64,000 nt of DNA from Enorma phocaeensis (GTDB lineage: Bacteria; Actinomycetota; Coriobacteriia; Coriobacteriales; Coriobacteriaceae). The stretch spans positions 1 through 64,000 of the forward strand of contig NZ_JACJKQ010000005.1 in assembly GCF_016901575.1 (NCBI RefSeq), in the 5' to 3' direction. The notes beneath the pieces were generated by a model. It ran no database searches and had not been told where the DNA came from. It worked only from the letters and a program-made list of their open reading frames with translations. Shown piece by piece: positions 1 through 64,000 of this stretch; within the stretch, counting starts at the first letter, position 1; each line of letters starts with the position of its first letter. A program made the translations under genes and the position numbers.

Positions 1-19
1 AGATGTGTATAAGAGACAG
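1..19 (+). other. Tn5 mosaic-end (Nextera) adapter remnant
   Basis: Bases 1-19 read AGATGTGTATAAGAGACAG, identical to the 19-base Tn5 transposase mosaic end used in Nextera libraries. It sits exactly at the first base. It is therefore untrimmed adapter at a contig end, not genomic sequence, and the true genomic sequence starts at about base 20. Confidence 0.95.
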
Positions 20-70
20 CCTCAGGGGGGGGGCGTTATGACGCCGCCGCGCCGCGCGAATCCTCTGCCG

Positions 71-162
71 TTCACCGTTGCTCGGTCTTTTTACAAAAAT
101 CGAGCGAAAAAGGTAAGAAAACCGAGCAACGGTGAAATCGAGGCGCACCGTTGCTCGGTTTT
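71..162. repeat. Inverted plus direct repeat of a CACCGTTGCTCGGT unit
   Basis: TTCACCGTTGCTCGGT (71-86) is followed by its exact reverse complement (121-136) and then by a third copy, CACCGTTGCTCGGTTTT (146-162), in direct orientation. The inverted pair extends imperfectly inward to about 94 and 113, leaving an 18-base centre. I see no gene in bases 20-332. The position next to the contig end suggests a dispersed element that interrupted assembly; that is inference. Confidence 0.75.
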
Positions 163-332
163 GTTGTAGCAATGGCGTTTTCGGCATTGTCGGGGCGTTG
201 ATCCATGGGTCAACGGCGTTCGCGACCCTCCTGCTTGCAGCAGGGCCGACGAAGTGCCGGAGCATCGAAGCGAGCCCCGCTGCATGTCGCGAGGGGCGGG
301 AGAGTCATGATGGGAAGAACGTGCTCGTCGCC

Positions 333-1934
333 CTACGCCTGGGGTGAGGACGCGCCGAGGACCTCTCGGGCGATGGCGAGGTCGCTTTTGACCTCAGGAT
401 AGTCGTCGCCGCGATGCTGGCGGGTCTCGTCTCCCTTGGCAAGCAGGAGCACGACGGCGCCCTCGGGTGCAGCGAGGCCCTCATCGATGGCGCGACGCAC
501 CGCTTGTTCGCGGTCGTAGATCTCAAGGTGGGCGACGCCTTCGGGCGTGTTGGAGGCGAGCTCCGCGCAGATGTCCTCAACGCGCTCGTGAGCGGGGTCC
601 TCTTCGGTGTAGATGATGAGGTCGGCATAGTTTCCGGCGGTTTCGGGGAGTACGCGCCGACGTTCCTGCGCCTTGCCGCCGGGAGCTCCAAATACTGCGA
701 TGATGCGTCGCCCGGGATATTCTTTTGTGACAGAGCGGAAGAGCGTTTCAAACGAGAGCTCGTTGTGGGCGTAGTCGACAATGGCGAGCACGCGCCCGTC
801 GGCGGAGGGAACGAGCTCCATCCGGCCCGGCACGCGGACATGGGCGAGGCCTGCGCAGATATCCGGATAGGAGATGCTCATGAGGCGCGCGCAGGCGATG
901 GCCGCCAGCGCGTTATCGACGTTGAACAGGCCCGCCATGCCGAGCGTCACATGGTGGCGGCCGCCTTGCTCGACAACGTCGAACGACAGGCCTGCTGCGG
1001 TGCTCGAGATGTTCTCGGCAAGGAAGTCTGGCGTCGGCAGCGGGGCCGCGGCATCCGGAGCGGCTGCCGCCTGGTCGTGAGAGGCGCGCAGCGTAATCAG
1101 GCGACGTGCAGATTGGGCTGAGGCAAGCACCTGCTCGATGTGGTCGCAGCCTAGGTTGACGACGGCGGTATCACACTGCTCGAAGATGCGGAGCTTGCTT
1201 GCAAAGTAGTCTTCAAAGGTGGGATGCTCGACGCTCGAGATGTGGTCGCGGCCGATGTTCAGGAAGCAGGCGATGGAGAGGGGCAGCCCCAGCACGCGGT
1301 CGTATTTGAGGCCCTGGCTGGAGACCTCCATGATCATGTGGCGGCGTCCCGCATCGACGGTGTTGTGCAGATGGCGCCACAGGTCGGGAGCCTCGGGAGT
1401 GGTGTTATGGCTCTCGAACCGCTGGATGCCGTCGTCGGTTTCAATCGATCCCAAGATGGACGCATCGACACCTGCGGCAGCCATGATGGAGCGGAGCATG
1501 TAGGCGACCGTCGACTTACCCTTTGTGCCGGTGATGCCGCAGATGGTTAGCTCGCGCTCGGGATGGTCGTAGATGGCTGGCGCGACGAGCGCCATGGCGC
1601 GGCGTACGTTCGATACGACGAGTGCCGGGGTGTCGGGTGCTGCCTGGGAAAGGGCTGCCGGCAGGGACGGGCATGCGGGGGACGAGGCGCCCTCGCACAT
1701 GAAGGCGACTGCTCCGAGCTCGACCGCGCTCGAAAGGAAAGCGGGCCGGAATGCCGCCCCCTTGCACACGAAGAGATTGCCCGGCTCCACGGTGCGCGAG
1801 TCGATGCTCATGCCGCGGAGGCGGACATCACGCGCGTCGGCGGGCTCGACTACGGCATCGACGTCCTGGCCGGAAAGGATATCTGCGAGCTCGCCCAGGG
1901 TGAGGGCGGGAAGAGGGCTTATGACATGAGACAC
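333..1934 (-). CDS. murE: Mur ligase, UDP-N-acetylmuramyl-tripeptide synthetase (MurE type)
   Basis: Cytoplasmic ATP-dependent ligase that adds the third stem-peptide amino acid to UDP-MurNAc-L-Ala-D-Glu in peptidoglycan synthesis. The 533 residues carry the three Mur domains: substrate fold, P-loop GTKGKS at 136-141 with the carbamylated-lysine context SKLRIF near 247, and a C-terminal domain with DYAHNE near 388. The specificity position reads EEDPAHE (444-450). DAP-type MurE has DNPR there, so the diaminopimelate-contacting Arg is Ala, as in lysine-type enzymes. The start is GTG, chosen for the AGAAGGAG ribosome site 8 bases upstream. It could also be a MurE paralogue; a second murE is not visible here. 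Confidence 0.85.
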   Translation of the reverse strand: MSHVISPLPALTLGELADILSGQDVDAVVEPADARDVRLRGMSIDSRTVEPGNLFVCKGAAFRPAFLSSAVELGAVAFMCEGASSPACPSLPAALSQAAPDTPALVVSNVRRAMALVAPAIYDHPERELTICGITGTKGKSTVAYMLRSIMAAAGVDASILGSIETDDGIQRFESHNTTPEAPDLWRHLHNTVDAGRRHMIMEVSSQGLKYDRVLGLPLSIACFLNIGRDHISSVEHPTFEDYFASKLRIFEQCDTAVVNLGCDHIEQVLASAQSARRLITLRASHDQAAAAPDAAAPLPTPDFLAENISSTAAGLSFDVVEQGGRHHVTLGMAGLFNVDNALAAIACARLMSISYPDICAGLAHVRVPGRMELVPSADGRVLAIVDYAHNELSFETLFRSVTKEYPGRRIIAVFGAPGGKAQERRRVLPETAGNYADLIIYTEEDPAHERVEDICAELASNTPEGVAHLEIYDREQAVRRAIDEGLAAPEGAVVLLLAKGDETRQHRGDDYPEVKSDLAIAREVLGASSPQA

Positions 1935-2057
1935 GATGGGCTCCTTCTAGTAGCGTGTTTCCACCATTGTACCGGTCATGTGAGAGCGAGAAGCTTCGCT
2001 CAACAGGCCCCCATGAGGAGTCCTTCGGCACGCGGCCTGCCAGAGCGCCCGAGAGGC

Positions 2058-2744
2058 CTATTCCAAAAGCTGGCCGCGCCAATATGCCACCGCGATCTGC
2101 GTGCGGTTTTTCAGGTGCAGCTTGGCAAGGATGGAGCTGATATGGTTGCGCACGGTGCCTTCTCCCATATAGGCCGTCGCTGCGATTTCCTTGTTGTCGA
2201 GGCCCTCGGCGACAAGGCGGGCAACCTCGTATTCGCGCTCAGTGAGCATCGCGAACGATTTCGGGCGTGCCGGGGTGAGAGGCAATGTCGCCCCCGGGGC
2301 GGCCGCGGCACGGGCGTTGCCGCCTTCGATGGGAACGGCGCCAATAAAGGGGAGCCGCTCTAGCACCTCGCCCTCGAGCACGCTCTGCCCGCGCATCACC
2401 GCCCGCAGCGCCGGCGCGATGGCGGCTGCGTCCTGCTTGATCAGATAGCCGCGCGCCCCGGCTCGCAAGGCGCGCACGATGTACTCGTCGTCTGAGAACG
2501 TGGTGAGAAACACGACGCGTGCGTCGGGGGTGCTGGCGAGGATCTCTTCGGCTGCGGAGAGCCCGTCGCGTCCGGGCATCTGAATGTCAAGCAGCAGCAC
2601 GTCGGGCGAAAGCTCGCGGTAGAGTCGCACCGCGTCGTTCCCGTCGCGCCCGCTTCCGCTCACTTCGATATCGGGCTGGGCGCCCAGGATGATGCCGAGC
2701 GAGTCGCATATCAAGGTGTCGTCGTCCACGATAACGATTCTCAT
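2058..2744 (-). CDS. NarL/LuxR-family response regulator
   Basis: Two-component response regulator of 228 residues. The N-terminal receiver domain starts MRIVIVDDD; the likely phospho-acceptor is Asp53 in LLLDIQMPG, with the conserved Lys in GYLIKQD. The C-terminal LuxR-type helix-turn-helix (LTEREYEVARLVAEGL...) occupies about residues 160-228. I start at the ATG at 2744, preceded by AAAGGA, rather than at an upstream in-frame codon that would add 18 residues unlike a receiver domain. It lies 63 bases after the histidine kinase on the same strand. The pair probably controls the divergent ABC exporter through the palindromes at 4042-4119. Confidence 0.92.
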   Translation of the reverse strand: MRIVIVDDDTLICDSLGIILGAQPDIEVSGSGRDGNDAVRLYRELSPDVLLLDIQMPGRDGLSAAEEILASTPDARVVFLTTFSDDEYIVRALRAGARGYLIKQDAAAIAPALRAVMRGQSVLEGEVLERLPFIGAVPIEGGNARAAAAPGATLPLTPARPKSFAMLTEREYEVARLVAEGLDNKEIAATAYMGEGTVRNHISSILAKLHLKNRTQIAVAYWRGQLLE

Positions 2745-2807
2745 GAGCTGGTCCTTTCGACGGAGCGCCGCGTGGGGCGGCGTGCGTGCTTCTCGCATCG
2801 GCCGAGG

Positions 2808-3968
2808 TCAGCCGGAGCGATTGTCCTTTGGGATGGAGGCAAAGACGGCAAAGCCTTCGCTCGGGCGCGGCCCGGCGGAGAAGGTGCCTCCAAGAGCGCG
2901 GACGCGCTCCTCCATGGACGTAAGGCCAAGGCCCGTGGAGGTGGCAAACGCCGCGGCGTCGCCTGCGCTGGCCGGGGGCGTCGCGGCGCGCTCGGAGCTG
3001 CCGTTGTCGGCAATCGAGAGCCTCCAGAACCCCGGATGCTCGACGAGCGATAGCTCGATGCGGCTGGCGTCGCTGTGGCGAGCGACGTTTGAGAGGGCCT
3101 CGCGCGTTACGGCGACCAGGCAGTTTGCAACGGCGGCTGGGGCTGCTTCGACCTGTATGGTGGAGCTGACGGGACAGGGCGCGCCCTCAAGCGTCGCGCG
3201 CATCTGCGCGGCGAGGTCGATGCTGTCGTCGTGAAGGTCATGCACGCTTGCGCGCACGGTGTCGAGCGCTTCGTTCAGGGTCGCCCCAATTTGGGAAAAC
3301 GCCTCGCACGTGTCGGGCTCTTCCGCGTGGAGCACCTGCTGGGCCTGGGTCTGCAGGATGGAGCGCGTCAACAAGTGGCCCACATTGTCGTGGATGGACC
3401 GGGCGATGCGGGAGCGCTCCTCGAGAACCGCCACGCGAACCTGGTAGTCCTGGCGGTCCATGAGGTCGCGGTTCTTCTCCGCGAGAGACAGCGCCTGCTC
3501 GCGGAGGGCGTCTCGCTGGCGATGGTTGGCGCTTCGTTGCACCTCGACGTCGCGGGTGCGGGCCGCCATGAGCGCGGCGGCAAGGCAAAGCCCAGCAGAA
3601 AGCCCGCAGGCCAAAGGAGACGTCGAGCCGCCGGTGGCAGCGGCGGCGATCGGCGCCGCGCACATGAGGGCGCGGGCTGCGGGGCGCGGGAGGCTGCGTG
3701 CGGGTTCGGCGGCAGAGGCGTCATGCCCGCTCGGTCGGGCAAGGTCGTAGGCAGCAAGGGGCAAGAAGGGCAGCAGCGCCTGTGCAAACACCGCGGCAAC
3801 CGCATAGGCGATGGATGGCCACGCGCGTCGTCTCGGCGGAACGACCTCTCCAAGGCAGGCGGCGATGACGGCGACGAGCAGGGGCACCACGGAGGGCGCC
3901 TCGGCATCGAGCGCCGCCAAGGGCATGCAGCACAGCACGAGTGCGAGTTTGTCCATGAGTCGTTCCAT
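2808..3968 (-). CDS. Sensor histidine kinase (HisKA_3 type)
   Basis: Membrane histidine kinase of 386 residues, partner of the response regulator downstream. About four hydrophobic segments fill the first 135 residues. A dimerisation/phosphoacceptor helix follows with EERSRIARSIHDNVGH, phospho-accepting His193, and then a HATPase_c domain with the N-box EALSNVARHSDAS and a DNG motif. This is the DesK/LiaS-like class with little extracellular sensing domain, so it probably senses membrane state or a transported compound. The start is uncertain: an ATG four codons further in is possible, and a TACAAT -10-like hexamer lies only 7 bases upstream, so the message may be nearly leaderless. Confidence 0.9.
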   Translation of the reverse strand: MERLMDKLALVLCCMPLAALDAEAPSVVPLLVAVIAACLGEVVPPRRRAWPSIAYAVAAVFAQALLPFLPLAAYDLARPSGHDASAAEPARSLPRPAARALMCAAPIAAAATGGSTSPLACGLSAGLCLAAALMAARTRDVEVQRSANHRQRDALREQALSLAEKNRDLMDRQDYQVRVAVLEERSRIARSIHDNVGHLLTRSILQTQAQQVLHAEEPDTCEAFSQIGATLNEALDTVRASVHDLHDDSIDLAAQMRATLEGAPCPVSSTIQVEAAPAAVANCLVAVTREALSNVARHSDASRIELSLVEHPGFWRLSIADNGSSERAATPPASAGDAAAFATSTGLGLTSMEERVRALGGTFSAGPRPSEGFAVFASIPKDNRSG

Positions 3969-4041
3969 GTTCTCGATTGTATCGGTGCACCGCGCCGTTG
4001 GCTGTCAGGATGGCCGCTTCTCGCCGGTCCGCTCCCGAATC

Positions 4042-4148
4042 GTGACATTTGTCACGGGCCGCGGGGCCTCATGTGGCAAATGACTCGCCCCCCGCCTGCC
4101 AGGCTGTGACAAATCTCACTTCCGCGGCGTCGGCGCGCCCGGGACAAT
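4042..4148. promoter_or_regulatory. Paired operator-like palindromes between kinase and ABC genes
   Basis: GTGACATTTGTCAC (4042-4055) is a near-perfect palindrome, and a second copy GTGACAAATCTCAC lies at 4106-4119. The centres are 64 bases apart, about six helical turns. The second copy ends just where a -35 would lie for the GACAAT hexamer at 4143-4148, the layout of a class II activator site. They probably bind the neighbouring LuxR-type response regulator; this is inferred from position and symmetry. Confidence 0.6.
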
Positions 4149-4280
4149 GGTGACCGACAGAGGGGCTGCTCGCCCGTCCGAGCGGCGAGGCGATCGCGCC
4201 CGTGCGTCCGGGCATAAGGCCGTTCGCGTCCGCACGCCCAGGCGCATGCCGATTCGCCGCCGACTTCAGAGGAGGTTGTC

Positions 4281-5237
4281 ATGGCAGACATCGTATCCGT
4301 GGACAGCGTGGTCAAGCGCTATGGCGAACTTGTCGCCCTTGACCATTTTGACCTGCACATCGCGCCGGGCGAGATCTTGGGCCTGCTCGGTCCCAACGGG
4401 TCGGGCAAGACGACCGCCATCAACTGCATGCTGCAGCTGCTCACCTACGACAAGGGCTCCATCGAGCTGTTCGGCGAGCCCATGACGCCGGCGCGCTATG
4501 ACCTCAAGCGAAGGATCGGCGTGGTGCCGCAGCAGGTTGCGGTCATGAACGAGCTGACCGTGCGCGAGAACGTCGACTGCTTCTGCTCGCTCTACGTGCC
4601 GGACCGCAAGCTTCGCCAGCCGCTCGTGGAGGCGGCCATCGACTTCGTGGGCTTGGAAGACTTTATCGGGTTCCGTCCGCGCAAGCTCTCGGGCGGCTTG
4701 CTGCGTCGTCTCAATATCGCCTGCGGCATCGCGCATCGCCCCGAGCTCATCTTCTTCGACGAGCCCACGGTTGCGGTCGACCCGCAAAGCCGCAACGCCA
4801 TCCTGCGCGGCATCCAGCGTCTGCGCGACGAGGGCGCCACGGTGGTCTATACGAGCCACTACATGGAAGAGGTCGAGCAGATCTGCTCGCGCATCGTGAT
4901 CATGGACCATGGGCGCGTGCTGGCCCAGGGCACCGCCGACGAGCTTAAGCGGATGATCTCGGTGGGCGAGCGCATCCAGGTCGAAGTCGACCGCATGCCC
5001 GATGAGCTGCTGGCGCGCCTGCGCGCCCTGCCCCATGCGATCACGATCGAGGTGGAAGATGACGTGCTCGTCTGCGTATGCGAGGCGAGCCCGCATAACC
5101 TCATGGACGTGCTGCGCGAGCTCACCGATGCCGGCGTGGCGATCGGGCGCGTCTGGTCGGCGCCTCCCACGCTGAACGATGTCTTTCTCGAGATCACCGG
5201 CCGCGAGCTGCGCGACGGCGCCGAGGCGGGGAGGTGA
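4281..5237 (+). CDS. ABC transporter ATP-binding protein
   Basis: ATPase subunit, 318 residues, of an ABC-2-type exporter with the two permeases that follow. Walker A is GPNGSGKTT (Lys43), the signature is LSGGL, with Leu in place of the usual Gln, and Walker B is [13 protein letters not shown]. The C-terminal 90 residues form the accessory domain typical of DrrA/NatA-like ATPases. An AGGAGG ribosome site precedes the ATG. It is separated from the permease start by three bases. Substrate unknown: drug, peptide or lipid export are all possible. Confidence 0.93.
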
Positions 5238-5240
5238 GCC

Positions 5241-6488
5241 ATGCTGACGCTCATCGGATACAACATCCGCTCGACGCTGCGGAACAGCACCGTCGTGATC
5301 TGGGTGGTGGTGTTTCCCATCTTGCTCGCGACGTTGCTCATGGTGATGCTTGGCGACATGACCTCGAACCGGTATCTGGGCACGATCGAGCTGGGCGTGG
5401 TGACAGATGATGCCTTTGCCTCGGACGAGGCGACGGGGCTGCGGGAGCTGCTCGCAGGGCTTGCTTCCGATGGGGGAGAGGTGCTCGACGCCGCGGGCGG
5501 CCTCATGGAGTCGTCGGATTCGCAGGATGAGGATGCCCCGCTGGGCCTTGCGCTAACAGGCTATGAGAATGACGAGGCTGCGCGGCAGGGACTGCTGGCC
5601 GGCGAGGTGGAGATGGTGGTAGGCGCTGATGCCGATGGCATGCCGAAGCTTACCGTGCCCCCGTCGAGCATGAACGGAACGGAGGAGTCGGTGGTGCAGG
5701 CGGTGCTGGACCGCTACGTGCAGGCGTCGCAGGCGGCGTCGGAGCTTGCGGCGGCTGACCCCGAGGCGCTGTCTGCCCCCGAGGCCGCCATGCAGCTTGC
5801 CCGCGACATGGCGGGCGACGACGTGGCGACCGAGCAGCTTGACATCATGCGCGTCGAGCCGAGAATGGCGACCAGGTTCTATTATGCGGTCCTGGGCTTT
5901 TCGAGCATCATGGGCTCCAATGTCGCCGCCCTCATGGTGGAGCGCATGCGCGCCAACATGTCGCCGGTGGGAATGCGCATGCAGGTGTCGTCTGCTCGCC
6001 CCGCCCGCCAGCTGCTTGCGGCGCTGATCGCAAGCTGGCTGATCGTCTTTGCCTGCCTGATCGTTGCGCTGGCCTACATGGTGGTCGTCGCTGGGGTCTC
6101 GTTTGCGGGGCGGGAGGCGCTCGCGCTTGCGGCCTGCGCCGCATGCGCACTCGTGTCGTGCGCCTTCGGAGCCTTCATCTGGTCGCTTCCCTGGCCCTCT
6201 CAGACGGCGAAGGACATCAGCCTGACGCTGAGCACCCTTGCGCTGTCGCTGCCAGCCGGCCTGTACGGGGACCCCGCCATGGCGCTTTCCGACTGGCTCA
6301 CCGCGCATCTCCCCTGGCTCCAGACCATAAATCCGGCGGTCCAGGCAACCAATGCCTTTTACACGCTCACCTATTACGACTCGCTCGCGCCCTTTGCGGC
6401 AACGCTTGCCACGCTCGGTGCCATGGCGGCGGTGCTTTTTGGCGCGTCCGCGTTCTTCATGAGGAGGCAGCGCTATGCAAGTCTTTAG
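5241..6488 (+). CDS. ABC-2 type transporter permease, first subunit
   Basis: Membrane permease of 415 residues. One transmembrane helix lies near residues 15-38. A large loop of about 170 residues, probably extracytoplasmic and acidic, follows, and then a C-terminal bundle of about five helices from residue 215 on. This is the ABC2_membrane_3 layout. It overlaps the next permease by 14 bases, so the two are likely translationally coupled and form a heterodimer. Confidence 0.88.
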   Translation: MLTLIGYNIRSTLRNSTVVIWVVVFPILLATLLMVMLGDMTSNRYLGTIELGVVTDDAFASDEATGLRELLAGLASDGGEVLDAAGGLMESSDSQDEDAPLGLALTGYENDEAARQGLLAGEVEMVVGADADGMPKLTVPPSSMNGTEESVVQAVLDRYVQASQAASELAAADPEALSAPEAAMQLARDMAGDDVATEQLDIMRVEPRMATRFYYAVLGFSSIMGSNVAALMVERMRANMSPVGMRMQVSSARPARQLLAALIASWLIVFACLIVALAYMVVVAGVSFAGREALALAACAACALVSCAFGAFIWSLPWPSQTAKDISLTLSTLALSLPAGLYGDPAMALSDWLTAHLPWLQTINPAVQATNAFYTLTYYDSLAPFAATLATLGAMAAVLFGASAFFMRRQRYASL

Positions 6489-7665
6489 AATCGCCCTTCG
6501 GCTCATTCGCAACAGCTGGCCGCTGTTCGCCATATACGTCCTGGCGCTGTCGGCCATGGGCATGGTCATGGGTACCAGCGTGGGAGGCTCCGTGCCGAGC
6601 GACGAGGCGTATCAGCAGGAGTCGCCGCGCGCGGCCGTGATCGACCGCGACGGCAGCGAGGTGTCGCAGGCGCTTGAGGCCTTCGTGCGCTCGGAGAGCA
6701 CCTATGTCGAGCTCGAGGACTCTACGTATGCGCTGCAGGATGCCGCCGCCCGCGACGTTGCGTCCTATGTGCTCGTCATCCCCGAGGGATGGGGAGAGGA
6801 CATGCTTGCCGCCGCCCGCGAGGGGACGGACGCCCCCGCCCTTGAGACCATCGTGAGCTATAGCGGGGCCGATGGAACACTCATGGACGAGCGCGTCCGC
6901 GGCTGGGCACAGGAGCTCTATGCCTTGGCGGCGGCGAGCGATGCGCCTGCGTCGGATCTGATCTCGTGGTTGGGCGACGTGCAGCCCTCGGGCGTCGAGG
7001 TGTCGCGCGCCGAGCCGGAGGAGGCGGAGGTGCCCACCGACTACCTGGTCTATGTGCAGTTCGCCACCTACCCGCTCTTTGGCGGCATCGCGGCGATCGT
7101 CTCCCAGGGGCTGGCGAGCCTCCGCGATCCCGACGTGCGCCGCAGGCTGGGGGCGTCGAGCGTCTCGGATGGATCGTTTCGCTGCCAGACGGGCATGGCC
7201 ATCGGGTTCTGCGGCGTGCTCGTCTGGGCGCTCAACGGGGCCCTCGGATTCATGGTGTATCGCGACGCGCTCGCGGGCGTTTCGATGGGGGCGGTCCTGC
7301 TCATCCAGATGGCGCTTCTCGCGCTGGCGCTCGTGGGCACGGGATTTGGCTTTTTGCTGTGGCAGCTGGGCGTGTCGCACGAGGTGGCGCACGCCGTCGC
7401 GAACATCGCGAGCATGGTGCTCACCTTTTTGGCCGGAACCTGGGTCTCGATTGACCAGATGGGGCCTGCGATCGAGAGCATCGCCCGCCTGACGCCCGGG
7501 TACTGGTGCGTGCAGGGGATTGTGCGGGTGTACGAGGCGCCCCGGATCACGCTCGACGTGGCGGCGGACGTGGCGGCCTGTGCCGGCGTGACCGCGCTGT
7601 TCGCGGTGGCGGTGGTCTCGGTGGCGCTGGCCTTGGGGCGCGTGCGCGACCGCGAGGCTGCCTAG
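6475..7665 (+). CDS. ABC-2 type transporter permease, second subunit
   Basis: Permease of 396 residues with the same plan as its neighbour: one N-terminal helix (about 12-30), an extracytoplasmic region to about residue 190, then five or six helices. The ATG at 6475 lies inside the end of the upstream gene behind an AGGAGG site. It completes a three-gene export operon (ATPase, permease, permease) controlled, I infer, by the divergent two-component pair. Substrate not predictable from sequence. Confidence 0.88.
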   Translation: MQVFRIALRLIRNSWPLFAIYVLALSAMGMVMGTSVGGSVPSDEAYQQESPRAAVIDRDGSEVSQALEAFVRSESTYVELEDSTYALQDAAARDVASYVLVIPEGWGEDMLAAAREGTDAPALETIVSYSGADGTLMDERVRGWAQELYALAAASDAPASDLISWLGDVQPSGVEVSRAEPEEAEVPTDYLVYVQFATYPLFGGIAAIVSQGLASLRDPDVRRRLGASSVSDGSFRCQTGMAIGFCGVLVWALNGALGFMVYRDALAGVSMGAVLLIQMALLALALVGTGFGFLLWQLGVSHEVAHAVANIASMVLTFLAGTWVSIDQMGPAIESIARLTPGYWCVQGIVRVYEAPRITLDVAADVAACAGVTALFAVAVVSVALALGRVRDREAA

Positions 7666-7790
7666 TCTCAGGTTTTCGACAAGGGAAGGAGTCTCGCGGG
7701 GCCGACATCGGAGATAATGGGCATGCGCTATGCGCCGCGGGCAATCGCCTGGCCCGCGCGTTGACGTCCATCACACAAGGGGAGGGCTGT

Positions 7791-8978
7791 ATGCCTACGA
7801 AGGCCAACGTCTACTATTGCAACCTGCGCACTCACGGCAGAGAAAGCCAGCTTGATAAGCTCAAGCGCCTCATTCGACGTGCGGGCATCGGCGAGATCGA
7901 CTTCGAGAACAAGTTTGTCGCCATCAAGATCCACTTCGGCGAGCTCGGCAACCTTTCTTTTCTGCGCCCCAACTATGCGCGCGCCGTCGCCGACGTGGTG
8001 AAGGAGCTTGGCGGCAAGCCCTTCCTCACAGACTGCAACACGCTCTATGTCGGCAGCCGTAAAAACGCGCTCGAGCACATCGATTGCGCCTATCAGAACG
8101 GATTCACGCCCTATGCCACCGGCTGCCACGTGATCATCGCCGACGGCCTCAAGGGCACCGACGAGACGCTCGTGCCGGTCAAAGGCGGCGAATACGTGAA
8201 GGAGGCCAAGATCGGCCACGCCCTCATGGATGCCGACATCGTGATCAGCCTCACGCATTTCAAGGGCCATGAGCAGGCCGGCTTCGGCGGCTGCATGAAG
8301 AACCTCGGCATGGGCGGCGGCAGCCGCGCGGGCAAGATGGAGCAGCACGCCGCTGGCAAGCCGAGCGTCACGAGCGAGGCGTGCATCGGCTGCCGTGCCT
8401 GCGAGCGCATCTGCGCGCATGGTGCCGTCTCGTTTGACGAGACCCGTGAGCGCGAGCTTAAGGGCGGCAAGATCGTGACCGTGTCGGTGGCGTCTATCGA
8501 CCATGACCGGTGCGTGGGCTGCGGGCGCTGCATCGGCGCATGCAACCAGGACGCGATCGAGCCCGACTACGACGCCGCGGTCGACGTCCTCAACTATAAG
8601 ATCGCCGAGTATACAAAGGCGATCGTCCAGGATCGCCCGCAGTTCCATATCTCGCTCGCCATCGACATTTCGCCTAACTGCGACTGCCATGCCGAAAACG
8701 ATACGCCCATCGTGCCCGATCTCGGCATGTTCGCAAGCTTTGACCCGGTCGCCATCGACCAGGCGTGCATCGACATGGCGCTCGCGGCTCCCGCGATGCC
8801 CGATACCGAGCTGACCGAGATGCGTGCGAAGCTGGAGAGCGAGGGAGGCGTTCCCGAGCGCTGCGAGCACGACCACTTCAACATGACGCATCCCGACACC
8901 AACTGGCGCTCGATGATCGAGCACGCCGAAAAGATCGGCCTGGGCACGAGCTCCTACGAACTCATCGAGGTCAAGTAG
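7791..8978 (+). CDS. DUF362-domain protein with two 4Fe-4S clusters
   Basis: A 395-residue protein of the DUF362 family. Two ferredoxin-type motifs are visible: CIGCRACERIC from residue 198 and CVGCGRCIGAC from residue 241, each with a further conserved Cys pattern for a 4Fe-4S cluster. The flanking DUF362 halves (residues 1-190 and 265-395) contain HFGELGN and HFKGHEQAGFGGCMKNLGMG. The function is unknown; members are thought to be electron carriers or flavin-linked. The start is the ATG after GGGGAGGG; longer in-frame openings upstream lack coding character. No clear operon partner. Confidence 0.9.
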   Translation: MPTKANVYYCNLRTHGRESQLDKLKRLIRRAGIGEIDFENKFVAIKIHFGELGNLSFLRPNYARAVADVVKELGGKPFLTDCNTLYVGSRKNALEHIDCAYQNGFTPYATGCHVIIADGLKGTDETLVPVKGGEYVKEAKIGHALMDADIVISLTHFKGHEQAGFGGCMKNLGMGGGSRAGKMEQHAAGKPSVTSEACIGCRACERICAHGAVSFDETRERELKGGKIVTVSVASIDHDRCVGCGRCIGACNQDAIEPDYDAAVDVLNYKIAEYTKAIVQDRPQFHISLAIDISPNCDCHAENDTPIVPDLGMFASFDPVAIDQACIDMALAAPAMPDTELTEMRAKLESEGGVPERCEHDHFNMTHPDTNWRSMIEHAEKIGLGTSSYELIEVK

Positions 8979-8983
8979 CGAGT

Positions 8984-9012
8984 GGTCATTTGGGGACGGG
9001 GTCGTTTCATCC
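8984..9012. repeat. REP-like 29-base repeat, copy 1
   Basis: A 29-base sequence with core TTTGGGGACGGGGTCGTTTC begins 5 bases after the stop codon of the preceding gene. The same 29 bases recur exactly at 62136-62164, again 3 bases after a stop codon, and a degenerate copy follows there. A partial copy lies at 57403-57438. Placement directly behind genes is typical of REP-type palindromic elements. Confidence 0.8.
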
Positions 9013-9059
9013 ACCGGCGGTGAACCTGGCGTGAGCCCCCGAGACAGCCCTTTCATGTC

Positions 9060-9096
9060 GACGGCGTCCTCTGGCACCGAGCCCGAGGACGCCGTC
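9060..9096. terminator. Hairpin between convergent genes
   Basis: GACGGCGTCCTC (9060-9071) pairs perfectly with GAGGACGCCGTC (9085-9096) around a 13-base loop. It lies between the plus-strand DUF362 gene and the minus-strand small membrane protein gene. There is no U-run, so it may protect 3' ends or act as a bidirectional terminator. Confidence 0.55.
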
Positions 9097-9227
9097 GTCT
9101 GCGAGTGCATGCGCCGGCAAGCGTCTCGAGCGCGTTCAATGGCATGGGGCTCATCGCTGGACGCGGCGCGAAAGCTGCTGACCTCCGGGGCGGCAACCGC
9201 CTAGCAACGTATGCAACTCTCCGTTCT

Positions 9228-9356
9228 TTAGAACTCAAAGCTCCAGCTTGCGCTCCATTCGATCTGTCCGGTAGTGAGATAGAGCACGATGCCGATGATG
9301 ATCACAATCACCGCGATGATGATGAACGGTACGGGGCTTTTGCTTTTGAAGAACAT
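9228..9356 (-). CDS. Small single-pass membrane protein, 42 residues
   Basis: A 42-residue protein starting MFFKSKSPVPF, with one strongly hydrophobic helix (about residues 11-30) and a short polar tail ending WSFEF. The ATG at 9356 has a strong GGAGGAGG ribosome site six bases upstream; the longer in-frame form has no such site and reads as non-coding. Positive residues before the helix suggest the N-terminus is cytoplasmic. I do not recognise a family. Confidence 0.65.
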   Translation of the reverse strand: MFFKSKSPVPFIIIAVIVIIIGIVLYLTTGQIEWSASWSFEF

Positions 9357-9563
9357 GGGACTCCTCCTCCACGGCGTCGCCCGGCGGGCGGCATGGCTGC
9401 TTACGCCTATGATGGGCGTGGGCGGCGGCAAGAGTTTGGTGGGGTGCACGTTTTACATTCCCAAGGCGAGCGGCACGTCAGGTGATTAACGGGGCGGACA
9501 TATGTAGGGCTTTGGAATCTGCTATAGTTATGAGCAGTCTATTTTTGGAGGATGCCAACCCAC

Positions 9564-10481
9564 ATGCCTGCATCTGGCGACAGCTCAACTGCTCGAAGTA
9601 CCTCGGGCGCCGGTGTCGAACCTGCGCCTGCCGATTCTAGCCGCCTTGACGGCCCCTGCTCGTCTGCCGAGTCTATCTCTAGCGACGCCGTCTCGACCTC
9701 AGACGTTATCTCGCCGATAGCGAGCCCTGATGTGCCGGACGATGCCGCGCTCGCTATCGACGGCAGCCTTTGCATGAATTGCCCAAGGCGGCGCCGTGGA
9801 TGCCCGCAGCTTCAGCGCCCTGAGCGCCCGCGAAGCTCAAAAGAGCCGCCTCACTACACGCTTGGCGAAGAGATCGCCAACTCCATCACCCATGGCATCG
9901 GGGTCTTGCTTGCCATCGCGGGGCTCGTGCTCCTCATAGTGAAGGCAGCCCTTGGCGGGGCGGAGCCCACGCACATCGCCTCGGCGATCGTCTTCGGCGT
10001 CACGCTCATCCTCGAGTATCTCGCCTCGACGCTTTATCACGCCATCGCGGTGCCCGCCGCCAAGCGCATCTTCCGCACCATCGATCACAGCTGCATCTAT
10101 CTGCTCATCGCGGGCAGCTACACCCCGTTTTGCCTCATCACGCTGGCAAACGATGGCGGCATCGTGCTCTTCGTGCTGGTATGGGCGCTTGCCTTTGCGG
10201 GCATCTCCTTCGAGATCGTCGGCCGTCAGCGACAGCCGCGCTGGGTGACGATCCTCATCTACCTCGTTATGGGGTGGCTGGTGGTCTTCCGCCTTCCGCA
10301 GCTCATCGCCGCGCTCGATCCGGTGGCGCTCGCCCTGCTCACCGTGGGCGGCATCTGCTATACCATCGGCACGGCGTTCTACCTCATGAAGAAGATTCGC
10401 TATATGCACAGCGTGTGGCACCTGTGGGTGCTCGCCGGCAGCGTCTTCATGTTCATGGCGGTGATCTTGTACGTGATATAG
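9564..10481 (+). CDS. PAQR / hemolysin III family membrane protein
   Basis: Seven-helix membrane protein of the PAQR superfamily (hemolysin III, YqfA/TrhA-like). The C-terminal 210 residues carry the family motifs: NSITHGIGVLLAIAG, a Ser/His region around ASTLYHA, RTIDHSCIYLLIAGSYTPF and HSVWHLWVLAG, which supply the metal-binding His and Asp residues. The first 90 residues are low-complexity, with a Cys/Arg-rich patch (CMNCPRRRRGC) just before the domain, longer than usual. GGAGG lies directly against the ATG at 9552, so I prefer the ATG at 9564, although its spacing is long. A TATAGT -10-like box lies at 9523-9528. Bacterial members are linked to membrane-lipid homeostasis. Confidence 0.88.
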   Translation: MPASGDSSTARSTSGAGVEPAPADSSRLDGPCSSAESISSDAVSTSDVISPIASPDVPDDAALAIDGSLCMNCPRRRRGCPQLQRPERPRSSKEPPHYTLGEEIANSITHGIGVLLAIAGLVLLIVKAALGGAEPTHIASAIVFGVTLILEYLASTLYHAIAVPAAKRIFRTIDHSCIYLLIAGSYTPFCLITLANDGGIVLFVLVWALAFAGISFEIVGRQRQPRWVTILIYLVMGWLVVFRLPQLIAALDPVALALLTVGGICYTIGTAFYLMKKIRYMHSVWHLWVLAGSVFMFMAVILYVI

Positions 10482-10590
10482 ACAAGACCCCGCACCCGCG
10501 GCCGCGCATCGGTCCCGCGGAGCCTTCGTTGTTTGTATGGTCGCGCTCACGCGCGTTCCAAGCCCTGATCGGGAGGTCTGATTCATTGCC

Positions 10591-11997
10591 ATGGGCATGA
10601 TCGTTTTTTCCATCGTCGCGACGCTGCTGCTCACCCTTCTCAACGGGTTCTTCTCCATGTCGGAGATGGCCCTGACCACGGCGAAGCGCGCCTCGCTTGA
10701 ACATGATGTCGAAGAGGGCGACCGCCGCGCCGCCCAGGCGCTCGAGCTCGCCGCCGATTCCACGGACTTTCTGGCCACCATCCAGGTCGCCATCACGCTC
10801 GTGGGCTTCTTCTCGGCGACGGTTTCGTCCAACACGCTCTCCGACCCGCTTGCGAGCTGGCTCGAGTCCTTTGGCGTCGCGCCGCTCACCGCGGTGGCGC
10901 CCGTGATCTCGCCCATCGTGATCACGCTCATCGTGTCGTATCTCTCCATCGTCATCGGCGAGCTCGTTCCCAAGCGCATCGGCTTGTCGGACGCCGAGGG
11001 CATGGCAAAGTCCGTCGCCGGCACCATCATGGTGTTCCGCCGCATCGCCAAGCCGCTCGTGTGGCTCACCCAGGCAAGCGCCAACGGCATCAGCGCCGTC
11101 TTGGGCATCAAGAGCGCCGACGACCGCCAGAACGTCTCCGAAGAAGAGATCAAATACATGGTTTCGGAGCAGGATACGCTGCTCGACGAGGAGAAGCGCA
11201 TGATCCACGAGATCTTCGACCTGGGCGACGCCGTTGCGCGCGAGGTCATGGTTCCGCGCGTGGATGTGACCATGGCGGAGGACACCGATACGGTGGAAGA
11301 GGTGCTCGACGTCATGCGCCGCACGGGCTATTCGCGCATCCCTGTCTACCATGAGGATCCCGACTGCGTGACGGGCATCGCGCACATCAAGGATTTGATC
11401 GAGCTCGCGCTGTCGAGCGAGGGCAAGCATGCGGTGAAGGGGAGCCTGCGCGACGCCACCTTTGTGCCCGACACGAAGGATATCCTCCCCCTGCTTTCCG
11501 AGATGCAGACGGCTCACGAGCAGATGGTCGTGGTGGTCGATGAGTATGGCGGAACCGCTGGCGTGATCACCATCGAGGACATCGTCGAGGAGATCGTGGG
11601 CGAGATTGAGGACGAGTTCGACCCCGACAACAAGTACCTCACGCGCCTCTCGCGCCGCGAATGGCTTGTCGACGGACGCTTTTCCTGCGACGATGCTGTC
11701 GAGATGGGCTGGCCCATCGAGCTTTCGGACGACTACGAGACCATCGCCGGCTGGATTTTGGAAGTCTGCGACGGCGTTCCTAATATCGGAGAGATAATCG
11801 AAGCCGAGGGGTACAAGTTCAAGGTGCAGTCCATGCGCGGACAGCGCATCTCGCTGATTCGTGTCATCGCGCCTGTCGAGCAGGAGCGCCCCGAGGCGGC
11901 TCCCGACGTGGCGGATGCCGCAAAGGACGACCGCAAAGAGGGCGCCCGCCGCGAGAGCGCCCGCAAGGACGCCCAGGACGCACGCGCCGACAAATAG
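10591..11997 (+). CDS. HlyC/CorC family protein (CNNM + CBS + CorC)
   Basis: A 468-residue membrane protein. A CNNM (DUF21) domain with about four hydrophobic segments covers residues 1-190 (FFSMSEMALTTAKR, GELVPKRIGL). A tandem CBS pair follows (from REVMVPRVDV and through VVVVDEYGGTAGVITIEDIVEEIVGEIEDEFD), then a CorC_HlyC domain to about 435. The last 30 residues are charged and low-complexity. Family members export Mg2+ or Co2+ or control their efflux; older 'hemolysin' names are misleading. It lies 22 bases before the CphA-N-like gene, so the two are probably cotranscribed. Confidence 0.9.
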   Translation: MGMIVFSIVATLLLTLLNGFFSMSEMALTTAKRASLEHDVEEGDRRAAQALELAADSTDFLATIQVAITLVGFFSATVSSNTLSDPLASWLESFGVAPLTAVAPVISPIVITLIVSYLSIVIGELVPKRIGLSDAEGMAKSVAGTIMVFRRIAKPLVWLTQASANGISAVLGIKSADDRQNVSEEEIKYMVSEQDTLLDEEKRMIHEIFDLGDAVAREVMVPRVDVTMAEDTDTVEEVLDVMRRTGYSRIPVYHEDPDCVTGIAHIKDLIELALSSEGKHAVKGSLRDATFVPDTKDILPLLSEMQTAHEQMVVVVDEYGGTAGVITIEDIVEEIVGEIEDEFDPDNKYLTRLSRREWLVDGRFSCDDAVEMGWPIELSDDYETIAGWILEVCDGVPNIGEIIEAEGYKFKVQSMRGQRISLIRVIAPVEQERPEAAPDVADAAKDDRKEGARRESARKDAQDARADK

Positions 11998-12019
11998 GCC
12001 AGGCGAGGAACGGAGAGTC

Positions 12020-12688
12020 ATGGCAGAGCTGTTCAACATCTTGAAGATCACGGTTGACGAGGACAAGGCCCGCGCGCGGGTGCTGGTGAATCCGGATATG
12101 CCGCTTCGCACCTCGGAAGACATCGAGGCGACGGCGCGGGTGTACTACCTGGCGCCGGCCATCGCCAAGCACGTGTGCCTGGGAGACGCCGGCCGCGAGT
12201 TTCAAGACTGCATGGGCGACACCGAGATCGCCCACCTGTTGGAGCACCTTACCGTCGAGATCATGAACGAGACGGGGCTTGCGGGCGATATCTCCTGCGG
12301 TCGCACGCGTGCCATCGAAAACGATCCTCGTGTCTATGAGATCGAGCTGTCCTGCCCCGATGACGCGCTCACCATCGGCTCGCTGTCTTCGGCCACCTTC
12401 ATGATGGATTGGGCGTTCTTGCACTCGGACGTTCAGGCGCCCGATCTGCCAGGCACGGTGGATGCCCTGCGCAGGCTGGTGCTGTCGCTGCGTGGCGAAG
12501 GCGACGAAGAAGCCTCGTCCGAGGATGTGCCCGCAGAGGAGGCAGGGCCCATGGGGGAGCCCACGGAGCCTGCGCAGGCGCGGATCGACGTCGAGGGCGC
12601 CGCTGTGGGCGCCGCCCAGGCGGACGAGCCGGACGGCGATGCTCCGCGACCGGTCTTTGGTGGCGCGGCCGCAGGACATATGGAGTAA
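12020..12688 (+). CDS. Stand-alone protein resembling the cyanophycin synthetase N-domain, with HxxEH motif
   Basis: A 222-residue protein. Residues 40-135 resemble the N-terminal domain of CphA: a His/Glu-rich helix with HLLEHLTVE (72-80), then GLAGDISCGRTR (86-97) and a beta segment VYEIELSCPDD. HLLEH fits the inverted zinc motif HxxEH, with Glu80 as a possible third ligand. The CphA N-domain is reported to trim cyanophycin as a metallopeptidase. Here it stands alone: the ligase modules are missing and the last 60 residues are acidic and disordered. The ATG follows GGAGAG. The function is unknown; a small metallopeptidase acting on an isopeptide is my inference. Confidence 0.6.
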   Translation: MAELFNILKITVDEDKARARVLVNPDMPLRTSEDIEATARVYYLAPAIAKHVCLGDAGREFQDCMGDTEIAHLLEHLTVEIMNETGLAGDISCGRTRAIENDPRVYEIELSCPDDALTIGSLSSATFMMDWAFLHSDVQAPDLPGTVDALRRLVLSLRGEGDEEASSEDVPAEEAGPMGEPTEPAQARIDVEGAAVGAAQADEPDGDAPRPVFGGAAAGHME

Positions 12689-12826
12689 TGCTGCACGTGA
12701 ATCCCCGATGCGGTTGGCTCCCCGCGCCGATTCCGCCGTTTGCAGGGGCGTGGGCGTGTCGCTGCGTCTTCCGGGTATAATGTGGAACCATCCTTAACGT
12801 CAATCCTCACACGGGAGGGAATAGAC

Positions 12827-13210
12827 ATGGGCAAGACTTTTAGCTTTGTCGTGGGCGCCGCGCTCGGTGCCGCCGCCGGCACCATCGTCGGAATCCTGGT
12901 AGCCCCGCGCTCGGGCGCCGAGACCCGCGCCATGGCAGCCGATATGGCCAACGATGCATGGGATAACGCTCGCGACATGTACGAGCAGGGCGCAGAGCAG
13001 GCTCGCGCCGCCGTCAGCGACTTCGGCCCCATGGTCGACGCCAAGACCGATGAGCTTCGCGCCAAGGTCGACCTTGCCCGCGAGCGCATGGACCAGCTCC
13101 GCGAGACCCTCAACGAGGCCGTGTCCGGCGGCAACGTGACGCCCGCCGTGGACGTCGAGGTCGAGTTCGCCGATCCCGTGAAGGACGCTGCCGCCTCTGT
13201 CGAGGTCTAA
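12827..13210 (+). CDS. YtxH-domain protein
   Basis: A 127-residue protein with an N-terminal glycine/alanine-rich hydrophobic helix (VVGAALGAAAGTIVGILVAPRSG, residues 5-27) of the YtxH type, followed by a long amphipathic helical region of YtxH/late-embryogenesis-like composition. It is probably anchored at the membrane with a helical cytoplasmic tail. A TATAAT -10 box lies at 12776-12781 and GGGAGGG precedes the ATG. The stop overlaps the next start (TAATG), so the PRC-barrel gene is translationally coupled. Function unknown. Confidence 0.8.
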   Translation: MGKTFSFVVGAALGAAAGTIVGILVAPRSGAETRAMAADMANDAWDNARDMYEQGAEQARAAVSDFGPMVDAKTDELRAKVDLARERMDQLRETLNEAVSGGNVTPAVDVEVEFADPVKDAAASVEV

Positions 13211-13971
13211 TGCGCGCACACGACTTCCAAGGGCTCAAGGTGTACCGCGCCGTGCCCAAAGACAAGCAGACGCGTAAAGACGGCACGCCGCGCGACCCTC
13301 GCAAGCTGGGACGTATCCATTTTCCGGTGTTCACCGCCGACGGCATGCGCATGGTCGGCTTCATGGTCACCCCGCCCGATGTGGTGGGCATGATCAAGCA
13401 GCCCGACCGCTTCGTCGCCTTCGACGCGCTTTCGGTATACGAGGGCGTGTTCGTCGTCGCCGACGACAAGGGCTCCTATGACAAGGCCGCTGCCAAGCGG
13501 TTGGGAATCGACCTGGATGCCTGCATCATCTGGTGCGGCATGGACGTGGTCACCACGTCGGGCAAGAAGTTGGGATACTGCGAGGACGCAGACTTCAACC
13601 CCAAGACCGGCAAGGTGAAGAGCTTCTTCATCACGGCCGGTGTCACCGCGACCGCGTTGCTGGGCAACATCGAGATGCCCGCCAGCTACCTGCGCGGCTA
13701 TCGAGAGGGCGCCATGGTGGTCGCCGACGAGGCCGCCTCGCTCGAGGTGTCGGGCGGCATGGCCGCCAAGGCGGCCGAGGCGAGCGTGGTGATCGGCGAC
13801 AAGGTGAAGAAGGGCGCCCAGAAGTTCGACGAGAAGGGGTCGGCCGCCGTCGACAAGGGGAGCCGCGCCCTGGGCAAGCAGCTTGGCAAGACGCGTGGCA
13901 TGTTCTCCGCCTTTAAGGACGAGTTCAAGAAGGCCGCGGGTCCTGCGCCCAAAAAGACAAGTAAGAAATAG
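13210..13971 (+). CDS. PRC-barrel domain protein
   Basis: A 253-residue soluble protein. The first 180 residues contain two beta-rich PRC-barrel-like units (LGRIHFPVFTADGMRMVGFMV and TTSGKKLGYCEDADFNPKTGKVKSFFI). The tail (about 185-253) is a lysine-rich helical region that resembles the tail of the coupled YtxH protein. The coupling suggests a shared membrane-surface or RNA/nucleoid-associated role. I do not recognise a specific function. Confidence 0.75.
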   Translation: MRAHDFQGLKVYRAVPKDKQTRKDGTPRDPRKLGRIHFPVFTADGMRMVGFMVTPPDVVGMIKQPDRFVAFDALSVYEGVFVVADDKGSYDKAAAKRLGIDLDACIIWCGMDVVTTSGKKLGYCEDADFNPKTGKVKSFFITAGVTATALLGNIEMPASYLRGYREGAMVVADEAASLEVSGGMAAKAAEASVVIGDKVKKGAQKFDEKGSAAVDKGSRALGKQLGKTRGMFSAFKDEFKKAAGPAPKKTSKK

Positions 13972-14031
13972 GCGCGTCCGACGAGGCCTCCCCGTCGGCG
14001 CGCCGTCGCAAGATCATGAGGAGGAGAACCG

Positions 14032-15438
14032 TTGCCTAACTACACCACCTCCTACTCGGGTAACAAGTCCAGGCCGCACATGCGTCGCGGCAGGGGCAGC
14101 ACAGGCTATCAGCTTCCGGGCGCCCGCCAGAGGGCGACGCGCCGCCGTGGAGCCATGTACCTCAATCATTCGCAAGGCTTCGGCCGGCGCCGCCAGGGCT
14201 TTCACGCGGGCGGCAACAATTCTCGCAAGCCATATGCCGTCATTGCCGTGGCATGCGCCTTCTTGTTCTTTGTCGCCAGCATCATCTGGTACATGAACCG
14301 CTCGGTCGACATCACGCTGAACGGCGAGCCGGCCTCGGTGCGCATCAACGCGACCATAGAGCAGCTCATAGCCGATCAAGGCCTTGACGAGACCACCCAG
14401 GCGGGAGACCTTTTGGCGGTGGACGACTCGGTGCTCGAGCGTGAGGGCGGCGCACGCTACTCGGTCACCCTCAACGGGGACGCGGTGGAGCTCGACGCCC
14501 TGTCGACGACTTCTCTCACCGGCGGAGAAGAGGTCACGGTCGAGGACGGCCCGGATACCTATGAGGACCACGACGTCCAGGCGACGACTATCGAGCCGAC
14601 GCTCACGGTGAGCGGCACGGGCGCCATCCAATGCGTGAAGACCTGGGGCATTCCCGGCAGGTCCGAAGTGTGGACGGGCAAGGTGTCGGGCATCGTGGCC
14701 GATCGCGGAGTCGTGCAGGAGGTCGTGAATTGCGAGGTCGTCTCGTCGTCGGTTACGCCCGATCAGGGGAGCTATATCGCGCTCACCTTCGATGAGGGGC
14801 CGAGCGAATACACCGAGCAGATCGTACAGATCCTCGAGGAAAAGGGAGTCAAGGCGACGTTCTTCCTCTCGGGTGACGCCGTCGAGGCGAACCCGGCGGC
14901 GGCGAAGGCCATCTCCGATGCGGGCTGCGAGCTGGGGAGCAACTCCTATAGCGACACGGACCTCACCGAGCTTTCGGGCGAGGAGCTTCGAGTCCAGATC
15001 ACGCGCGGCTTCGATGCGCTCAGCGCGGCGACGGGCCAGGAGGTGAGCCTGCTGCGAGCCCCCTATGCGGCGTTTTCGGAGGAGAGCTGGGCGGAGGCCA
15101 TGGATTTGGTGAGCGCGGTGGTCTCGTGGAACGTTGACTCGGGCGACTGGCTGCTTCCCGGCGCCGACCAGGTGGTCCAAGACGTCTGCGACTCGGTGCG
15201 AAACGGTAACATCGTTCTGCTTACCGACAACGCCGAGGTCGGCGCACAGACCGTCGAGGCCTTGCCGGCGCTTATCGACCAGCTGCAGGGCATGGGCTAC
15301 AAGCTGGTGACGCTCTCCGAGTTGGTTGCGTCGGATGAGAGCCTCTCCGAGGCACTCGACCTTTCAAAGGTCACGATGCCCGAGGACGCCGTGCTGCCCA
15401 CGTTGGCAGACGACGCGTCCACAGGCGAGGGCGCGTGA
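14032..15438 (+). CDS. Degenerate polysaccharide deacetylase-like membrane protein
   Basis: A 468-residue protein: basic cytoplasmic N-terminus (1-67), one transmembrane helix (68-87), a G5/DUF348-like linker region (about 92-240) and a NodB-fold domain (248-430). The fold motifs survive, but the catalytic set does not: TFDEGP (252-257) has Glu255 for the metal-binding Asp; the HTxxH metal motif reads NSYSD (304-308); the late catalytic His of the LLHD motif is Thr398 in LLTD. RAPY and WNVDSGDW are kept. It is probably a non-enzymatic wall-binding protein. The start is TTG behind GAGGAG. It would sit at the outer face of the membrane. Confidence 0.8.
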   Translation: MPNYTTSYSGNKSRPHMRRGRGSTGYQLPGARQRATRRRGAMYLNHSQGFGRRRQGFHAGGNNSRKPYAVIAVACAFLFFVASIIWYMNRSVDITLNGEPASVRINATIEQLIADQGLDETTQAGDLLAVDDSVLEREGGARYSVTLNGDAVELDALSTTSLTGGEEVTVEDGPDTYEDHDVQATTIEPTLTVSGTGAIQCVKTWGIPGRSEVWTGKVSGIVADRGVVQEVVNCEVVSSSVTPDQGSYIALTFDEGPSEYTEQIVQILEEKGVKATFFLSGDAVEANPAAAKAISDAGCELGSNSYSDTDLTELSGEELRVQITRGFDALSAATGQEVSLLRAPYAAFSEESWAEAMDLVSAVVSWNVDSGDWLLPGADQVVQDVCDSVRNGNIVLLTDNAEVGAQTVEALPALIDQLQGMGYKLVTLSELVASDESLSEALDLSKVTMPEDAVLPTLADDASTGEGA

Positions 15439-15588
15439 CGCACGGCCGCGCGGGCGCCGCATGCCGGTCATGTGCGCGCGGCGCCCATGGGGGCCTCGTG
15501 TCTCGCGGGCCGCGGCGGCGCGCCATATGTGGGCCCATCGGCGGGGCATAGGTTCAAAATGGCGGGTGCCGTGCGCGCCCGCACCTGT

Positions 15589-15626
15589 TATAGTATGGGC
15601 GGTTGTCGCGAGGCGACCGCTTTTTT
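15589..15626 (+). promoter_or_regulatory. Promoter-like box followed by an attenuator-like hairpin in the Mg-transport leader
   Basis: TATAGT (15589-15594) is a good -10 candidate. A hairpin follows at once: GCGG-TTG-TCGC (15599-15609), loop GAG, GCGA-CCGC (15613-15620), then TTTTTT (15621-15626), the form of an intrinsic terminator. It could be the terminator of the upstream gene or an attenuator in the 195-base leader of the MgtE-like gene. The remaining leader to 15821 is GC-rich and probably structured. I could not match it to the M-box. Confidence 0.5.
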
Positions 15627-15821
15627 GTAGGGCCTATCAGCAAAAGGATGCAAGGTGAAATCGAAACCTCGACCTCACAGTAGCTGACCCCTGCGGGTGC
15701 TCTCGGGGCGCGCGCACGGGGTTCTCCGGTGCGCAGGCGGGCACGGGTGCCGCGGCCTGACGCGCGTTCCAACAAGATCGTCCCGCTCAGGCGCGCATCG
15801 CCTGGGTGTCGAAGGAGCACC

Positions 15822-17729
15822 ATGAACTATCTATCTGAGATGCTCAAGCTGCCCGTCATCGATTCGAACGGGGAAGAGCTCGGCGTCGTCAACGACTTGG
15901 GCATCGCAACCGGCGAGGTCTTTCCCCATGTGACCTCGCTCGCCTTTCAGGGTCCCGCCAAGACCCCGTTCATGATCTCGTGGCGAAAATACGTCGACCA
16001 CTTTGACAACACGGGCGTTTACCTGAAGACCCCTCAGACCGATGTCCGCTTCTCCTACCTGCAGCCCGACGAGGTGCTGCTGGCGCGCGACATCATGAAC
16101 AAGCAGATCGTCGACACGCAGGGCCTCAAGGTCGTCCGCGTAAACGACCTTAAACTCTCCGCCTCGGGCGAGAACCAGCTGCGTCTGCTTGGCGCCGAGG
16201 TCGGTGCCCGCGGCTTGCTGCGCGCCCTGCATCCTGCTCTCGAGCGCGTGGCGTCGCGCATCGCGAAGCTCGTGGGCAAACCCCTGCCCGAGCACATCAT
16301 CGCCTGGTCGTACATGGACCTGCTCGAGCGCAGCACCCAGCAGATCAAGCTCTCGGTATCGCACAAGACGCTTGACGAGCTGCACCCTGCCGACATCGCC
16401 GACATCATCGAGCAGCTTGACCCGCGCCTGCGCGGCGAGGTCTTTGCCCAGCTCGACACCGCCCAGGCGGCAGAGGCCATCAGCGAGTTCGACGACGACG
16501 AGCTTGTCGCCGAGGTGCTCGAGGGCATGAGCGACCGCGACGCGTCGTCGATGCTGGCACTCATGGACCCCGATGACGCCGTCGCCCTCATCGAGGAGCT
16601 CGACTACGAAAAGGCCGAGAAGCTCCTGCGCCTCATGGGCGTCAAGGAGGAGCGTGCCATCCGCAACCTGCTTGGATACGAGGAAGATACCGCCGGCCGC
16701 ATCATGACCTCGGAGTTTGTGGCCCTGCCGGCGACGGCGACCGTCGCCGATGCCATCGAGGGCCTCCGCAAGCTCGACGAGGACTTCGAGAGCGTCTACT
16801 ACGTCTACACCACCGATCCCACCGGCGCCCTCACGGGCGTGCTCTCGCTGCGCACGCTCATCGTCGCCGACCACGACGCCCGCCTGGACAGCCTTGCCTA
16901 CCGAGACGTGGTGTGGGTGGCGCCCGACGTCGACCAGGAAGACGTCGCCGAGGAGATGTCGAAGTACAACCTTGCCGCCATGCCGGTGTGCGACGAGAAC
17001 CGTCATATCCTGGGCATCGTCACGGTGGACGACGCCATGGAGGTCATGAGCGAGGAGCACCAGGAAGACCTCCAGATCGCGGGCATGAGCTCTGGCGAGG
17101 GCGCGACGAGCGGCGAGTCGCTCCACGTGTTGTCATGGTTTGCCCACCGGCAGTACTGGCTGCTTGTATGGGCTGTCGCCTCGGGCATCGTGGCTGCGGT
17201 CCTGCAGTGGATGGGGGGCTTCGGCTCCTACTTCATCTATCCCATGTGCGTGATGCCCGCCGTGCTCATCGCATCGAGCCGAGCGGTGTCCTTCGTGCGG
17301 AACTTCTATCTCGAGTACGACGAATCCGATGACGAGGACGGTCCCTACCTGGGATTTTTCGTGCAGACAACGCTGGTCGGCCTCATCAGTGCCGTCGTGA
17401 TCTATCTGTGCGGCCAGCTGGTCTTGGGGGCCGCCTATCCCGACGAGGTGCTTTCGCAGATCAGCCCGCTTGCCCTGCCCTGGCAGGACACGGGGCTGGC
17501 CGACGCCTCGGCCCTTTCGGCCTGGGCGCTCTCCGCGTGCTTCGCCTGCGCCGCCGCGGTGACGTTCGTGAGCTGCGCCGCTTCGGTGATATATCTCAAG
17601 ATTCTCTTTTGGCGCGACGAGCACGACCGCAACACCTCGGGGACGGCCCTCAACGTCTCGGCGCTGCTCATCGCCTGCGTCCTGTATTCGGCGGCCTCCA
17701 CGCTCGCCATCTTCTGGCTGCTTGCCTAA
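15822..17729 (+). CDS. MgtE-type Mg2+-sensing module fused to an atypical membrane domain
   Basis: A 635-residue protein. Domain order: PRC-barrel-like N-terminus (about 1-90), MgtE_N helical superhelix (about 180-285, LHPADIADIIEQLDP...), CBS pair (about 290-415), then five or so hydrophobic segments (430-635). The first three parts match the Mg2+-sensing cytosolic half of MgtE. The membrane part does not show the MgtE pore signature GGNAG, so it may not be a channel itself. It is 13 bases upstream of an NRAMP-family gene, so it is probably a sensor or gate for that transporter. The ATG follows GAAGGAG; upstream in-frame residues look non-coding. Confidence 0.82.
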   Translation: MNYLSEMLKLPVIDSNGEELGVVNDLGIATGEVFPHVTSLAFQGPAKTPFMISWRKYVDHFDNTGVYLKTPQTDVRFSYLQPDEVLLARDIMNKQIVDTQGLKVVRVNDLKLSASGENQLRLLGAEVGARGLLRALHPALERVASRIAKLVGKPLPEHIIAWSYMDLLERSTQQIKLSVSHKTLDELHPADIADIIEQLDPRLRGEVFAQLDTAQAAEAISEFDDDELVAEVLEGMSDRDASSMLALMDPDDAVALIEELDYEKAEKLLRLMGVKEERAIRNLLGYEEDTAGRIMTSEFVALPATATVADAIEGLRKLDEDFESVYYVYTTDPTGALTGVLSLRTLIVADHDARLDSLAYRDVVWVAPDVDQEDVAEEMSKYNLAAMPVCDENRHILGIVTVDDAMEVMSEEHQEDLQIAGMSSGEGATSGESLHVLSWFAHRQYWLLVWAVASGIVAAVLQWMGGFGSYFIYPMCVMPAVLIASSRAVSFVRNFYLEYDESDDEDGPYLGFFVQTTLVGLISAVVIYLCGQLVLGAAYPDEVLSQISPLALPWQDTGLADASALSAWALSACFACAAAVTFVSCAASVIYLKILFWRDEHDRNTSGTALNVSALLIACVLYSAASTLAIFWLLA

Positions 17730-17742
17730 GGCGTGAGCAGGC

Positions 17743-18981
17743 ATGAAGGGGGATCATTCCAAACTCACGGCCGCCGCCGTGCTGGGGGCCATGGGGCCTG
17801 GGCTTTTGGCGGCGTTGTCAGGTAACGACGCGGGCGGCATCGCCACGTATTCGAGCGCGGGGGCGAGCTATGGGTATCAGACCCTATGGATCCTGCCCAT
17901 CATGGCGCTGCTGCTCATCGTGGTCCAAGAGACCGCGGCACGCTGTGGCTGCGTGACCGGCAAGGGGTTCGCCTCGCTCATCCGCGAGCGCTTCGGCGTG
18001 CGCCTGAGCGCCTTTGCCATGGGGGCGCTCCTGATCGCCAACACCGCCGTGACCATTTCCGAGTTTGCGGGCATCGCGAGCGGCCTGGCGCTCTTTGGCG
18101 TGCCTAAGACCATCTCGGTGCCGCTCATGGCCCTCGTCATCTGGCTGCTCACCATGTCTGGGAGCTTCAAGCGCATCGAAAAGGTACTCCTGGTGGTGAG
18201 CTGCGTGTTTGTGACCTATGTGGTCGCGGCTTTTCTTGCCGGGCCCTCGTGGGGCCAGGTTGTCGCCGCGACCGTCTCGCCGCACGCCGTCGCCGAGCCC
18301 GAGTATGTGTCGCTGCTTGTCGCGACGATCGGCACCACCATCGCCCCATGGATGATTTTTCTCGCCCAGAACAACGTGGTGGATAAAAACGTCGACGAGT
18401 CGGGCATCGTGCTTCAGCGCATCGATACCGTGACGGGGTCGGTCATCGCCTGCGCCATCGCCTGGTTCATCATCGTTACCACGGGCACCGTGCTCCACCC
18501 GGCAGGCATCGAGGTCTCCGACGCCGCGGACGCGGCGCTGGCGCTCGAGCCCATCGCGGGGGAGTTCTCGACCATCCTGTTTTCTGCCGGCCTTGTTGCG
18601 GCGAGCTTTCTCGCCGCCTGTGTGCTGCCGGGCGTCACCTCGTCGGCGATCTGTGAGGCATTTGGGTGGGAGCGCGGCGCCGACCGCACCTGGGAAGAGG
18701 CGCCCACCTATCGCGGCATCATAACGGGCGTCATCATGCTTTCCGGCATCTTGGTCATCCTGCCCGGTGTAGACCTTTTTGAAATCATGATGAGCGCGCA
18801 GGTGATCAACGGCGTGCTTTTGCCCGTGCTGCTCGTGTTTTTGGTGCTCGTGGCGCGCGACCGCCGCATCATGGGCGAATATCGCAACGGGCGGCTGTGG
18901 AACGTGCTCACCTGGGTGACCATCGTGCTCATCACCGTGCTCACCATATGCATGTTCGCGCTTCAGATGCTTGGGTTTTAA
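17743..18981 (+). CDS. NRAMP-family transporter, NRMT (magnesium) clade
   Basis: An 11-helix-type integral membrane protein of 412 residues in the NRAMP/SLC11 fold. The first-helix motif DPGN is DAGG (29-32), and the sixth-helix MPH motif is APW (201-203), so the metal-binding Met and His are lost. These replacements are those expected of the NRMT clade; the characterised member from Eggerthella lenta carries Mg2+ and Mn2+ without proton coupling. Genetic linkage to the MgtE-type sensor upstream supports Mg2+ uptake. Older annotation would call it a Mn2+/Fe2+ NRAMP. Confidence 0.85.
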   Translation: MKGDHSKLTAAAVLGAMGPGLLAALSGNDAGGIATYSSAGASYGYQTLWILPIMALLLIVVQETAARCGCVTGKGFASLIRERFGVRLSAFAMGALLIANTAVTISEFAGIASGLALFGVPKTISVPLMALVIWLLTMSGSFKRIEKVLLVVSCVFVTYVVAAFLAGPSWGQVVAATVSPHAVAEPEYVSLLVATIGTTIAPWMIFLAQNNVVDKNVDESGIVLQRIDTVTGSVIACAIAWFIIVTTGTVLHPAGIEVSDAADAALALEPIAGEFSTILFSAGLVAASFLAACVLPGVTSSAICEAFGWERGADRTWEEAPTYRGIITGVIMLSGILVILPGVDLFEIMMSAQVINGVLLPVLLVFLVLVARDRRIMGEYRNGRLWNVLTWVTIVLITVLTICMFALQMLGF

Positions 18982-19093
18982 CGGTTTCTGCCTCGGCCCG
19001 TTTCGCGCTTCGGAGCGCCCGGCGGGTGGGTTCGCGCCACGCGCTCTGCTATGCTTGTCGGCAAGGACATACAGCGGGGAGATAGGAGTTCCC

Positions 19094-19774
19094 ATGGAGG
19101 CATACAAGCAGGAGTTCATCGAGTTCATGGTCGAGTCCGACGTGCTCAAGTTTGGCGAGTTCACGCTCAAGAGCGGGCGCAAGTCACCGTTTTTCATGAA
19201 CGCGGGCGCCTATGTGACGGGCCTGCAGCTCAAGAAGCTCGGCGAGTACTATGCGCGCGCCATCCATGACAACTTCGGCCTGGATTTCGACGTGCTGTTC
19301 GGGCCTGCCTATAAGGGCATCCCGCTTTCGGTCGTCACGGCAATCGCCATGCACGACCTCTATGGCAAGGAGGTCCGCTACTGCTCGAACCGCAAGGAGG
19401 TCAAAGACCACGGCGCAGACGCGGGCAATCTGCTTGGGTACGAGCTCTCCGACGGCGACCGCGTGGTGATGGTCGAGGACGTCACCACGTCGGGCAAGTC
19501 CATCGATGAGACCTATCCCATCGTGACCGGTGCGGCAAACGTCGAGATCAAGGGTCTCATCGTGTCGCTCAACCGCATGGAGGTGGGCAAGGGCGGCAAG
19601 GTGACCGCCCAACAGGAGATCACCGAGCGCTACGGCTTCCCGGTTGCCTCCATCGTGAGCATGGACGAGGTCGTCGAGCACCTGTATGGTCGCGAGGTCG
19701 CCGGTCGCGTGGTGATCGACGACGAGACTCGCGCGGCGCTCGATGCATATTACGAGCTCTACGGCGTGAAGTAG
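19094..19774 (+). CDS. pyrE: Orotate phosphoribosyltransferase
   Basis: Cytosolic enzyme of UMP synthesis, converting orotate and PRPP to orotidine monophosphate. In 226 residues it shows the N-terminal FGEFTLKSGRKSPFFMN substrate region, GPAYKGIPL and the PRPP-binding motif VVMVEDVTTSGKSI (about 134-147). The ATG at 19094 follows TAGGAG. An in-frame extension upstream overlaps the NRMT end and has no family match. It stands apart from other pyr genes in this window. Confidence 0.94.
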   Translation: MEAYKQEFIEFMVESDVLKFGEFTLKSGRKSPFFMNAGAYVTGLQLKKLGEYYARAIHDNFGLDFDVLFGPAYKGIPLSVVTAIAMHDLYGKEVRYCSNRKEVKDHGADAGNLLGYELSDGDRVVMVEDVTTSGKSIDETYPIVTGAANVEIKGLIVSLNRMEVGKGGKVTAQQEITERYGFPVASIVSMDEVVEHLYGREVAGRVVIDDETRAALDAYYELYGVK

Positions 19775-19831
19775 TGTGACATGGGGCCGACGAGACGGCT
19801 CGTGCGGCCCATGCGATCGGGGGGAGGACCC

Positions 19832-20386
19832 ATGAAGAAGATCCTGCTGGTTCCGATTATGATGCTTGCCGCCTTGTGTTTGGTGGTGCTGCCCGGCTGC
19901 GGGGGGCCGTCGGTGGAAGACCTGATCCGCCAAGATCTCACCGAGCAGCTCGACGAGATCAAGCAGGGCGGGGACGACCTCATGGACGAGATCTCCGAAG
20001 CCTCGGGTGAGGACTTTGCGACGCTCGGCATCGACGCAAAGGAATTCGCGAAGTCCTATCTCGATGGCTTCGATTACTCGATCGGCGATATCACGGTCGA
20101 GGACAGGACCGCGACGGCCAAGGTGGACCTCACCATGAAGTCTCTCGGCGATATCCTCTCCGGGTTCCAGACGCAGTTTGCCGACAAGCTGAGCTCGCTC
20201 GACCTTGCCGCCCAGGCAGACGAGCAGGGGCTCTACACGATGGCGGGCGAGCTGCTCATGCAGGTGACGCAGGACACCGAGCCCAAGACGGTTACCATCG
20301 AGGTGCCCTACGAGAGCGATGACGAGGGCGTCTGGTCCGAAAGCGACGGCGCCGAGACGGCGATCCTCAACGCGATGATGTCGTAG
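19832..20386 (+). CDS. DUF5105-like lipoprotein
   Basis: A 184-residue secreted lipoprotein: Lys-Lys N-terminus, hydrophobic core and lipobox LPGC around residues 20-23, cut before the Cys. The mature part is acidic, alpha/beta, with DLIRQDLTEQLDEI and YSIGDITVEDRTATAKVDLTM, resembling DUF5105 proteins of Gram-positive bacteria. The ATG at 19832 follows GGGGGAGG. Function unknown; it would sit on the outer leaflet of the membrane. Confidence 0.8.
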   Translation: MKKILLVPIMMLAALCLVVLPGCGGPSVEDLIRQDLTEQLDEIKQGGDDLMDEISEASGEDFATLGIDAKEFAKSYLDGFDYSIGDITVEDRTATAKVDLTMKSLGDILSGFQTQFADKLSSLDLAAQADEQGLYTMAGELLMQVTQDTEPKTVTIEVPYESDDEGVWSESDGAETAILNAMMS

Positions 20387-20421
20387 GGCCCTGCTCGTCG
20401 TCGCGTCGAATGCGACAGGGG

Positions 20422-20480
20422 TGCCGCCTCTCAGGCGGCATGGGATTGCGCGCCGCCCGGGTGTTTCTCGGGCGGCGCGC
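20422..20480. terminator. Two hairpins between convergent genes
   Basis: TGCCGCC/GGCGGCA (20422-20440, 5-base loop) is followed by a 12-base-pair perfect hairpin GCGCGCCGCCCG/CGGGCGGCGCGC (20448-20480, 9-base loop). They lie between the plus-strand lipoprotein gene and the minus-strand ribokinase gene and have no U-run. A bidirectional 3'-end structure is likely. Confidence 0.6.
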
Positions 20481-20567
20481 TCATATGTAGGCGGCCAAGG
20501 TCTCAGAGCTGCCGCGGGATTGCAGCGGGCAGGCATCAGGGTGCGTCTGCCTGTGCCGCCGCGTCCC

Positions 20568-21548
20568 TTAGCAGCCGTTCTGCCACTGCTCGATGATCCA
20601 TTCGGTGACCTCGTCGGATGTTGGAATCGATGCCTGCGCCCCCAGGCGCGACACCGCGAGCGCAGAGGCGCAGGTTGCCTCGCAGGCGGCGTCGATAAGC
20701 GGGAAGCCCAGCGAGCGCATGGCGGCGAACGCCCCGAGGTAGGTGTCTCCGGCTGCGGTGGTGTCGACGACCTCGACGGAGCGCGCGGGAAGCTGCGCGA
20801 ACCCTTCTTCCGAGAGCATGGCGGATCCGCGATCTCCGAGGGTGATGACGGCCGCTCCGCCCGTCATGCGGCAGAGGGCTTCGAGCGCGCGCCTGGAGCT
20901 CGCCTCATCGACAGGGGCGATGCCGCAAACCTGCTCGCATTCGGTCTCGTTGAGACATACCAGGTCGACCTCGCGCCAGGTCGGTGCTGGCAGGCTGCAG
21001 GCGGGCGCCGGATTGAAGATGGTGTACATGCCGCGACGATGCGCGTGCTCGATGGCGGCGGCGGTCGCATCGAGGTCGCATTCGCCCTGCGCCAAGAAGA
21101 CGCTGCCCACGCAGGCGTCGCCGCGTTCAAAGAGCGCGTCGACGGCTCTGCATGCCTGTGCCGGAGAAAGGGCGGTGTTGGCTCCCGCCGACAGCACGAT
21201 GCGATTGTCCCCGTCGCTTCGAAGGATGATGGCGACTCCGGTCGAGGTGTCCTCACGGCGCTCGACGCATGCGCAGCCGATGCCGTCGCCCTCGAGCCCG
21301 GCGACAAGGGCATCGCCGAAGACGTCGGCACCGACAGCGCCCACCATATGCACCACGGCGCCCATGCGCGCCGCCGCGACCGCCTGGTTGGCGCCTTTGC
21401 CGCCGGCTCCCGAGATGAAGTCATGGCCATGGAGGGTCTCGCCCGTGCGCGGCACGCGTTCACAGGCTACGGAGAGGTCTTGGTTTATGCTGCCAAACAC
21501 GACGACGGTGCGCCCGTCGCGCAGCATCTCTTTGTCTTGCTCGTCCAT
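20568..21548 (-). CDS. rbsK: Ribokinase (PfkB family)
   Basis: PfkB-family sugar kinase of 326 residues, probably phosphorylating ribose at O5. The substrate glycine motif GAGGKGANQAVAAARMGA is typical of ribokinase, and the catalytic/anion-hole motif reads DTTAAGDTYLGAF, with Ala where ribokinases usually have Gly. The start at 21548 follows AAGGAGG with seven bases spacing. No ribose transporter is next to it. Another PfkB substrate cannot be excluded. Confidence 0.87.
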   Translation of the reverse strand: MDEQDKEMLRDGRTVVVFGSINQDLSVACERVPRTGETLHGHDFISGAGGKGANQAVAAARMGAVVHMVGAVGADVFGDALVAGLEGDGIGCACVERREDTSTGVAIILRSDGDNRIVLSAGANTALSPAQACRAVDALFERGDACVGSVFLAQGECDLDATAAAIEHAHRRGMYTIFNPAPACSLPAPTWREVDLVCLNETECEQVCGIAPVDEASSRRALEALCRMTGGAAVITLGDRGSAMLSEEGFAQLPARSVEVVDTTAAGDTYLGAFAAMRSLGFPLIDAACEATCASALAVSRLGAQASIPTSDEVTEWIIEQWQNGC

Positions 21549-21768
21549 AGAGGCCTCCTTGGATGGTCCTTCGATTTTCATGGTACCCAACCGGCTCGGC
21601 ATCGGAGGTCGACAAGATGCTGACAGATATGGAGGACTTATCTCGGCCTGAAGGGGCATCTGTGTGCTGGGGCATGCCTAGCACGCAAAGGCGCTGGTGA
21701 TGGCCTTGCGTCCAGGGTCTAGCCTACTGCTCCTTCCAGCGCTCCTTCGCAACGCGGGCGCCCACAGG

Positions 21769-21774
21769 TACAAT
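21769..21774 (+). promoter_or_regulatory. -10-like box upstream of the acyltransferase
   Basis: TACAAT lies 46 bases before the ATG of the OatA-like gene, in the intergenic region after the divergent ribokinase gene. No good -35 is visible 16-18 bases upstream. Confidence 0.35.
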
Positions 21775-21820
21775 AAGAAACGTCTATGGAACCACTGAAA
21801 CGCAGCTTATTGGATGCAGC

Positions 21821-24403
21821 ATGAGCACTCCTTTTGATATGAACGACGCCACGAACACCTCCGCGCGCCAGCGTTCCGTTCCCGGTGCCGCCGCACGCCC
21901 GGGCGTGACCGGCTCCTGGCGGGTGCCGATGCCGGCGGAGGGTGAACAGGGCGTCCAGGCGGATCCTTCGCCCCGTCCGGCAGCCCGCCCTGCCGCCTCC
22001 TCTTCACAGGGCGCGCCCGAAGCGATCTCGAACAACCGGGCCCAGGCGGGTGCGCGCGTCGCGCAGCGGCCCGAGCACGCCTCTGCACAGGAGGCCCGAC
22101 GCCACGCCGGGGACGCGCGGCCTCGGACGGGAGGCCCCCGTGGCGCTGCGCCGCAGGCGGGCGCCGCGCGGCGGAGGGTCGCCGCGGACGCTTCGAGCGG
22201 GCGCCGCGCCTCCGCTCCTGCGGGAGCGTCGCGTCAGGCGCGGGCGGCCCAGGGCGGAGCCCGCGGGCCGGCTGGCCCGGGGATGGGTGCGGCCCAGGCG
22301 GTATCAAACGCTCGGCCGCGTTCGCGCTACATTCCTGCGCTTGACGGCATTCGCACCTTTGCCGTGATCGCGGTGGTGCTCTATCACCTCAATCTCACCT
22401 GGGCGCAGGGCGGCCTTCTGGGCGTCACCATCTTCTTCGTGCTGTCGGGCTACCTCATCACGCGGCTGCTTCTCAACGAGTTCTCGCAGACGGGGCGCAT
22501 CGACCTGAAGAACTTTTGGCTGCGTCGCGTGCGGCGACTCGTTCCTGCCATCGTGACGGTGGTCTTGGTCACCTGCGCGCTCTGCACCATCTTCAACCAT
22601 GTGATGCTCACCAAGATGCGTCCGGACATTCTGCCGTCGCTGCTGTTCTTCAACAACTGGTGGCAGATCATCCAGAACGTGTCCTATTTCGACGCGCTCG
22701 GCGACCCGTCTCCGCTCACGCACTTTTGGTCTCTCGCCATCGAGGAGCAGTTCTATCTGGTGTGGCCCCCGGTGCTGTTCTTGCTGCTGCACCTAGGGAT
22801 CAAGAAGCGCCCGCTCAGGCGTGTGGTGCTTGGGCTCGCCGCGGTCTCCGCGTTGGCCATGGCGCTGCTGTACAACCCCGCCGTGGATCCGAGCCGCCTG
22901 TACTATGGCACCGATACCCGCGTGTTCTCGCTGCTCCTGGGCGCGTGGCTGGCGTTTATCCCCGAAGGCTCCATGCACCCGCGCGAGCTCGCGAGGCTCT
23001 TGGGGCTCTCGAGACTGCTTCCCGGCAAGGACGAGAAGGCGGCTGCAGCCGACGGCGCCGTCGAGGCTTCGCTTCCGACAGACGGCTCGTCTGCGGTGCG
23101 CGAGAAGGCCCCCGCTTCGGGAGCGCTTGCCGCCCTGTCTCGCCACGCGGTCGACATCATCGGCCTGACCGGCCTTGCGGGGCTCGTCCTCATGGTGGTC
23201 TTCACCAATGGCTACACCGCCTTCCAGTATCAGGGTGGCACGCTTCTGTGCTCCGTGTTCACGGTCATGCTCATCATGGCCGCGGTGCAGCCCGAGGGCA
23301 TGGTTGCGCGGGCGTTCTCGTTTGCCCCGCTTGTGTGGCTGGGCAAGCGCTCCTACAGCATCTATCTGTGGCACTACCCGCTGCTGCTGCTCATGAACCC
23401 GGTCGCCGACGTCAACGACACGCCGTGGTGGCTCATGATCATCCAGGTGCTCGTGGTGCTCGCCGCGGCGGAGTTCTCGTATCGCTTTATCGAGACCCCG
23501 TTCCGCAAGGGCGCCCTCGGCAAGGTCATAGCCCGTGTCCGTGCCGGCAAGGTGAGCGTCCCTGCCCTCGTGCGGACGCGGCCCGTGCCCGTGGCCGCCG
23601 CAGCGGCGGTGGCGCTCGTTGCAGCGGGCGGTCTCATCTTCGTGCCCAATACCTCCGCCTTGAGCGACGAGGGCGCGGCCCTGCTCACCCAGGGCGGTGC
23701 CGTGGGGACCCAGGGTGGCGCCGAGCAGCCCTCGGGGGAGGGCACGCCCGCTGCCGACGGCGAGAAGGATACGGGCGACGGCGATTTCCCCGCAGGCTCC
23801 TACGACATCGTCATGATCGGTGACTCGGTATCGCTGCGCGCTGTGGATACGTTTGGCTCGACCTTCCCCCACGGACATATCGATGCAGCGAAGAGCCGCC
23901 AGTTCTCGGCCGGCATCGAGGCGTATCGCAGCTATGTCGACCAGAACCTGGCGGGCAAGGTCGCCGTGTTCGCGCTCGGCACAAACGGCCTTGTGACCGA
24001 CGAGCAGATCGATGAGCTCATGTCCCTTGTGGGTGATAAGCGCAAGGCGGTGTTTGTGAACACGCGCAGCCCGCAGCCATGGGTCGGCGCCACCAACGAG
24101 GCGATCGGGCGTGCGCCCGAACGTTATCAGAACGCGTCTGTCGTTGACTGGTATGGGTACAGCGCTGGTCGCAACGACCTCTTTGACGGCGACGGCACGC
24201 ACCTGAATAGCCAGGGCGCGCAGGAGTACATCAACCTGATCTATAACGCGGTGAAAGACGACCTGCCCGTTCATCCTGAGGACCATGTGGACGACCCGCA
24301 GCCTCAGGCGGCGCGCAGCGCGGCCGAAAAGCTCGCTCAGTCCCTGTCGTCTGGCTTTGCCCCGCATGCGCTCAATCCCAAAGAAGAGGGCTCTGCGGTA
24401 TAG
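21821..24403 (+). CDS. OatA-like O-acyltransferase (acyltransferase 3 + SGNH)
   Basis: A membrane acyltransferase of 860 residues, of the type that O-acetylates peptidoglycan or a wall polymer. A disordered Ala/Arg/Pro-rich N-terminus (1-165) precedes an acyltransferase-3 domain (about 166-560) with RYIPALDGIRTFAVIAVVLYH and FFVLSGYLIT, and ends in an extracellular SGNH-like domain (about 665-810) with GDSVSLRA near 666 and the Asp/His pair in DGDGTHLN. An insert of about 60 residues (around 405-465) sits between helices. The ribosome site is weak. A terminator follows at 24419. Confidence 0.88.
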   Translation: MSTPFDMNDATNTSARQRSVPGAAARPGVTGSWRVPMPAEGEQGVQADPSPRPAARPAASSSQGAPEAISNNRAQAGARVAQRPEHASAQEARRHAGDARPRTGGPRGAAPQAGAARRRVAADASSGRRASAPAGASRQARAAQGGARGPAGPGMGAAQAVSNARPRSRYIPALDGIRTFAVIAVVLYHLNLTWAQGGLLGVTIFFVLSGYLITRLLLNEFSQTGRIDLKNFWLRRVRRLVPAIVTVVLVTCALCTIFNHVMLTKMRPDILPSLLFFNNWWQIIQNVSYFDALGDPSPLTHFWSLAIEEQFYLVWPPVLFLLLHLGIKKRPLRRVVLGLAAVSALAMALLYNPAVDPSRLYYGTDTRVFSLLLGAWLAFIPEGSMHPRELARLLGLSRLLPGKDEKAAAADGAVEASLPTDGSSAVREKAPASGALAALSRHAVDIIGLTGLAGLVLMVVFTNGYTAFQYQGGTLLCSVFTVMLIMAAVQPEGMVARAFSFAPLVWLGKRSYSIYLWHYPLLLLMNPVADVNDTPWWLMIIQVLVVLAAAEFSYRFIETPFRKGALGKVIARVRAGKVSVPALVRTRPVPVAAAAAVALVAAGGLIFVPNTSALSDEGAALLTQGGAVGTQGGAEQPSGEGTPAADGEKDTGDGDFPAGSYDIVMIGDSVSLRAVDTFGSTFPHGHIDAAKSRQFSAGIEAYRSYVDQNLAGKVAVFALGTNGLVTDEQIDELMSLVGDKRKAVFVNTRSPQPWVGATNEAIGRAPERYQNASVVDWYGYSAGRNDLFDGDGTHLNSQGAQEYINLIYNAVKDDLPVHPEDHVDDPQPQAARSAAEKLAQSLSSGFAPHALNPKEEGSAV

Positions 24404-24418
24404 CGCGCTCATGATCGA

Positions 24419-24450
24419 CGGCGGCATCCTGCGGGATGCCGCCGTTTTTT
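24419..24450 (+). terminator. Intrinsic terminator of the acyltransferase gene
   Basis: CGGCGGCATCC (24419-24429) pairs with GGATGCCGCCG (24434-24444) around a 4-base loop and is followed by TTTTTT (24445-24450), 16 bases after the stop codon. A textbook Rho-independent terminator. Confidence 0.92.
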
Positions 24451-24542
24451 ATCGAGGGCCTTCCCGCTTGCGATGTGGTTCTGTTCTATGAGCACGTTGG
24501 GTGGCGCATGGTCTCGTCTTGCCGGCGCGTGTGGAGGCGGGG

Positions 24543-25202
24543 CTACGAAGACCGGACGATGTCCACGACCTCGCTTGCGCTGTGGGCGATGTAATCCGCT
24601 CCCGCCGCCTCGAGCTCGCCGCTTCCGCGGAAGCCCCATGCTGCTCCCGCTACGACAAGTCCCGCGTTGTGGCCGGTCTGCACGTCTACGTTGCTGTCGC
24701 CCACATAGAGCGTCGTGGACGGGTCTGCCCCCAGCTGTTCCATAACGTGCAACGTAATCGGTGCGGCGGGTTTGGGCGGGAAGGCGTCGACGCGTCCTTG
24801 GGCGAGCGCGAACCTGTCACCGAAGTAGCTCTGGACAAGCGGCGCCACGGCGCCGTGGTCCTTGTTTGAAAGAACCGCAAGGGTGAGCCCGGCGGCGAGC
24901 ATGTCGTCCAGCATGTCGAGCACGCCCGGGTAGGGGTGCGTGTGATCCTCTTTATGGGCGGCGTAGTAGGCCGAGAACTCGGCAAATACCTGCGAGAATA
25001 CGGCGTCGTCGCCTGCGAACTCGGCAGGGATGATCCGCTCCATGAGCTTGGGCATGCCGTTGCCGACCTTATAGCGGTAGGCGTCGATCTCGAACGTGGG
25101 CCAGCCGTGGCCAGCACATACGTGGTTGCATGAGAGCGCTAGGTCCGCAAGGGTGTCGAGCAGCGTTCCGTCGAGGTCAAAGATGACATGGGTGAAGGAC
25201 AT
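24543..25202 (-). CDS. HAD-family phosphatase, phosphoglycolate phosphatase-like
   Basis: Cytosolic HAD hydrolase of 219 residues. Motif I is FDLDGTLLDT (residues 8-17), motif II LAVLSNKD, motif III Lys in PPKPAA and motif IV YVGDSNVDVQTGHNAG. The helical cap lies at about 18-90, the Gph/PGMB subtype. It probably clears phosphoglycolate or a sugar phosphate; substrate cannot be read from sequence. The ATG at 25202 follows GAGGAG; the longer in-frame form has no domain match. Confidence 0.88.
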   Translation of the reverse strand: MSFTHVIFDLDGTLLDTLADLALSCNHVCAGHGWPTFEIDAYRYKVGNGMPKLMERIIPAEFAGDDAVFSQVFAEFSAYYAAHKEDHTHPYPGVLDMLDDMLAAGLTLAVLSNKDHGAVAPLVQSYFGDRFALAQGRVDAFPPKPAAPITLHVMEQLGADPSTTLYVGDSNVDVQTGHNAGLVVAGAAWGFRGSGELEAAGADYIAHSASEVVDIVRSS

Positions 25203-25385
25203 AGGGCTCCTCGTAGTTCTGTGGCACGGCGCGCCTATTGTCTCACCTTTGCGCGTGGGGCGCCACGTCAGGGTCCTCCCATCCGTGCGCCATACCGCAG
25301 GCATGCTGCTTGATTCAATACGGATGGTTGAAGGCGCCTCTTTATGCATTAAGCTCGGCGTTGTCGACAGCACAAGAAAAATCAC

Positions 25386-25515
25386 TTCGCTTTTCCTACA
25401 TTTTGCGGGCACCTGCTAAGTAGACAGAAACAGCGCAATGCTTCCACCTGGGGTTTTATCGACGCCACATGGCTGCCTACTCGAGGGGCAGGGCAAAAAT
25501 GTCGGAAAAGCGAAA
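25386..25515. repeat. Long imperfect palindrome, REP/MITE-like
   Basis: A left arm (25386-25427, beginning TTCGCTTTTCCTACATTTT and ending TAGACAG) and the reverse complement of a right arm (25473-25515, reading TTTCGCTTTTCCGACATTTT and ending TAGGCAG) match over about 42 bases with a few mismatches, around a 45-base centre. It lies in the 390-base gap between the HAD gene and a broken regulator, where I see no gene. Mobile or REP-like origin is inferred from structure. Confidence 0.65.
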
Positions 25516-25593
25516 CGAATTGTTTCTGGAGCATCGCGAAGGCCGTCGAGGGTACCCGGCGGCCTCGATAGGGTCCCTGAGACGGAGCGGCGC

Positions 25594-26603
25594 CTAGCCC
25601 AGGTCGTGGGTGAAGGCACGCAGGAATTCTTCAAAGGTGTCCGTCTGCATGAGGCGCATGGTGTCGTCGACCGACGAGAAGAGCTCGATGATGATGTCGA
25701 GCACGTCGCGGAAATACCCCATGTCCTCGCGTGCGATGCCAATGAGCAGCACGAAGTTCACGTCGTGGCGGCCCCAAGGTATGGATGTGTCATTGTGGAG
25801 CACCGCGATAAAGGAGCGAGCGGCATAGGTGTCGATCGAATGCGGGATGGCAAGGCGCTCGGTAAAGGCGGTCGACGAGATGCGCTCGCGCAGGTGGACG
25901 TCGCGTATGAAGTCCTCGTCGGCGAACTCGCCGGCAATGCAGAGCGACCCGAGGTAGTCGATATAGGCGTCCGGGCCGCCCTGGAGTTGGACGTTGCGGG
26001 CGAACAGCTCGGGCTGCAGCACGTGCCTGAGGAGCCGGTGCGCCTGGCCGCGGCGTTTTGCCTCCAATACCCCCGCGACCTTGGTCCGGATCTTTCGTTG
26101 GCTTCGGGGATGGGGCACCCGAAGGCATCCTCGAAGTATCGCGAGAACTCGTCGGCGCAGCGCCTGATCTCGTCGCGCTGGGCGAAGTCTCCCAACAGTC
26201 CGGTGGCGTCGATGGAGTCGTCATGGTCGCCGAGCTCGTTGTTGGACTTCAAGCGGATGATGATCACCAGGATGTGGAGCAGCAGGTTGGAGAGCGCGTA
26301 GTCGCGGCGGGTGTCGCGGACGCTCTTCTGCGGCGCCTGGGCGCCCCCTGCCGGATGCGTGTTGGCGGGCAAAGAACGGGATTCGTCCTCGGGCGTTGCC
26401 GTGCGGCTGCGCTCAAGCCGGTATCCCTCTTTCGACGAGGCGACACGCTGCCCGCCGCCCCGATTAATCTCTGCGATGTAGTTGCGCACCGTGCGCTCGC
26501 TCGTATTGAGCATCTTTGCGAGCACGGCTGAAGACACCCATGAATTCGCGCGCTCAAGGATGTAGACCAACCGATTGATGCGGTCCTGCTTCGCAGATGC
26601 CAT
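25594..26603 (-). pseudogene. Frameshifted BglG/MtlR-type regulator with PTS EIIA domain
   Basis: Two frames together encode one protein. The first (26603 down to about 26095) gives an HTH_11-type domain (SSAVLAKMLNTSERTVRNYIAEIN) and a PRD-like helical part ending DAFGCPIPEANE. The second (about 26095 to 25594) continues KIRTKVAGVLEAKRRGQ and carries an EIIA (mannitol/fructose class) domain with the phospho-His context LAIPHSIDTYAA and SIPWGRHDVNFVLLIGIA. Restoring one base in the TTT at 26093-26095 joins them into about 336 residues, short for this family. It is either a true pseudogene or a sequencing error. Confidence 0.8.
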
Positions 26604-26738
26604 GCCTGTCCCTCGTCCGTCCGTGCCAGAGGCCGACGCCCTGCCCTGTGGCGGCCGCCTGGTCGTGCGCGCCTGTCAGCGCGGTCCGGCGTATCTACAG
26701 CGATACAAGCATCCTTGGTGTCCCTGGGGCGCGGTGCC

Positions 26739-26852
26739 ATGGTGGGGGCATCGAGCACGGGTATGGAGCCGCTGTTTTTGCAGCTTGGCGTAACCGTTGT
26801 GCTCGTGGCATTCTGCTGGCTGCGCCTCCACGAGCTCGTGAGGGCGCGATAG
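26739..26852 (+). CDS. Possible 37-residue membrane peptide upstream of the AEC gene
   Basis: An open frame starting MVGASSTGMEPLF, with a single hydrophobic helix (about LQLGVTVVLVAFCWL) and a charged end, stops three bases before the AEC transporter ATG. It could be a translationally coupled leader peptide, since the AEC start has only a weak ribosome site, or a remnant of a longer gene. No family recognised; no clear ribosome site of its own. Confidence 0.3.
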   Translation: MVGASSTGMEPLFLQLGVTVVLVAFCWLRLHELVRAR

Positions 26853-26855
26853 GCC

Positions 26856-27584
26856 ATGTCGCTCGACATGGGCGGGATCATCTCACAGATGGGGGTGGTC
26901 TCCCTTCCGATTCTCTTGGGGTATGTCCTGCACCGCCTCGGTATTCTCGGCGGCGAGTTCGATCGGAGGCTTACCACCCTCGTGCTCGACATCGCGCTGC
27001 TGTATGCGGTGATCGCAAGCGTTCTCGGCAACGTCTTTATGTTTACCGTCGGCGCGGGCATGTTTCGCACGCGCGGTCTCGCTCGGGCGGCGGATGCCGG
27101 GACGAGGCCTCGCGCCGGGCGTGCTCGTCGGCTTGCCTCGGTGCTGGCGAGCCTGAAGACCCCGACGATCGTCGCGGGCGTGGCGACGCTGGTGTTGGCT
27201 CTTGTGGGGGTGAGCGACCTGGGGATCGTCGGCAGCGCGATGTCGGTGGTGGGGCAGATGTCGACGCCTGCCGCGCTGCTGATCGTCGGCTCCTCGCTTG
27301 CCCAGTACGACCCTCTCGAGATGGTCAGCAATCCTCATTCCTATGTGGCGGTGGCATTTCGCCTGCTCGGTATTCCCCTTGCGAGTTTGTTGGCGCTGCG
27401 CCTGCTCGGCGCGGAGAGCCTTGCGACTGCCGTTATCGTTTTGGAATGCGCCATGCCCGTCGCAACGAACGGAACGCTCTATTGCGTGCAGAGCGGCATG
27501 GATGCATCGCCTATGATGCAGGTGACGTTTCTGAGCATCGCCGGCTCTATTGCGACGGTTCCCCTGGTTGCCCTTGGCATGTAG
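26856..27584 (+). CDS. AEC-family (auxin efflux carrier) transporter with internal deletion
   Basis: Predicted organic-acid permease of the AEC family, 242 residues against the usual 300-320. The N-terminus (ISQMGVVSLPILLGYVLHRLGILGGEFDRRLTTLVLDIAL) and the C-terminal half (LVGVSDLGIVGSAMSVVGQMSTPAALLIVGSSLA...) are normal. Around residues 48-51 the sequence jumps from helix 2 to what is normally helix 4-5 (YAVIASVLGNVFMFTVG). About 80-90 residues with two or three helices are missing in frame. The frame is open, so it was scored as a gene, but a working carrier is unlikely. Confidence 0.7.
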   Translation: MSLDMGGIISQMGVVSLPILLGYVLHRLGILGGEFDRRLTTLVLDIALLYAVIASVLGNVFMFTVGAGMFRTRGLARAADAGTRPRAGRARRLASVLASLKTPTIVAGVATLVLALVGVSDLGIVGSAMSVVGQMSTPAALLIVGSSLAQYDPLEMVSNPHSYVAVAFRLLGIPLASLLALRLLGAESLATAVIVLECAMPVATNGTLYCVQSGMDASPMMQVTFLSIAGSIATVPLVALGM

Positions 27585-27669
27585 GCGCGCGGACGTGTCG
27601 CGCGGAGGGGCAGCTCGGCTTTTTGTTTGGCGTGCCTGCCAACAAGCTTGTCTATCGCGTTCATTTATA

Positions 27670-27690
27670 CAAGGTTATCCAATAACCTTG
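27670..27690. promoter_or_regulatory. Operator-like palindrome upstream of the Fic remnant
   Basis: CAAGGTTAT-N3-ATAACCTTG is a perfect 9-base inverted repeat, 27 bases before the ATG at 27717. A related half (CTTGTCTATC) occurs twice nearby. It lies in AT-rich DNA and looks like the binding site of an autoregulatory repressor, as is common for Fic or toxin-antitoxin genes. Confidence 0.55.
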
Positions 27691-27716
27691 TCTATCTATG
27701 CTTTAAACGCGAGGTT

Positions 27717-27965
27717 ATGATGGGCTTCTACGAGACCGAGTACTGGTTGAACGATACATGGGGCTATCGGAGACGCGATCGCATGTCGGGCGCGTACCAC
27801 CCTTACGTCCCTGATTCTCTCACTGGTCTGCAGATCTCCCTGCGGCCGGCGACGGCCGCGGCGGTGGCGTCGGCGCAATCGGATGTCGAACTGCCCGATG
27901 CCGAGGCGAAGCATATGCATCGCATCGAGCCCCTCGCGCGCCTGCGCCAGCAGCAGGGGGAGTAG
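27717..27965 (+). pseudogene. Truncated Fic-family protein (N-terminal part only)
   Basis: An 82-residue frame whose middle (GAYHPYVPDSLTGLQISLRPATAAAVASAQSDVELPDAEAKHMHRIEPLARL) resembles the N-terminal Fic_N domain of Fic AMP-transferases. In intact relatives this is followed by an RSEAxASSxIEG segment and the catalytic HPFxDGNGR motif. Here the frame ends RQQQGE-stop and no Fic core appears in the 150 bases before hypE. GAGG precedes the double ATG (27717/27720). Probably a decayed gene. Confidence 0.6.
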
Positions 27966-28115
27966 CAGCCGCCAGGCTCAGGCGACCGATTCGCTCAGCA
28001 AGGTGATGAACCGGTCAATGGGGGCGGGCCGCCGTCTTCGCGCAGCCAGACGCCAAACGAGACCGGATCGATCGATCCTCACCATCCCCGTGGTTTCGGT
28101 GCTGCTTGGCGCCTG

Positions 28116-29141
28116 CTAGCAGATCCTCGGCAGCTGCTCGCCTACGAGCATGTCGAGGATGCGCGTAGAGCCCCAGGGGGTGCGCACGAGCACGCGCGGC
28201 CTTGCCGCGGGAGCAAGCTCGCTCACGCGTCCGATGATCGCGGCGTTCTCGCCATAGCGGCTTGCGCGCATCGCCTCAAGTGCTGCGTCCGCCTCGTCAG
28301 CCGGCACGACGGCGACCATCTTGCCCTCGTTGGCGACCTGCAGGGGGTCGTAGCCAAGCATCTCGCATGCCGCTTGAACCTGCGGCAGCACAGGGACGGC
28401 GTCCTCGTCGACCTCGATCTCCACATTGCTCGCCGCGGCAAACTCGTTCAGCGTGCTCGCGAGGCCGCCGCGCGTTGGGTCGCGGAAGCAGCGCGTGCGG
28501 GGAGCGGCGGTGAGGACGGCGGCGATGAGATGGTTGAGGGGCGCCGCGTCGCTCTCGATGGTGGTCGAGAACGCAAGGCCTTCGCGCTGGCTCATGACCG
28601 CAATGCCGTGGTCGCCCAGCGTTCCCGAGACGAGGACGACGTCTCCCGGTCGGCACGCGCCGCCAGAGAGTTCCACGCCCTCGGGCACCTCGCCCACGCC
28701 CGCCGTGTTGATATAGACGCCGTCGACCCCGCCGCGTTCGACCACCTTGGTGTCTCCCGTGATGATGCGAACGCCCGCCTCCTCGGCGGTCTTCGCCATG
28801 CTGGAGCAGATGCGCAAGAGGTCGCCCATGGGGAAGCCCTCTTCAAGGATGAAGCCGCACGAGAGATAACGGACGTGCGCCCCCGAAGTCGCGACGTCGT
28901 TTACTGTGCCGCACACCGCTAGGCGGCCGATGTCGCCGCCGGGGAAGAACCGCGGAGTCACCACGAAGCTGTCGGTGGACATGGCGATGCGGCCGGTGGG
29001 GGCGAGCTCGGCGACGCCGGAGTCGTTGCCGACAAGCAGCTCAGGCGAGCCAAACGCCTCAAGAAAGACCTCGTCGATAAGGCGCTTCATCATCTGCCCG
29101 CCCGAGCCGTGGCCCAGAAGAACGGTGTTGTCGGTTACCAT
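28116..29141 (-). CDS. hypE: Hydrogenase maturation protein HypE
   Basis: Cytosolic AIR-synthase-fold enzyme of 341 residues that dehydrates the thiocarbamate on its own C-terminal Cys to the thiocyanate used as CN ligand of the NiFe centre. The start GHGSGGQMMKRLIDEVF and the nucleotide-binding loops are typical, and the sequence ends PRIC, the required terminal Cys. The ATG follows AAAGGAG. It is last in the hypF-C-D-E string and partners HypF and HypC-HypD. Confidence 0.95.
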   Translation of the reverse strand: MVTDNTVLLGHGSGGQMMKRLIDEVFLEAFGSPELLVGNDSGVAELAPTGRIAMSTDSFVVTPRFFPGGDIGRLAVCGTVNDVATSGAHVRYLSCGFILEEGFPMGDLLRICSSMAKTAEEAGVRIITGDTKVVERGGVDGVYINTAGVGEVPEGVELSGGACRPGDVVLVSGTLGDHGIAVMSQREGLAFSTTIESDAAPLNHLIAAVLTAAPRTRCFRDPTRGGLASTLNEFAAASNVEIEVDEDAVPVLPQVQAACEMLGYDPLQVANEGKMVAVVPADEADAALEAMRASRYGENAAIIGRVSELAPAARPRVLVRTPWGSTRILDMLVGEQLPRIC

Positions 29142-29193
29142 GTGCGTCTCCTTTGTCGTCGCGCATGTGCGCTGTGCCCTGGATGCGTCCGGT

Positions 29194-30363
29194 CTATGCG
29201 CGATAGCGGAAGTATGCCGCGCAGCTGCCTTCGCTCGAGACCATGCAGGGGCCTATCGGGTGCTCGGGTGTGCAGGCGCGCCCGAAAAGCGGGCAAGAGG
29301 TAGGCGCGATCGCCCCGCGCAAGACGTCTCCGCAGCGGCAGCCGCGCTGCTCCTGTGTGGGCTCGATCTCGACGTCGAAGCGCCGGCGCGCATCGAAGCG
29401 GGCGTATTCGTCACGGATGGCGAGCCCCGACGACGGCAGCGTGCCGAGCCCGCGCCAGGTGGCGTCGCAGGTCTCAAAAACGCGGTCGACCATGGCGCGT
29501 GCCACGGGATTTCCCTCGGCGTTGACGCCGCGGCGATAGGCGTTCTCTATCGCCGGCTTCCCGCCGCGCGCCATCTCTGCCAGCAGCAGGATGCTCTCCA
29601 GAATGTCCACGGGCTCAAAGCCGGTGACCACGCCGGGGATAGAGAACTCGTCGACCAAGAACCGATAGGGGGCGAGCCCCGTGATGGTGGAAACGTGCCC
29701 CGGCAATATGAAGCCGTCGATACGGGTCTCGGGGTCGTCGGCAATGGCGCGCAGGGCGGGAGGGGTCATCTTGTGCGCGCTCATGACCGAGAAGTTGGCA
29801 AGGCCTCGCGCCGCCGCGTCCAAGATGGTTGCCGCAATGGTGGGCGTGGTGGTTTCAAAGCCTACGCCGACAAAGATGACGTCGAGTCCGGGGTTGTCCT
29901 GGGCGAGTCGCACGGCGTCGAGCGGAGAGTACACGATGCGCACGTCGTGCCCCGCCGCCTTCTGCGCGGCGAGCGAACTCGTCGAGCCGGGCACGCGCAT
30001 CATGTCGCCAAAGGTCGCTATGACCACGCCGTCCAGCTTTGCAAGGGCGATGATATGGTCGATGTCCCGATTGGCGGTCACGCAGACCGGGCAGCCCGGG
30101 CCGGAAAGCAGATGGAGCCCGGGGGGCATGATCGAGCGGAAGCCATAGCGGCCGATGCTCATGGTGTGGGTCCCGCAGACCTCCATGAGGTTGAGCTCAC
30201 GGTCTCCCACGACCGATGCGATGCGGTCGATGAGCTCGCGCGCAAGGGCGGGGTCGCGGAAGGCGCCAAGGTCTATGGCGCGCGGCGAGATGTCCTGCGT
30301 GTCGCAGGCGCCGCGATGTCGGCTCGAGTGCGGCCCCGTGCCGTGAGAGCCCCTGTCCGTCAT
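29194..30363 (-). CDS. hypD: Hydrogenase maturation protein HypD
   Basis: Fe-S scaffold protein of 389 residues on which, with HypC, the Fe(CN)2CO unit of NiFe hydrogenase is built. Diagnostic segments are MEVCGTHTMSIGRYGFRSIMPPGLHLLSGPGCPVCVT, GFETTTPTIAA and a C-terminal Cys cluster (GCRCGDVLRG...CPLFGRACTPEHPIGPCMVSSEGSCAAYFRY) for the 4Fe-4S cluster. The start overlaps the hypC stop by four bases (ATGA), implying coupling. Confidence 0.95.
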   Translation of the reverse strand: MTDRGSHGTGPHSSRHRGACDTQDISPRAIDLGAFRDPALARELIDRIASVVGDRELNLMEVCGTHTMSIGRYGFRSIMPPGLHLLSGPGCPVCVTANRDIDHIIALAKLDGVVIATFGDMMRVPGSTSSLAAQKAAGHDVRIVYSPLDAVRLAQDNPGLDVIFVGVGFETTTPTIAATILDAAARGLANFSVMSAHKMTPPALRAIADDPETRIDGFILPGHVSTITGLAPYRFLVDEFSIPGVVTGFEPVDILESILLLAEMARGGKPAIENAYRRGVNAEGNPVARAMVDRVFETCDATWRGLGTLPSSGLAIRDEYARFDARRRFDVEIEPTQEQRGCRCGDVLRGAIAPTSCPLFGRACTPEHPIGPCMVSSEGSCAAYFRYRA

Positions 30364-30695
30364 GCCAGGGCTCCGGCCTGGGCGGCGGCCTGGGCGGGCT
30401 CTGCTTGAGGGACGCCGCCGTCCGCTACGGCTTCTGCCGCGCTTCCAAAGGGCACGACGCCCTCGAGCTCTTCGCCCACCAGCTCGGGGATCTCCTGGAA
30501 GATCTCAAGCGTGAGGCGCGCCTCCTCGGGGTCGATCACCTGAATGCCAAATCCGGCATGGACAAGCACATAGTCGCCCACCTTGGCGTCTGGGGTAAGT
30601 GCGACCGAGATGTCGCGCTGCACGCCCAGCATGTCGACGGTGGCGGTTGCGTCATCGCGCAGGGCGACGATCGTTCCTGGAACGGCAAGGCACAT
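30360..30695 (-). CDS. hypC: Hydrogenase maturation chaperone HypC
   Basis: A 111-residue HypC/HupF chaperone. It begins MCLAVPGTIVAL, with the essential Cys2 that holds the iron unit, then GVQRDISVALTPDAKVGDYVLVHAGFGIQVID. The last 35 residues are an Ala/Pro/Gln extension, since most HypC proteins are 75-95 residues. The start at 30695 follows AAGAAGGAT; upstream in-frame residues are not HypC-like. A TACTAT -10-like box lies on this strand at 30766-30771. Confidence 0.93.
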   Translation of the reverse strand: MCLAVPGTIVALRDDATATVDMLGVQRDISVALTPDAKVGDYVLVHAGFGIQVIDPEEARLTLEIFQEIPELVGEELEGVVPFGSAAEAVADGGVPQAEPAQAAAQAGALA

Positions 30696-30807
30696 GAGCG
30701 ATCCTTCTTCTTGTGGCGGGCGTGCGCTGCGATCTGCGCCGCCGCCCGCATCATTTTTCCCAACGATAGTACCGCTCGCACACCATGTGGGCAAATGCCC
30801 GGGGATC

Positions 30808-33489
30808 CTAGCGGGCAATCTCCTGTCCGCGCGTGGCGGCGAGCCGTGCGCGGGCGACGGCCGCCTGGCCAAAGGATATGCAGCCGTCGTTTGTGGGGAC
30901 GAGCTGCGGCACGAGCGGCCGCAGCCCCTCGGCGCGCAGGAGCGTCGCGGTCTCTTGCAGGAGCATGCGATTCATGAAGACGCCGCCGGAAAGCACAGCA
31001 TGGGAGACCTGCTCGCGGGCGGCTATGTCTCGGGCCAGCGACGATGTCAGGCGCGCGACGGCATGGTGCACGCGACGGGCGATGACCTCGCGCGCCTCGC
31101 CGCGGGCAAGGTCTGAGAGGGCGGCGTCGAGCATGGGCGCGGGGTCGATCTCTATGCATCGGGGGGCAGCCGCCTCGTTCACAAGCGCCCTGCGCCGACG
31201 CGTCGGCTCGTCGGGCGTCTTTGTGGGCACGACATGCAGGTCAAAGCGATAGCCTTCGCCCGGCTCGCAGGATGCCCCGCGCCATGCCGCCGCCTCAAGC
31301 TCAATGGCGGGCTCGCCCTCGTAGGTCGCGATGCCGCATACGCCCAGCAGCGCCGCCACGGCGTCAAGGAGGCGCCCCATGCTGCTGTTCTGCGGGCTGT
31401 TGATGCCGCGCTCGATCATGGTCGAGGTGATGGAGCGCTCCTGGTCGGTCATGGTGCCGAGCAGCAGGGATGCGCCCGGGTGCTCGAGCAGTCCGCAGCG
31501 CATGAGCAGCGAGAAGGCGTTTCGCCGGGCGTCGCGCACGCTCGTGGCGCCGCCGGGGAGCGGCCAGGGGGTAAGATGCGCGAGGCGGCTGAAGCCCTGG
31601 AGGTCTGCGAGCAGCAGCTCTCCGCCCCAGATGGTGCCGTCTGTTCCCGCGCCGGTGCCGTCGAAGGCAATGCCCAGCACGCGCTCTTCGGGAGCAAGCG
31701 CTCCCGTGGCGACGGACTCCGCCATGACGGATGCGACATGCGCGTGGTGATGCTGCACTTCGATGATTGGAAGGGCGTGGGATGCCGCCTCGGAGCGAGC
31801 CCATTGGCTGGCGAGATAGGTTGGGTGCAGGTCGCAGGCGAAGGCGGACGGCTGCAGGTCGAAGAGGTCTTCAAAGCGGTGGAGGGCGCCTTGCCACGCG
31901 TCGAACGTCGCGGCGTTCTCGATGTCGCCGATATGTTGGGAGACGAAGCACGAGGCGGTGCCGTCTGGACGCTCGCGCGTGAGGGCGAGCGTCGCCTTTT
32001 GCTCGGGGCCGCAGGCGAGAATCGATGGCAGGCCTCCGTCGGCGGTACCGAGCGGGACGCCGGGCAGCTCGAGCGGCCGCGGGGCAAAGCCGCGCGCCCG
32101 ACGCACCGGTGCGACGAGCTTGTCCATCACGCGTGCCACCGAGTCGTCATAGCGCGAGAGGATCGCGCGGTCGTTGCCCAGCAGGGCGTCGGCGAGACCT
32201 CCTTCTACCAGGTGTTTCCAGGCAAGGGCGTCATCGGTCTCGATGGGCTCCTCGCTCACGTTGCCGCTCGTCATGACGAGGGTACGGACGCCCCGGCTCG
32301 CGCAGGCTGCGAGCAGCAGATGTTGAAGCGGCGTATAGGGAAGCATGACGCCCAGCTCCGGAAGGTCGAAGGCGACCGCGGGGGCGACGTGCGCCCTGCG
32401 GTCGCTGCACGCCCCGTTGGCGGCGCGCACCCTGCCGGCGGCGCATGCCCGGTCGGCATCGGCACACTCCTCTAAGGGGCCCCCGGGGGAGGGGGCGGCG
32501 GTCCTTCCCACGCGAGGGGCGTCGAGGGCCCTTCTGCGCAGCAGGACGATGGGCCGGACGGTGCCCTCGAGCAGCTCGCGCTCGGCGCGCCCCACGTGGC
32601 AGAGCTCCTCGGCGTCATCGATGCCGCCGACCATGACGGCGAGCGGCTTGTTGCTGCGGCGCTTGCGGCGGCGCAGCTCGCGCACGGCATCGTCGTTGCC
32701 GGCGTCGCAGGCCAGGTGAAAGCCTCCCAAGCCCTTGATCGCCACGACGCCGCCTTGGGCGATGAGTTCGGCGCAACGGCCGATGATGGCATCGCTTTCT
32801 TCGAGCGTCCGCCCTGCGGCAGGCGCTTGGTTTTCGCCCGACTTCTCGCGCCAGGTGATGTGCGGCCCGCACTCAAAGCAGGCGTCGGGCTGCGCGTGGA
32901 AGCGCCGGTCAAGGGGATCGGCGTATTCGGCCGCGCAGGCGTCGCACATGGGAAAGGCATCCATGGAGGTCGCAGGGCGATCGTAGGGCAGCGACCGGAT
33001 GATGGTGAAGCGCGGCCCGCAGTTCGTGCAGTTGATAAACGGGTAATGATACCGTCGGTCTGCGGGGTCGAAGAGCTCGTGCAGGCAGTCGGCGCAGGTG
33101 GCGATGTCCGGTGAGACGAGGGTGGTGCGCTCGGTGCTTTCGTCGGAGGCGATGATGCGAAAGAGGGGGCGCGCCTGCCGGTCGCCATCGAACGGCTTCG
33201 TTGTCGCGTCGGCAGGGGTGCCGCCCGCATGCTTGCCGGCATCGCCTCGCGGGGCAAGCTGCTCCACCAGCACGTCCTCGATGCGTGCCGCTGCCGGCGC
33301 GTCGTCGCGAAGGGCGGCGACAAAGGCGTCGAGCGCGCGGTCGTCGGCGACATGGGCCTCGATATGCACCCCGTCTCCGGCGTTGAGCACCCAGCCCGCG
33401 ACGCCGCGCTCCACCGCCTCGCGATACACGAACGGGCGCATGCCCACGCCCTGGACGATGCCTGTGATGTGGATGCGCGCGTCTCTCAT
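30808..33489 (-). CDS. hypF: Carbamoyltransferase HypF
   Basis: A large multidomain enzyme (893 residues, usual about 750) that turns carbamoyl phosphate into the carbamoyl group transferred to HypE. Order: acylphosphatase domain (IVQGVGMRPFVYREA), two zinc fingers (C132/C135, C154/C157; C182/C185, C204/C207), YrdC-like domain (230-420) and Kae1-like domain with VQHHHAHVASVMAE. Extra length comes from a linker at about 79-108 and an Ala/Arg/Cys-rich insertion of about 48 residues (322-369) inside the YrdC part. It starts 8 bases after nikR. Confidence 0.94.
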   Translation of the reverse strand: MRDARIHITGIVQGVGMRPFVYREAVERGVAGWVLNAGDGVHIEAHVADDRALDAFVAALRDDAPAAARIEDVLVEQLAPRGDAGKHAGGTPADATTKPFDGDRQARPLFRIIASDESTERTTLVSPDIATCADCLHELFDPADRRYHYPFINCTNCGPRFTIIRSLPYDRPATSMDAFPMCDACAAEYADPLDRRFHAQPDACFECGPHITWREKSGENQAPAAGRTLEESDAIIGRCAELIAQGGVVAIKGLGGFHLACDAGNDDAVRELRRRKRRSNKPLAVMVGGIDDAEELCHVGRAERELLEGTVRPIVLLRRRALDAPRVGRTAAPSPGGPLEECADADRACAAGRVRAANGACSDRRAHVAPAVAFDLPELGVMLPYTPLQHLLLAACASRGVRTLVMTSGNVSEEPIETDDALAWKHLVEGGLADALLGNDRAILSRYDDSVARVMDKLVAPVRRARGFAPRPLELPGVPLGTADGGLPSILACGPEQKATLALTRERPDGTASCFVSQHIGDIENAATFDAWQGALHRFEDLFDLQPSAFACDLHPTYLASQWARSEAASHALPIIEVQHHHAHVASVMAESVATGALAPEERVLGIAFDGTGAGTDGTIWGGELLLADLQGFSRLAHLTPWPLPGGATSVRDARRNAFSLLMRCGLLEHPGASLLLGTMTDQERSITSTMIERGINSPQNSSMGRLLDAVAALLGVCGIATYEGEPAIELEAAAWRGASCEPGEGYRFDLHVVPTKTPDEPTRRRRALVNEAAAPRCIEIDPAPMLDAALSDLARGEAREVIARRVHHAVARLTSSLARDIAAREQVSHAVLSGGVFMNRMLLQETATLLRAEGLRPLVPQLVPTNDGCISFGQAAVARARLAATRGQEIAR

Positions 33490-33497
33490 CGTGCGGC

Positions 33498-33938
33498 TTA
33501 CAGCTCGAGGCTCGTGTCGGTGGCGGCGCAGGTGAGCTCTCCGTGCTTTACGCCGCGCAGCCCCAAGAGCTTGTCGGCGAGCTCGTAGACGCGCGATCCC
33601 TGGCCGCGCAGGGCAAGGATCTCAAGGCAGTTGCTATGGTCGAGATGCACGTGCATGGTCGAGACGATCTCGTGCGTGTAATCATGCTGGACTTCGTCGA
33701 GCTTGCGGGTGAGGTCCCCGGTGTGGTGGTCGTAGATCATGGTGAGCGAGCCGATCACCTGCGCCTCGGGCGTGCGGAGCTCGTCGCGCACGAGCGACGA
33801 GCGAATGAGGTCGCGGATGGCTTCGGACCGGTTGGCGGTGTCGCTGCGCCGGGAAATCTGCGCGTCGAAAGCCCTGAGAAGGTCCTCGGGCATGGCGATG
33901 GAGAACCTCACGAGGTCCCCTGCGTTGCAGGAGCCCAT
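33498..33938 (-). CDS. nikR: Nickel-responsive regulator NikR
   Basis: A 146-residue ribbon-helix-helix repressor with an ACT-like Ni2+-binding domain. The DNA-binding part is LVRFSIAMPEDLLRAFDAQI...NRSEAIRDLIR. The nickel ligands are visible: His in YDHHTGDL, the His-x-His of STMHVHLDHSNC and the Cys five residues later. It heads the hyp genes, fitting nickel control of hydrogenase maturation. I find no nickel transporter in the window. Confidence 0.94.
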   Translation of the reverse strand: MGSCNAGDLVRFSIAMPEDLLRAFDAQISRRSDTANRSEAIRDLIRSSLVRDELRTPEAQVIGSLTMIYDHHTGDLTRKLDEVQHDYTHEIVSTMHVHLDHSNCLEILALRGQGSRVYELADKLLGLRGVKHGELTCAATDTSLEL

Positions 33939-33941
33939 GTT

Positions 33942-34190
33942 CTACACCAGTCGAACGGAGCCGACGGAGTTGTGGTCCGCCTCGATAGCGTCCTCGTAAC
34001 CATCGAGCGCCCGGCGCGCCTCGTCGAGCGCCTCCATGGCGGCCTCGAGCTTGCCCCCGATGCGCTCCATGTCGAAATTCTCCGTGGCGTGGAGCAGGCT
34101 GTGGCTCCAGTCGCGCGCAAGGGCGATGGCGTCGTCGACCTGCTTGACGCTCATGGCGAGCTGGCCCATGTTCATTCCCACGTCGTGCAT
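33942..34190 (-). CDS. Small helical protein heading the nikR-hyp cluster
   Basis: An 82-residue protein starting MHDVGMNMGQLAMSVKQVDDAIALARDWSH, predicted as two long helices, rich in His and Asp/Glu and without Cys. The ATG has an AAGGAGG site and the gene ends three bases before nikR, so it is in the same operon. It begins with Met-His but lacks HypA's zinc Cys motifs and conserved Glu3. A His-rich metal or hydrogenase accessory role is conceivable; family not recognised. Confidence 0.75.
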   Translation of the reverse strand: MHDVGMNMGQLAMSVKQVDDAIALARDWSHSLLHATENFDMERIGGKLEAAMEALDEARRALDGYEDAIEADHNSVGSVRLV

Positions 34191-34202
34191 GGTGCCTCCT
34201 TG

Positions 34203-34268
34203 GTGTGATGAGACGCCCTCGGCGTCTTCGCTGTGCTGATTGGGCCTAAGTGTACTACCTCATCGCAC
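34203..34268. repeat. Inverted repeat in the leader of the nikR-hyp cluster
   Basis: GTGTGATGAG (34203-34212) and CTCATCGCAC (34259-34268) are reverse complements with one mismatch, 46 bases apart, and flank the likely promoter of the cluster. They do not match the enterobacterial NikR box. The rest of the gap to 34494 shows no gene. Confidence 0.35.
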
Positions 34269-34494
34269 GGGCTTCTCGGCGGACCGTCAAGGCGGGCGGC
34301 AAAGTTTCGCGACGGGACCCTCGCGCGGCAGGCGGTTGGTGCAAGGCGGGCAGGTGCGAGCGGGCGAGCGTCCTATACAGCAAACGGCGACCCCGTGGGG
34401 CCGCCGTCAAGGAAGGGGGCAGATGTCGTTTGCCGGAGTGCCGGGGCGCGAACCTTGGCTCGGCGCTGGCGCTCGGGGGCATCGGGATGCTGGC

Positions 34495-34815
34495 CTACAG
34501 CGCCTTTTCAAGCTCTGCCATGAGACGGGCCTTCGGCATCGCACCGACGGTGCGCATGGCCTCTTTGCCGCCCTTGAGCATGACGAGCGTGGGGATGGAC
34601 ATGACGCCATACTTCATGGCGATGTCTTGGTTGTCATCAACGTTGCACTTGGCAACCTTGATCCTGCCGGCGAGGTCGTCGGCAAGCTCGTCGACGATCG
34701 GCGAGAGCGTGCGGCAGGGTCCGCACCAAGGTGCCCAGAAGTCAATGAGGACGGGGAGCTCTTCGGTGAGCAGGGAGTCGAACGTGGCTGCGTTGACTTC
34801 GGTGATGGTTGCCAT
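34495..34815 (-). CDS. trxA: Thioredoxin
   Basis: A 106-residue thioredoxin with the WCGPC active site (Cys31, Cys34), the cis-Pro in SIPTLVMLKGG and normal length: cytosolic disulfide reductant. The ATG at 34815 has an AGGAGG site. Upstream on this strand a TATAAC -10 (34864-34869) is immediately followed by the palindrome GTCACCGAAGTGAC (34850-34863) over the transcription start, a possible repressor site. Confidence 0.95.
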   Translation of the reverse strand: MATITEVNAATFDSLLTEELPVLIDFWAPWCGPCRTLSPIVDELADDLAGRIKVAKCNVDDNQDIAMKYGVMSIPTLVMLKGGKEAMRTVGAMPKARLMAELEKAL

Positions 34816-35023
34816 GGTTCCTCCTATGGGTATCGGCAGTACCGGGAATGTCACTTCGGTGACGTTATACCCAACTCGACCCGGCGCTTGCACTGCTGCG
34901 GTGACCATTGTTCGCCCACAAGCGCTGCGGCCGCCCCGCCCCGCTCGCGGCGGCCAAGTCACGCCGCTCGCGGCGTGTCGATGTGTCCCGGCGTACAATG
35001 GCCACAACGAGAAGGGGGCCTAC

Positions 35024-35608
35024 ATGTATGTGACATCGCACGACAGGAGCGAGGCGATCGTGAGCGCGACCAGGCAAGAGCTAGAGAGCCTGGCAAAGCG
35101 TGGAGTCGTTGCCCAGGGAAACGCCTTTTCGTCGATCGTTCTCGTGAAAGGCGAGCTCAACGCCGACGAGCGCGCCGGCGGGTCTCTGCTGGCCGGTGCT
35201 GACGGGACCGCGTTGCGCGCCGCCCTCGAGCGCCTGGGATATGCGCCTGAGGATTTTTGCGGGCTGGCTGCCGTTGCGGGTGAGGCGGAGCCGGGCTTTG
35301 CCGCCGCCCCTCAGTTCGAGCTGCTCCCCGCAGAGGTGTTCCGCGAGGCTGTCGAGGCGCTCGATCCCGAGGCGGTCGTGCTGCTGGACGATGTCGCCGC
35401 GCATGCGATGCGCGAGGCCTACGCGGACGCCCTGGCCGTCATCGAGGACTTCAACGCGGCGATGCTCCAGCCGGGGCTGGTGGTGTCGGTGCTCGGTCGC
35501 CGGGTGCTTGCGCTTGATGGCTTCGAGGCGTCGCTGTCCGACCCGCGGGCAAAGCAGCGCATGTGGGCATATCTCAAGCAGCTGCCTCCCCAAGGTGCCC
35601 CCTACTAG
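35024..35608 (+). CDS. Conserved-looking hypothetical protein
   Basis: A 194-residue acidic alpha/beta protein starting MYVTSHDRSEAIVSATRQELESLAKRG. It contains FSSIVLVKGELNADER, GYAPEDFCGLAAVAG and LDPEAVVLLDDVAAHAMREAYA, and ends LKQLPPQGAPY. No signal peptide or membrane helix. A TACAAT -10 box at 34994-34999 and an AAGGGGG ribosome site support the start. It stands divergent from trxA. I do not recognise the family. Confidence 0.75.
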   Translation: MYVTSHDRSEAIVSATRQELESLAKRGVVAQGNAFSSIVLVKGELNADERAGGSLLAGADGTALRAALERLGYAPEDFCGLAAVAGEAEPGFAAAPQFELLPAEVFREAVEALDPEAVVLLDDVAAHAMREAYADALAVIEDFNAAMLQPGLVVSVLGRRVLALDGFEASLSDPRAKQRMWAYLKQLPPQGAPY

Positions 35609-35858
35609 CCTTGCTGCAAACGTCCCGCCACAGGCCTCGCACACGGCCTGGCACTGCTCGGGCTCGTGCCCACTCACGGAGGACAGTCTTTCGAGCACGC
35701 AGCCGTTTCCCTCGGGGGTTTGCGCTCGTGTCCGCACGCGACGGGCCGTTTCTGCCGGTCTGCGGTCAACGGCTCACATCGGCTCATGTCCAGCAACGCA
35801 ATGCCCCATCTCATAGGTTCGCGTGTTCGGCGTCGCTGCTCCCTGTCGATGTCATGAA

Positions 35859-35904
35859 CTGTCTTGTCAGCTGTCTTGTCAGCTGTCATTCCAGGTGCCA
35901 TACT
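35859..35904 (+). promoter_or_regulatory. nadA promoter with tandem operator-like repeats
   Basis: CTGTCTTGTCAG occurs twice in tandem (35859-35870, 35871-35882) and a third variant CTGTCATTCCAG follows (35883-35894). The repeats overlap a promoter-like pair: TTGTCA (35876-35881), 17 bases, CATACT (35899-35904). Because niaR ends this operon, they are probable NiaR operators. The remaining gap from 35609 holds no gene I can support. Confidence 0.6.
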
Positions 35905-35957
35905 GTCACCCGTTGTCTTGCGGGCGGCAGGCGCCCGAAACGCAAGGACGGTGTCAT

Positions 35958-36950
35958 ATGGATGCATTGACTGATATGGGCGAGGAATCGCGCCGGGCTC
36001 CGGGGGAGGCGCCCGGCCTTTCTGACGAGCGTTGCCGCTCGCTGCTCTCCGAGCTGGATGGGCTCAAGCGGGCCTACGACGCGGTGGTGCTCGCCCATTA
36101 CTACACGCGCCCCGAAGTCCAGCGGGCGGCGGACTACGTCGGCGACTCGTTTGCCCTGGCTCGGCTTGCCACGACGGTGCCGCAGCGCACGCTTGTGATC
36201 GCGGGGGTGTCGTTTATGGCGGAGAGCATGAAGCTCTTGAATCCCGACAAGCGCGTGCTCGTGCCCGATCCGTCGGCCGATTGCCCCATGGCCCACATGG
36301 TTTCGCGCGCAACGGTTCTCGAGGCGCGCGAGCGCTATGGCGACGACCTCGCCGTGGTCTGCTATGTCAACTCGACGGCGGAGATCAAGAGTTGGAGCGA
36401 CGTGTGCGTGACCTCCTCCAACGCCGTGCGTATCGTCCGCGGGCTGTCCCAGCACCACGTGCTCTTTATTCCGGACGAGCATCTGGGCCGCTACGTCGCC
36501 CAGCAGGTGCCCGAGAAGCACGTGATCTTGAACGACGGCAGGTGTCCCTTCCACGCGCAGATCGGAGCCCGAGAGGTGCGCGACCTCATGCGCGCCCACC
36601 CAAATGCGCCGGTGCTCGCCCATCCCGAGTGCACCTCAGAGGTGCTCGAGCTCGCCGACGTGATCGGCTCCACGGCAGAGATCATCGAGGCGGCGCAGAA
36701 CAGCGCGGCCCAAGAATTCATCGTCGTGACGATGTCGGGCGTCCAGGCGGAGCTCGAGCGCCGCTGCGCCCCGGGCAAGAAGTTCCACTTCACCTCGTCT
36801 TCCCGGTGCCCCGAGATGGACAAGGTGACGCTCGGCCAGGTGGTGGCGTGCCTGCGCGACGGCGTGGGCGAGGTCCCCATGCCGGCCCACGCCGACGCTG
36901 CGGCCGCCACGCTCGACCGCATGCTCGCGCTCGCGTCGAACAAGGGGTGA
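35958..36950 (+). CDS. nadA: Quinolinate synthase NadA
   Basis: A 330-residue 4Fe-4S enzyme that condenses iminoaspartate with dihydroxyacetone phosphate to quinolinate, second step of de novo NAD synthesis. Landmarks are VVLAHYYTRPEVQRAADYVGDSF, the cluster Cys regions CYVNSTAEIK, DGRCPFHAQ and TSSSRCPEMDKV, and MAHMVSRATV. The ATG at 35958 has only a weak GGACGG site, but upstream in-frame sequence lacks family character. The next gene follows after five bases. Confidence 0.94.
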   Translation: MDALTDMGEESRRAPGEAPGLSDERCRSLLSELDGLKRAYDAVVLAHYYTRPEVQRAADYVGDSFALARLATTVPQRTLVIAGVSFMAESMKLLNPDKRVLVPDPSADCPMAHMVSRATVLEARERYGDDLAVVCYVNSTAEIKSWSDVCVTSSNAVRIVRGLSQHHVLFIPDEHLGRYVAQQVPEKHVILNDGRCPFHAQIGAREVRDLMRAHPNAPVLAHPECTSEVLELADVIGSTAEIIEAAQNSAAQEFIVVTMSGVQAELERRCAPGKKFHFTSSSRCPEMDKVTLGQVVACLRDGVGEVPMPAHADAAAATLDRMLALASNKG

Positions 36951-36955
36951 GGGAG

Positions 36956-38437
36956 ATGGACAAGCGGGAGATGTCCTGCGACGTGGTCATCGTAGGCTGC
37001 GGCGCGGCGGGTCTCTACACGGCACTCTCGCTGCCGGAGGGGACGCGCACCGTCATGCTTTCAAAGGGGTCATTCGAGGAATGCGACTCCATGCTCGCCC
37101 AGGGCGGAATCTGCGTGCTTCCCGAGGCGGACGATTACGACGTCTATGTCGAGGACACCATGCGCGCGGGTCATTATGAGAATCGGCGCGAGAGCGTCGA
37201 CGTCCTGCTGCGCTCTAGCAGGAGCGCCATCAACGACCTCGTCGCGCTCGGCGTCGACTTCGAGCGCGAGCAGGACGGCTCCCTGGCGTTCACGCGCGAG
37301 GGGGCGCATCGTCGCCCGCGCATCTGCTACCACGCCGACGTCACCGGCCGGGAGATCACCTCGAAGCTGCTCGAGCGCGTGCGCGAGCTTCCATGGGTGA
37401 GGATGTTCGAGCATCTTGCCTGCGCCGACTTGATTGACGAGGCGCCCGCTCCTGGCGAATCGGGCCCTGCCACGCCTGCTGCGTGCGGGGGCGTGGTCGC
37501 CGTGCCGGTCAGCGAGGAAGAGTCGACGCGCAAGGCCGATGAACTCGGCGGCGTTGCGTCCGACGCCGTGCGCATACGTGCGCGCGCCACCGTGCTGGCG
37601 ACGGGCGGCATCGGCGGCCTGTACGAACGCTCGACCAACTTCCCTCAGCTGACGGGCGACGCCTGCTCGATCGCGGCGGCTCATGGCGCGCAGCTCGAGC
37701 ACATGGATTACGTGCAGATACATCCGACAAGCCTCTACGAGGGCCCCGAAGCCTCAGGAAGGGCGTTTCTCATCTCCGAGTCCTGCCGCGGCGAGGGCGC
37801 TGTCTTGCTCAACCGCGCAGGCGAGCGGTTCTGCGACGAGCTCCAGCCGCGCGACGTGGTGACCGCGGCGATCTATCGCCAGATGGAGCTCGATGGCATG
37901 CCATACGTCCGCCTTTCTTTCGAGAACGTCCCCGACGACGTGATCCGGGGGCATTTCGCCAACATCTACCAGCATTGTCTCGAGGCGGGCTATGACATCT
38001 GCCGCGAGCCGATCCCCGTGGTGCCTGCCCAGCATTACTTTATGGGAGGCATCCACGTCGACCTTGATTCGGCGACGACGGTACCGGGGCTGTATGCCGT
38101 GGGCGAGACGAGCTGCACGGGTGTGCACGGAAAGAACCGCCTGGCAAGCAACAGCCTGCTCGAGGCGCTCGTGTTCTCGCGACGCGCCGCGTATAGGATC
38201 ACGACGGGGGAGAGCCTTTCCGTCGAGCCGACGGGTGAGCCGCCGCTCGATGGCAGGCACCGGCCGTGCGGCGGGTACCGCTCGGGCATCGATGCCCTGG
38301 CGCGCGACGCGGTCGGTGACGACGTGGGGAAGCCGTCGGGCGAGGCGGAGGCGACGTACCCGGCTATCGACTTCGACGGGGCCGGCGGCGCCGTGGAAGT
38401 GCCGCCTGCGGCACGAAAGAAGGAGTGTGCCAGATGA
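36956..38437 (+). CDS. nadB: L-aspartate oxidase NadB
   Basis: FAD enzyme of 493 residues that oxidises L-aspartate to iminoaspartate for NadA. It shows the dinucleotide motif VVIVGCGAAGLYTALSL, the capping domain and the catalytic stretch QIHPTSLYE...FLISESCRGEGAVLLN...FCDELQPRDVVTAAI, then GLYAVGETSCTGVHGKNRLASNSLLEALVFSRRAA. After residue 425 the usual three-helix C-terminal domain is replaced by about 65 low-complexity residues. Its end overlaps nadC by four bases (ATGA). Confidence 0.92.
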   Translation: MDKREMSCDVVIVGCGAAGLYTALSLPEGTRTVMLSKGSFEECDSMLAQGGICVLPEADDYDVYVEDTMRAGHYENRRESVDVLLRSSRSAINDLVALGVDFEREQDGSLAFTREGAHRRPRICYHADVTGREITSKLLERVRELPWVRMFEHLACADLIDEAPAPGESGPATPAACGGVVAVPVSEEESTRKADELGGVASDAVRIRARATVLATGGIGGLYERSTNFPQLTGDACSIAAAHGAQLEHMDYVQIHPTSLYEGPEASGRAFLISESCRGEGAVLLNRAGERFCDELQPRDVVTAAIYRQMELDGMPYVRLSFENVPDDVIRGHFANIYQHCLEAGYDICREPIPVVPAQHYFMGGIHVDLDSATTVPGLYAVGETSCTGVHGKNRLASNSLLEALVFSRRAAYRITTGESLSVEPTGEPPLDGRHRPCGGYRSGIDALARDAVGDDVGKPSGEAEATYPAIDFDGAGGAVEVPPAARKKECAR

Positions 38438-39291
38438 ATCCAGTGACGATGAAGCTCGTGGGGGACGACATCATCTTGCGGGCGTTGCAGGAAGACATCA
38501 CATACGAGGACGTGAGCACCCAGGCGGTGTGTCCCGAGGCGCGCGCCGCCGAGGTGCAGCTGATCGCCAAGGCAGACGGCGTCATTGCGGGGCTCGACGT
38601 CTTCGCGCGCACCTTCGAGCTGCTCGACCCCTCTTCAGAGGTATGTCCTAAGGTGCATGATGGCGACGAGGTCAAAGCGGGGCAGCTGCTCGCCATGGTG
38701 CGGGGCGACGCGCGCGCCCTGCTTTCGGGTGAGCGCGTGGCGCTGAACTTCTTGCAGCGCATGAGCGGCATCGCGACCTATACGCGCCGCATGGCGTCCG
38801 CGCTTGACGGCACCGATACGGTGCTGGTCGACACGCGCAAGACGACGCCCGGCCTCAGGGTCTTCGAGCGCGAGGCGGTGCGTCTGGGCGGAGGGCAGAA
38901 CCATCGCTTCAACCTCTCGACCGCCGTGATGCTCAAAGACAACCATATCGACGCTGCGGGCGGCGTCGGCGCGGCCGTGCGTGCGGCGCGGGAACGGGCG
39001 CCGTTCACCTGCATGGTCGAGGTGGAATGCGAAGGCATGGACATGGTGCGCGAGGCGCTTGAGGAGGGCGCGGATATCATCATGTTCGATAATATGGAGC
39101 ACGACGAAATGGCGGCGGCGATCAAGCTGATTGCGGGTCGGGCGAAGACCGAGGTCTCGGGTAACGTGGACGCCGAGAACATTCGGGCCCTCGCCGACCT
39201 CGGGGTCGACTACATCTCATCGGGAGCGCTTACGCATTCGGCCCCGATCCTCGATGTGTCGCTCAAGCACCTGCGCATGCTGGACGCGTGA
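38434..39291 (+). CDS. nadC: Nicotinate-nucleotide pyrophosphorylase NadC
   Basis: A 285-residue quinolinate phosphoribosyltransferase producing nicotinate mononucleotide, last step of the nadABC branch. Typical motifs: ALQEDITYEDVSTQAVCP, ERVALNFLQRMSGIATYTRRM, DTRKTTPGLRVFEREAVRLGGGQNHRFNLS and MLKDNHID. The start is the ATG at 38434 with AAGGAG upstream, coupled to nadB; a GTG three codons earlier is possible. Confidence 0.95.
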   Translation: MNPVTMKLVGDDIILRALQEDITYEDVSTQAVCPEARAAEVQLIAKADGVIAGLDVFARTFELLDPSSEVCPKVHDGDEVKAGQLLAMVRGDARALLSGERVALNFLQRMSGIATYTRRMASALDGTDTVLVDTRKTTPGLRVFEREAVRLGGGQNHRFNLSTAVMLKDNHIDAAGGVGAAVRAARERAPFTCMVEVECEGMDMVREALEEGADIIMFDNMEHDEMAAAIKLIAGRAKTEVSGNVDAENIRALADLGVDYISSGALTHSAPILDVSLKHLRMLDA

Positions 39292-39348
39292 GCGTCGGCC
39301 TTCGGCGTCGCATGGTGAGGGAATGGTTCGTTGCGGGAGGTTGGGCAC

Positions 39349-39924
39349 ATGACAGGGGTCGAACGCAGGGACGTTATCCTGGGGGCGCTGCGTGCATCTG
39401 CCAAGCCGCTCTCGGGGGGCGCGCTCGCGCGGTCTGTCGGCGTGAGCCGGCAGGTCGTTGTGCAGGATGTCGCATTGCTGCGCGCGGACGGCCATGACAT
39501 TGCGGCGACCAATCGCGGCTACGTGCTGCATGAGGGCGAGGAGACTTCACGCCCCGTACGCCTGTTCAAGGTTCTACACACCGCCGACGAGCTTGAAGAC
39601 GAGCTGACCTGTGTGGTCGACTTGGGCGGCGAGGTGCTTGATGTGACGGTGAGCCATCGCGTGTACGGCAAGATCACGGCGCCGCTGCACGTGCGCAGCC
39701 GCCGAGACGTCGAGCGCTATCTCGAGGGGATCCGGACCGGCAAGAGCTCCCCACTCATGACCGTGACGAGCGGGTATCACTATCATCGCATCGCAGCGGA
39801 TTCCACCGAGGTCCTCGACGAGGTCGAGGACGCCCTGCGCGCACGTGGCTATCTGGCGCCGGTGCTGCCTTATGAACGAGACGCCATGGTGCCGGCTGCT
39901 GCGCGGGGCGCTGCGTCTTCGTAG
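39349..39924 (+). CDS. niaR: NAD biosynthesis repressor NiaR (HTH_11 + 3H domain)
   Basis: A 191-residue regulator. The N-terminal HTH_11 domain (RRDVILGALRASAKPLSGGALARSVGVSRQVVVQDVALLRADG) is followed by a 3H domain with its conserved His residues in VSHRVYGKITAPLHV and GYHYHRIA, which binds niacin and metal. NiaR proteins repress niacin salvage and nad genes. Lying last in nadABC, it probably autoregulates the operon through the repeats at 35859-35894. The ATG follows GGGAGG. Confidence 0.9.
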   Translation: MTGVERRDVILGALRASAKPLSGGALARSVGVSRQVVVQDVALLRADGHDIAATNRGYVLHEGEETSRPVRLFKVLHTADELEDELTCVVDLGGEVLDVTVSHRVYGKITAPLHVRSRRDVERYLEGIRTGKSSPLMTVTSGYHYHRIAADSTEVLDEVEDALRARGYLAPVLPYERDAMVPAAARGAASS

Positions 39925-40046
39925 GGCGACGTGGCGCATGGCGGCGCGCCGATATGGGCTCGCTGTCTCGTGGGCAGGCCGTTTCACGCGGCGTTGACTT
40001 CAGGCGGCTTTCTCAAGCGTGTGGTCACGTTTTCGAGTGGCTTCTC

Positions 40047-40077
40047 AAACAAAAAGGGGCTCCCCGAGGGGAGCCCC
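40047..40077 (-). terminator. Intrinsic terminator of the ferredoxin gene
   Basis: On the minus strand GGGGCTCCCC pairs with GGGGAGCCCC (40056-40077) around a 3-base CTC loop. The plus-strand run of A at 40051-40055 gives a U-rich tail on the minus-strand transcript. It lies 24 bases after the ferredoxin stop codon. Confidence 0.9.
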
Positions 40078-40100
40078 AAAGTGCGTGATGGCGCGGGATG

Positions 40101-40286
40101 CTAGTCCTCGGCGATCTCGGTGATCGCGCCAGCCGGGCAAGACTCCTGGCAAACGCCGCAGGCGATGCAGGAATCCTCGTCGACTACGGTCGCGACGTCC
40201 TGGACCTCAAGAACGCCCTGGGGGCAGTCGTCAACGCAGACGCCACAGGCGATGCACTCATCGGCATCGATAACAGGATGTGCCAT
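40101..40286 (-). CDS. 2[4Fe-4S] ferredoxin
   Basis: A 61-residue clostridial-type ferredoxin with two CxxCxxxC motifs: CIACGVCVDDCP (from residue 11) and CIACGVCQESCP (from about residue 40). It is a low-potential electron carrier, probably for hydrogenase, pyruvate:ferredoxin oxidoreductase or similar enzymes. The ATG follows GAGGAGG. It forms its own short unit with promoter and terminator. Confidence 0.95.
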   Translation of the reverse strand: MAHPVIDADECIACGVCVDDCPQGVLEVQDVATVVDEDSCIACGVCQESCPAGAITEIAED

Positions 40287-40347
40287 AGTTTCCTCCTCTG
40301 TTCGTGCCCGATGCCGTAGGCGATGTGACATCGAGTCGTGTGGCTTC

Positions 40348-40375
40348 AATATACCCCGAGACGACCTCATTGCAA
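40348..40375 (-). promoter_or_regulatory. Promoter of the ferredoxin gene
   Basis: On the minus strand TTGCAA (40370-40375) and TATATT (40348-40353) are 16 bases apart, 62 bases upstream of the ferredoxin ATG. Good match to a housekeeping sigma promoter. Confidence 0.6.
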
Positions 40376-40759
40376 GCCCTTGTGCCCACCTTTTCATACC
40401 GTTCGCCGAGTCAGCCGCGGTTTACCATCTGCGGTTATGCCGTTTGCGCAGCATAACAGGGCGATGGGGCGTGGACGTGCCTCCACTCCGCGTGTTACGC
40501 GCACCATCTCTGGTTGTGCGCCCTGGCGTGGGCCTCCGCGTCGTCTGGCATCGCCTTTTGAAGTGCTGCCTTCTCCGGTTAACTTCTGTTGCAGAACGGA
40601 CGCCTTGGAGCCCGTGCGGGACGCGTCCGGTCGTCATGTAGGGGAGGTGCGATCGCTTCTGCGATTGCCGTGTTTGCGGTGCTCAGCGCCCGCGTTTTGT
40701 GCAGGCAAATAACCTGCATGTCCAGAAAACAAAAAATCTTATATGAAATGACTTAGATT

Positions 40760-40790
40760 TTGTATATCTTGGCGCTCAAGGGGATATGAT
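40760..40790 (+). promoter_or_regulatory. Candidate dnaK promoter with HspR half-site
   Basis: TTGTAT (40760-40765) and TATGAT (40785-40790) are 19 bases apart, a loose promoter match. GCTCAAG (40774-40780) between them resembles one half of the HspR HAIR element (CTTGAGT-N7-ACTCAAG); the other half is not clear. The preceding stretch from 40376 to 40759 shows no gene, only a small TGCAGG/CCTGCA inverted repeat and an AT-rich block near 40725-40765. Confidence 0.4.
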
Positions 40791-40861
40791 AGAGAGCGAA
40801 CAACGACAGACGTGCCGGGCGCGCGCGAAAGGAAGCCCGGCGGCGAAGGAAGGGATTATCC

Positions 40862-42757
<1,896 letters not shown>

Positions 42758-42759
42758 TC

Positions 42760-43629
42760 ATGCCCGCCCGGAATACTCGCACGGAGGCGGCCGCCGCTGC
42801 CGCCTCCGCTGACTCTGAGGAGAAGGACGTGAAGATTCCCGTAGAGGCCGCCGACGAGGCAACGGACGCGGCCCAGACCACAGACGACGTAAAGCCCGAG
42901 GTCGATGAAGCCCAGACGGTCGAGCAGGCCGAGCGCGAGCAGGCTTTGACCGAAGAGGAGATGATCGAGGCGGCCATCCGCGCAGGCGAAGAGGCGGCGG
43001 AGAACGATTTCAAGCTCAAGTATGAGCAGGCAGAGCAGAAGGCGGCGGACGCCCAGCGCGAGCTCGCCGGCGCGGTCGAGGCAAAAGAGGCCGCCGAGGG
43101 ACGCGCTCGCGACGCGGTCGACCGCATGGCTCGCCTGCAGGCTGATTGGGAGAATTTCCGCCGCCGCACCGCTGCCGAGCGCCTCGCCGAGCAGAGCCGT
43201 GCGACCGAGAAGCTCGTGACCGCGCTGCTGCCCGTGCTCGACGACATGGAGCGCGCCATCGATCACGCTCGCTCGCAGGAGATGGACGAGGCGTTCTCGC
43301 AGTTCGTTGACGGCGTGGATGCGGTCCATACCAAGATGCTCGACGTGTTCTCGCATGAGGGCGTAGAGCCGATCGACCCCAAGGGCGAGGCTTTCGACCC
43401 GCTTGAGCATCAGGCCGTCGGTCGCGTGGAGGACGCCGAGCAGTACGATGAGACGGTGCACGACGTGTACCAGAAGGGTTACCGCATGGCAGACCGCGTG
43501 TTGCGCTCGGCCATGGTCACGGTGACCTACGGCGGCGCCAAGCGGCCCGCGCCTGAGGAGAAGGCCGAGGGCGAGGCGGAGCCAAAGGAAGCCCCCGCCG
43601 ACGATTCGTCTGAGGCGACGCAGGAGTAA
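42760..43629 (+). CDS. grpE: Nucleotide exchange factor GrpE
   Basis: A 289-residue GrpE that releases ADP from DnaK. The family signature is in the C-terminal half: DRMARLQADWENFRRRTAAERLAE, LLPVLDDMERAIDHA and the beta domain with FDPLEHQAVGRVEDAEQYDETVHDVYQKGYRMADRVLRSAMVTV. The N-terminal 95 residues are an acidic coiled-coil extension, longer than usual. The start lies two bases after dnaK, so translation is coupled. Confidence 0.95.
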   Translation: MPARNTRTEAAAAAASADSEEKDVKIPVEAADEATDAAQTTDDVKPEVDEAQTVEQAEREQALTEEEMIEAAIRAGEEAAENDFKLKYEQAEQKAADAQRELAGAVEAKEAAEGRARDAVDRMARLQADWENFRRRTAAERLAEQSRATEKLVTALLPVLDDMERAIDHARSQEMDEAFSQFVDGVDAVHTKMLDVFSHEGVEPIDPKGEAFDPLEHQAVGRVEDAEQYDETVHDVYQKGYRMADRVLRSAMVTVTYGGAKRPAPEEKAEGEAEPKEAPADDSSEATQE

Positions 43630-43636
43630 CGCGAAC

Positions 43637-43668
43637 GGGGCTCCGGGTCTTTCCCCGGGGCCCTTTTT
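43637..43668 (+). terminator. Intrinsic terminator between grpE and dnaJ
   Basis: GGGCTCCGGG (43638-43647) pairs with CCCGGGGCCC (43654-43663, one G-U pair) and is followed by TTTTT (43664-43668), eight bases after the grpE stop. It should end or reduce transcription before dnaJ and hspR. Confidence 0.85.
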
Positions 43669-43765
43669 AGGTTGAGCACATGCCGGCGAGGCGCGGCGCC
43701 GTGCGGCGCCTCGCACGGATTCGCCGCCCCCAAGGTGGCGAAATACTCAAGAGAGGAGGCAGGCG

Positions 43766-44725
43766 ATGGCACAAAAGAACTTTTACGACGTCCTTGGCGT
43801 GAAGCGCGACGCCTCCGACAAGGAGATCAAGACGGCCTTCCGCAAGCTGGCGCAGAAGTATCATCCCGATGCGGGCGGCGACGAGCAGAAGTTCAAGGAG
43901 ATCAGCGAGGCGTACGAGACGCTTTCCGATCCCAAGAAGCGCAAGGAGTACGACCAGCTGCTCATGTTCGGCGGCATGCCGGGCGCGGGCGGTCCGGGCG
44001 GCGCCTATACCTATGCGGGGGGCGCCGGCGCACCCGGCGGATGGAGCGATATCTTTAGCAGCATCTTCAACGGAGACGGGGCCTTTGGTTCTGACTGGGC
44101 GACGAATTTCGGCGGCATGGGCGGAGGCGCCCGCGCGGCGAGCCGGCCGCGCAAGGGCGGCGACCTGTCGCTCACCGTCGACGTCTCCGCCGAGGACGCG
44201 TTCCGCGGCGTGACCCACAAGGTCACCTACCGCATTCCCTCGACCGGCGAGCAGCAGACCATCACCGTCTCGGTGCCGGCTGGTGCCGTCGACGGCGGCA
44301 AGCTGCGCTACAAGCGTCGCGGCGAATACGGCATGAACGGCGGCGAGCGCGGCGATCTGGTGGTGACCACGCATGTGGCGGAGCATCCGCTGTTCAAGCG
44401 CAAAGGCGCCGACGTCCAGATGACGCTGCCCATCTCGGTGTACGAGGCGGCGCTGGGATGCCAGGTGGACGTTCCGACGCCAGGCGGCGCGACGGTGCGT
44501 CTTAAGGTGCCGGCGGGCACGCAGACCGGCAAGACCTTCCGCTTCAAGGACCTGGGAGCCCCCGACGTGAAGCGTCGCGGGCGCACAGGCGCGCTGCTGG
44601 TGACCGTCGAGGTCCGCGTGCCCACCCAGCTTTCGGTCGCCGAACAGGAGGCGTTCGAGAGGCTGCGCTCGGCGGACACGCGCGATTACCGAGCGAGCGT
44701 GGACCGCTATCGCGCGAAGGTATAG
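43766..44725 (+). CDS. DnaJ/CbpA-type J-domain co-chaperone without zinc fingers
   Basis: A 319-residue Hsp40. The J domain (4-70) has the HPD motif ([32 protein letters not shown]). A Gly-rich region (72-115) and two C-terminal beta-domains follow. The four CxxCxGxG repeats of type I DnaJ are absent, so this is the type II (CbpA-like) form even though it sits in the dnaK cluster. AGAGGAGG precedes the ATG. A further type I dnaJ may exist elsewhere in the genome. Confidence 0.93.
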
Positions 44726-44738
44726 GCTAAGTTGGCGA

Positions 44739-44767
44739 GGCGGCTTGTCCCGCATGGGGCAGCCGCC
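44739..44767 (+). terminator. Hairpin between dnaJ and hspR
   Basis: GGCGGCT (44739-44745) pairs with AGCCGCC (44761-44767), with an inner GTCCC/GGGGC stem. No long U-run, so it is more likely an mRNA-processing or attenuating structure than a full stop. Confidence 0.45.
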
Positions 44768-44853
44768 TTGCGGCACGTGGGGGCGTCGTCTTCGGACGTC
44801 TGCCGCACCTCGGCAGGAGCCCCTCTTTGGGAAGAGTGAGGAGTTGGGTAGCG

Positions 44854-45267
44854 ATGAGCCAGTCTGATCGGGACAAACCGCTCTATATGATCAGCGTTGC
44901 TGCAGAGCTGACGGGCATGCACCCGCAGACCCTGCGCGTCTATGAGTCCAAGGGTCTGGTGAACCCGAAGCGCTCGGGCGGCAACACCCGCCTGTACTCG
45001 CGCGCCGATATCGAGCGGCTCGAGCTCATCAACCAGCTTACGGACGAAGGCATCAACCTTGCCGGCGTGGTGCGCATCCTCGACATGAAGGAGCGCGCCG
45101 AGAAGCGCGACGCCGAGATGGAACAGCTCCGCGCCCGCGTACGCGAGCTTGAGGACGAAGTCCACGAGCTCAAGGTGCAAAAGAAGATCACCGCGCTTGT
45201 CCCGCGGGGCGGCTCTGCCGATCCAGAACAGGTGCTCCGAGGCCTGCTCGGTGGAGGCGGCCTGTAG
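44854..45267 (+). CDS. hspR: MerR-type heat-shock repressor HspR
   Basis: A 137-residue MerR-family protein whose place after dnaJ identifies HspR, the repressor of the actinobacterial dnaK operon acting with DnaK as co-repressor. The HTH and wing are YMISVAAELTGMHPQTLRVYESKGLVNPKRSGGNTRLYSRADIERL; a coiled coil (RAEKRDAEMEQLRARVRELEDEVHELKVQ) mediates dimerisation. It ends in a glycine-rich GLLGGGGL. The ATG at 44854 follows GAGGAG at a longish spacing; upstream in-frame residues are unlikely. Confidence 0.92.
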   Translation: MSQSDRDKPLYMISVAAELTGMHPQTLRVYESKGLVNPKRSGGNTRLYSRADIERLELINQLTDEGINLAGVVRILDMKERAEKRDAEMEQLRARVRELEDEVHELKVQKKITALVPRGGSADPEQVLRGLLGGGGL

Positions 45268-45300
45268 GCAAGGCTTGACCTATGTAACGGTTGCTTTCAC

Positions 45301-45338
45301 GTGGGGGCCGGCAGCGTATGCATGCTGCCGGCCCCCAC
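45301..45338. terminator. Strong hairpin between convergent hspR and GntR genes
   Basis: GTGGGGGCCGGCAGC (45301-45315) pairs perfectly over 15 bases with GCTGCCGGCCCCCAC (45324-45338), loop of 8. It ends four bases before the GntR stop codon and 33 bases after hspR. No U-run; probably a bidirectional 3'-end structure. Confidence 0.75.
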
Positions 45339-45342
45339 GCCG

Positions 45343-46098
45343 TTACAGCACGTTGACGTCGCGGAGCTCGGCACGGTCGCCCACGCTGCGCGACACGGAA
45401 TACTCGAATGCGGTGCCGTCGTCGAAAAAGCCGATCTGCTCCAGCTCGAGCAGGGGAGCGCCCGGCGCGGTTTGCAGGCGCTCGGCTTCCTCCTCGGTCG
45501 CCGCCACCGCGCGGATGATGCGGTGGAAGCTCGAGATCTTGTAGCCAAGGGTCTCTTGGATATAGCTATAGACCGACTTGTACAGCTGGCTCTTTTTGAG
45601 GCCTGGGATCAGGTCGAGCGGCATATAGGTGCTTTCGATGACGATGGGGTGCTCGTCGAGGCAGCGCACGCGGCAATGGTGGTAGGTGAAGTCGTCTGGC
45701 TGGATGCCCAGGTGGCGCGCCACCTTTTCGGGCGGGGTCACGATGGAGAAGTCATAGACCACAGAGGTGATCGCGCCCTCATCCTGATGCTCGACGGTAA
45801 AGCCGCGCGCACGGTCTGAGCGGGTGAAGCCCAGCGTTCGCGCATCGCCTTTGATGTAGGCGCCCGTTCCCCGAGGGTCGGACATGTCTTGAGAGCTCTT
45901 TACAAAGGTACCCGATCCGCGGCGGCTGGCGATGAGGCCCTTCTCGACCAAGATGTCGAAGGCGCGCTTCACCGTGATCTTGCTGACGTCATATATCTGG
46001 CAGAGTTCGACTACCGTGGGGAGCTTGTCGTTGGGTTTGAGGGAGCCGTCCTCTATGCTGCGTTGGATATCAGCAGCAATTGCTTGGTATTTCAACAT
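45343..46098 (-). CDS. GntR/HutC-family regulator with UTRA domain
   Basis: A 251-residue regulator: winged helix (MLKYQAIAADIQRSIEDGSLKPNDKLPTVVELCQIYDVSKITVKRAFDILVEKGLIASRRGSGTFV, 1-66) and a UTRA ligand domain (about 90-240). UTRA regulators of PTS operons bind sugar phosphates; divergence from the beta-glucoside operon suggests that 6-phospho-beta-glucosides or glucose-6-phosphate control it. I use the ATG at 46098, where the HTH begins, rather than an upstream codon adding six residues. Confidence 0.92.
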   Translation of the reverse strand: MLKYQAIAADIQRSIEDGSLKPNDKLPTVVELCQIYDVSKITVKRAFDILVEKGLIASRRGSGTFVKSSQDMSDPRGTGAYIKGDARTLGFTRSDRARGFTVEHQDEGAITSVVYDFSIVTPPEKVARHLGIQPDDFTYHHCRVRCLDEHPIVIESTYMPLDLIPGLKKSQLYKSVYSYIQETLGYKISSFHRIIRAVAATEEEAERLQTAPGAPLLELEQIGFFDDGTAFEYSVSRSVGDRAELRDVNVL

Positions 46099-46469
46099 GA
46101 CAACCCCCTCTCCCATCGAGGCCTACAGATGCGCGGCGATACCGCCGGGTTCCAAAAGGCGCATAGGGCGACGCCCCGTGAACGGTAGCTTTTTGGGGAT
46201 GAACGGCAGTCGAGGCAAACGTTCGCCGATTGTAGAAACACCCCGGCGGGGGAGTCTCTGCGAGTTGGTTACCATTTGCGCTGGTACAGCGCCTATCTCC
46301 ATCCGCTAGCCTTATTATCTCCCAAAGTATGCCTGTTCTTACGCAAAAAGGTATATTCAAAAAAGAAATTAGAGCGCTATACTTTAGATAAAAGCGCGGT
46401 ACATAAAACTAACTATCGCGCGAAGACATACCGGCGCACGCGGTGCGCGTGACAAGAACGGGAGGCGCC
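46099..46469. promoter_or_regulatory. Divergent control region of the beta-glucoside operon
   Basis: This 371-base gap has no gene. The part from about 46310 to 46420 is AT-rich, unlike the surroundings. TATACT (46378-46383) is the best -10 for the operon; no good -35 is visible, so activation or an unusual promoter is possible. Repeated GTATA-type blocks (GTATATTC at 46351, CTATACTTTAG at 46377) may be GntR half-sites. Confidence 0.45.
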
Positions 46470-47876
46470 ATGGCAGAGTTGACATTGCCCAAGGACTTCT
46501 TCTTCGGGGCGGCAATGTCCGGCCCGCAGACGGAGGGCGGCTGGAACGTCGGCGGCAAGCTGGAGAACCTGTGGGATACCTGGTCGATCGAGGATATCGA
46601 CGCGTTCTATAACCGCGTGGGCTCCTATGTGGGCAACAACTTCATGCGCCTGTACAAAGAGGACCTTGCCCTGCTCAAGAGCCTCGGCATGAACAACTAC
46701 CGCACCTCCATCCAGTGGAGCCGCCTGCTCGACCAGGACGGCAACATCAACCCCGAGGGCGCCGCGTGGTATCACGAGCTGTTCGCCGCCTCCAAGGAGG
46801 CTGGCCTCGAGGTCTTCGTGAACCTGTATCACTTCGATATGCCCACCTATCTCTTCCGCCGCGGCGGCTGGGAGAACCGCGAGGTGTGCGAGGCCTACGC
46901 AAACTACGCCTACAAGGCCTTCTGCGAGTTCGGCAAGGAGGTTCGCTGCTGGTTCACCTTCAACGAGCCCATCGTCGAGCCCGAGAACCGCTACTGGCAT
47001 CCCATCTGGTATCCGCAGCATCACAGCTTCCAGGAGGCCTGCACCACCCAGTACAACATCTCGATCGCGCACGCGCTCGCCGTTGCCAAGTATCGCCAGG
47101 CCGTCTCCGAGGGCCGCATGCTCGACGACGCGCGCATCGGCATGATCTGCAACTTCAGCCCCTCCTACACCAAGGACGACCCCACGCCGGCCGACCTCGA
47201 GGCCCTGCGCATGAACGACGGCCTCACCAACCGCTGGTGGCTCGACCTCGTGACCAAGGGCCATCTGCCGCAGGACGTCATCGATACCCTTACCAACGAC
47301 CTGGGCATCGTGCTGCCCATTCGCCCCTATGACGACGCCGTGCTCTCCGAGGGCGTGGTCGACTGGCTCGGCTGCAACTACTACCAGCCGAGCCGCGTCC
47401 AGGCGCCGAGCAAGAGCCACGACGAGTGGGGCAACCCGCTGTTCGCCGAGCCCTACATCTGGCCCGAGCGCGTCATGAACGAGAGCCGCGGCTGGGAGAT
47501 CTATCCCAAGGGCATCTACGACTTCGGCATGAAGTGCAAGAAGGAGTACCCCGAGCTCGAGTGGTACGTCTCCGAGAACGGCATCGGCATCGAGCGCGAG
47601 TACCTCAACAAGGATCCCGAGACCCAGCAGGTGCAGGACGATTACCGCATCGACTTCGTGCGCGACCATCTCACCTGGATCGCCAAGGCCATCCAGGATG
47701 GCGCCAACTGCGTGGGATATCACTACTGGGGCCTCATCGATAACTGGTCCTGGTCCAACGCCTTCAAGAACCGGTACGGCTTCGTGGAGGTCGACCTCAT
47801 GGAGAACTATGAGCGCCGTCCCAAGAAGTCGGCGGCCTGGCTCACCGAGGTCGCGACCTCGCACGTGGTGAAGTAG
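46470..47876 (+). CDS. 6-phospho-beta-glucosidase, GH1
   Basis: Cytosolic glycosidase of 468 residues that splits PTS-imported phosphorylated beta-glucosides. GH1 landmarks: N-terminal DFFFGAAMSGPQTEG, acid/base Glu166 in WFTFNEP and nucleophile Glu in YVSENGIGIE near residue 372. The Ser/Lys/Tyr phosphate-binding loop typical of phospho-GH1 enzymes is plausible near the C-terminus. The start at 46470 follows GGGAGGC. It is the first gene of the operon; another phospho-glucosidase (GH4) is the last. Confidence 0.92.
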   Translation: MAELTLPKDFFFGAAMSGPQTEGGWNVGGKLENLWDTWSIEDIDAFYNRVGSYVGNNFMRLYKEDLALLKSLGMNNYRTSIQWSRLLDQDGNINPEGAAWYHELFAASKEAGLEVFVNLYHFDMPTYLFRRGGWENREVCEAYANYAYKAFCEFGKEVRCWFTFNEPIVEPENRYWHPIWYPQHHSFQEACTTQYNISIAHALAVAKYRQAVSEGRMLDDARIGMICNFSPSYTKDDPTPADLEALRMNDGLTNRWWLDLVTKGHLPQDVIDTLTNDLGIVLPIRPYDDAVLSEGVVDWLGCNYYQPSRVQAPSKSHDEWGNPLFAEPYIWPERVMNESRGWEIYPKGIYDFGMKCKKEYPELEWYVSENGIGIEREYLNKDPETQQVQDDYRIDFVRDHLTWIAKAIQDGANCVGYHYWGLIDNWSWSNAFKNRYGFVEVDLMENYERRPKKSAAWLTEVATSHVVK

Positions 47877-47907
47877 CCACCGCATTCGCCCTTTTAGGGA
47901 ATGGGAC

Positions 47908-47928
47908 GACGGCCTGTGGGGGGCCGTC
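47908..47928 (+). terminator. Hairpin after the GH1 gene
   Basis: GACGGCC (47908-47914) pairs with GGCCGTC (47922-47928) in the 194-base gap before the PTS IIC gene. No U-run. One of four GC-rich hairpins in this operon. Confidence 0.5.
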
Positions 47929-48070
47929 GACCATCTGCCTGGCAGCGTCTCCGTTCGCTTTCTGCAGCGCCGCGGACAGGGGGCGGGGATGCCGCCGGGA
48001 TAGCAAGGGGTGTGCCGCTTGGAAGGGGGCGCACTCGAGGTAGGCATGTTTTACGTAAGGAGTGGAAAAC

Positions 48071-49447
48071 ATGGCTAATGGACAGAGCTTCCTCGATAAG
48101 TTCGCGGAAGTATCCGCCAAGATCGGTAACCAGGTGCACCTACGCAGCCTGCGCGATGGCTTCGCCACCATCATGCCGGTCTTCATCCTCGCCGGTATCG
48201 CGGCACTGTTGAACAACGTGGTGTTCAAGGGTCTGTGGAGCACGGACCCGGCGAGCCTCGGCTTGTTCCCGAACGCCGACCTGCTGGCGACCGCCCAGTA
48301 CTGGGGCAACGCGCTCTCGCAGGGTGCGCTCTCCATCTCGGCAATCCTGCTCTGCGGCATGGTCGGCTATAGCCTGGCCACCAACAAGCGCTTCGACAAC
48401 CCCATTTCCTGCGTTGTCGTGTCGCTCGCGGTGTTCTTCATCATGATGCCGCAGTCCGTGACGGCGAGCCTCGCCGCCTCTTCTCCGCTGCTGACCGACG
48501 AGGTCACGACCGCTGAGGTGACGAGCGCCTTCATCACCAACTACACCGGCACCAACGGCATGTTCACGGCCATCATCATCGGCCTGCTCGCGCCGACGCT
48601 GTTCATCAAGGTCTCCAGCGTCGACCAGCTGCGCATCAAGATGCCCGAGGGCGTGCCCCCCGCGGTTGAGAAGTCCTTCAACGTCTTGATCCCGATGCTG
48701 ATCTCCCTCGGCGCCTTCGGCCTCGTTTCGATGATCCTGTTCGCCGGCTTCCAGACCGACATCACCGCGCTCATCAACACCTGGATTCAGACCCCGCTGC
48801 GTGCCCTTACCACCAACCCCGCCGGCCTCGTGTTCATCTACTCGCTCGGCGTCTTCCTGTTCACCCTCGGTATTCACCAGTCCACGATCAACGGCGTGCT
48901 CGTTGAGCCCGTTCTCACCATCGTGCTCGTGGAGGCCATGGAGGTCTACACCACCGGCGGCATCGACGCGGTCATCGCTCGCCCCGACCTGTACCTCAAC
49001 ATGAACGTTATCAACGTGTACGCGCTCATGGGCGGCTCCGGCTGCACCCTGGCCCTGCTCATCGCTACGTTCATCTGGGGCAAGTGGCAGCCCTCCAAGG
49101 AGATCGCCAAGCTCGGCATTCTGCCCTCGATCTTCAACATCAACGAGCCTGTCATCTATGGTTACCCCATCGTCTTCAACATCCCGCTGATGGTCCCGTT
49201 CGTGCTCAACACCGCCCTCGGCATCCTGATCTCCTACGGCGCGACCGTGATCGGCCTGGTCAACCCGACCTGCATCCAGGTGCCCTGGACCACCCCGATC
49301 ATCGCCTCCGGCTTCCTGTCCACCGGCGGCGACTGGCGCGCCGCTGTCCTGCAGGTCGTCCTGCTCGCCCTCTTCGTCGTCATCTACCTGCCGTTCATGA
49401 AGGCTTCCGAGACCGCTCAGCGCAAGCAGTTCGAGATGTCCGAGTAA
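48071..49447 (+). CDS. PTS system EIIC, lactose/cellobiose family
   Basis: Membrane channel subunit of 458 residues, with about ten helices and family segments RDGFATIMPVFILAGIAALLN, MPEGVPPAVEKSF, and NINEPVIYGYPIVFNIPLMVPF near 370. It transports cellobiose-type disaccharides while they are phosphorylated by the EIIB subunit. The ATG at 48071 has AAGGAG nine bases upstream; a GTG at 48062 would have no ribosome-site spacing. Confidence 0.94.
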   Translation: MANGQSFLDKFAEVSAKIGNQVHLRSLRDGFATIMPVFILAGIAALLNNVVFKGLWSTDPASLGLFPNADLLATAQYWGNALSQGALSISAILLCGMVGYSLATNKRFDNPISCVVVSLAVFFIMMPQSVTASLAASSPLLTDEVTTAEVTSAFITNYTGTNGMFTAIIIGLLAPTLFIKVSSVDQLRIKMPEGVPPAVEKSFNVLIPMLISLGAFGLVSMILFAGFQTDITALINTWIQTPLRALTTNPAGLVFIYSLGVFLFTLGIHQSTINGVLVEPVLTIVLVEAMEVYTTGGIDAVIARPDLYLNMNVINVYALMGGSGCTLALLIATFIWGKWQPSKEIAKLGILPSIFNINEPVIYGYPIVFNIPLMVPFVLNTALGILISYGATVIGLVNPTCIQVPWTTPIIASGFLSTGGDWRAAVLQVVLLALFVVIYLPFMKASETAQRKQFEMSE

Positions 49448-49501
49448 CGGGTTTATGCTGATAGCGTAACCCACGAGGGAATACCAACCGCTAGGTTGTT
49501 T

Positions 49502-49529
49502 GGGTGCGGTCGGACAACCGGCCGCACCC
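49502..49529 (+). terminator. Hairpin between EIIC and EIIB
   Basis: GGGTGCGG (49502-49509) pairs with CCGCACCC (49522-49529) in the 191-base gap before the IIB gene. No U-run; probable processing or attenuation structure. Confidence 0.5.
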
Positions 49530-49638
49530 GGGGCGCCGCCCCGTCAAGCGTCGCGGCGCCGCAAAATCTCAGGGCGAGCGTCCCCATGGCCGTGCGCCCG
49601 CGTGCTAGGCCGGCAATCCCGGCCGGAAAGGACTCGAA

Positions 49639-49938
49639 ATGAAGATCATGCTTTGCTGCAACGCCGGTATGTCCACGAGCCTTCTCGTCCAGAAGATGCA
49701 GAAGGAGGTCGCCGCTCGCGGTGAGGACACCGCCATCGAGGCTCGCCCCATGAATGAGGCCATGGATCACATCGGCGAGGCCGACATCATCCTGCTTGGC
49801 CCGCAGATCGGCTATGCCAAGGGTGACTTCGAGAAGGCCGTCGACGGCGCCAAGCCCGTCATGGTCATCCCCATGGCCGACTATGGCCGCATGAACGCCG
49901 CCAAGATCCTCGACGACGTCAAGGCTGCGCTGGCCTAA
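49639..49938 (+). CDS. PTS system EIIB, lactose/cellobiose family
   Basis: A 99-residue cytosolic phosphocarrier. The phospho-Cys is Cys7 in the MLCCNAGMSTSLLV loop. It takes the phosphoryl group from EIIA and gives it to the sugar bound in EIIC. Normal length; GGAAAGGA-type ribosome site upstream. Confidence 0.95.
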   Translation: MKIMLCCNAGMSTSLLVQKMQKEVAARGEDTAIEARPMNEAMDHIGEADIILLGPQIGYAKGDFEKAVDGAKPVMVIPMADYGRMNAAKILDDVKAALA

Positions 49939-50075
49939 GGGTTCGTCTCCCACACCACGCACGCCCGAGCGGGCACCACGTCCGCAGGGCACCGAACACT
50001 GAGAAGGGCGGGACGCCGCTTTGCGTCCGGCATGGCGCGCCCAGCCCCTTTTGCTGCCGCAAGGAGGTATGTCCG

Positions 50076-50417
50076 ATGGACGAGATGGAAGAGCTGCAGA
50101 TGACCTGCTTCGAGATCATCGGGTATGTGGGCACTGCCAAGAGCTGCTACATCAACGCGATCGCGAAGGCCAAGGAGGGCGCGTTCGACGAGGCCGAGGC
50201 GCTCATCAAGGAAGGCGACGAGGCCTACAACGGCGGCCACGACGTGCACATGAAGCTGCTGCAGGCGGACGCCGCCGGCGAGCGCAACGGTGAGGCCCCC
50301 CTCATCCTGCTGCACGCCGAGGACCAGATGGCCGGCACCGAGACCTGCAAGCTCATGGCGCTCAACTTCATCGACACCTATCGTGAGCTGCTGGACCTCA
50401 AGGCCAAGCTGGCCTAA
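50076..50417 (+). CDS. PTS system EIIA, lactose/cellobiose family
   Basis: A 113-residue helical phosphocarrier of the lactose/cellobiose IIA class. The phospho-His is His80 in LILLHAEDQM. The order IIC, IIB, IIA here completes one PTS permease. AAGGAGG lies upstream of the ATG. Confidence 0.94.
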   Translation: MDEMEELQMTCFEIIGYVGTAKSCYINAIAKAKEGAFDEAEALIKEGDEAYNGGHDVHMKLLQADAAGERNGEAPLILLHAEDQMAGTETCKLMALNFIDTYRELLDLKAKLA

Positions 50418-50431
50418 GGCCGATTGCGTCT

Positions 50432-50459
50432 GCGGGTGCCCGCCTCGGCGGGCGCCCGC
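50432..50459 (+). terminator. Hairpin between EIIA and GH4
   Basis: GCGGGTGCCCGCC (50432-50444) pairs with GGCGGGCGCCCGC (50447-50459, one G-U pair) around a two-base loop, 14 bases after the IIA stop. No U-run. The gap to the GH4 start is 261 bases and otherwise shows no gene. Confidence 0.6.
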
Positions 50460-50678
50460 GCGGGAGGGCGTTCGGGCGTTGCTCGTGCTTTCCCAGGTAC
50501 CCCTTTGGGGTCGTGTTTCGCCCGGTGCGAGGGCAAAAACATTGGAACCGAATACGCACAGCACAGGAAGGGCATCGCCGGAGACGACGATGCCCTTTTT
50601 GAATACCATCGACCGAGGATCTGGGACCCGTGCCCCCACCACGGGCGACAGGTCCAAGGAGAAAGAGAGGATGACGAC

Positions 50679-52076
50679 ATGACCGATACCAAGCGCACCG
50701 TCAAGATCGCCACGATCGGCGGCGGCTCGAGCTATACCCCTGAGCTGGTCGAGGGCTTCATCAAGCGCTACGACGAGCTGCCGGTGCGCGAGCTGTGGCT
50801 TGTAGACGTTCCTGAGGGCGAGGAGAAGCTCAAGATCGTGGGCGGCCTTGCCCAGCGCATGGTCAAGGCTGCCGGACTGCCCATGGAGGTGCATCTCACC
50901 CTTGACCGTCGCGAGGCGCTCGCCGGTGCCGACTTTGTCACCACGCAGTTCCGCGTGGGCCAGCTCGACGCCCGCATCAAGGACGAGCGCATCGCCCTCA
51001 AGCACGGCCTTATCGGCCAGGAGACCAACGGCGCCGCCGGCATGTTCAAGGCGCTGCGCACCATTCCGGTGATCTTCGACATCATTCGCGACATGCAGGA
51101 GCTGTGCCCCGACGCGTGGCTCGTCAACTTCACCAACCCGGTGGGCATCGTGACCGAGGCGGTGCTGCGCTACACGGACTGGGACAAGATCATCGGCCTG
51201 TGCAACTGCCCCATCTCGATGCGCTTCGGCATCGCCAAGTGGATGGACGTCGACCCCGACCGCGTGCGCATGGAGCTCTCCGGCCTCAACCATCACTTCT
51301 TCGTGACCGACGTGTTCATCGACGGCAAGAGCTGCTTCGATGAGGTGCTCGAGCGCTACTGCGAGCTTCCTGTCGAGGAGCTGGGAACCATGAAGAACAT
51401 CATGGCCATCCCGTGGTCCAACCGCCTCATCCGCGGCCTGCATGCCATTCCAGTGTCGTACCTGAACTACTACTTCTCCACGCGCGAGGAGCTCAAGCAG
51501 CTCACGGCCGACTACGAGGCCCATGGCGTGCGCGCCGAGGTGGTCAAGCAGGTCGAGGCCGAGCTCTTCGACCTGTACAAGGACGCCGAGCTGCACGTGA
51601 AGCCCAAGCAGCTCGAGGAGCGCGGCGGCGCCCATTACTCCGACGCGGCGTGCTCCGTGATCGATTCCATCTACAACGACCGCGGCGATATCCAGTATGT
51701 CGACGTGCGCAACCGCGGCGCGGTGAGCAGCCTGCCCGAGGAGAGCGCCATCGAGTGCGCCGCCGTCATCACCGCCGATGGGCCGAAGCCCATCGCGATC
51801 GGCGAGCTCCCCGTAGCAATCAACGGCACCATCCAGATGATCAAGACCTTCGAGCGCATGGTCGCCGAGGCTGCCGTGACCGGCAACAAGGACCTGGTGG
51901 TCGCCGCGCTCGTGGCCAACAAGCTCTGCGATTCGGATGCCGTGGCCAACGAGGTGGTCGACGAGCTCATGGAGGCCCACAAGGACTATCTGCCGCAGTT
52001 CTTTAACGCCGACGGCACGCCCAAGGACGAGCGCGAGGCCAAGGCGCTCACGTCCAAGGTCTGCGCCCTGGCGTAG
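50679..52076 (+). CDS. 6-phospho-beta-glucosidase, GH4
   Basis: NAD+- and Mn2+-dependent glycosidase of 465 residues, CelF/LicH type. The Rossmann start is VKIATIGGGSSYTPELVEGFI; NFTNPVGIVTEAVLRY and GLCNCPISMRF carry the metal-binding Asn/Cys, and SGLNHHFFVTDV the metal-binding His. GH4 enzymes act by a redox elimination mechanism unlike the GH1 enzyme of the same operon. The ATG at 50679 is the first in the family-matching frame. Confidence 0.93.
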   Translation: MTDTKRTVKIATIGGGSSYTPELVEGFIKRYDELPVRELWLVDVPEGEEKLKIVGGLAQRMVKAAGLPMEVHLTLDRREALAGADFVTTQFRVGQLDARIKDERIALKHGLIGQETNGAAGMFKALRTIPVIFDIIRDMQELCPDAWLVNFTNPVGIVTEAVLRYTDWDKIIGLCNCPISMRFGIAKWMDVDPDRVRMELSGLNHHFFVTDVFIDGKSCFDEVLERYCELPVEELGTMKNIMAIPWSNRLIRGLHAIPVSYLNYYFSTREELKQLTADYEAHGVRAEVVKQVEAELFDLYKDAELHVKPKQLEERGGAHYSDAACSVIDSIYNDRGDIQYVDVRNRGAVSSLPEESAIECAAVITADGPKPIAIGELPVAINGTIQMIKTFERMVAEAAVTGNKDLVVAALVANKLCDSDAVANEVVDELMEAHKDYLPQFFNADGTPKDEREAKALTSKVCALA

Positions 52077-52109
52077 CGCAGGCATCCGGCCGCACTCGCC
52101 CAAACGGGA

Positions 52110-52144
52110 CGCGCCCGCTGCCGGCTTCGGCGGCGGGCGCGTTT
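52110..52144 (+). terminator. Terminator-like hairpin of the beta-glucoside operon
   Basis: CGCGCCCGC (52110-52118) pairs with GCGGGCGCG (52133-52141), with a further inner stem, and is followed by TTT. It lies 33 bases after the GH4 stop. The U-run is short but the stem is very stable. Confidence 0.65.
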
Positions 52145-52265
52145 GCGCGCGGTGCCGTTCGATTTGTCACATATGGTTAACATGCATTTCAAGCTTAAGC
52201 AAAAAGCTCAAAAAGATCGAAATGCGCCTCAAAGTTTTGGCGATGCCTGCCCGGGCTCGCGAAGC

Positions 52266-53138
52266 CTAGCCCCAGAGCTCGCGGATGCGCTGAAGAAAGA
52301 CCTCTGCCGCGGGCGAGAAGGTCTGGTACCGCTTCCACGCGATGTGGATGTCCGCCGTGATCTCGGGCTGGAGGGGGCGAAATGCCAGGCCGCTTTCGGG
52401 CGAGGTGTCCACAATGCCCTCGAGGCTCACCACGTAGCCAATGCCGCGCCGTGCAAGCAGCGAGGCATTGTAGAGCAGGTTGTAGGTCGCCACCACGTCG
52501 AGGTCGGCGAGGTCGCGCTTGAGCCAGATCTGCATCTCGCGGCCCGCCTGCGCCGAGAAGACGAGCGGCTTGTCGACGAGGTCTCGGGGGTGGACGACCT
52601 CTTGCGAGGCAAGCGGGTCGTCTACGCGCATGAAGGCGCCCCAGCGGTCGCGAGCCGGCAGCTGCAGGCTCTCATATCGGTTGAGGTCGGCGTTGCCGAT
52701 GAATACGCCAAAGTCGATGCGACCGGTTTCGAGGCGCTCTGAGACATCTGGCGCGTTGCCGCTATAGAGGGCAAAGCGCATGAGGGGATAGGTCGCCTGC
52801 AGCTCGGCGATGATGTCGGCGATCATGCCCATGGCGGGCGTCTCCCCGCCGCCGATGCGGACCTCGCCCGCGAGCGTGTCGGCAGAGAGGTGGAACTCCG
52901 CCTCGGTGCGCCCCACCAAATCGACGATCTCCTCGGCGCGCTTGCGCAGGCGCATGCCCGCCTCGGTAAGCTCGATATGCCTGCGTCCGCGGTCGAAGAG
53001 CTTGCACCCCAGCTCTTGCTCGAGGTCTTGCATCTGGCGCGAGAGCGACGGCTGCGAGAGGTGCAGGACCTGAGCGGCGCCCGAGATGGTGCCTTCGCGG
53101 GCGATCATGAGGAAGTATTGCAGGTGGCGGAGCTCCAT
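52266..53138 (-). CDS. LysR-family transcriptional regulator
   Basis: A 290-residue LysR regulator with N-terminal HTH (MELRHLQYFLMIAREGTISGAAQVLHLSQPSLSRQMQDLEQELG) and a periplasmic-binding-like effector domain (about 90-290). It lies 10 bases after the TetR gene on the same strand. Together they face the alcohol dehydrogenase and flavodoxin genes and probably control them. Its own ribosome site is weak, suggesting coupling to tetR. Effector unknown. Confidence 0.92.
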   Translation of the reverse strand: MELRHLQYFLMIAREGTISGAAQVLHLSQPSLSRQMQDLEQELGCKLFDRGRRHIELTEAGMRLRKRAEEIVDLVGRTEAEFHLSADTLAGEVRIGGGETPAMGMIADIIAELQATYPLMRFALYSGNAPDVSERLETGRIDFGVFIGNADLNRYESLQLPARDRWGAFMRVDDPLASQEVVHPRDLVDKPLVFSAQAGREMQIWLKRDLADLDVVATYNLLYNASLLARRGIGYVVSLEGIVDTSPESGLAFRPLQPEITADIHIAWKRYQTFSPAAEVFLQRIRELWG

Positions 53139-53148
53139 GGAATTCGCC

Positions 53149-53790
53149 CTATCGCACGTAGTGTTCGAGGCACATGCTGATGAAGTCGCGCATCTCGATG
53201 CGGAAATCGATCTCGGGCCGCTCGATGCCGGCAAGCTCGAGCGCCTGGGCGATGAGGGGGTTGCGCCGGCAGCCGCTTACAAAGCCGACCGCGTGGTAGT
53301 ACACCGCCATGAGCAGGCGGTCGACATCTTCCGACTTCATGTTCAAAATGCGCGGCAGGCGCTCCACCATGCGGTTGACGTGACCATAGTATGCGCGCTT
53401 GAACTCCGCCAGGCGCTCGACGGTGACGTTGGTCTCGATGATGGTGGAGAGGATGTCGCCGAGGCGGAAGTACTCTTGGTGGGCGTTGGCGATGCCGGCC
53501 CACACCTCTGCCACGGTGTCGGGTGCGAGTCCGCAGCCTTCGGGTAGCGCGGCGAGCAGCGCTTCAAAGTAGGAGTCCATTTCGTCGCCTGCAAGCAGCA
53601 GGAAGATCTCCTCCTTGGTGGTGACATATTTATATAAGTTGGCGCGCGACCATCCCAGCTCGTCCGCGATGGTGGTGAGCGTGACCTCGTGATAGGGGTG
53701 GGAGCGGAACTGCCGGCTCGCCGCCTGCTTGATCTCCGCGAGCCGCTGTTCCTTTTGCTCGGCGCTTCGCGCGCGAATGAATTCTGCCAT
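53149..53790 (-). CDS. TetR-family transcriptional regulator
   Basis: A 213-residue repressor-type protein. HTH: IKQAASRQFRSHPYHEVTLTTIADELGWSRANLYKYVTTKEEIFLLLAGDEM (about 20-70), then an all-helical ligand domain resembling TetR_C groups of anaerobes. The ATG at 53790 follows GGAGGA; the longer in-frame form adds 13 residues without family match. Divergent from the ADH gene, across an AT-rich region with a TTATAA repeat. Confidence 0.92.
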   Translation of the reverse strand: MAEFIRARSAEQKEQRLAEIKQAASRQFRSHPYHEVTLTTIADELGWSRANLYKYVTTKEEIFLLLAGDEMDSYFEALLAALPEGCGLAPDTVAEVWAGIANAHQEYFRLGDILSTIIETNVTVERLAEFKRAYYGHVNRMVERLPRILNMKSEDVDRLLMAVYYHAVGFVSGCRRNPLIAQALELAGIERPEIDFRIEMRDFISMCLEHYVR

Positions 53791-53818
53791 AACACGTCCT
53801 CCGTAGATACGACAAAGA

Positions 53819-53836
53819 TTATAAAGCAACTTATAA
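53819..53836. promoter_or_regulatory. Inverted repeat in the tetR-ADH divergent region
   Basis: TTATAA-N6-TTATAA (53819-53836) lies 29 bases upstream of the tetR start in an AT-rich stretch (53805-53910) amid GC-rich DNA. A TTACG/CGTAA inverted pair follows at about 53876-53893. These are plausible operator sites for the TetR or LysR regulator. Confidence 0.4.
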
Positions 53837-54057
53837 GAAAAATAAGAGAAAAGACGTTACTAAACTCTTTACAAGTTACGTGACGTTGCGTAATCTATAG
53901 GCAAGCAATAGAGCGTTTGCTCATGCGGATTGCCTGCGACCGATAGCCATCGCTGGCAGCCGCATGGGACGCCATTGCTCGACGTGGGCGGGCGTCAGAT
54001 GGATACGTCGCTCAACTGCCGTGGCGCCCGCCCGCACCAACGCGAGAAAGGAATGCA

Positions 54058-55233
54058 ATGCTCGGCAACTTCACCTATCACAACCCTACAAAGCTCTTGT
54101 TTGGCGAGGACGCCATGGACATGCTGGCAGATGAGCTGGCGGGCTATGGCCAGACGGTGCAGCTGGTCTACGGCGGCGGCTCCATCAAGCGCAACGGCAT
54201 CTACGATCAGGTCACAGAGGCGCTCAAAGCGGCGGGCAAGACCGTGGTGGAAGACGCGGGCGTCATGCCTAATCCCACGATCGAGAAGCTGCGCGAAGGC
54301 GTCGCGATCGCGCGTGAGAACCATGTGGACTTCATCCTTGCCGTGGGCGGCGGCTCGGTCATCGACTATGCAAAGGGCGTCGCCGTCTCGGTGCATCTGC
54401 CCGAGGACACCGACCCTTGGCAGAAGTACTGGGTCGATTTTGACGAGCCTACCTGCGAGGTCGTGCCGGTGGGCGCCGTGCTCACCATGGTGGGAACGGG
54501 CTCTGAGATGAACTGCGGCTCGGTCACCACCAACCACGACGCCAAGATGAAGGTGGGCCACGTATTCTCGAATCCGGACGTATTTCCTAAGTTTGCGGTG
54601 CTCAACCCCCGGTTCACCTTCACGCTGCCGCGCTATCAGATGGTGGCGGGCATCTTCGACATCATGAACCACATCACCGAGCAGTACTTCTCCGGCACAG
54701 ACGACAACACGAGCGACTATCTGTCCGAGGGCCTCATGTGCTCGCTCGTGCGCGCAAGCCGCATCGCCGTGCGCGACCCCGAGAACTACGAGGCGCGCTC
54801 CAACATCATGTGGTGCGCGACCTGGGCGCTCAATACGCTCGTCGCCTGCGGCAAGGCCACCGACTGGGAGGTCCATATGCTCGGCCAGGCCGTGGGTGCA
54901 CATACCGATGCCACGCATGGTATGACGCTCTCAGCTGTGGCGCTGCCGTATTACCGCCTGGTCATGCCCTACGGCGTCGAGAAGTTCGCGCGCTTCGCAA
55001 CCAACGTGTGGGGCGTGGACCCCGAGGGCAAGACGGCCGACCAGCTTGCGGCGGCGGGCCTGGACGCCATGGAGGCCTGGATGCGCGAGATCGGATGCGT
55101 CATGAGCATCTCCGAGCTTGGCGCTACCGAGGACATGCTTGAAGCCATTGCAGACAGCACGCTGGTTATGCAGGGCGGCTACCACGTGCTGAGCCGAAGC
55201 GAGATTCTCGAGGTGCTGCGCGAGAGCCTATAG
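54058..55233 (+). CDS. Iron-containing alcohol dehydrogenase (butanol dehydrogenase-like)
   Basis: A 391-residue NAD(P)-dependent dehydrogenase reducing aldehydes, close to YqhD/BdhA. NAD site: GGGSVIDYAKGVA. Metal site: the His pairs in HMLGQAVGAHTDATHGMTLSAVALPYY. The GGGS-and-Asp region suggests NADPH or NADH use; not decidable by eye. AAGGAATG upstream of the ATG. First gene of a redox string opposite TetR/LysR; aldehyde detoxification is the likely role. Confidence 0.94.
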   Translation: MLGNFTYHNPTKLLFGEDAMDMLADELAGYGQTVQLVYGGGSIKRNGIYDQVTEALKAAGKTVVEDAGVMPNPTIEKLREGVAIARENHVDFILAVGGGSVIDYAKGVAVSVHLPEDTDPWQKYWVDFDEPTCEVVPVGAVLTMVGTGSEMNCGSVTTNHDAKMKVGHVFSNPDVFPKFAVLNPRFTFTLPRYQMVAGIFDIMNHITEQYFSGTDDNTSDYLSEGLMCSLVRASRIAVRDPENYEARSNIMWCATWALNTLVACGKATDWEVHMLGQAVGAHTDATHGMTLSAVALPYYRLVMPYGVEKFARFATNVWGVDPEGKTADQLAAAGLDAMEAWMREIGCVMSISELGATEDMLEAIADSTLVMQGGYHVLSRSEILEVLRESL

Positions 55234-55332
55234 GCGGCCCGCGCGGGCGTGCAGGCACTTGCCGGCAGCAGAGCAAGGATGTTGCCGGGGCGGGGTCAGG
55301 TCTCGTCCCGGCTTACATGAGAGGAGCAAGAT

Positions 55333-55800
55333 ATGGGCAAGGTATTGGTCGCGTATTTCTCGGCGAGCGGCGTGACGCGCCGCATTGCACGCGAGGTGGC
55401 AGAAGCGGTCGGGGCAGACCTCTTTGAGATCGAGCCCAAGCAACCCTATACGCGTGCGGACTTGAATTGGCAAAACAAGAGCAGTCGAAGCTCGATCGAG
55501 ATGGCGGACGCCGCATGTCGACCGGCTCTGGCGACGCCGGTGCCCGATGTCTCGGGATACGATGCGATACTGCTGGGCTTTCCCATCTGGTGGTACGTGG
55601 AGCCTCGAATCGTTGACACGTTTATCGAGCAGGCGGGGCTTGCGGGCAAGACGGTGATTCCGTTTGCCACGTCAGGCGGAAGCGGCATCGGCGACGCCGA
55701 ACGAAACCTCGCATCGTGCTATCCGGAGGTCTCTTGGAAGCGCGGCGCCCTGCTCAACGGCGACAACGCCGCGGCGTGGGCGCACGGCGCGGTGGCGTAG
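55333..55800 (+). CDS. Flavodoxin (cytosolic)
   Basis: A 155-residue flavodoxin of the Flavodoxin_4 kind: KVLVAYFSASGVTRRIAREVAEAVGADLFEIEP gives the FMN-phosphate loop, and GYDAILLGFPIWWYVEPRIVDTFIE and VIPFATSGGSGIGDAERNL the isoalloxazine loops. Short-chain electron carrier. The next gene, eight bases on, encodes a second flavodoxin with an export signal. Confidence 0.9.
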   Translation: MGKVLVAYFSASGVTRRIAREVAEAVGADLFEIEPKQPYTRADLNWQNKSSRSSIEMADAACRPALATPVPDVSGYDAILLGFPIWWYVEPRIVDTFIEQAGLAGKTVIPFATSGGSGIGDAERNLASCYPEVSWKRGALLNGDNAAAWAHGAVA

Positions 55801-55808
55801 GGGGAGCT

Positions 55809-56453
55809 ATGAGAGGTGTGACGAGAAGGACGTTTCTTGCCGGGGGAGCTGCCGCGCTGATGACGCTCGCCGCCGGATGTTCGGGCGGGCAAGACGAGCC
55901 TCAGGCGGATGCGCACGGCTCGGCGGCGACGGGCTCGTCTCAGATGGATGAGGCGGGCGGCGCTGTGCGGGAGGCATCGGACGCCTCGACGCTCGTCGTC
56001 TACTTTTCGGCGACGGGCAACACCGCCGGCATCGCGCAGGCGGTTGCCGGCCAGCTGGGCGCCGACACCTTTGCCATAGAGGCTTCCGTGCCATATACGG
56101 ACGACGACCTGAACTACAACGATGATTCGAGCCGTACGAGCCAGGAGCGCGCCGATGCTCGTCCCGAGCTTGTCCAGGTGACGCCCGACGGCTGGGATGG
56201 CTACGACACCGTGCTGGTGGGCTATCCCATTTGGTGGGGCGAGGCGGCCTGGCCGCTCCGTACGTTTGCGGAAGGCAACAGCTTCGATGGAAAGACCGTG
56301 GTTCCCTTCTGTACCTCGGCGTCGTCGGGAATCGGGCGAAGCGGAGAGCTGCTTGCCGGGCTTGCCGGAGACGGAGAGTGGCAAGAGGGGGAGCGGTTCT
56401 CGGCAGGTGCTTCCGAAGAGGCGGCAAGCTGGGCAGCCGGACTTGGGTTGTAG
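55809..56453 (+). CDS. Flavodoxin lipoprotein with Tat-type signal
   Basis: A 214-residue flavodoxin-fold protein carrying an N-terminal export signal: twin arginine in TRRTFLAGG (6-7), a hydrophobic run and lipobox LAAGC with Cys24. A linker of about 35 residues leads to the flavodoxin domain (58-214, TLVVYFSATGNTAGIAQAVAGQLGA; YDTVLVGYPIWWGEAAWPLRTF; VVPFCTSASSGIG). It would fold with FMN in the cytoplasm and be exported by Tat to the outer membrane face. The upstream flavodoxin is its cytosolic paralogue. Confidence 0.9.
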   Translation: MRGVTRRTFLAGGAAALMTLAAGCSGGQDEPQADAHGSAATGSSQMDEAGGAVREASDASTLVVYFSATGNTAGIAQAVAGQLGADTFAIEASVPYTDDDLNYNDDSSRTSQERADARPELVQVTPDGWDGYDTVLVGYPIWWGEAAWPLRTFAEGNSFDGKTVVPFCTSASSGIGRSGELLAGLAGDGEWQEGERFSAGASEEAASWAAGLGL

Positions 56454-56567
56454 CAAGGTGCGGCATATGAAATTACTGGCAATTGCTTCTCTCGGATGGC
56501 CTCTCTTGTCTGTGCGCTACGGCGGCGATGGCGAGCTCCCCACGCAGATCGGAAGATGAGGGAAGGG

Positions 56568-57110
56568 ATGGCAATGAATATCGTCGTTCTGCAGGGAAGC
56601 CCAAACCAACATGGGTCGACCGCCATGCTGGTGGACGAGTTTTCGCGCGGGGCACGCTCGGCGGGCCACACGGTGGAGCGCATCGACGTATGCGGTCTCG
56701 CCGTGGGGCCATGTCGAGGCTGCGTTGTCTGCGGCTATGGCGCCAGGCCATGTGTCCAGCACGACGACATGGGTCGCGTCTTGGATGCGATTCTTGAGGC
56801 GGATATGCTGGTTCTGGCGACGCCTCTGTATTACTACGGCATGACGGCGCAGCTCAAGGCGGTGGTAGATCGATTCTGCTCGGAGAATTCGGCCATTTCG
56901 GCGCGACGCCTCAAGGCCGCTCTGCTTACGGTCGCATGGAATGCGGACGGGTGGACATTTGAGGCGTTGGTCTCGCACTACCAGACCCTCTGTCGCTACC
57001 TTGATATGACGGACTGCGGCATGGTGCTTGGCTATGGGTGCGGCACGCCCAGCATGACGCGCGCCACGCGCGCTCCTCGCGAGGCCTTTGAATTGGGCCG
57101 TTCGGTGTAG
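56568..57110 (+). CDS. NADPH-dependent FMN reductase-like flavoprotein
   Basis: A 180-residue flavodoxin-like fold protein: MNIVVLQGSPNQHGSTAMLVDEFSRGARSAGHTVERIDV, a Cys-rich loop GPCRGCVVCGYGARPC and ATPLYYYGMTAQLKAVVDRF. Family members (multimeric flavodoxin WrbA-like/iron-sulfur flavoproteins) reduce flavins or quinones. Two starts, 56568 and 56574, both have plausible ribosome sites. It is 114 bases after the lipoprotein gene. Confidence 0.88.
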   Translation: MAMNIVVLQGSPNQHGSTAMLVDEFSRGARSAGHTVERIDVCGLAVGPCRGCVVCGYGARPCVQHDDMGRVLDAILEADMLVLATPLYYYGMTAQLKAVVDRFCSENSAISARRLKAALLTVAWNADGWTFEALVSHYQTLCRYLDMTDCGMVLGYGCGTPSMTRATRAPREAFELGRSV

Positions 57111-57237
57111 TCGAAATCTAACTGGGGTCGATGGCGTGTGTTGACGTGGCAGTCCATGCGTTGACGACATGGCCACCATGAAAAATGGGCATTGGACGCG
57201 AGAGGGCGCGGGGCGTTCAATACACATGAGGGCGCGA

Positions 57238-57386
57238 TGCCGAAGGACGCTTCGGTTTCGGCAAGAAGAGAGGGTGATGGGCATGCAGCTGATAGAAGAC
57301 CTGAAAACGACCGATCCCGAGAACGGCGCGCCGATCGAGATTTTAACGGGCTCGCCTGCATTGACGCGGCGGCGAAGGAACTCTAG
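57238..57386 (+). pseudogene. Possible remnant coding fragments in the 57.1-57.5 kb gap
   Basis: The gap between the flavin reductase and monooxygenase genes contains a fragment starting MGMQLIEDLKTTDPENGAPIEIL at 57277, with a GAGAGGG site, which loses coding character at once. In another frame the DNA continues NGLACIDAAAKEL-stop (ending 57386). A one-base shift near 57345 would join them. I cannot name the family; the region may equally be non-coding. Confidence 0.3.
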
Positions 57387-57402
57387 GTGGCCCGCTTCGG
57401 AA

Positions 57403-57438
57403 GGCTGGGGACGGGTTCAATTCATCCACTTTTCCCGG
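57403..57438. repeat. Partial REP-like copy
   Basis: The core GGGGACGGGTT...TTCATCC resembles the exact repeats at 8984 and 62136 and again follows a stop codon (57386). It is degenerate in the middle. Confidence 0.5.
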
Positions 57439-57490
57439 CGACCCGCTTCGCATGCATGGGGAAGTTGCAGACCAAGGAGGAGATGCGCAC

Positions 57491-57823
57491 ATGGCTATTA
57501 CGGTGAACCTGTATTACTCGGGCGAGAACGGAGCCGCCCGGGCCTTCGCCGAAGAGATGGAGTCCTCCGGTGTCGCGGCCGCCATCCGCGCCGAGGAGGG
57601 CAACGTTCGCTATCGGTACTTTCAGCCGCTCGATGATCCTGAGACGGTGCTGCTCATCGATGCGTGGCGCGACCAGGCGGCGCTCGACGCCCATCATGCA
57701 TCGCCCATGATGGCGGAGCTCGCCAAGCTTCGCGATAAGTATGACCTGCACATGCAGGTCGAGCGCTATGTCACCGACGACGCCGGCGTCCCGCCCCAGG
57801 ATGCGGCATTTATTCGCAAATAG
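57491..57823 (+). CDS. Antibiotic biosynthesis monooxygenase-like (ABM) protein
   Basis: A 110-residue dimeric ferredoxin-like-fold protein of the ABM/YgiN class, small quinol monooxygenases or aldolase-like domains: ITVNLYYSGENGAARAFAEEM, RYRYFQPLDDPETVLLIDAWRDQAALDAHHASPMMAELAKL, and a C-terminal beta strand. The position between quinone-type reductases supports a role in quinone or electrophile handling. AAGGAGGAG precedes the ATG. Confidence 0.85.
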   Translation: MAITVNLYYSGENGAARAFAEEMESSGVAAAIRAEEGNVRYRYFQPLDDPETVLLIDAWRDQAALDAHHASPMMAELAKLRDKYDLHMQVERYVTDDAGVPPQDAAFIRK

Positions 57824-57878
57824 CGCGTCTCCCCGCCTTCGCTCGGGCGGGGCCGCTCGACTCAACAGGGAGGGTCAC

Positions 57879-58901
57879 ATGGCAGATATGCAATATACTT
57901 CGCTGGGACATTCTGGAATCAAGGTTTCACGGCTCTGCCTTGGAGGCATGAGTTTCGGCGTGCCAGACCCGGCGCACCATCAGTGGACTATCGACCAGGA
58001 TGCCACGCGCGAGGTCATCGCTCGCGCGCTTGAGCTTGGCGTGAACTTTATCGACACCGCAAACACCTATGCCGGCGGCACGAGCGAGGAGTTCATCGGA
58101 CAGGCCCTGAGCGATCTTGGGGTGCGGCGCGACCAGGTGGTGCTTGCCAGCAAGGTGTTCTTCAACGAGGGCAACCTTTCACGCGAGGCCATCAACCGCG
58201 AGATCGACGGAACGCTTCGTCGCCTTGGAACGGACTACCTGGACCTCTACATCATCCATCGGTACGACTACAACACGCCTATCGAGGAAACCATGGAGGC
58301 GCTCGACGATCTGGTGCGCGCCGGAAAGGTGCGGGCGCTGGGGGCAAGCGCCATGTACGCCTACCAGCTGCACAACATGCAGGTGGTCGCCGAGCAAAAC
58401 GGATGGACCACGTTCACATCCATGCAGAACCACTACAACCTGCTGTATCGCGAGGACGAGCGCGAGATGATTCCCGTGTGCCGCCAGTTCGACATGGCGC
58501 TCACGCCCTATAGCCCGCTCGCATCGGGCCACCTGTGCCGGCCCACGTGGGATTCGGATTCGCTGCGCAGCCGCACCGACCAGGTTATGGTGAACAAGTA
58601 CGACGCGGCCCGCGAGAACGACATGCGGGTCGTGGCGCGCGTGGCCGAGGTCGCCGAAAAGCACGGCGTGCCGATGTCGCGCATAGCGATTGCCTGGCAT
58701 TGGGCGCGCGGCGTGACGTCGCCGATCATCGGGTGCTCGAAGCCGGAGCGCGTGGATGACGCCGTTGCCGCGCTCGATATCGAGCTGTCGGCAGAGGAGC
58801 TCGCATACATGGAGGAGCCCTACATTGCGCATGAGCTGGTGGGGCCGCTTGCCCGTCCCGGCGAGAAGCCGCTTGCGGGGACCACGGTGCCGGTTAAGTA
58901 G
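57879..58901 (+). CDS. Aldo/keto reductase
   Basis: A 340-residue NADPH-dependent aldo-keto reductase of the YajO/Kv-beta-like group. Catalytic residues: Asp and Tyr in NFIDTANTYAGG, Lys in VLASKVFF and His in LYIIHRYD. C-terminal cofactor region: SPIIGCSKPERVDDAV. It reduces carbonyl compounds in the cytosol. AGGGAGGG upstream. It ends the run of redox genes started by the ADH. Confidence 0.93.
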   Translation: MADMQYTSLGHSGIKVSRLCLGGMSFGVPDPAHHQWTIDQDATREVIARALELGVNFIDTANTYAGGTSEEFIGQALSDLGVRRDQVVLASKVFFNEGNLSREAINREIDGTLRRLGTDYLDLYIIHRYDYNTPIEETMEALDDLVRAGKVRALGASAMYAYQLHNMQVVAEQNGWTTFTSMQNHYNLLYREDEREMIPVCRQFDMALTPYSPLASGHLCRPTWDSDSLRSRTDQVMVNKYDAARENDMRVVARVAEVAEKHGVPMSRIAIAWHWARGVTSPIIGCSKPERVDDAVAALDIELSAEELAYMEEPYIAHELVGPLARPGEKPLAGTTVPVK

Positions 58902-59039
58902 CGGCCCGCAGGGCTGACGGGGAAGTGTCTCGACAGGAGACGTTTTGCATGCGGGCGCGTGGCTTTCGGGCCGTGTGCCCGCTCTCTATGTAGGCGAATG
59001 GGCTTGGATGCACGATTTTCTCAGTCATTCTTCAAATAG

Positions 59040-59241
59040 TGGCCGTTTTTGATACATACGAACGATTACGGTCGCCGATGTTTGCACGGGATAGCCTCGA
59101 AGAAGCATCTGGTTTGCGTATATGCAGTTTTCGAGCAAATAGGCATCGTTATATACGAAAAAAGTAAGTGTAGGAAAACTTTTGAATGTATATCAGCATG
59201 GTTGCATTGGGGTAATCGTTCGTATGTATCAAAAACGGCCA
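59040..59241. mobile_element. MITE-like element with perfect 30-base terminal inverted repeats
   Basis: Bases 59040-59069 (beginning TGGCCGTTTTTGATACATAC) are exactly reverse-complementary to 59212-59241. The element is 202 bases, AT-rich inside and has no coding capacity I can support. Target duplications are not obvious. The wider gap from 58902 to 59716 has lower GC than its surroundings and no gene. Confidence 0.75.
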
Positions 59242-59501
59242 GAATTGCAGAAAACGAAGAGTATTACTGGCCAATATTGTGGGGGCGGGGCCCACATAGG
59301 CTGATTTCTACTCGGCAAAGCACATGGGGCTGCACCGAGGAGAGCGAGACGGACGAGTTCGAAAAATGAATAATATACTCCGTGGCGGTATGATGGCTGT
59401 GGGATGTGACATATACGCGAGTTTTCTCGTATTACCAGGGCTCGGGGGCGCATTTCCAGGGTAAACAGCAACGTTCGCAGCGCATTACAGTTCTCTATTG
59501 A

Positions 59502-59626
59502 TGTAATCATAGTAAGTACAACGTGGAGAAAACGTGATGGACCTTCTGCCATAGGTGTAACTATTGACATTACAACGTGACCGCGGTGAATAGGTGCTGT
59601 CAAAATGTGTAATAGAAGAAGTTACA
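59502..59626 (+). promoter_or_regulatory. Three phased operator palindromes at the sirtuin promoter
   Basis: TGTAA-N9-GTACA (59502-59520), TGTAA-N9-TTACA (59556-59574) and TGTAA-N9-TTACA (59608-59626) have centres 54 and 52 bases apart, about five helical turns each. The middle one contains TTGACA (59564-59569), a consensus -35, with a -10-like TGAATA 17 bases on (59587-59592). This looks like a promoter controlled by one regulator binding three sites. Confidence 0.65.
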
Positions 59627-59716
59627 CCAGACGTTGGACTTTCGGCAGCCCTGGCGGCGCGCCGCCCGCCAGGGCAAAAGGAAAAGACAAGCAGGACTCA
59701 GAGGACGCGAGAACAA

Positions 59717-60658
59717 ATGGGCATGTATTTCAGCGGGTTTGCCACGCGCACCGGCGAGGGCTGCGAGGATTCTGTGCGCCGGCTGGCTCGTGAGCTTGAC
59801 GCCGCCGACGCCGTGCTGGTGGGGGCTGGTGCCGGCCTTTTCACGTTTGCGGGGCTTACCTATTCGGGAGAGCGTCTTGCGCGCTATTTTTCCGACTTCG
59901 TGCGCAAGTATCATTTTGCCGACATGTATTCTGGCGGGTTCTACCCTTACGCCTCGGAGTCCGAGCAGTGGGGGTTCTGGAGCCGCTACATCTGGATCAA
60001 CCGGTATGTGCCCATTCCCTCCGACACATACGGGCTGCTACATGGTCTCGTGAAGGACAAAGACTATTTTGTGCTGACCACCAACGTCGACCATTGCTTC
60101 CAGCGGTCTGGTTTTGACCGCAGTCGTCTGTTTTACACCCAGGGCGACTACGGCCTGTGGCAGTGTTCCAAGCCCTGCCACGATGCAACATACGACAACG
60201 AGAGCGTGGTGCGCAGCATGGTCCTTGCGCAAGGGTTCTCCATCGCGGGCGACGGCACGCTCGAGCTGCCTCCAGGCGGGCTCGATGCCTGTAGCCGCAT
60301 GGTGCCAGAACGGCTCGCCCCGCGCTGTCCGGTGTGCGACCAGCCCATGTCGATGAACCTGCGCGCCGACGATACGTTTGTGGAGGACGCGGGCTGGCAT
60401 CGGGCGGCGGCGCGGTATCAGGATTTCGTTCGTCGGCATGAGGGATGCCGCATGCTGCTGCTCGAGCTGGGCGTGGGCGGCAACACGCCGGTGATCATCA
60501 AATATCCGTTCTGGCGCATGGCGGAGTCTAGCCACAAGGCAACCTATGCCTGCGTGAACTTGGGGGAGAGCTTCTGCCCCCGCGAGATCGTTGGCCAATC
60601 TGTGTTGCTTGATGCAGGCATTACCCAGGTGCTGCGCGATGTGGCTCGCGAGCTGTAG
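59717..60658 (+). CDS. Class M-like sirtuin (SirTM-type, protein ADP-ribosyltransferase family)
   Basis: A 313-residue NAD+-binding Sir2-fold protein. NAD loop: LVGAGAGLFTFAGLTYSGERL (34-53), then DMYSGGFYPYASES and SRYIWINRY. TTNVDHCF (121-128) carries Asn123. YTQGDYG has Gln142 where deacetylase sirtuins have the catalytic His. Zinc Cys: C150, C154, C204, C207. These are marks of SirTM, which ADP-ribosylates lipoylated carrier proteins in operons with a macrodomain, GcvH-L and LplA. None of those partners is beside it here. The start at 59717 is the first ATG giving the family N-terminus. Confidence 0.88.
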   Translation: MGMYFSGFATRTGEGCEDSVRRLARELDAADAVLVGAGAGLFTFAGLTYSGERLARYFSDFVRKYHFADMYSGGFYPYASESEQWGFWSRYIWINRYVPIPSDTYGLLHGLVKDKDYFVLTTNVDHCFQRSGFDRSRLFYTQGDYGLWQCSKPCHDATYDNESVVRSMVLAQGFSIAGDGTLELPPGGLDACSRMVPERLAPRCPVCDQPMSMNLRADDTFVEDAGWHRAAARYQDFVRRHEGCRMLLLELGVGGNTPVIIKYPFWRMAESSHKATYACVNLGESFCPREIVGQSVLLDAGITQVLRDVAREL

Positions 60659-60802
60659 CCCCACGAGTTGTAGTGGTGGGGCCGAGGATTCGCCAGCCGA
60701 TGTCAAGCTTTCTGCTTGCCTTGGAGCTGACTCCAAGAGCTAAGGTGTAGGTGCAACTCGCGTCCGCGAGCTGTGCACATACAGACACGTAGGAGGGACT
60801 TT

Positions 60803-61552
60803 ATGGTCAAGCAGACGGCGGGGCGTAACACCCTCGGTGTGGTGGCGCCTAAATTCGCGGAGCTCAACGACGACGTGCTCTTTGGAGAGGTCTGGAGCCG
60901 CGAGGACAAGCTTTCGCTCAAGATGCGCTCTATCGTCACGGTGGTGACGCTTGTCGCAAAGGGCCTCACCGACACCTCGTTCGAGCATCACATGGCAAAC
61001 GCCAAGGCCAACGGCGTGACGCGCGACGAGATGGCGGAAATCCTCACGCACGAGGCGTTCTATGCCGGCTGGCCCAACTCATGGGCTGCGTTCCGCGTGA
61101 TGCTCAAGATCTACGGCGACGAGGCCGACGACGGCAAGGGCGCCGAGTTCAAGCCGATGTTCGGCATGGGCAACCCCAACGAGGCCTTTGCCCGGTACTT
61201 TGTCGGCAACTCGTATCTGAACCCGCTGACCAATGCGGCCGAATGCGGCATCGGGCTGGCGAACGTGACCTTCGAGCCGGGCTGCCGCAACAACTGGCAC
61301 GTCCACCACGCCGAGCGGGGCGGCGGGCAGATCCTCATCGCGACCGACGGCCGCGGCTGGTACCAGGAGTGGGGGAAGGAGCCGCAGGCGCTCGCGCCGG
61401 GCTCCGTCGTGGTGATCCCCGCGGGCGTGAAGCACTGGCACGGCGCCGCGGCGGACAGCTGGTTCAGCCACATCGCCTTCGAGGCCCCGGGCGAGGGCTG
61501 CTCGAACGAGTGGCTCGAGCCCGTGGACGACGAGCAATATCCGAAGGCGTAG
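60803..61552 (+). CDS. Carboxymuconolactone decarboxylase-like + cupin fusion
   Basis: A 249-residue fusion. The N-terminal CMD/AhpD-fold domain (about 15-110, SLKMRSIVTVVTLVAKGLTDTSFEHHMANAKANGVTRDEMAEILTHEAFYAGWP) lacks the CxxC of AhpD peroxidase partners, so a decarboxylase-like or structural role is likelier than disulfide chemistry. The C-terminal cupin (135-235) has HVHH and later His residues (VKHWHG) for a metal. Common in gut anaerobes; substrate unknown. GGAGGG upstream of the ATG. Confidence 0.9.
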   Translation: MVKQTAGRNTLGVVAPKFAELNDDVLFGEVWSREDKLSLKMRSIVTVVTLVAKGLTDTSFEHHMANAKANGVTRDEMAEILTHEAFYAGWPNSWAAFRVMLKIYGDEADDGKGAEFKPMFGMGNPNEAFARYFVGNSYLNPLTNAAECGIGLANVTFEPGCRNNWHVHHAERGGGQILIATDGRGWYQEWGKEPQALAPGSVVVIPAGVKHWHGAAADSWFSHIAFEAPGEGCSNEWLEPVDDEQYPKA

Positions 61553-61853
61553 CGCATCAAGCAGCTCGCGCGTCATGCCTCCGTCGCAGGTTTGGAACGT
61601 TTGCGAGCTTGGCGGATGCTGGAGAGGGATTTTGAGCGGGGCCGAGGCCGCCGGCGGGGCTGCCTCGGCCCTGCATCGCGTCTTGGGCGCTCACGGAGGG
61701 TTGGGTTTGCCCGCGAGGACCGGGCTTGCGCCGAGGCTCATCCTCTCTTTTGCATGCCGCGCCGCACGGCGCCTCGCTATGCCAGAAGGTCGCCGCGTCC
61801 GGGATGTTGGTACAATGGCTCCGCCTTACTGTGCCGCATGCGGAGGGAGCGCC

Positions 61854-62132
61854 ATGGCGGATGAGCAGACGCGCAACTATCAGTTTTTCAATCATGCGGC
61901 ATGCGAGTTCTACCCCTGTCACGACATGCCCGCCGAGGAGCTCAACTGCCTGTTTTGCTTCTGCCCGCTGTACTGTTTGGGCGACAGCTGCGGCGGTGAT
62001 TTCACCTATGTGGGCGAAGCGGGCGACATCAAGGATTGCTCGCGGTGCACGCTGCCGCATCGCCGTGAAAACTATGCCTACATCATGCGTCAGTACGAGC
62101 GCGTGAGGGAGCTTGCCGCCCGCCGCTCGTAG
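61854..62132 (+). CDS. Cysteine-rich small domain protein
   Basis: A 92-residue protein with about ten Cys in a conserved pattern (HAACEFYPCHDM...LNCLFCFCPLYCLGDSCGGDFTY...DCSRCTLPHRRENY), the 'Cys-rich small domain' family found in anaerobes, sometimes near cobalamin genes. It probably binds metal or an Fe-S cluster. Start at 61854 behind GGAGGGAG. A TACAAT box lies at 61811-61816. The gap 61553-61853 otherwise holds nothing I can name. Confidence 0.88.
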   Translation: MADEQTRNYQFFNHAACEFYPCHDMPAEELNCLFCFCPLYCLGDSCGGDFTYVGEAGDIKDCSRCTLPHRRENYAYIMRQYERVRELAARRS

Positions 62133-62135
62133 AGG

Positions 62136-62198
62136 GGTCATTTGGGGACGGGGTCGTTTCATCCCATTTCAGTCGTTTGGGGCGGGGTTGTTTCGTCC
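62136..62198. repeat. REP-like repeat, copy 2 plus degenerate tandem copy
   Basis: Bases 62136-62164 are identical over 29 bases to 8984-9012. A second, diverged unit follows directly (62171-62198, core GTTTGGGGCGGGGTTGTTTC). The array starts three bases after a stop codon, as REP-type elements often do. Confidence 0.8.
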
Positions 62199-62306
62199 CA
62201 CCGTTCGCCGCCGCTGTCGCGCGTTGGCGGCAAAGCGCGGAGCGGCTCGGCGCCCGTCCGGGTACACGACCTACAACAGCTATGGATGGTGAGGAGGTCG
62301 TGCACG

Positions 62307-62816
62307 ATGGCGAACGGATATGAGGCGGCGCGCAACGACGCGATGGCATCCGAGACATGCTGCTCGGAAGACGCATGCAGCCATATCGACGTGGGCTTCT
62401 GGTTCAAGGGATTTTTGGACGGCATGGCGGTGCTGGATGAGCCGCAGCGCGAGAGACTGTTTCGTTCGTGTGCGCGCACCTGTCTGGCGCAGGGCACCAT
62501 GGCAATGTATGGTGAGCTGTTTGAGCAGGCGCGCGGCGATCTTGACGAATTCTTCCGCTTGGTGCGCGATATCCCCGGCGTTTCGGCTCGTATAGAGCGG
62601 CCTGGACATGCCTGGTGCCTCATTTTCGAAACGTGCAGCTGCCCGTTGCACGGGGCGGGGTATGTCGACGACCCGGCGCTTTGCGGCTGCTCGCGGCAGA
62701 GCGTGACGCTTGCCATGCACGAGCTCTGGCCCGACGAGCGGTTCACCGTCCACCTCGTCCAGACCGTTCTGCGCGGCGATCCGGTCTGCGAGCTTGCAAT
62801 CGATCGCCTGACTTAG
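62307..62816 (+). CDS. Cys-rich hypothetical protein (DUF6144-like)
   Basis: A 169-residue protein with Cys clusters (ETCCSEDAC near 16-24; FETCSCPLHGAGYVDDPALCGCSRQ near 118-142), probably metal- or cluster-binding. The ATG at 62307 has a GAGGAGG site at 62291 with spacing slightly long. I recognise only a loose likeness to DUF6144/4-vinyl-reductase-associated proteins. The next gene begins right after it in another frame. Confidence 0.7.
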   Translation: MANGYEAARNDAMASETCCSEDACSHIDVGFWFKGFLDGMAVLDEPQRERLFRSCARTCLAQGTMAMYGELFEQARGDLDEFFRLVRDIPGVSARIERPGHAWCLIFETCSCPLHGAGYVDDPALCGCSRQSVTLAMHELWPDERFTVHLVQTVLRGDPVCELAIDRLT

Positions 62817-62890
62817 AAGAATCGGCCAAGGCGCGCGAAAAGGGCGCCCGAAAGGCCCCCCAGAGGTCGCATCGGTTTGTTGGCCAGCGC

Positions 62891-63406
62891 TTGCTTCGCG
62901 AGATGGCGGTCGTCGCCCGTCCCGCTACCTGCAAAGAGCTTGCCGACCGGCTGGGCATCTCTGCCTCGTCGGTTACGCATCACATGAAAAAGCTCGAGTC
63001 GCTGGGGTTGGTGCGGCTCGATCATACGGGGCGCGTGCGCGGCGTGACGGCGCGCTATTGGGTCGCGGTCCCTACGCAGGTCAATCTGCACATGCAAGAC
63101 GGGGACGACCTTTCAGATGAAAAGGCGCTCATCGTAGACTATGTGCACCAAACGACCTATGAGCATCTCAAGGCCTATGTCAAAGAGGGCGGCGCGCGAC
63201 GTGACAAGGACGCCGGCAACGTTTCGGGAGACCTCAGGTCCGGCTTTCTCTACCTTACCGAGGACGAGGCTCGCGAGGTACAGCGGCATATCCTGGCTAT
63301 CGTAGAGCGGCACGAGCGCCCGCACGAGGGGGCTACCCCCTGGGAGTTCTCATTCATGTGGCTACCCCATCGTGAAGGGGGAGGACGTCTGTCGTCCGAC
63401 GGGTAG
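62891..63406 (+). CDS. Winged-helix (ArsR-like) regulator, start uncertain
   Basis: A protein of about 171 residues with a clear winged-helix DNA-binding domain: ATCKELADRLGISASSVTHHMKKLESLGLVRLDHTGRVRGVTARYW. Protein-like sequence (SHRFVGQRLLREM) begins upstream, at about 62864, where no ATG, GTG or TTG lies in frame. The first allowed codons, TTG 62891 and ATG 62903, cut the first helix and lack ribosome sites. Either a rare start, a frameshift or a fusion to the previous gene is involved. C-terminal part (LSDEKALIVDYVHQTTYEHLKAYVK...) unrecognised. Confidence 0.65.
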   Translation: MLREMAVVARPATCKELADRLGISASSVTHHMKKLESLGLVRLDHTGRVRGVTARYWVAVPTQVNLHMQDGDDLSDEKALIVDYVHQTTYEHLKAYVKEGGARRDKDAGNVSGDLRSGFLYLTEDEAREVQRHILAIVERHERPHEGATPWEFSFMWLPHREGGGRLSSDG

Positions 63407-63528
63407 GCAGCCGCCTGCCGACCGGCGCAAAGGTTCGCTGCCAGCTGGCGTGCGGGGCACCTCGCTTTGACATCGCGGAAAAATCTATCGGCGCCGACGC
63501 GTTCGGCCTAGGGACCCGGAAGGCGGGG

Positions 63529-64000
63529 ATGGGCATGCCTGCTTCTCATACGCTGGTGTTTGCGCTCATGAACGGGGCGACGGGGCTAACGGTGCCCGTG
63601 CTGACGCTGATGCTCCTGGTACGAGGCGCGACCTTGGAGACGTTGTCTCTGTTCATGGGCATAACGCTTGCAGTCACCGTCGCGCTTGAGGTGCCGAGTG
63701 GAATCGCGGCAGACGTGCTCGGTCGGAAACGGCTTTTTATGATTGCGATGCTGCTCAACGTGGCGGGATATGCCTTTTGGCGACAGGCGCGAGCGTGTGG
63801 CTCGTCGCCGCGCTCGACGGCTCCTATGTCACGTTCTATCTGTTTGTGGGCGCGTGGTCGGTGTTCAAGCAGACCTTGCTACATCAGGCGGCGCCCGCAC
63901 GCGAGCGCTCCAGCATGATGTCAGTGCAGTCCATAGCGCTGCGTTCCGGCGGGTTTGCGGCCTCGGCCGCCGGCGTGCCCCTTGGGGCGACGCTCTCCCT
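63529..64000 (+). pseudogene. MFS transporter, frameshifted and cut by the window end
   Basis: The N-terminus (LVFALMNGATGLTVPVLTLMLLVRGATLETLSLFMGITLAVTVALEVPSGIAADVLGRKRLFMIAMLLNVAGYAFW) is typical of major facilitator proteins, with the DxxGRK/R loop as DVLGRKR. At the TTTT run 63775-63778 the frame shifts; the second frame continues LATGASVWLVAALDGSYVTFYLFVGAWSVFKQTLLHQAAPARERSSM to the last base. One inserted T restores it. Substrate unknown; the end lies outside the window. Confidence 0.75.

Follow-up and report, generated by a model that had tools for sequence, protein, structure and literature searches.

A pore-less relative of the MgtE channel paired with an NRMT-type carrier in Coriobacteriia and preceded by a conserved short leader ORF

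What does a protein that carries the Mg2+-sensing half of the MgtE channel, and lacks its pore motif, do next to the gene of a different transporter? The question is raised by two adjoining genes, here called A and B, in the first 64,000 nucleotides of contig NZ_JACJKQ010000005.1 of the gut bacterium Enorma phocaeensis (the window). The sequence-only reading of this DNA knew of no experimental work on such a pair. This was wrong: Shin et al. (2014, PMC4072509) had described NrmT genes beside genes for the MgtE cytosolic domain, had proposed cytoplasmic feedback regulation as well as raising a chaperone role for the MgtE-like fragment, and had expressed both genes of the Acidobacterium capsulatum pair together in B. 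subtilis.

The gene pair and its carrier

Both the MgtE_N domain and the CBS pair of MgtE channels were recognized in gene A by Pfam, and gene B, which starts 13 bases past the end of gene A, matched the Nramp family (PF01566, 3.3e-87), as had been read from the letters alone (Table 1). The TIGR00400 mgtE model aligned with residues 176-462 of gene A at 213.6 bits, under its cut-off of 232.75. A literature search for the combination PRC + MgtE + CBS returned nothing.

Table 1. Features of the locus (window coordinates)
Feature	Position	Strand	Basis or remark
Extended -10-like promoter element TGTTATAGT	15586..15594	+	Conservation only
Shine-Dalgarno-like AAAAGG of leader ORF	15642..15647	+	A-G-rich stretch in aligned relatives
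Leader ORF GTG AAA TCG AAA CCT CGA CCT CAC AGT AGC TGA, (M)KSKPRPHSS-stop	15655..15687	+	
G+C-rich hairpin directly after leader stop (CCCC...GGGG)	15688..15721	+	Arms in many relatives
Gene A, sensor protein (PRC, MgtE_N, two CBS, C-terminal membrane domain)	15822..17729	+	Open frame from ATG to stop, 635 aa
PRC-barrel match, gene A residues 2-32	15825..15917	+	Pfam PF05239, 1.3e-6
MgtE_N domain, gene A residues 187-289	16380..16688	+	Pfam PF03448, 5.7e-25
Tandem CBS region, gene A residues about 290-410	16689..17051	+	Pfam PF00571, two stretches, 5.1e-17
Plug-helix-like connector, gene A residues about 411-434	17052..17123	+	E258 and D259 equivalents kept
Degenerate five-helix MgtE channel domain, gene A residues 435-635	17124..17726	+	Pore residues lost
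Gene B, NRMT-type Mg2+ carrier	17743..18981	+	412 aa

The best solved relative of gene B was EleNRMT of Eggerthella lenta (7qia; 1.9e-148, about 56% identity), a proven Mg2+ carrier (PMC8806188). In gene B the NRMT signature defined in that work (DxxG on helix 1 instead of DxxN, TxxA instead of A/CxxM) takes the form D-A-G-G and, on helix 6, T-T-I-A-P-W; the sequence-only reading had noted the DAGG and APW motifs. Among 86 class homologues the D and G were found in 85, the T in all 86 and the A in 78. The helix-6b His pair, replaced by Trp and Asn in EleNRMT, is likewise replaced in gene B (APW...QNN); the Trp occurs in 78 of the 86 homologues and Tyr in the other 8. Assignment to the proton-coupled MntH type was rejected (PRK00701 gave 152 bits, below its cut-off of 430). 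By analogy with EleNRMT, gene B would transport Mg2+ without proton coupling. It is quite unlikely that the main substrate of gene B is a different divalent metal, for instance Mn2+, to which the sensor would then answer. The A. capsulatum NrmT carrier did seem to move Mn2+ (PMC4072509), and gene B is the sole Nramp of the window genome; against this, the metal-site motifs match those of the Mg2+ mover EleNRMT, and near mutual exclusion with MgtE, described below, fits Mg2+.

Conservation of the gene pair, one of the checks proposed in the sequence-only reading, was confirmed. Of 70 class loci fetched, 68 had the two genes side by side, as did all 80 scan loci having room downstream, so the pairing is not due to chance. 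Counted by hand, both genes were present in 238 of 298 class genomes, the sensor alone in 9 and the carrier alone in 3. True MgtE, likewise counted by hand, was found in 23 class genomes, just 3 of which hold the pair too, and none was found in the window genome. The pair is thus almost class-wide and seldom occurs together with true MgtE.

Sensors without an NRMT were found in genomes G171 and G227, in five genomes of f9 and in two of f10, and a phylum-level group has a five-helix sensor with no adjacent NRMT. A search of plasmids showed a soluble sensor alongside the carrier of Alicyclobacillus fastidiosus; in the Haloarcula and Polaromonas matches no sensor adjoined the carrier. In Actinomycetes a soluble relative of the sensor adjoins a DUF1003 membrane protein.

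The membrane domain, the sensing residues and other partners of the sensor

In a Pfam search with the window protein the membrane domain of gene A did not match the MgtE membrane domain (PF01769), and a profile built from Coriobacteriaceae only failed to reach true MgtE (E 0.19, below detection). Deeper orthologues were therefore needed to establish the link: the class-wide profile of the sensor membrane domain matched true MgtE with E 7e-11, and orthologue L158 scored 61.6 bits against the MgtE membrane profile (cut-off 27.6). The predicted model of the window domain has the five-helix MgtE fold (pLDDT 90). When it was submitted to Foldseek the top three PDB matches were all MgtE, a result that counts by rank alone, as the E-values for the isolated domain were weak (0.1).

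The pore is gone. The GGNxG[S/T]Q motif and the TM5 Asp were absent from gene A and from all 77 related sensors examined in the class, and were present in all 21 true MgtEs of the class, 20 of which have the N of the motif. Mean identity among the sensors was 0.29 in the membrane domain against 0.63 in the cytosolic part, the corresponding values for true MgtE being 0.45 and 0.48; in the sensors, evolution is far quicker in the membrane domain than in the cytosolic part. The membrane domain is an MgtE channel domain that has degenerated. The sequence-only reading was right about the missing pore motif; the profile and model matches show that the domain is nevertheless related to MgtE. Two findings that it had set against itself, an unconserved pair and a membrane domain forming a complete channel alone, were not obtained.

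On at least two occasions, one of them next to EleNRMT-like carriers, only a single helix of the membrane part has remained, and many pairs outside the class lack the membrane part altogether. Contact between sensor and carrier via the five-helix domain can therefore not be a general rule. The same reductions, together with the fast evolution of the domain and the loss of all pore residues in 77/77 sensors, make it very improbable that the domain still works as a channel, through a different filter, and that the pair provides two parallel uptake routes, an idea to which the predicted MgtE fold and the persistence of orphan five-helix sensors lend some colour.

Most of the sensing residues have been kept. 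Using the Mg2+ ligand positions of MgtE given in PMC5882242, the equivalents of E59 and D91 in MgtE_N and of D247 in the CBS region were found in gene A, D250 being replaced by E. No class sensor in the alignment has lost those of D91 or D247. The plug residues E258/D259 were retained in 72 of 72 five-helix paired sensors of the groups counted and were mostly altered in one-helix and MgtA-linked sensors. It counts against the model proposed below that the window protein has A at the D95 position and N at the D226 position, both aligned with Mg2+ ligands of MgtE. On the pattern of kept residues, the cytosolic part of gene A may well bind Mg2+.

The sensor has also exchanged partners. In two genomes it is fused to a Mg2+ P-type ATPase (TIGR01524, 1099 and 1077 bits), and in two class genomes its gene lies directly downstream of an MgtA gene; a search of the window genome gave no match above the MgtA cut-off. 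The sensor's fusion to such a pump argues that it acts on the transporter itself. This fusion, the almost invariant gene order within the class and the retention of a membrane segment beside NRMT throughout the class set examined all speak against the notion that the sensor senses Mg2+ without touching the carrier, as a Mg2+ buffer or chaperone or by acting on another partner, the operon being shared because both proteins are needed at low Mg2+. We consider this unlikely, even though sensors without NRMT exist, the soluble Actinomycetes relative has a DUF1003 neighbor and Shin et al. had themselves thought of a chaperone.

A short leader ORF upstream of gene A

A short ORF, missing from the sequence-only reading, was found 135 bases upstream of gene A. 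Read literally from its GTG start it encodes VKSKPRPHSS-stop. An A-G-rich stretch lies 8-12 bases before the leader start in all aligned relatives, and a TGnTATAGT-like element precedes the leader in most of the Coriobacteriaceae aligned; a simple sigma-70 scan found no promoter.

In relatives the leader is 6-11 amino acids long and ends in P-H-S-x-stop. All 51 of the 51 Coriobacteriaceae loci had a leader ending in P-[HYF]-S-x-stop, as did parts of other families, compared with at most 0.2% in a shuffled background. KPRP[HY]S occurs as a single copy 60-190 bases before the sensor gene. The leader was found once per genome, always ahead of the sensor-carrier operon, and was missing from Coriobacteriaceae genomes lacking the pair. 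Because the changes were mostly synonymous and all three stop codons occurred among relatives, a pure RNA element, as which the leader was first read, was largely set aside. Judged from sequence, the conservation pattern is of the coding type, and the leader is a candidate for a translated short ORF ahead of a Mg2+ transporter.

The 60 bases after the leader stop had a mean folding energy of -26.7 kcal/mol, a value obtained without a shuffle control, and the stop region paired with upstream sequence in 34/81 cases against 4 on swapping, which is moderate support only. Neither an M-box (RF00380) nor any other Rfam family was found in the window, its leader region or five related loci; two weak hits far under the cut-off lay elsewhere in the five related loci.

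The P-H-S-x-stop leader probably tunes expression of the module through the behavior of the ribosome at the leader end. That it is conserved instead as an RNA structure, or as an attenuator for a signal unrelated to Mg2+ (an amino acid, arginine or proline charging, a ribosome inhibitor), is quite possible, if somewhat doubtful. Pro, Arg and Lys abound in the leader, and it contains rare codons, among them CGA, which is invariant there yet accounts for only 10 of the 130 Arg codons of seven genes in the window; the pairing of the stop region points the same way. The peptide, however, is kept while codons and stop codons vary, and its strict linkage to the sensor-carrier operon tells against this reading as well.

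A proposed Mg2+ uptake module and its known relatives

No mechanism for shutting off bacterial Mg2+ carriers of the NRMT class is known to us. The explanation that we favor, and regard as reasonably probable, is a two-gene Mg2+ uptake module in which a pore-dead, MgtE-derived sensor is the regulatory subunit restraining the NRMT and the leader tunes both. Gene B would be a proton-independent SLC11 carrier admitting hydrated Mg2+, and gene A the descendant of an MgtE channel with a lost pore. Its MgtE_N-CBS-plug part would sense cytosolic Mg2+, its decayed five-helix domain may serve as a membrane anchor or contact surface, and at high cytosolic Mg2+ the sensor would restrain the carrier. This may happen by direct contact, as the sequence-only reading suggested. 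Synthesis of both proteins is probably also adjusted at the leader. Besides the two changed ligand positions, it counts against the model that some genomes keep the sensor without an NRMT, and that co-expression of the A. capsulatum sensor gave its carrier, which seemed to move Mn2+, no better rescue (PMC4072509). That carrier rescues without its partner, so the sensor is not required for transport.

A bolder version, which we put forward only tentatively, has two layers. The pore-dead MgtE would be a dedicated Mg2+-dependent subunit of NRMT and one instance of a portable sensor that works with MgtA pumps as well, in some cases within one polypeptide, and the class-wide leader would be a new arrest or drop-off peptide through which ribosome behavior, and with it Mg2+, is coupled to expression of the module. 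The MgtE-like neighbor was left unexplained by Shin et al. Pore loss with most sensing residues kept, the one-helix form beside the EleNRMT type and the MgtA-type fusion put the idea of a portable Mg2+ regulatory subunit within reach of direct tests, as purification and assays of the EleNRMT carrier have already been achieved. A second, independent handle is the leader, a very short peptide that is conserved next to its stop codon across a class of bacteria.

The pairing has been known since 2014; the dead channel, the other partners of the sensor and the leader appear to be new. As in the pairs of Shin et al., the NRMT gene directly follows a gene for the MgtE cytosolic domain. Their fragment, however, was homologous to the cytosolic domain only, whereas the window sensor adds a PRC region and a decayed channel domain, and their Mg2+ members were under M-box riboswitches, whereas the window locus has a leader peptide and no M-box was found. 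Gene B shares with EleNRMT the DAGG and TTIAPW motifs and the Glu133 equivalent; in genomes whose carrier is nearly identical to EleNRMT the sensor upstream has one helix, unlike the five-helix sensor of the window. The searched text of PMC8806188, in which the words "operon" and "CBS" are absent, does not mention the neighboring gene. MgtA-type Mg2+ P-type ATPases, fused or adjacent to the sensor in other lineages, are absent at the window locus. Like mgtL of mgtA in Salmonella and E. coli, the leader is a short proline-containing ORF before a Mg2+ transporter gene; mgtL, however, relies on an EPDP motif (PMC11282234), whereas the window leader has another sequence without an acidic motif and its conserved part is at the stop codon. 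With the MgtE channel of T. thermophilus (2yvx, 2zy9, 4u9l) gene A shares the order MgtE_N, CBS pair, plug and five helices as well as most gating ligands; it differs in lacking the pore motif and the TM5 Asp, in its extra N-terminal PRC region and in its place beside another transporter.

The gene pair and its putative Mg2+ ligands

The sequence-only reading had described an MgtE-type sensor, fused to a membrane domain, 13 bases ahead of an NRMT carrier; open frames, Pfam matches and closest structures proved this correct in every particular. The sensor (gene A) matched PRC-barrel at residues 2-32, MgtE_N at residues 187-289 (5.7e-25) and two CBS domains, and the Pfam search gave no match to PF01769, the MgtE membrane domain. 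The mgtE equivalog model covered residues 176-462 with 213.6 bits, below its cut-off of 232.75, and MgtE structures were the nearest solved relatives. By sequence, gene A is an MgtE descendant; lacking the pore residues, it is not classed as an MgtE channel. The carrier (gene B) contained an Nramp domain (3.3e-87), had the Eggerthella lenta carrier EleNRMT (7qia, 1.9e-148) as nearest solved relative, and passes the sequence tests for NRMT membership.

Coordinates of the gene pair, its leader and the MgtA-linked sensors
Feature	Position	Strand	Remark
Gene A	window 15822-17729	+	open frame, ATG 15822 to TAA 17727-17729, 635 aa
Gene B	window 17743-18981	+	open frame from ATG 17743, 412 aa
Leader ORF (M)KSKPRPHSS-stop	window 15655-15687	+	block conserved across Coriobacteriaceae, behind conserved TGnTATAGT element
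Sensor-ATPase fusion	L156:1281-5234 and L157:1293-5246	-	1318 aa, in-frame; actinobacterial genomes
Soluble sensor directly downstream of MgtA-type ATPase gene	L115:1501-2739 with 2763-4229	-	class genome without NRMT
Soluble sensor directly downstream of MgtA-type ATPase gene	L117:811-2070	+	class genome without NRMT

A CNNM/CorC-type protein (CNNM, CBS and CorC_HlyC domains), of another family tied to Mg2+, is encoded 4 kb upstream (10591-11997, +). Gene A is also preceded by a YtxH-like gene and by another gene with a PRC barrel (12824-13971, +); similar genes adjoin the sensor in distant members of the class Coriobacteriia (L115:640-1422; L117:2073-3567), and may belong to the same neighbourhood.

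When aligned to the Mg2+ ligands of MgtE (PMC5882242), the window sensor has E, D, A, N, D, E, E and D at E59, D91, D95, D226, D247, D250, E258 and D259, respectively. The equivalents of D91 and D247 were acidic in all sensors of the class. The plug residues E258 and D259 were kept in 72/72 five-helix paired sensors (three groups counted) and mostly changed in one-helix and MgtA-linked sensors. Judged by its residues, the sensor is likely to bind Mg2+.

The membrane domain as a decayed channel

The reported lack of the MgtE pore motif was borne out: neither the GGNxG[ST]Q motif nor the TM5 aspartate (D432 of T. thermophilus) occurred in any of 77 class sensors having the membrane domain, as against 21/21 true MgtEs of the class (motif N in 20). 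Deep-branching orthologues of gene A matched PF01769 barely above the cut-off, and one outside the class, paired with NRMT, did so at 61.6 bits (cut-off 27.6). In a single comparison, a profile of the 77 class membrane domains aligned end-to-end with true MgtE domains (probability 97%, 163 columns, E 7e-11); a profile of Coriobacteriaceae alone gave no alignment (E 0.19). The predicted structure of the window's domain (pLDDT 90) consisted of five long helices. Searched against 350,542 PDB chains, it had the MgtE membrane domain (4u9l/4u9n) as its top three hits, with probability 0.96-0.99 but E only 0.1-0.2, and the full-length model of gene A matched full-length MgtE 2zy9 best (6e-20). Because of these orthologue, profile and model matches, the membrane domain is read as a decayed MgtE channel. 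Mean identity among sensors was 0.29 in the membrane domain versus 0.63 in the cytosolic part; the values for true MgtE were 0.45 and 0.48.

Five-helix sensors were the prevailing type, and in the tree they took the basal position within the class clade. A single C-terminal helix was found in Eggerthellaceae-type genomes and, separately, in two other lineages (L106, L116), and on the tree this state needs at least two origins. Three genomes (G068, G027, G088) had a one-helix sensor directly upstream of a carrier near EleNRMT along its whole aligned length. Soluble sensors paired with NRMT occurred outside the class. The membrane part beside NRMT is graded (five helices, one, none), and therefore the pore is not the thing conserved.

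Five-helix dead-MgtE sensors with no NRMT nearby were also seen (L159-L165, L168, L174), mostly adjoining a gene resembling D-Ala-D-Ala carboxypeptidase. The Eggerthellaceae-type operon (L054, L058, L059, L062) is preceded by an apparent tRNA gene 3' end.

Conservation and partners of the sensor

The pair was kept when its conservation was checked. Among 298 class genomes, strong sensor matches were found in 247 and strong carrier matches in 241; by hand count 238 had both genes, 9 the sensor alone (G171, G227, G008, G011, G020, G038, G029, G026, G032) and 3, all incomplete assemblies, the carrier alone. The carrier directly followed the sensor in 68/70 loci fetched from many families, with gaps of about -4 to +30 bases where both starts were clear. 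A scan of named genomes yielded 80 loci, judged by record titles to be nearly all from the class (Collinsella, Enorma, Atopobium, Olsenella, Slackia and others), one of them cut by a contig end; the carrier was present wherever there was downstream room. Pairs outside the class came from other Actinomycetota and one Alicyclobacillus plasmid. A coriobacterial-type sensor also turned up in a record (L275) under the name Alloscardovia omnicolens DSM 21503, possibly by mislabelling or contamination.

True MgtE, defined by a strong PF01769 match, was found in 23/298 genomes, of which 3 (G051, G053, G077) also had the pair (hand count, relatedness ignored). In one genus of family f3 (matched to Slackia), G251 had MgtE without the pair, and the other listed members the pair without MgtE. 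The window genome had two CorA matches, one Nramp (gene B) and no MgtE. This distribution agrees with the pair replacing MgtE.

In G171 (L034) NRMT is gone between the kept sensor and the next gene, as is the leader ORF, and a promoter-like element stays. Four genomes of genus g5, from the family of the window genome (G114, G187, G219, G257), are the sole members of the family sample to lack sensor, carrier and leader alike; no MgtA over the cut-off was found in the three of them tested.

MgtA exceeded the cut-off in 8/9 sensor-only genomes. Two of these, G026 and G032, had a soluble sensor immediately downstream of the MgtA gene and no NRMT. In G517 and G479 the sensor (residues 1-412) was joined in one frame to a Mg2+-translocating P-type ATPase, the ATPase part scoring 1099 and 1077 bits with TIGR01524 (cut-off 611). 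Since it is attached to two unrelated Mg2+ importers, the sensor is most probably a regulatory subunit. In its working it would resemble the gating apparatus of MgtE, set in a protein of its own and at the service of a different carrier. In Actinomycetes, a soluble PRC/MgtE_N/CBS relative adjoins a DUF1003 membrane protein (L176, L178).

The pair is already known and partly tested, because Shin et al. (2014, PMC4072509) described that most NrmT genes adjoin a gene for a homologue of the cytosolic domain of MgtE, proposed cytoplasmic feedback on transport or a chaperone role for it, and expressed both genes of the Acidobacterium capsulatum pair together in B. subtilis deficient in Mg2+ uptake. 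Their work contradicts the earlier statement that no experiments on such a pair were known. Adding the partner gave no better rescue, and the A. capsulatum carrier resembled a Mn2+ carrier (PMC4072509). Our literature search found no paper on PRC, MgtE and CBS within one protein, nor any account of the dead-channel anatomy, graded loss, MgtA partners or leader peptide.

A predicted leader peptide upstream of the sensor

An alignment of 31 loci (26 distinct sequences) showed mostly synonymous codon changes in the short leader ORF, with TGA, TAA and TAG all used as stop. In Coriobacteriaceae and many Atopobiaceae, KPRP[HY]S occurred once per genome, 60-190 bases ahead of the sensor; stray matches elsewhere were few, and the reversed-pattern control seldom matched. 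Two leader patterns combined were found in 49/49 pair-holding Coriobacteriaceae genomes and 0/5 without NRMT. The leader reads MKPRPHSR-stop in Atopobiaceae and MKVRKPKPHS[ML]-stop in Eggerthellaceae-type loci; those of further groups end in HPHSC-, KPHSP- and RPFSR-stop. With P-[HYF]-S-x(1-3)-stop plus a ribosome-binding site as the criterion, a leader was present in 51/51 (Coriobacteriaceae), 46/55, 4/9, 8/12 and 8/26 loci by group, strains and close species being over-represented; the shuffled rate was at most 0.2%. The motif was defined after several scored groups had been seen, the HPHSx group not having been inspected beforehand. None of the 7 sensors without NRMT that were tested as one set had it, nor did any of 22 loci outside the class; G227 has a leader and no NRMT.

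Because the residues next to the stop are conserved, the sequences suggest an event at or near termination on the leader. That the leader senses Mg2+ is an idea drawn from its place before a Mg2+ operon and from analogy with mgtL, the leader peptide ahead of mgtA, on which low Mg2+ favours ribosome drop-off (PMC11282234). At stop codons, apidaecin traps release factors (PMC11549390); the P-R-P peptides resemble it, a likeness that we take only as a lead.
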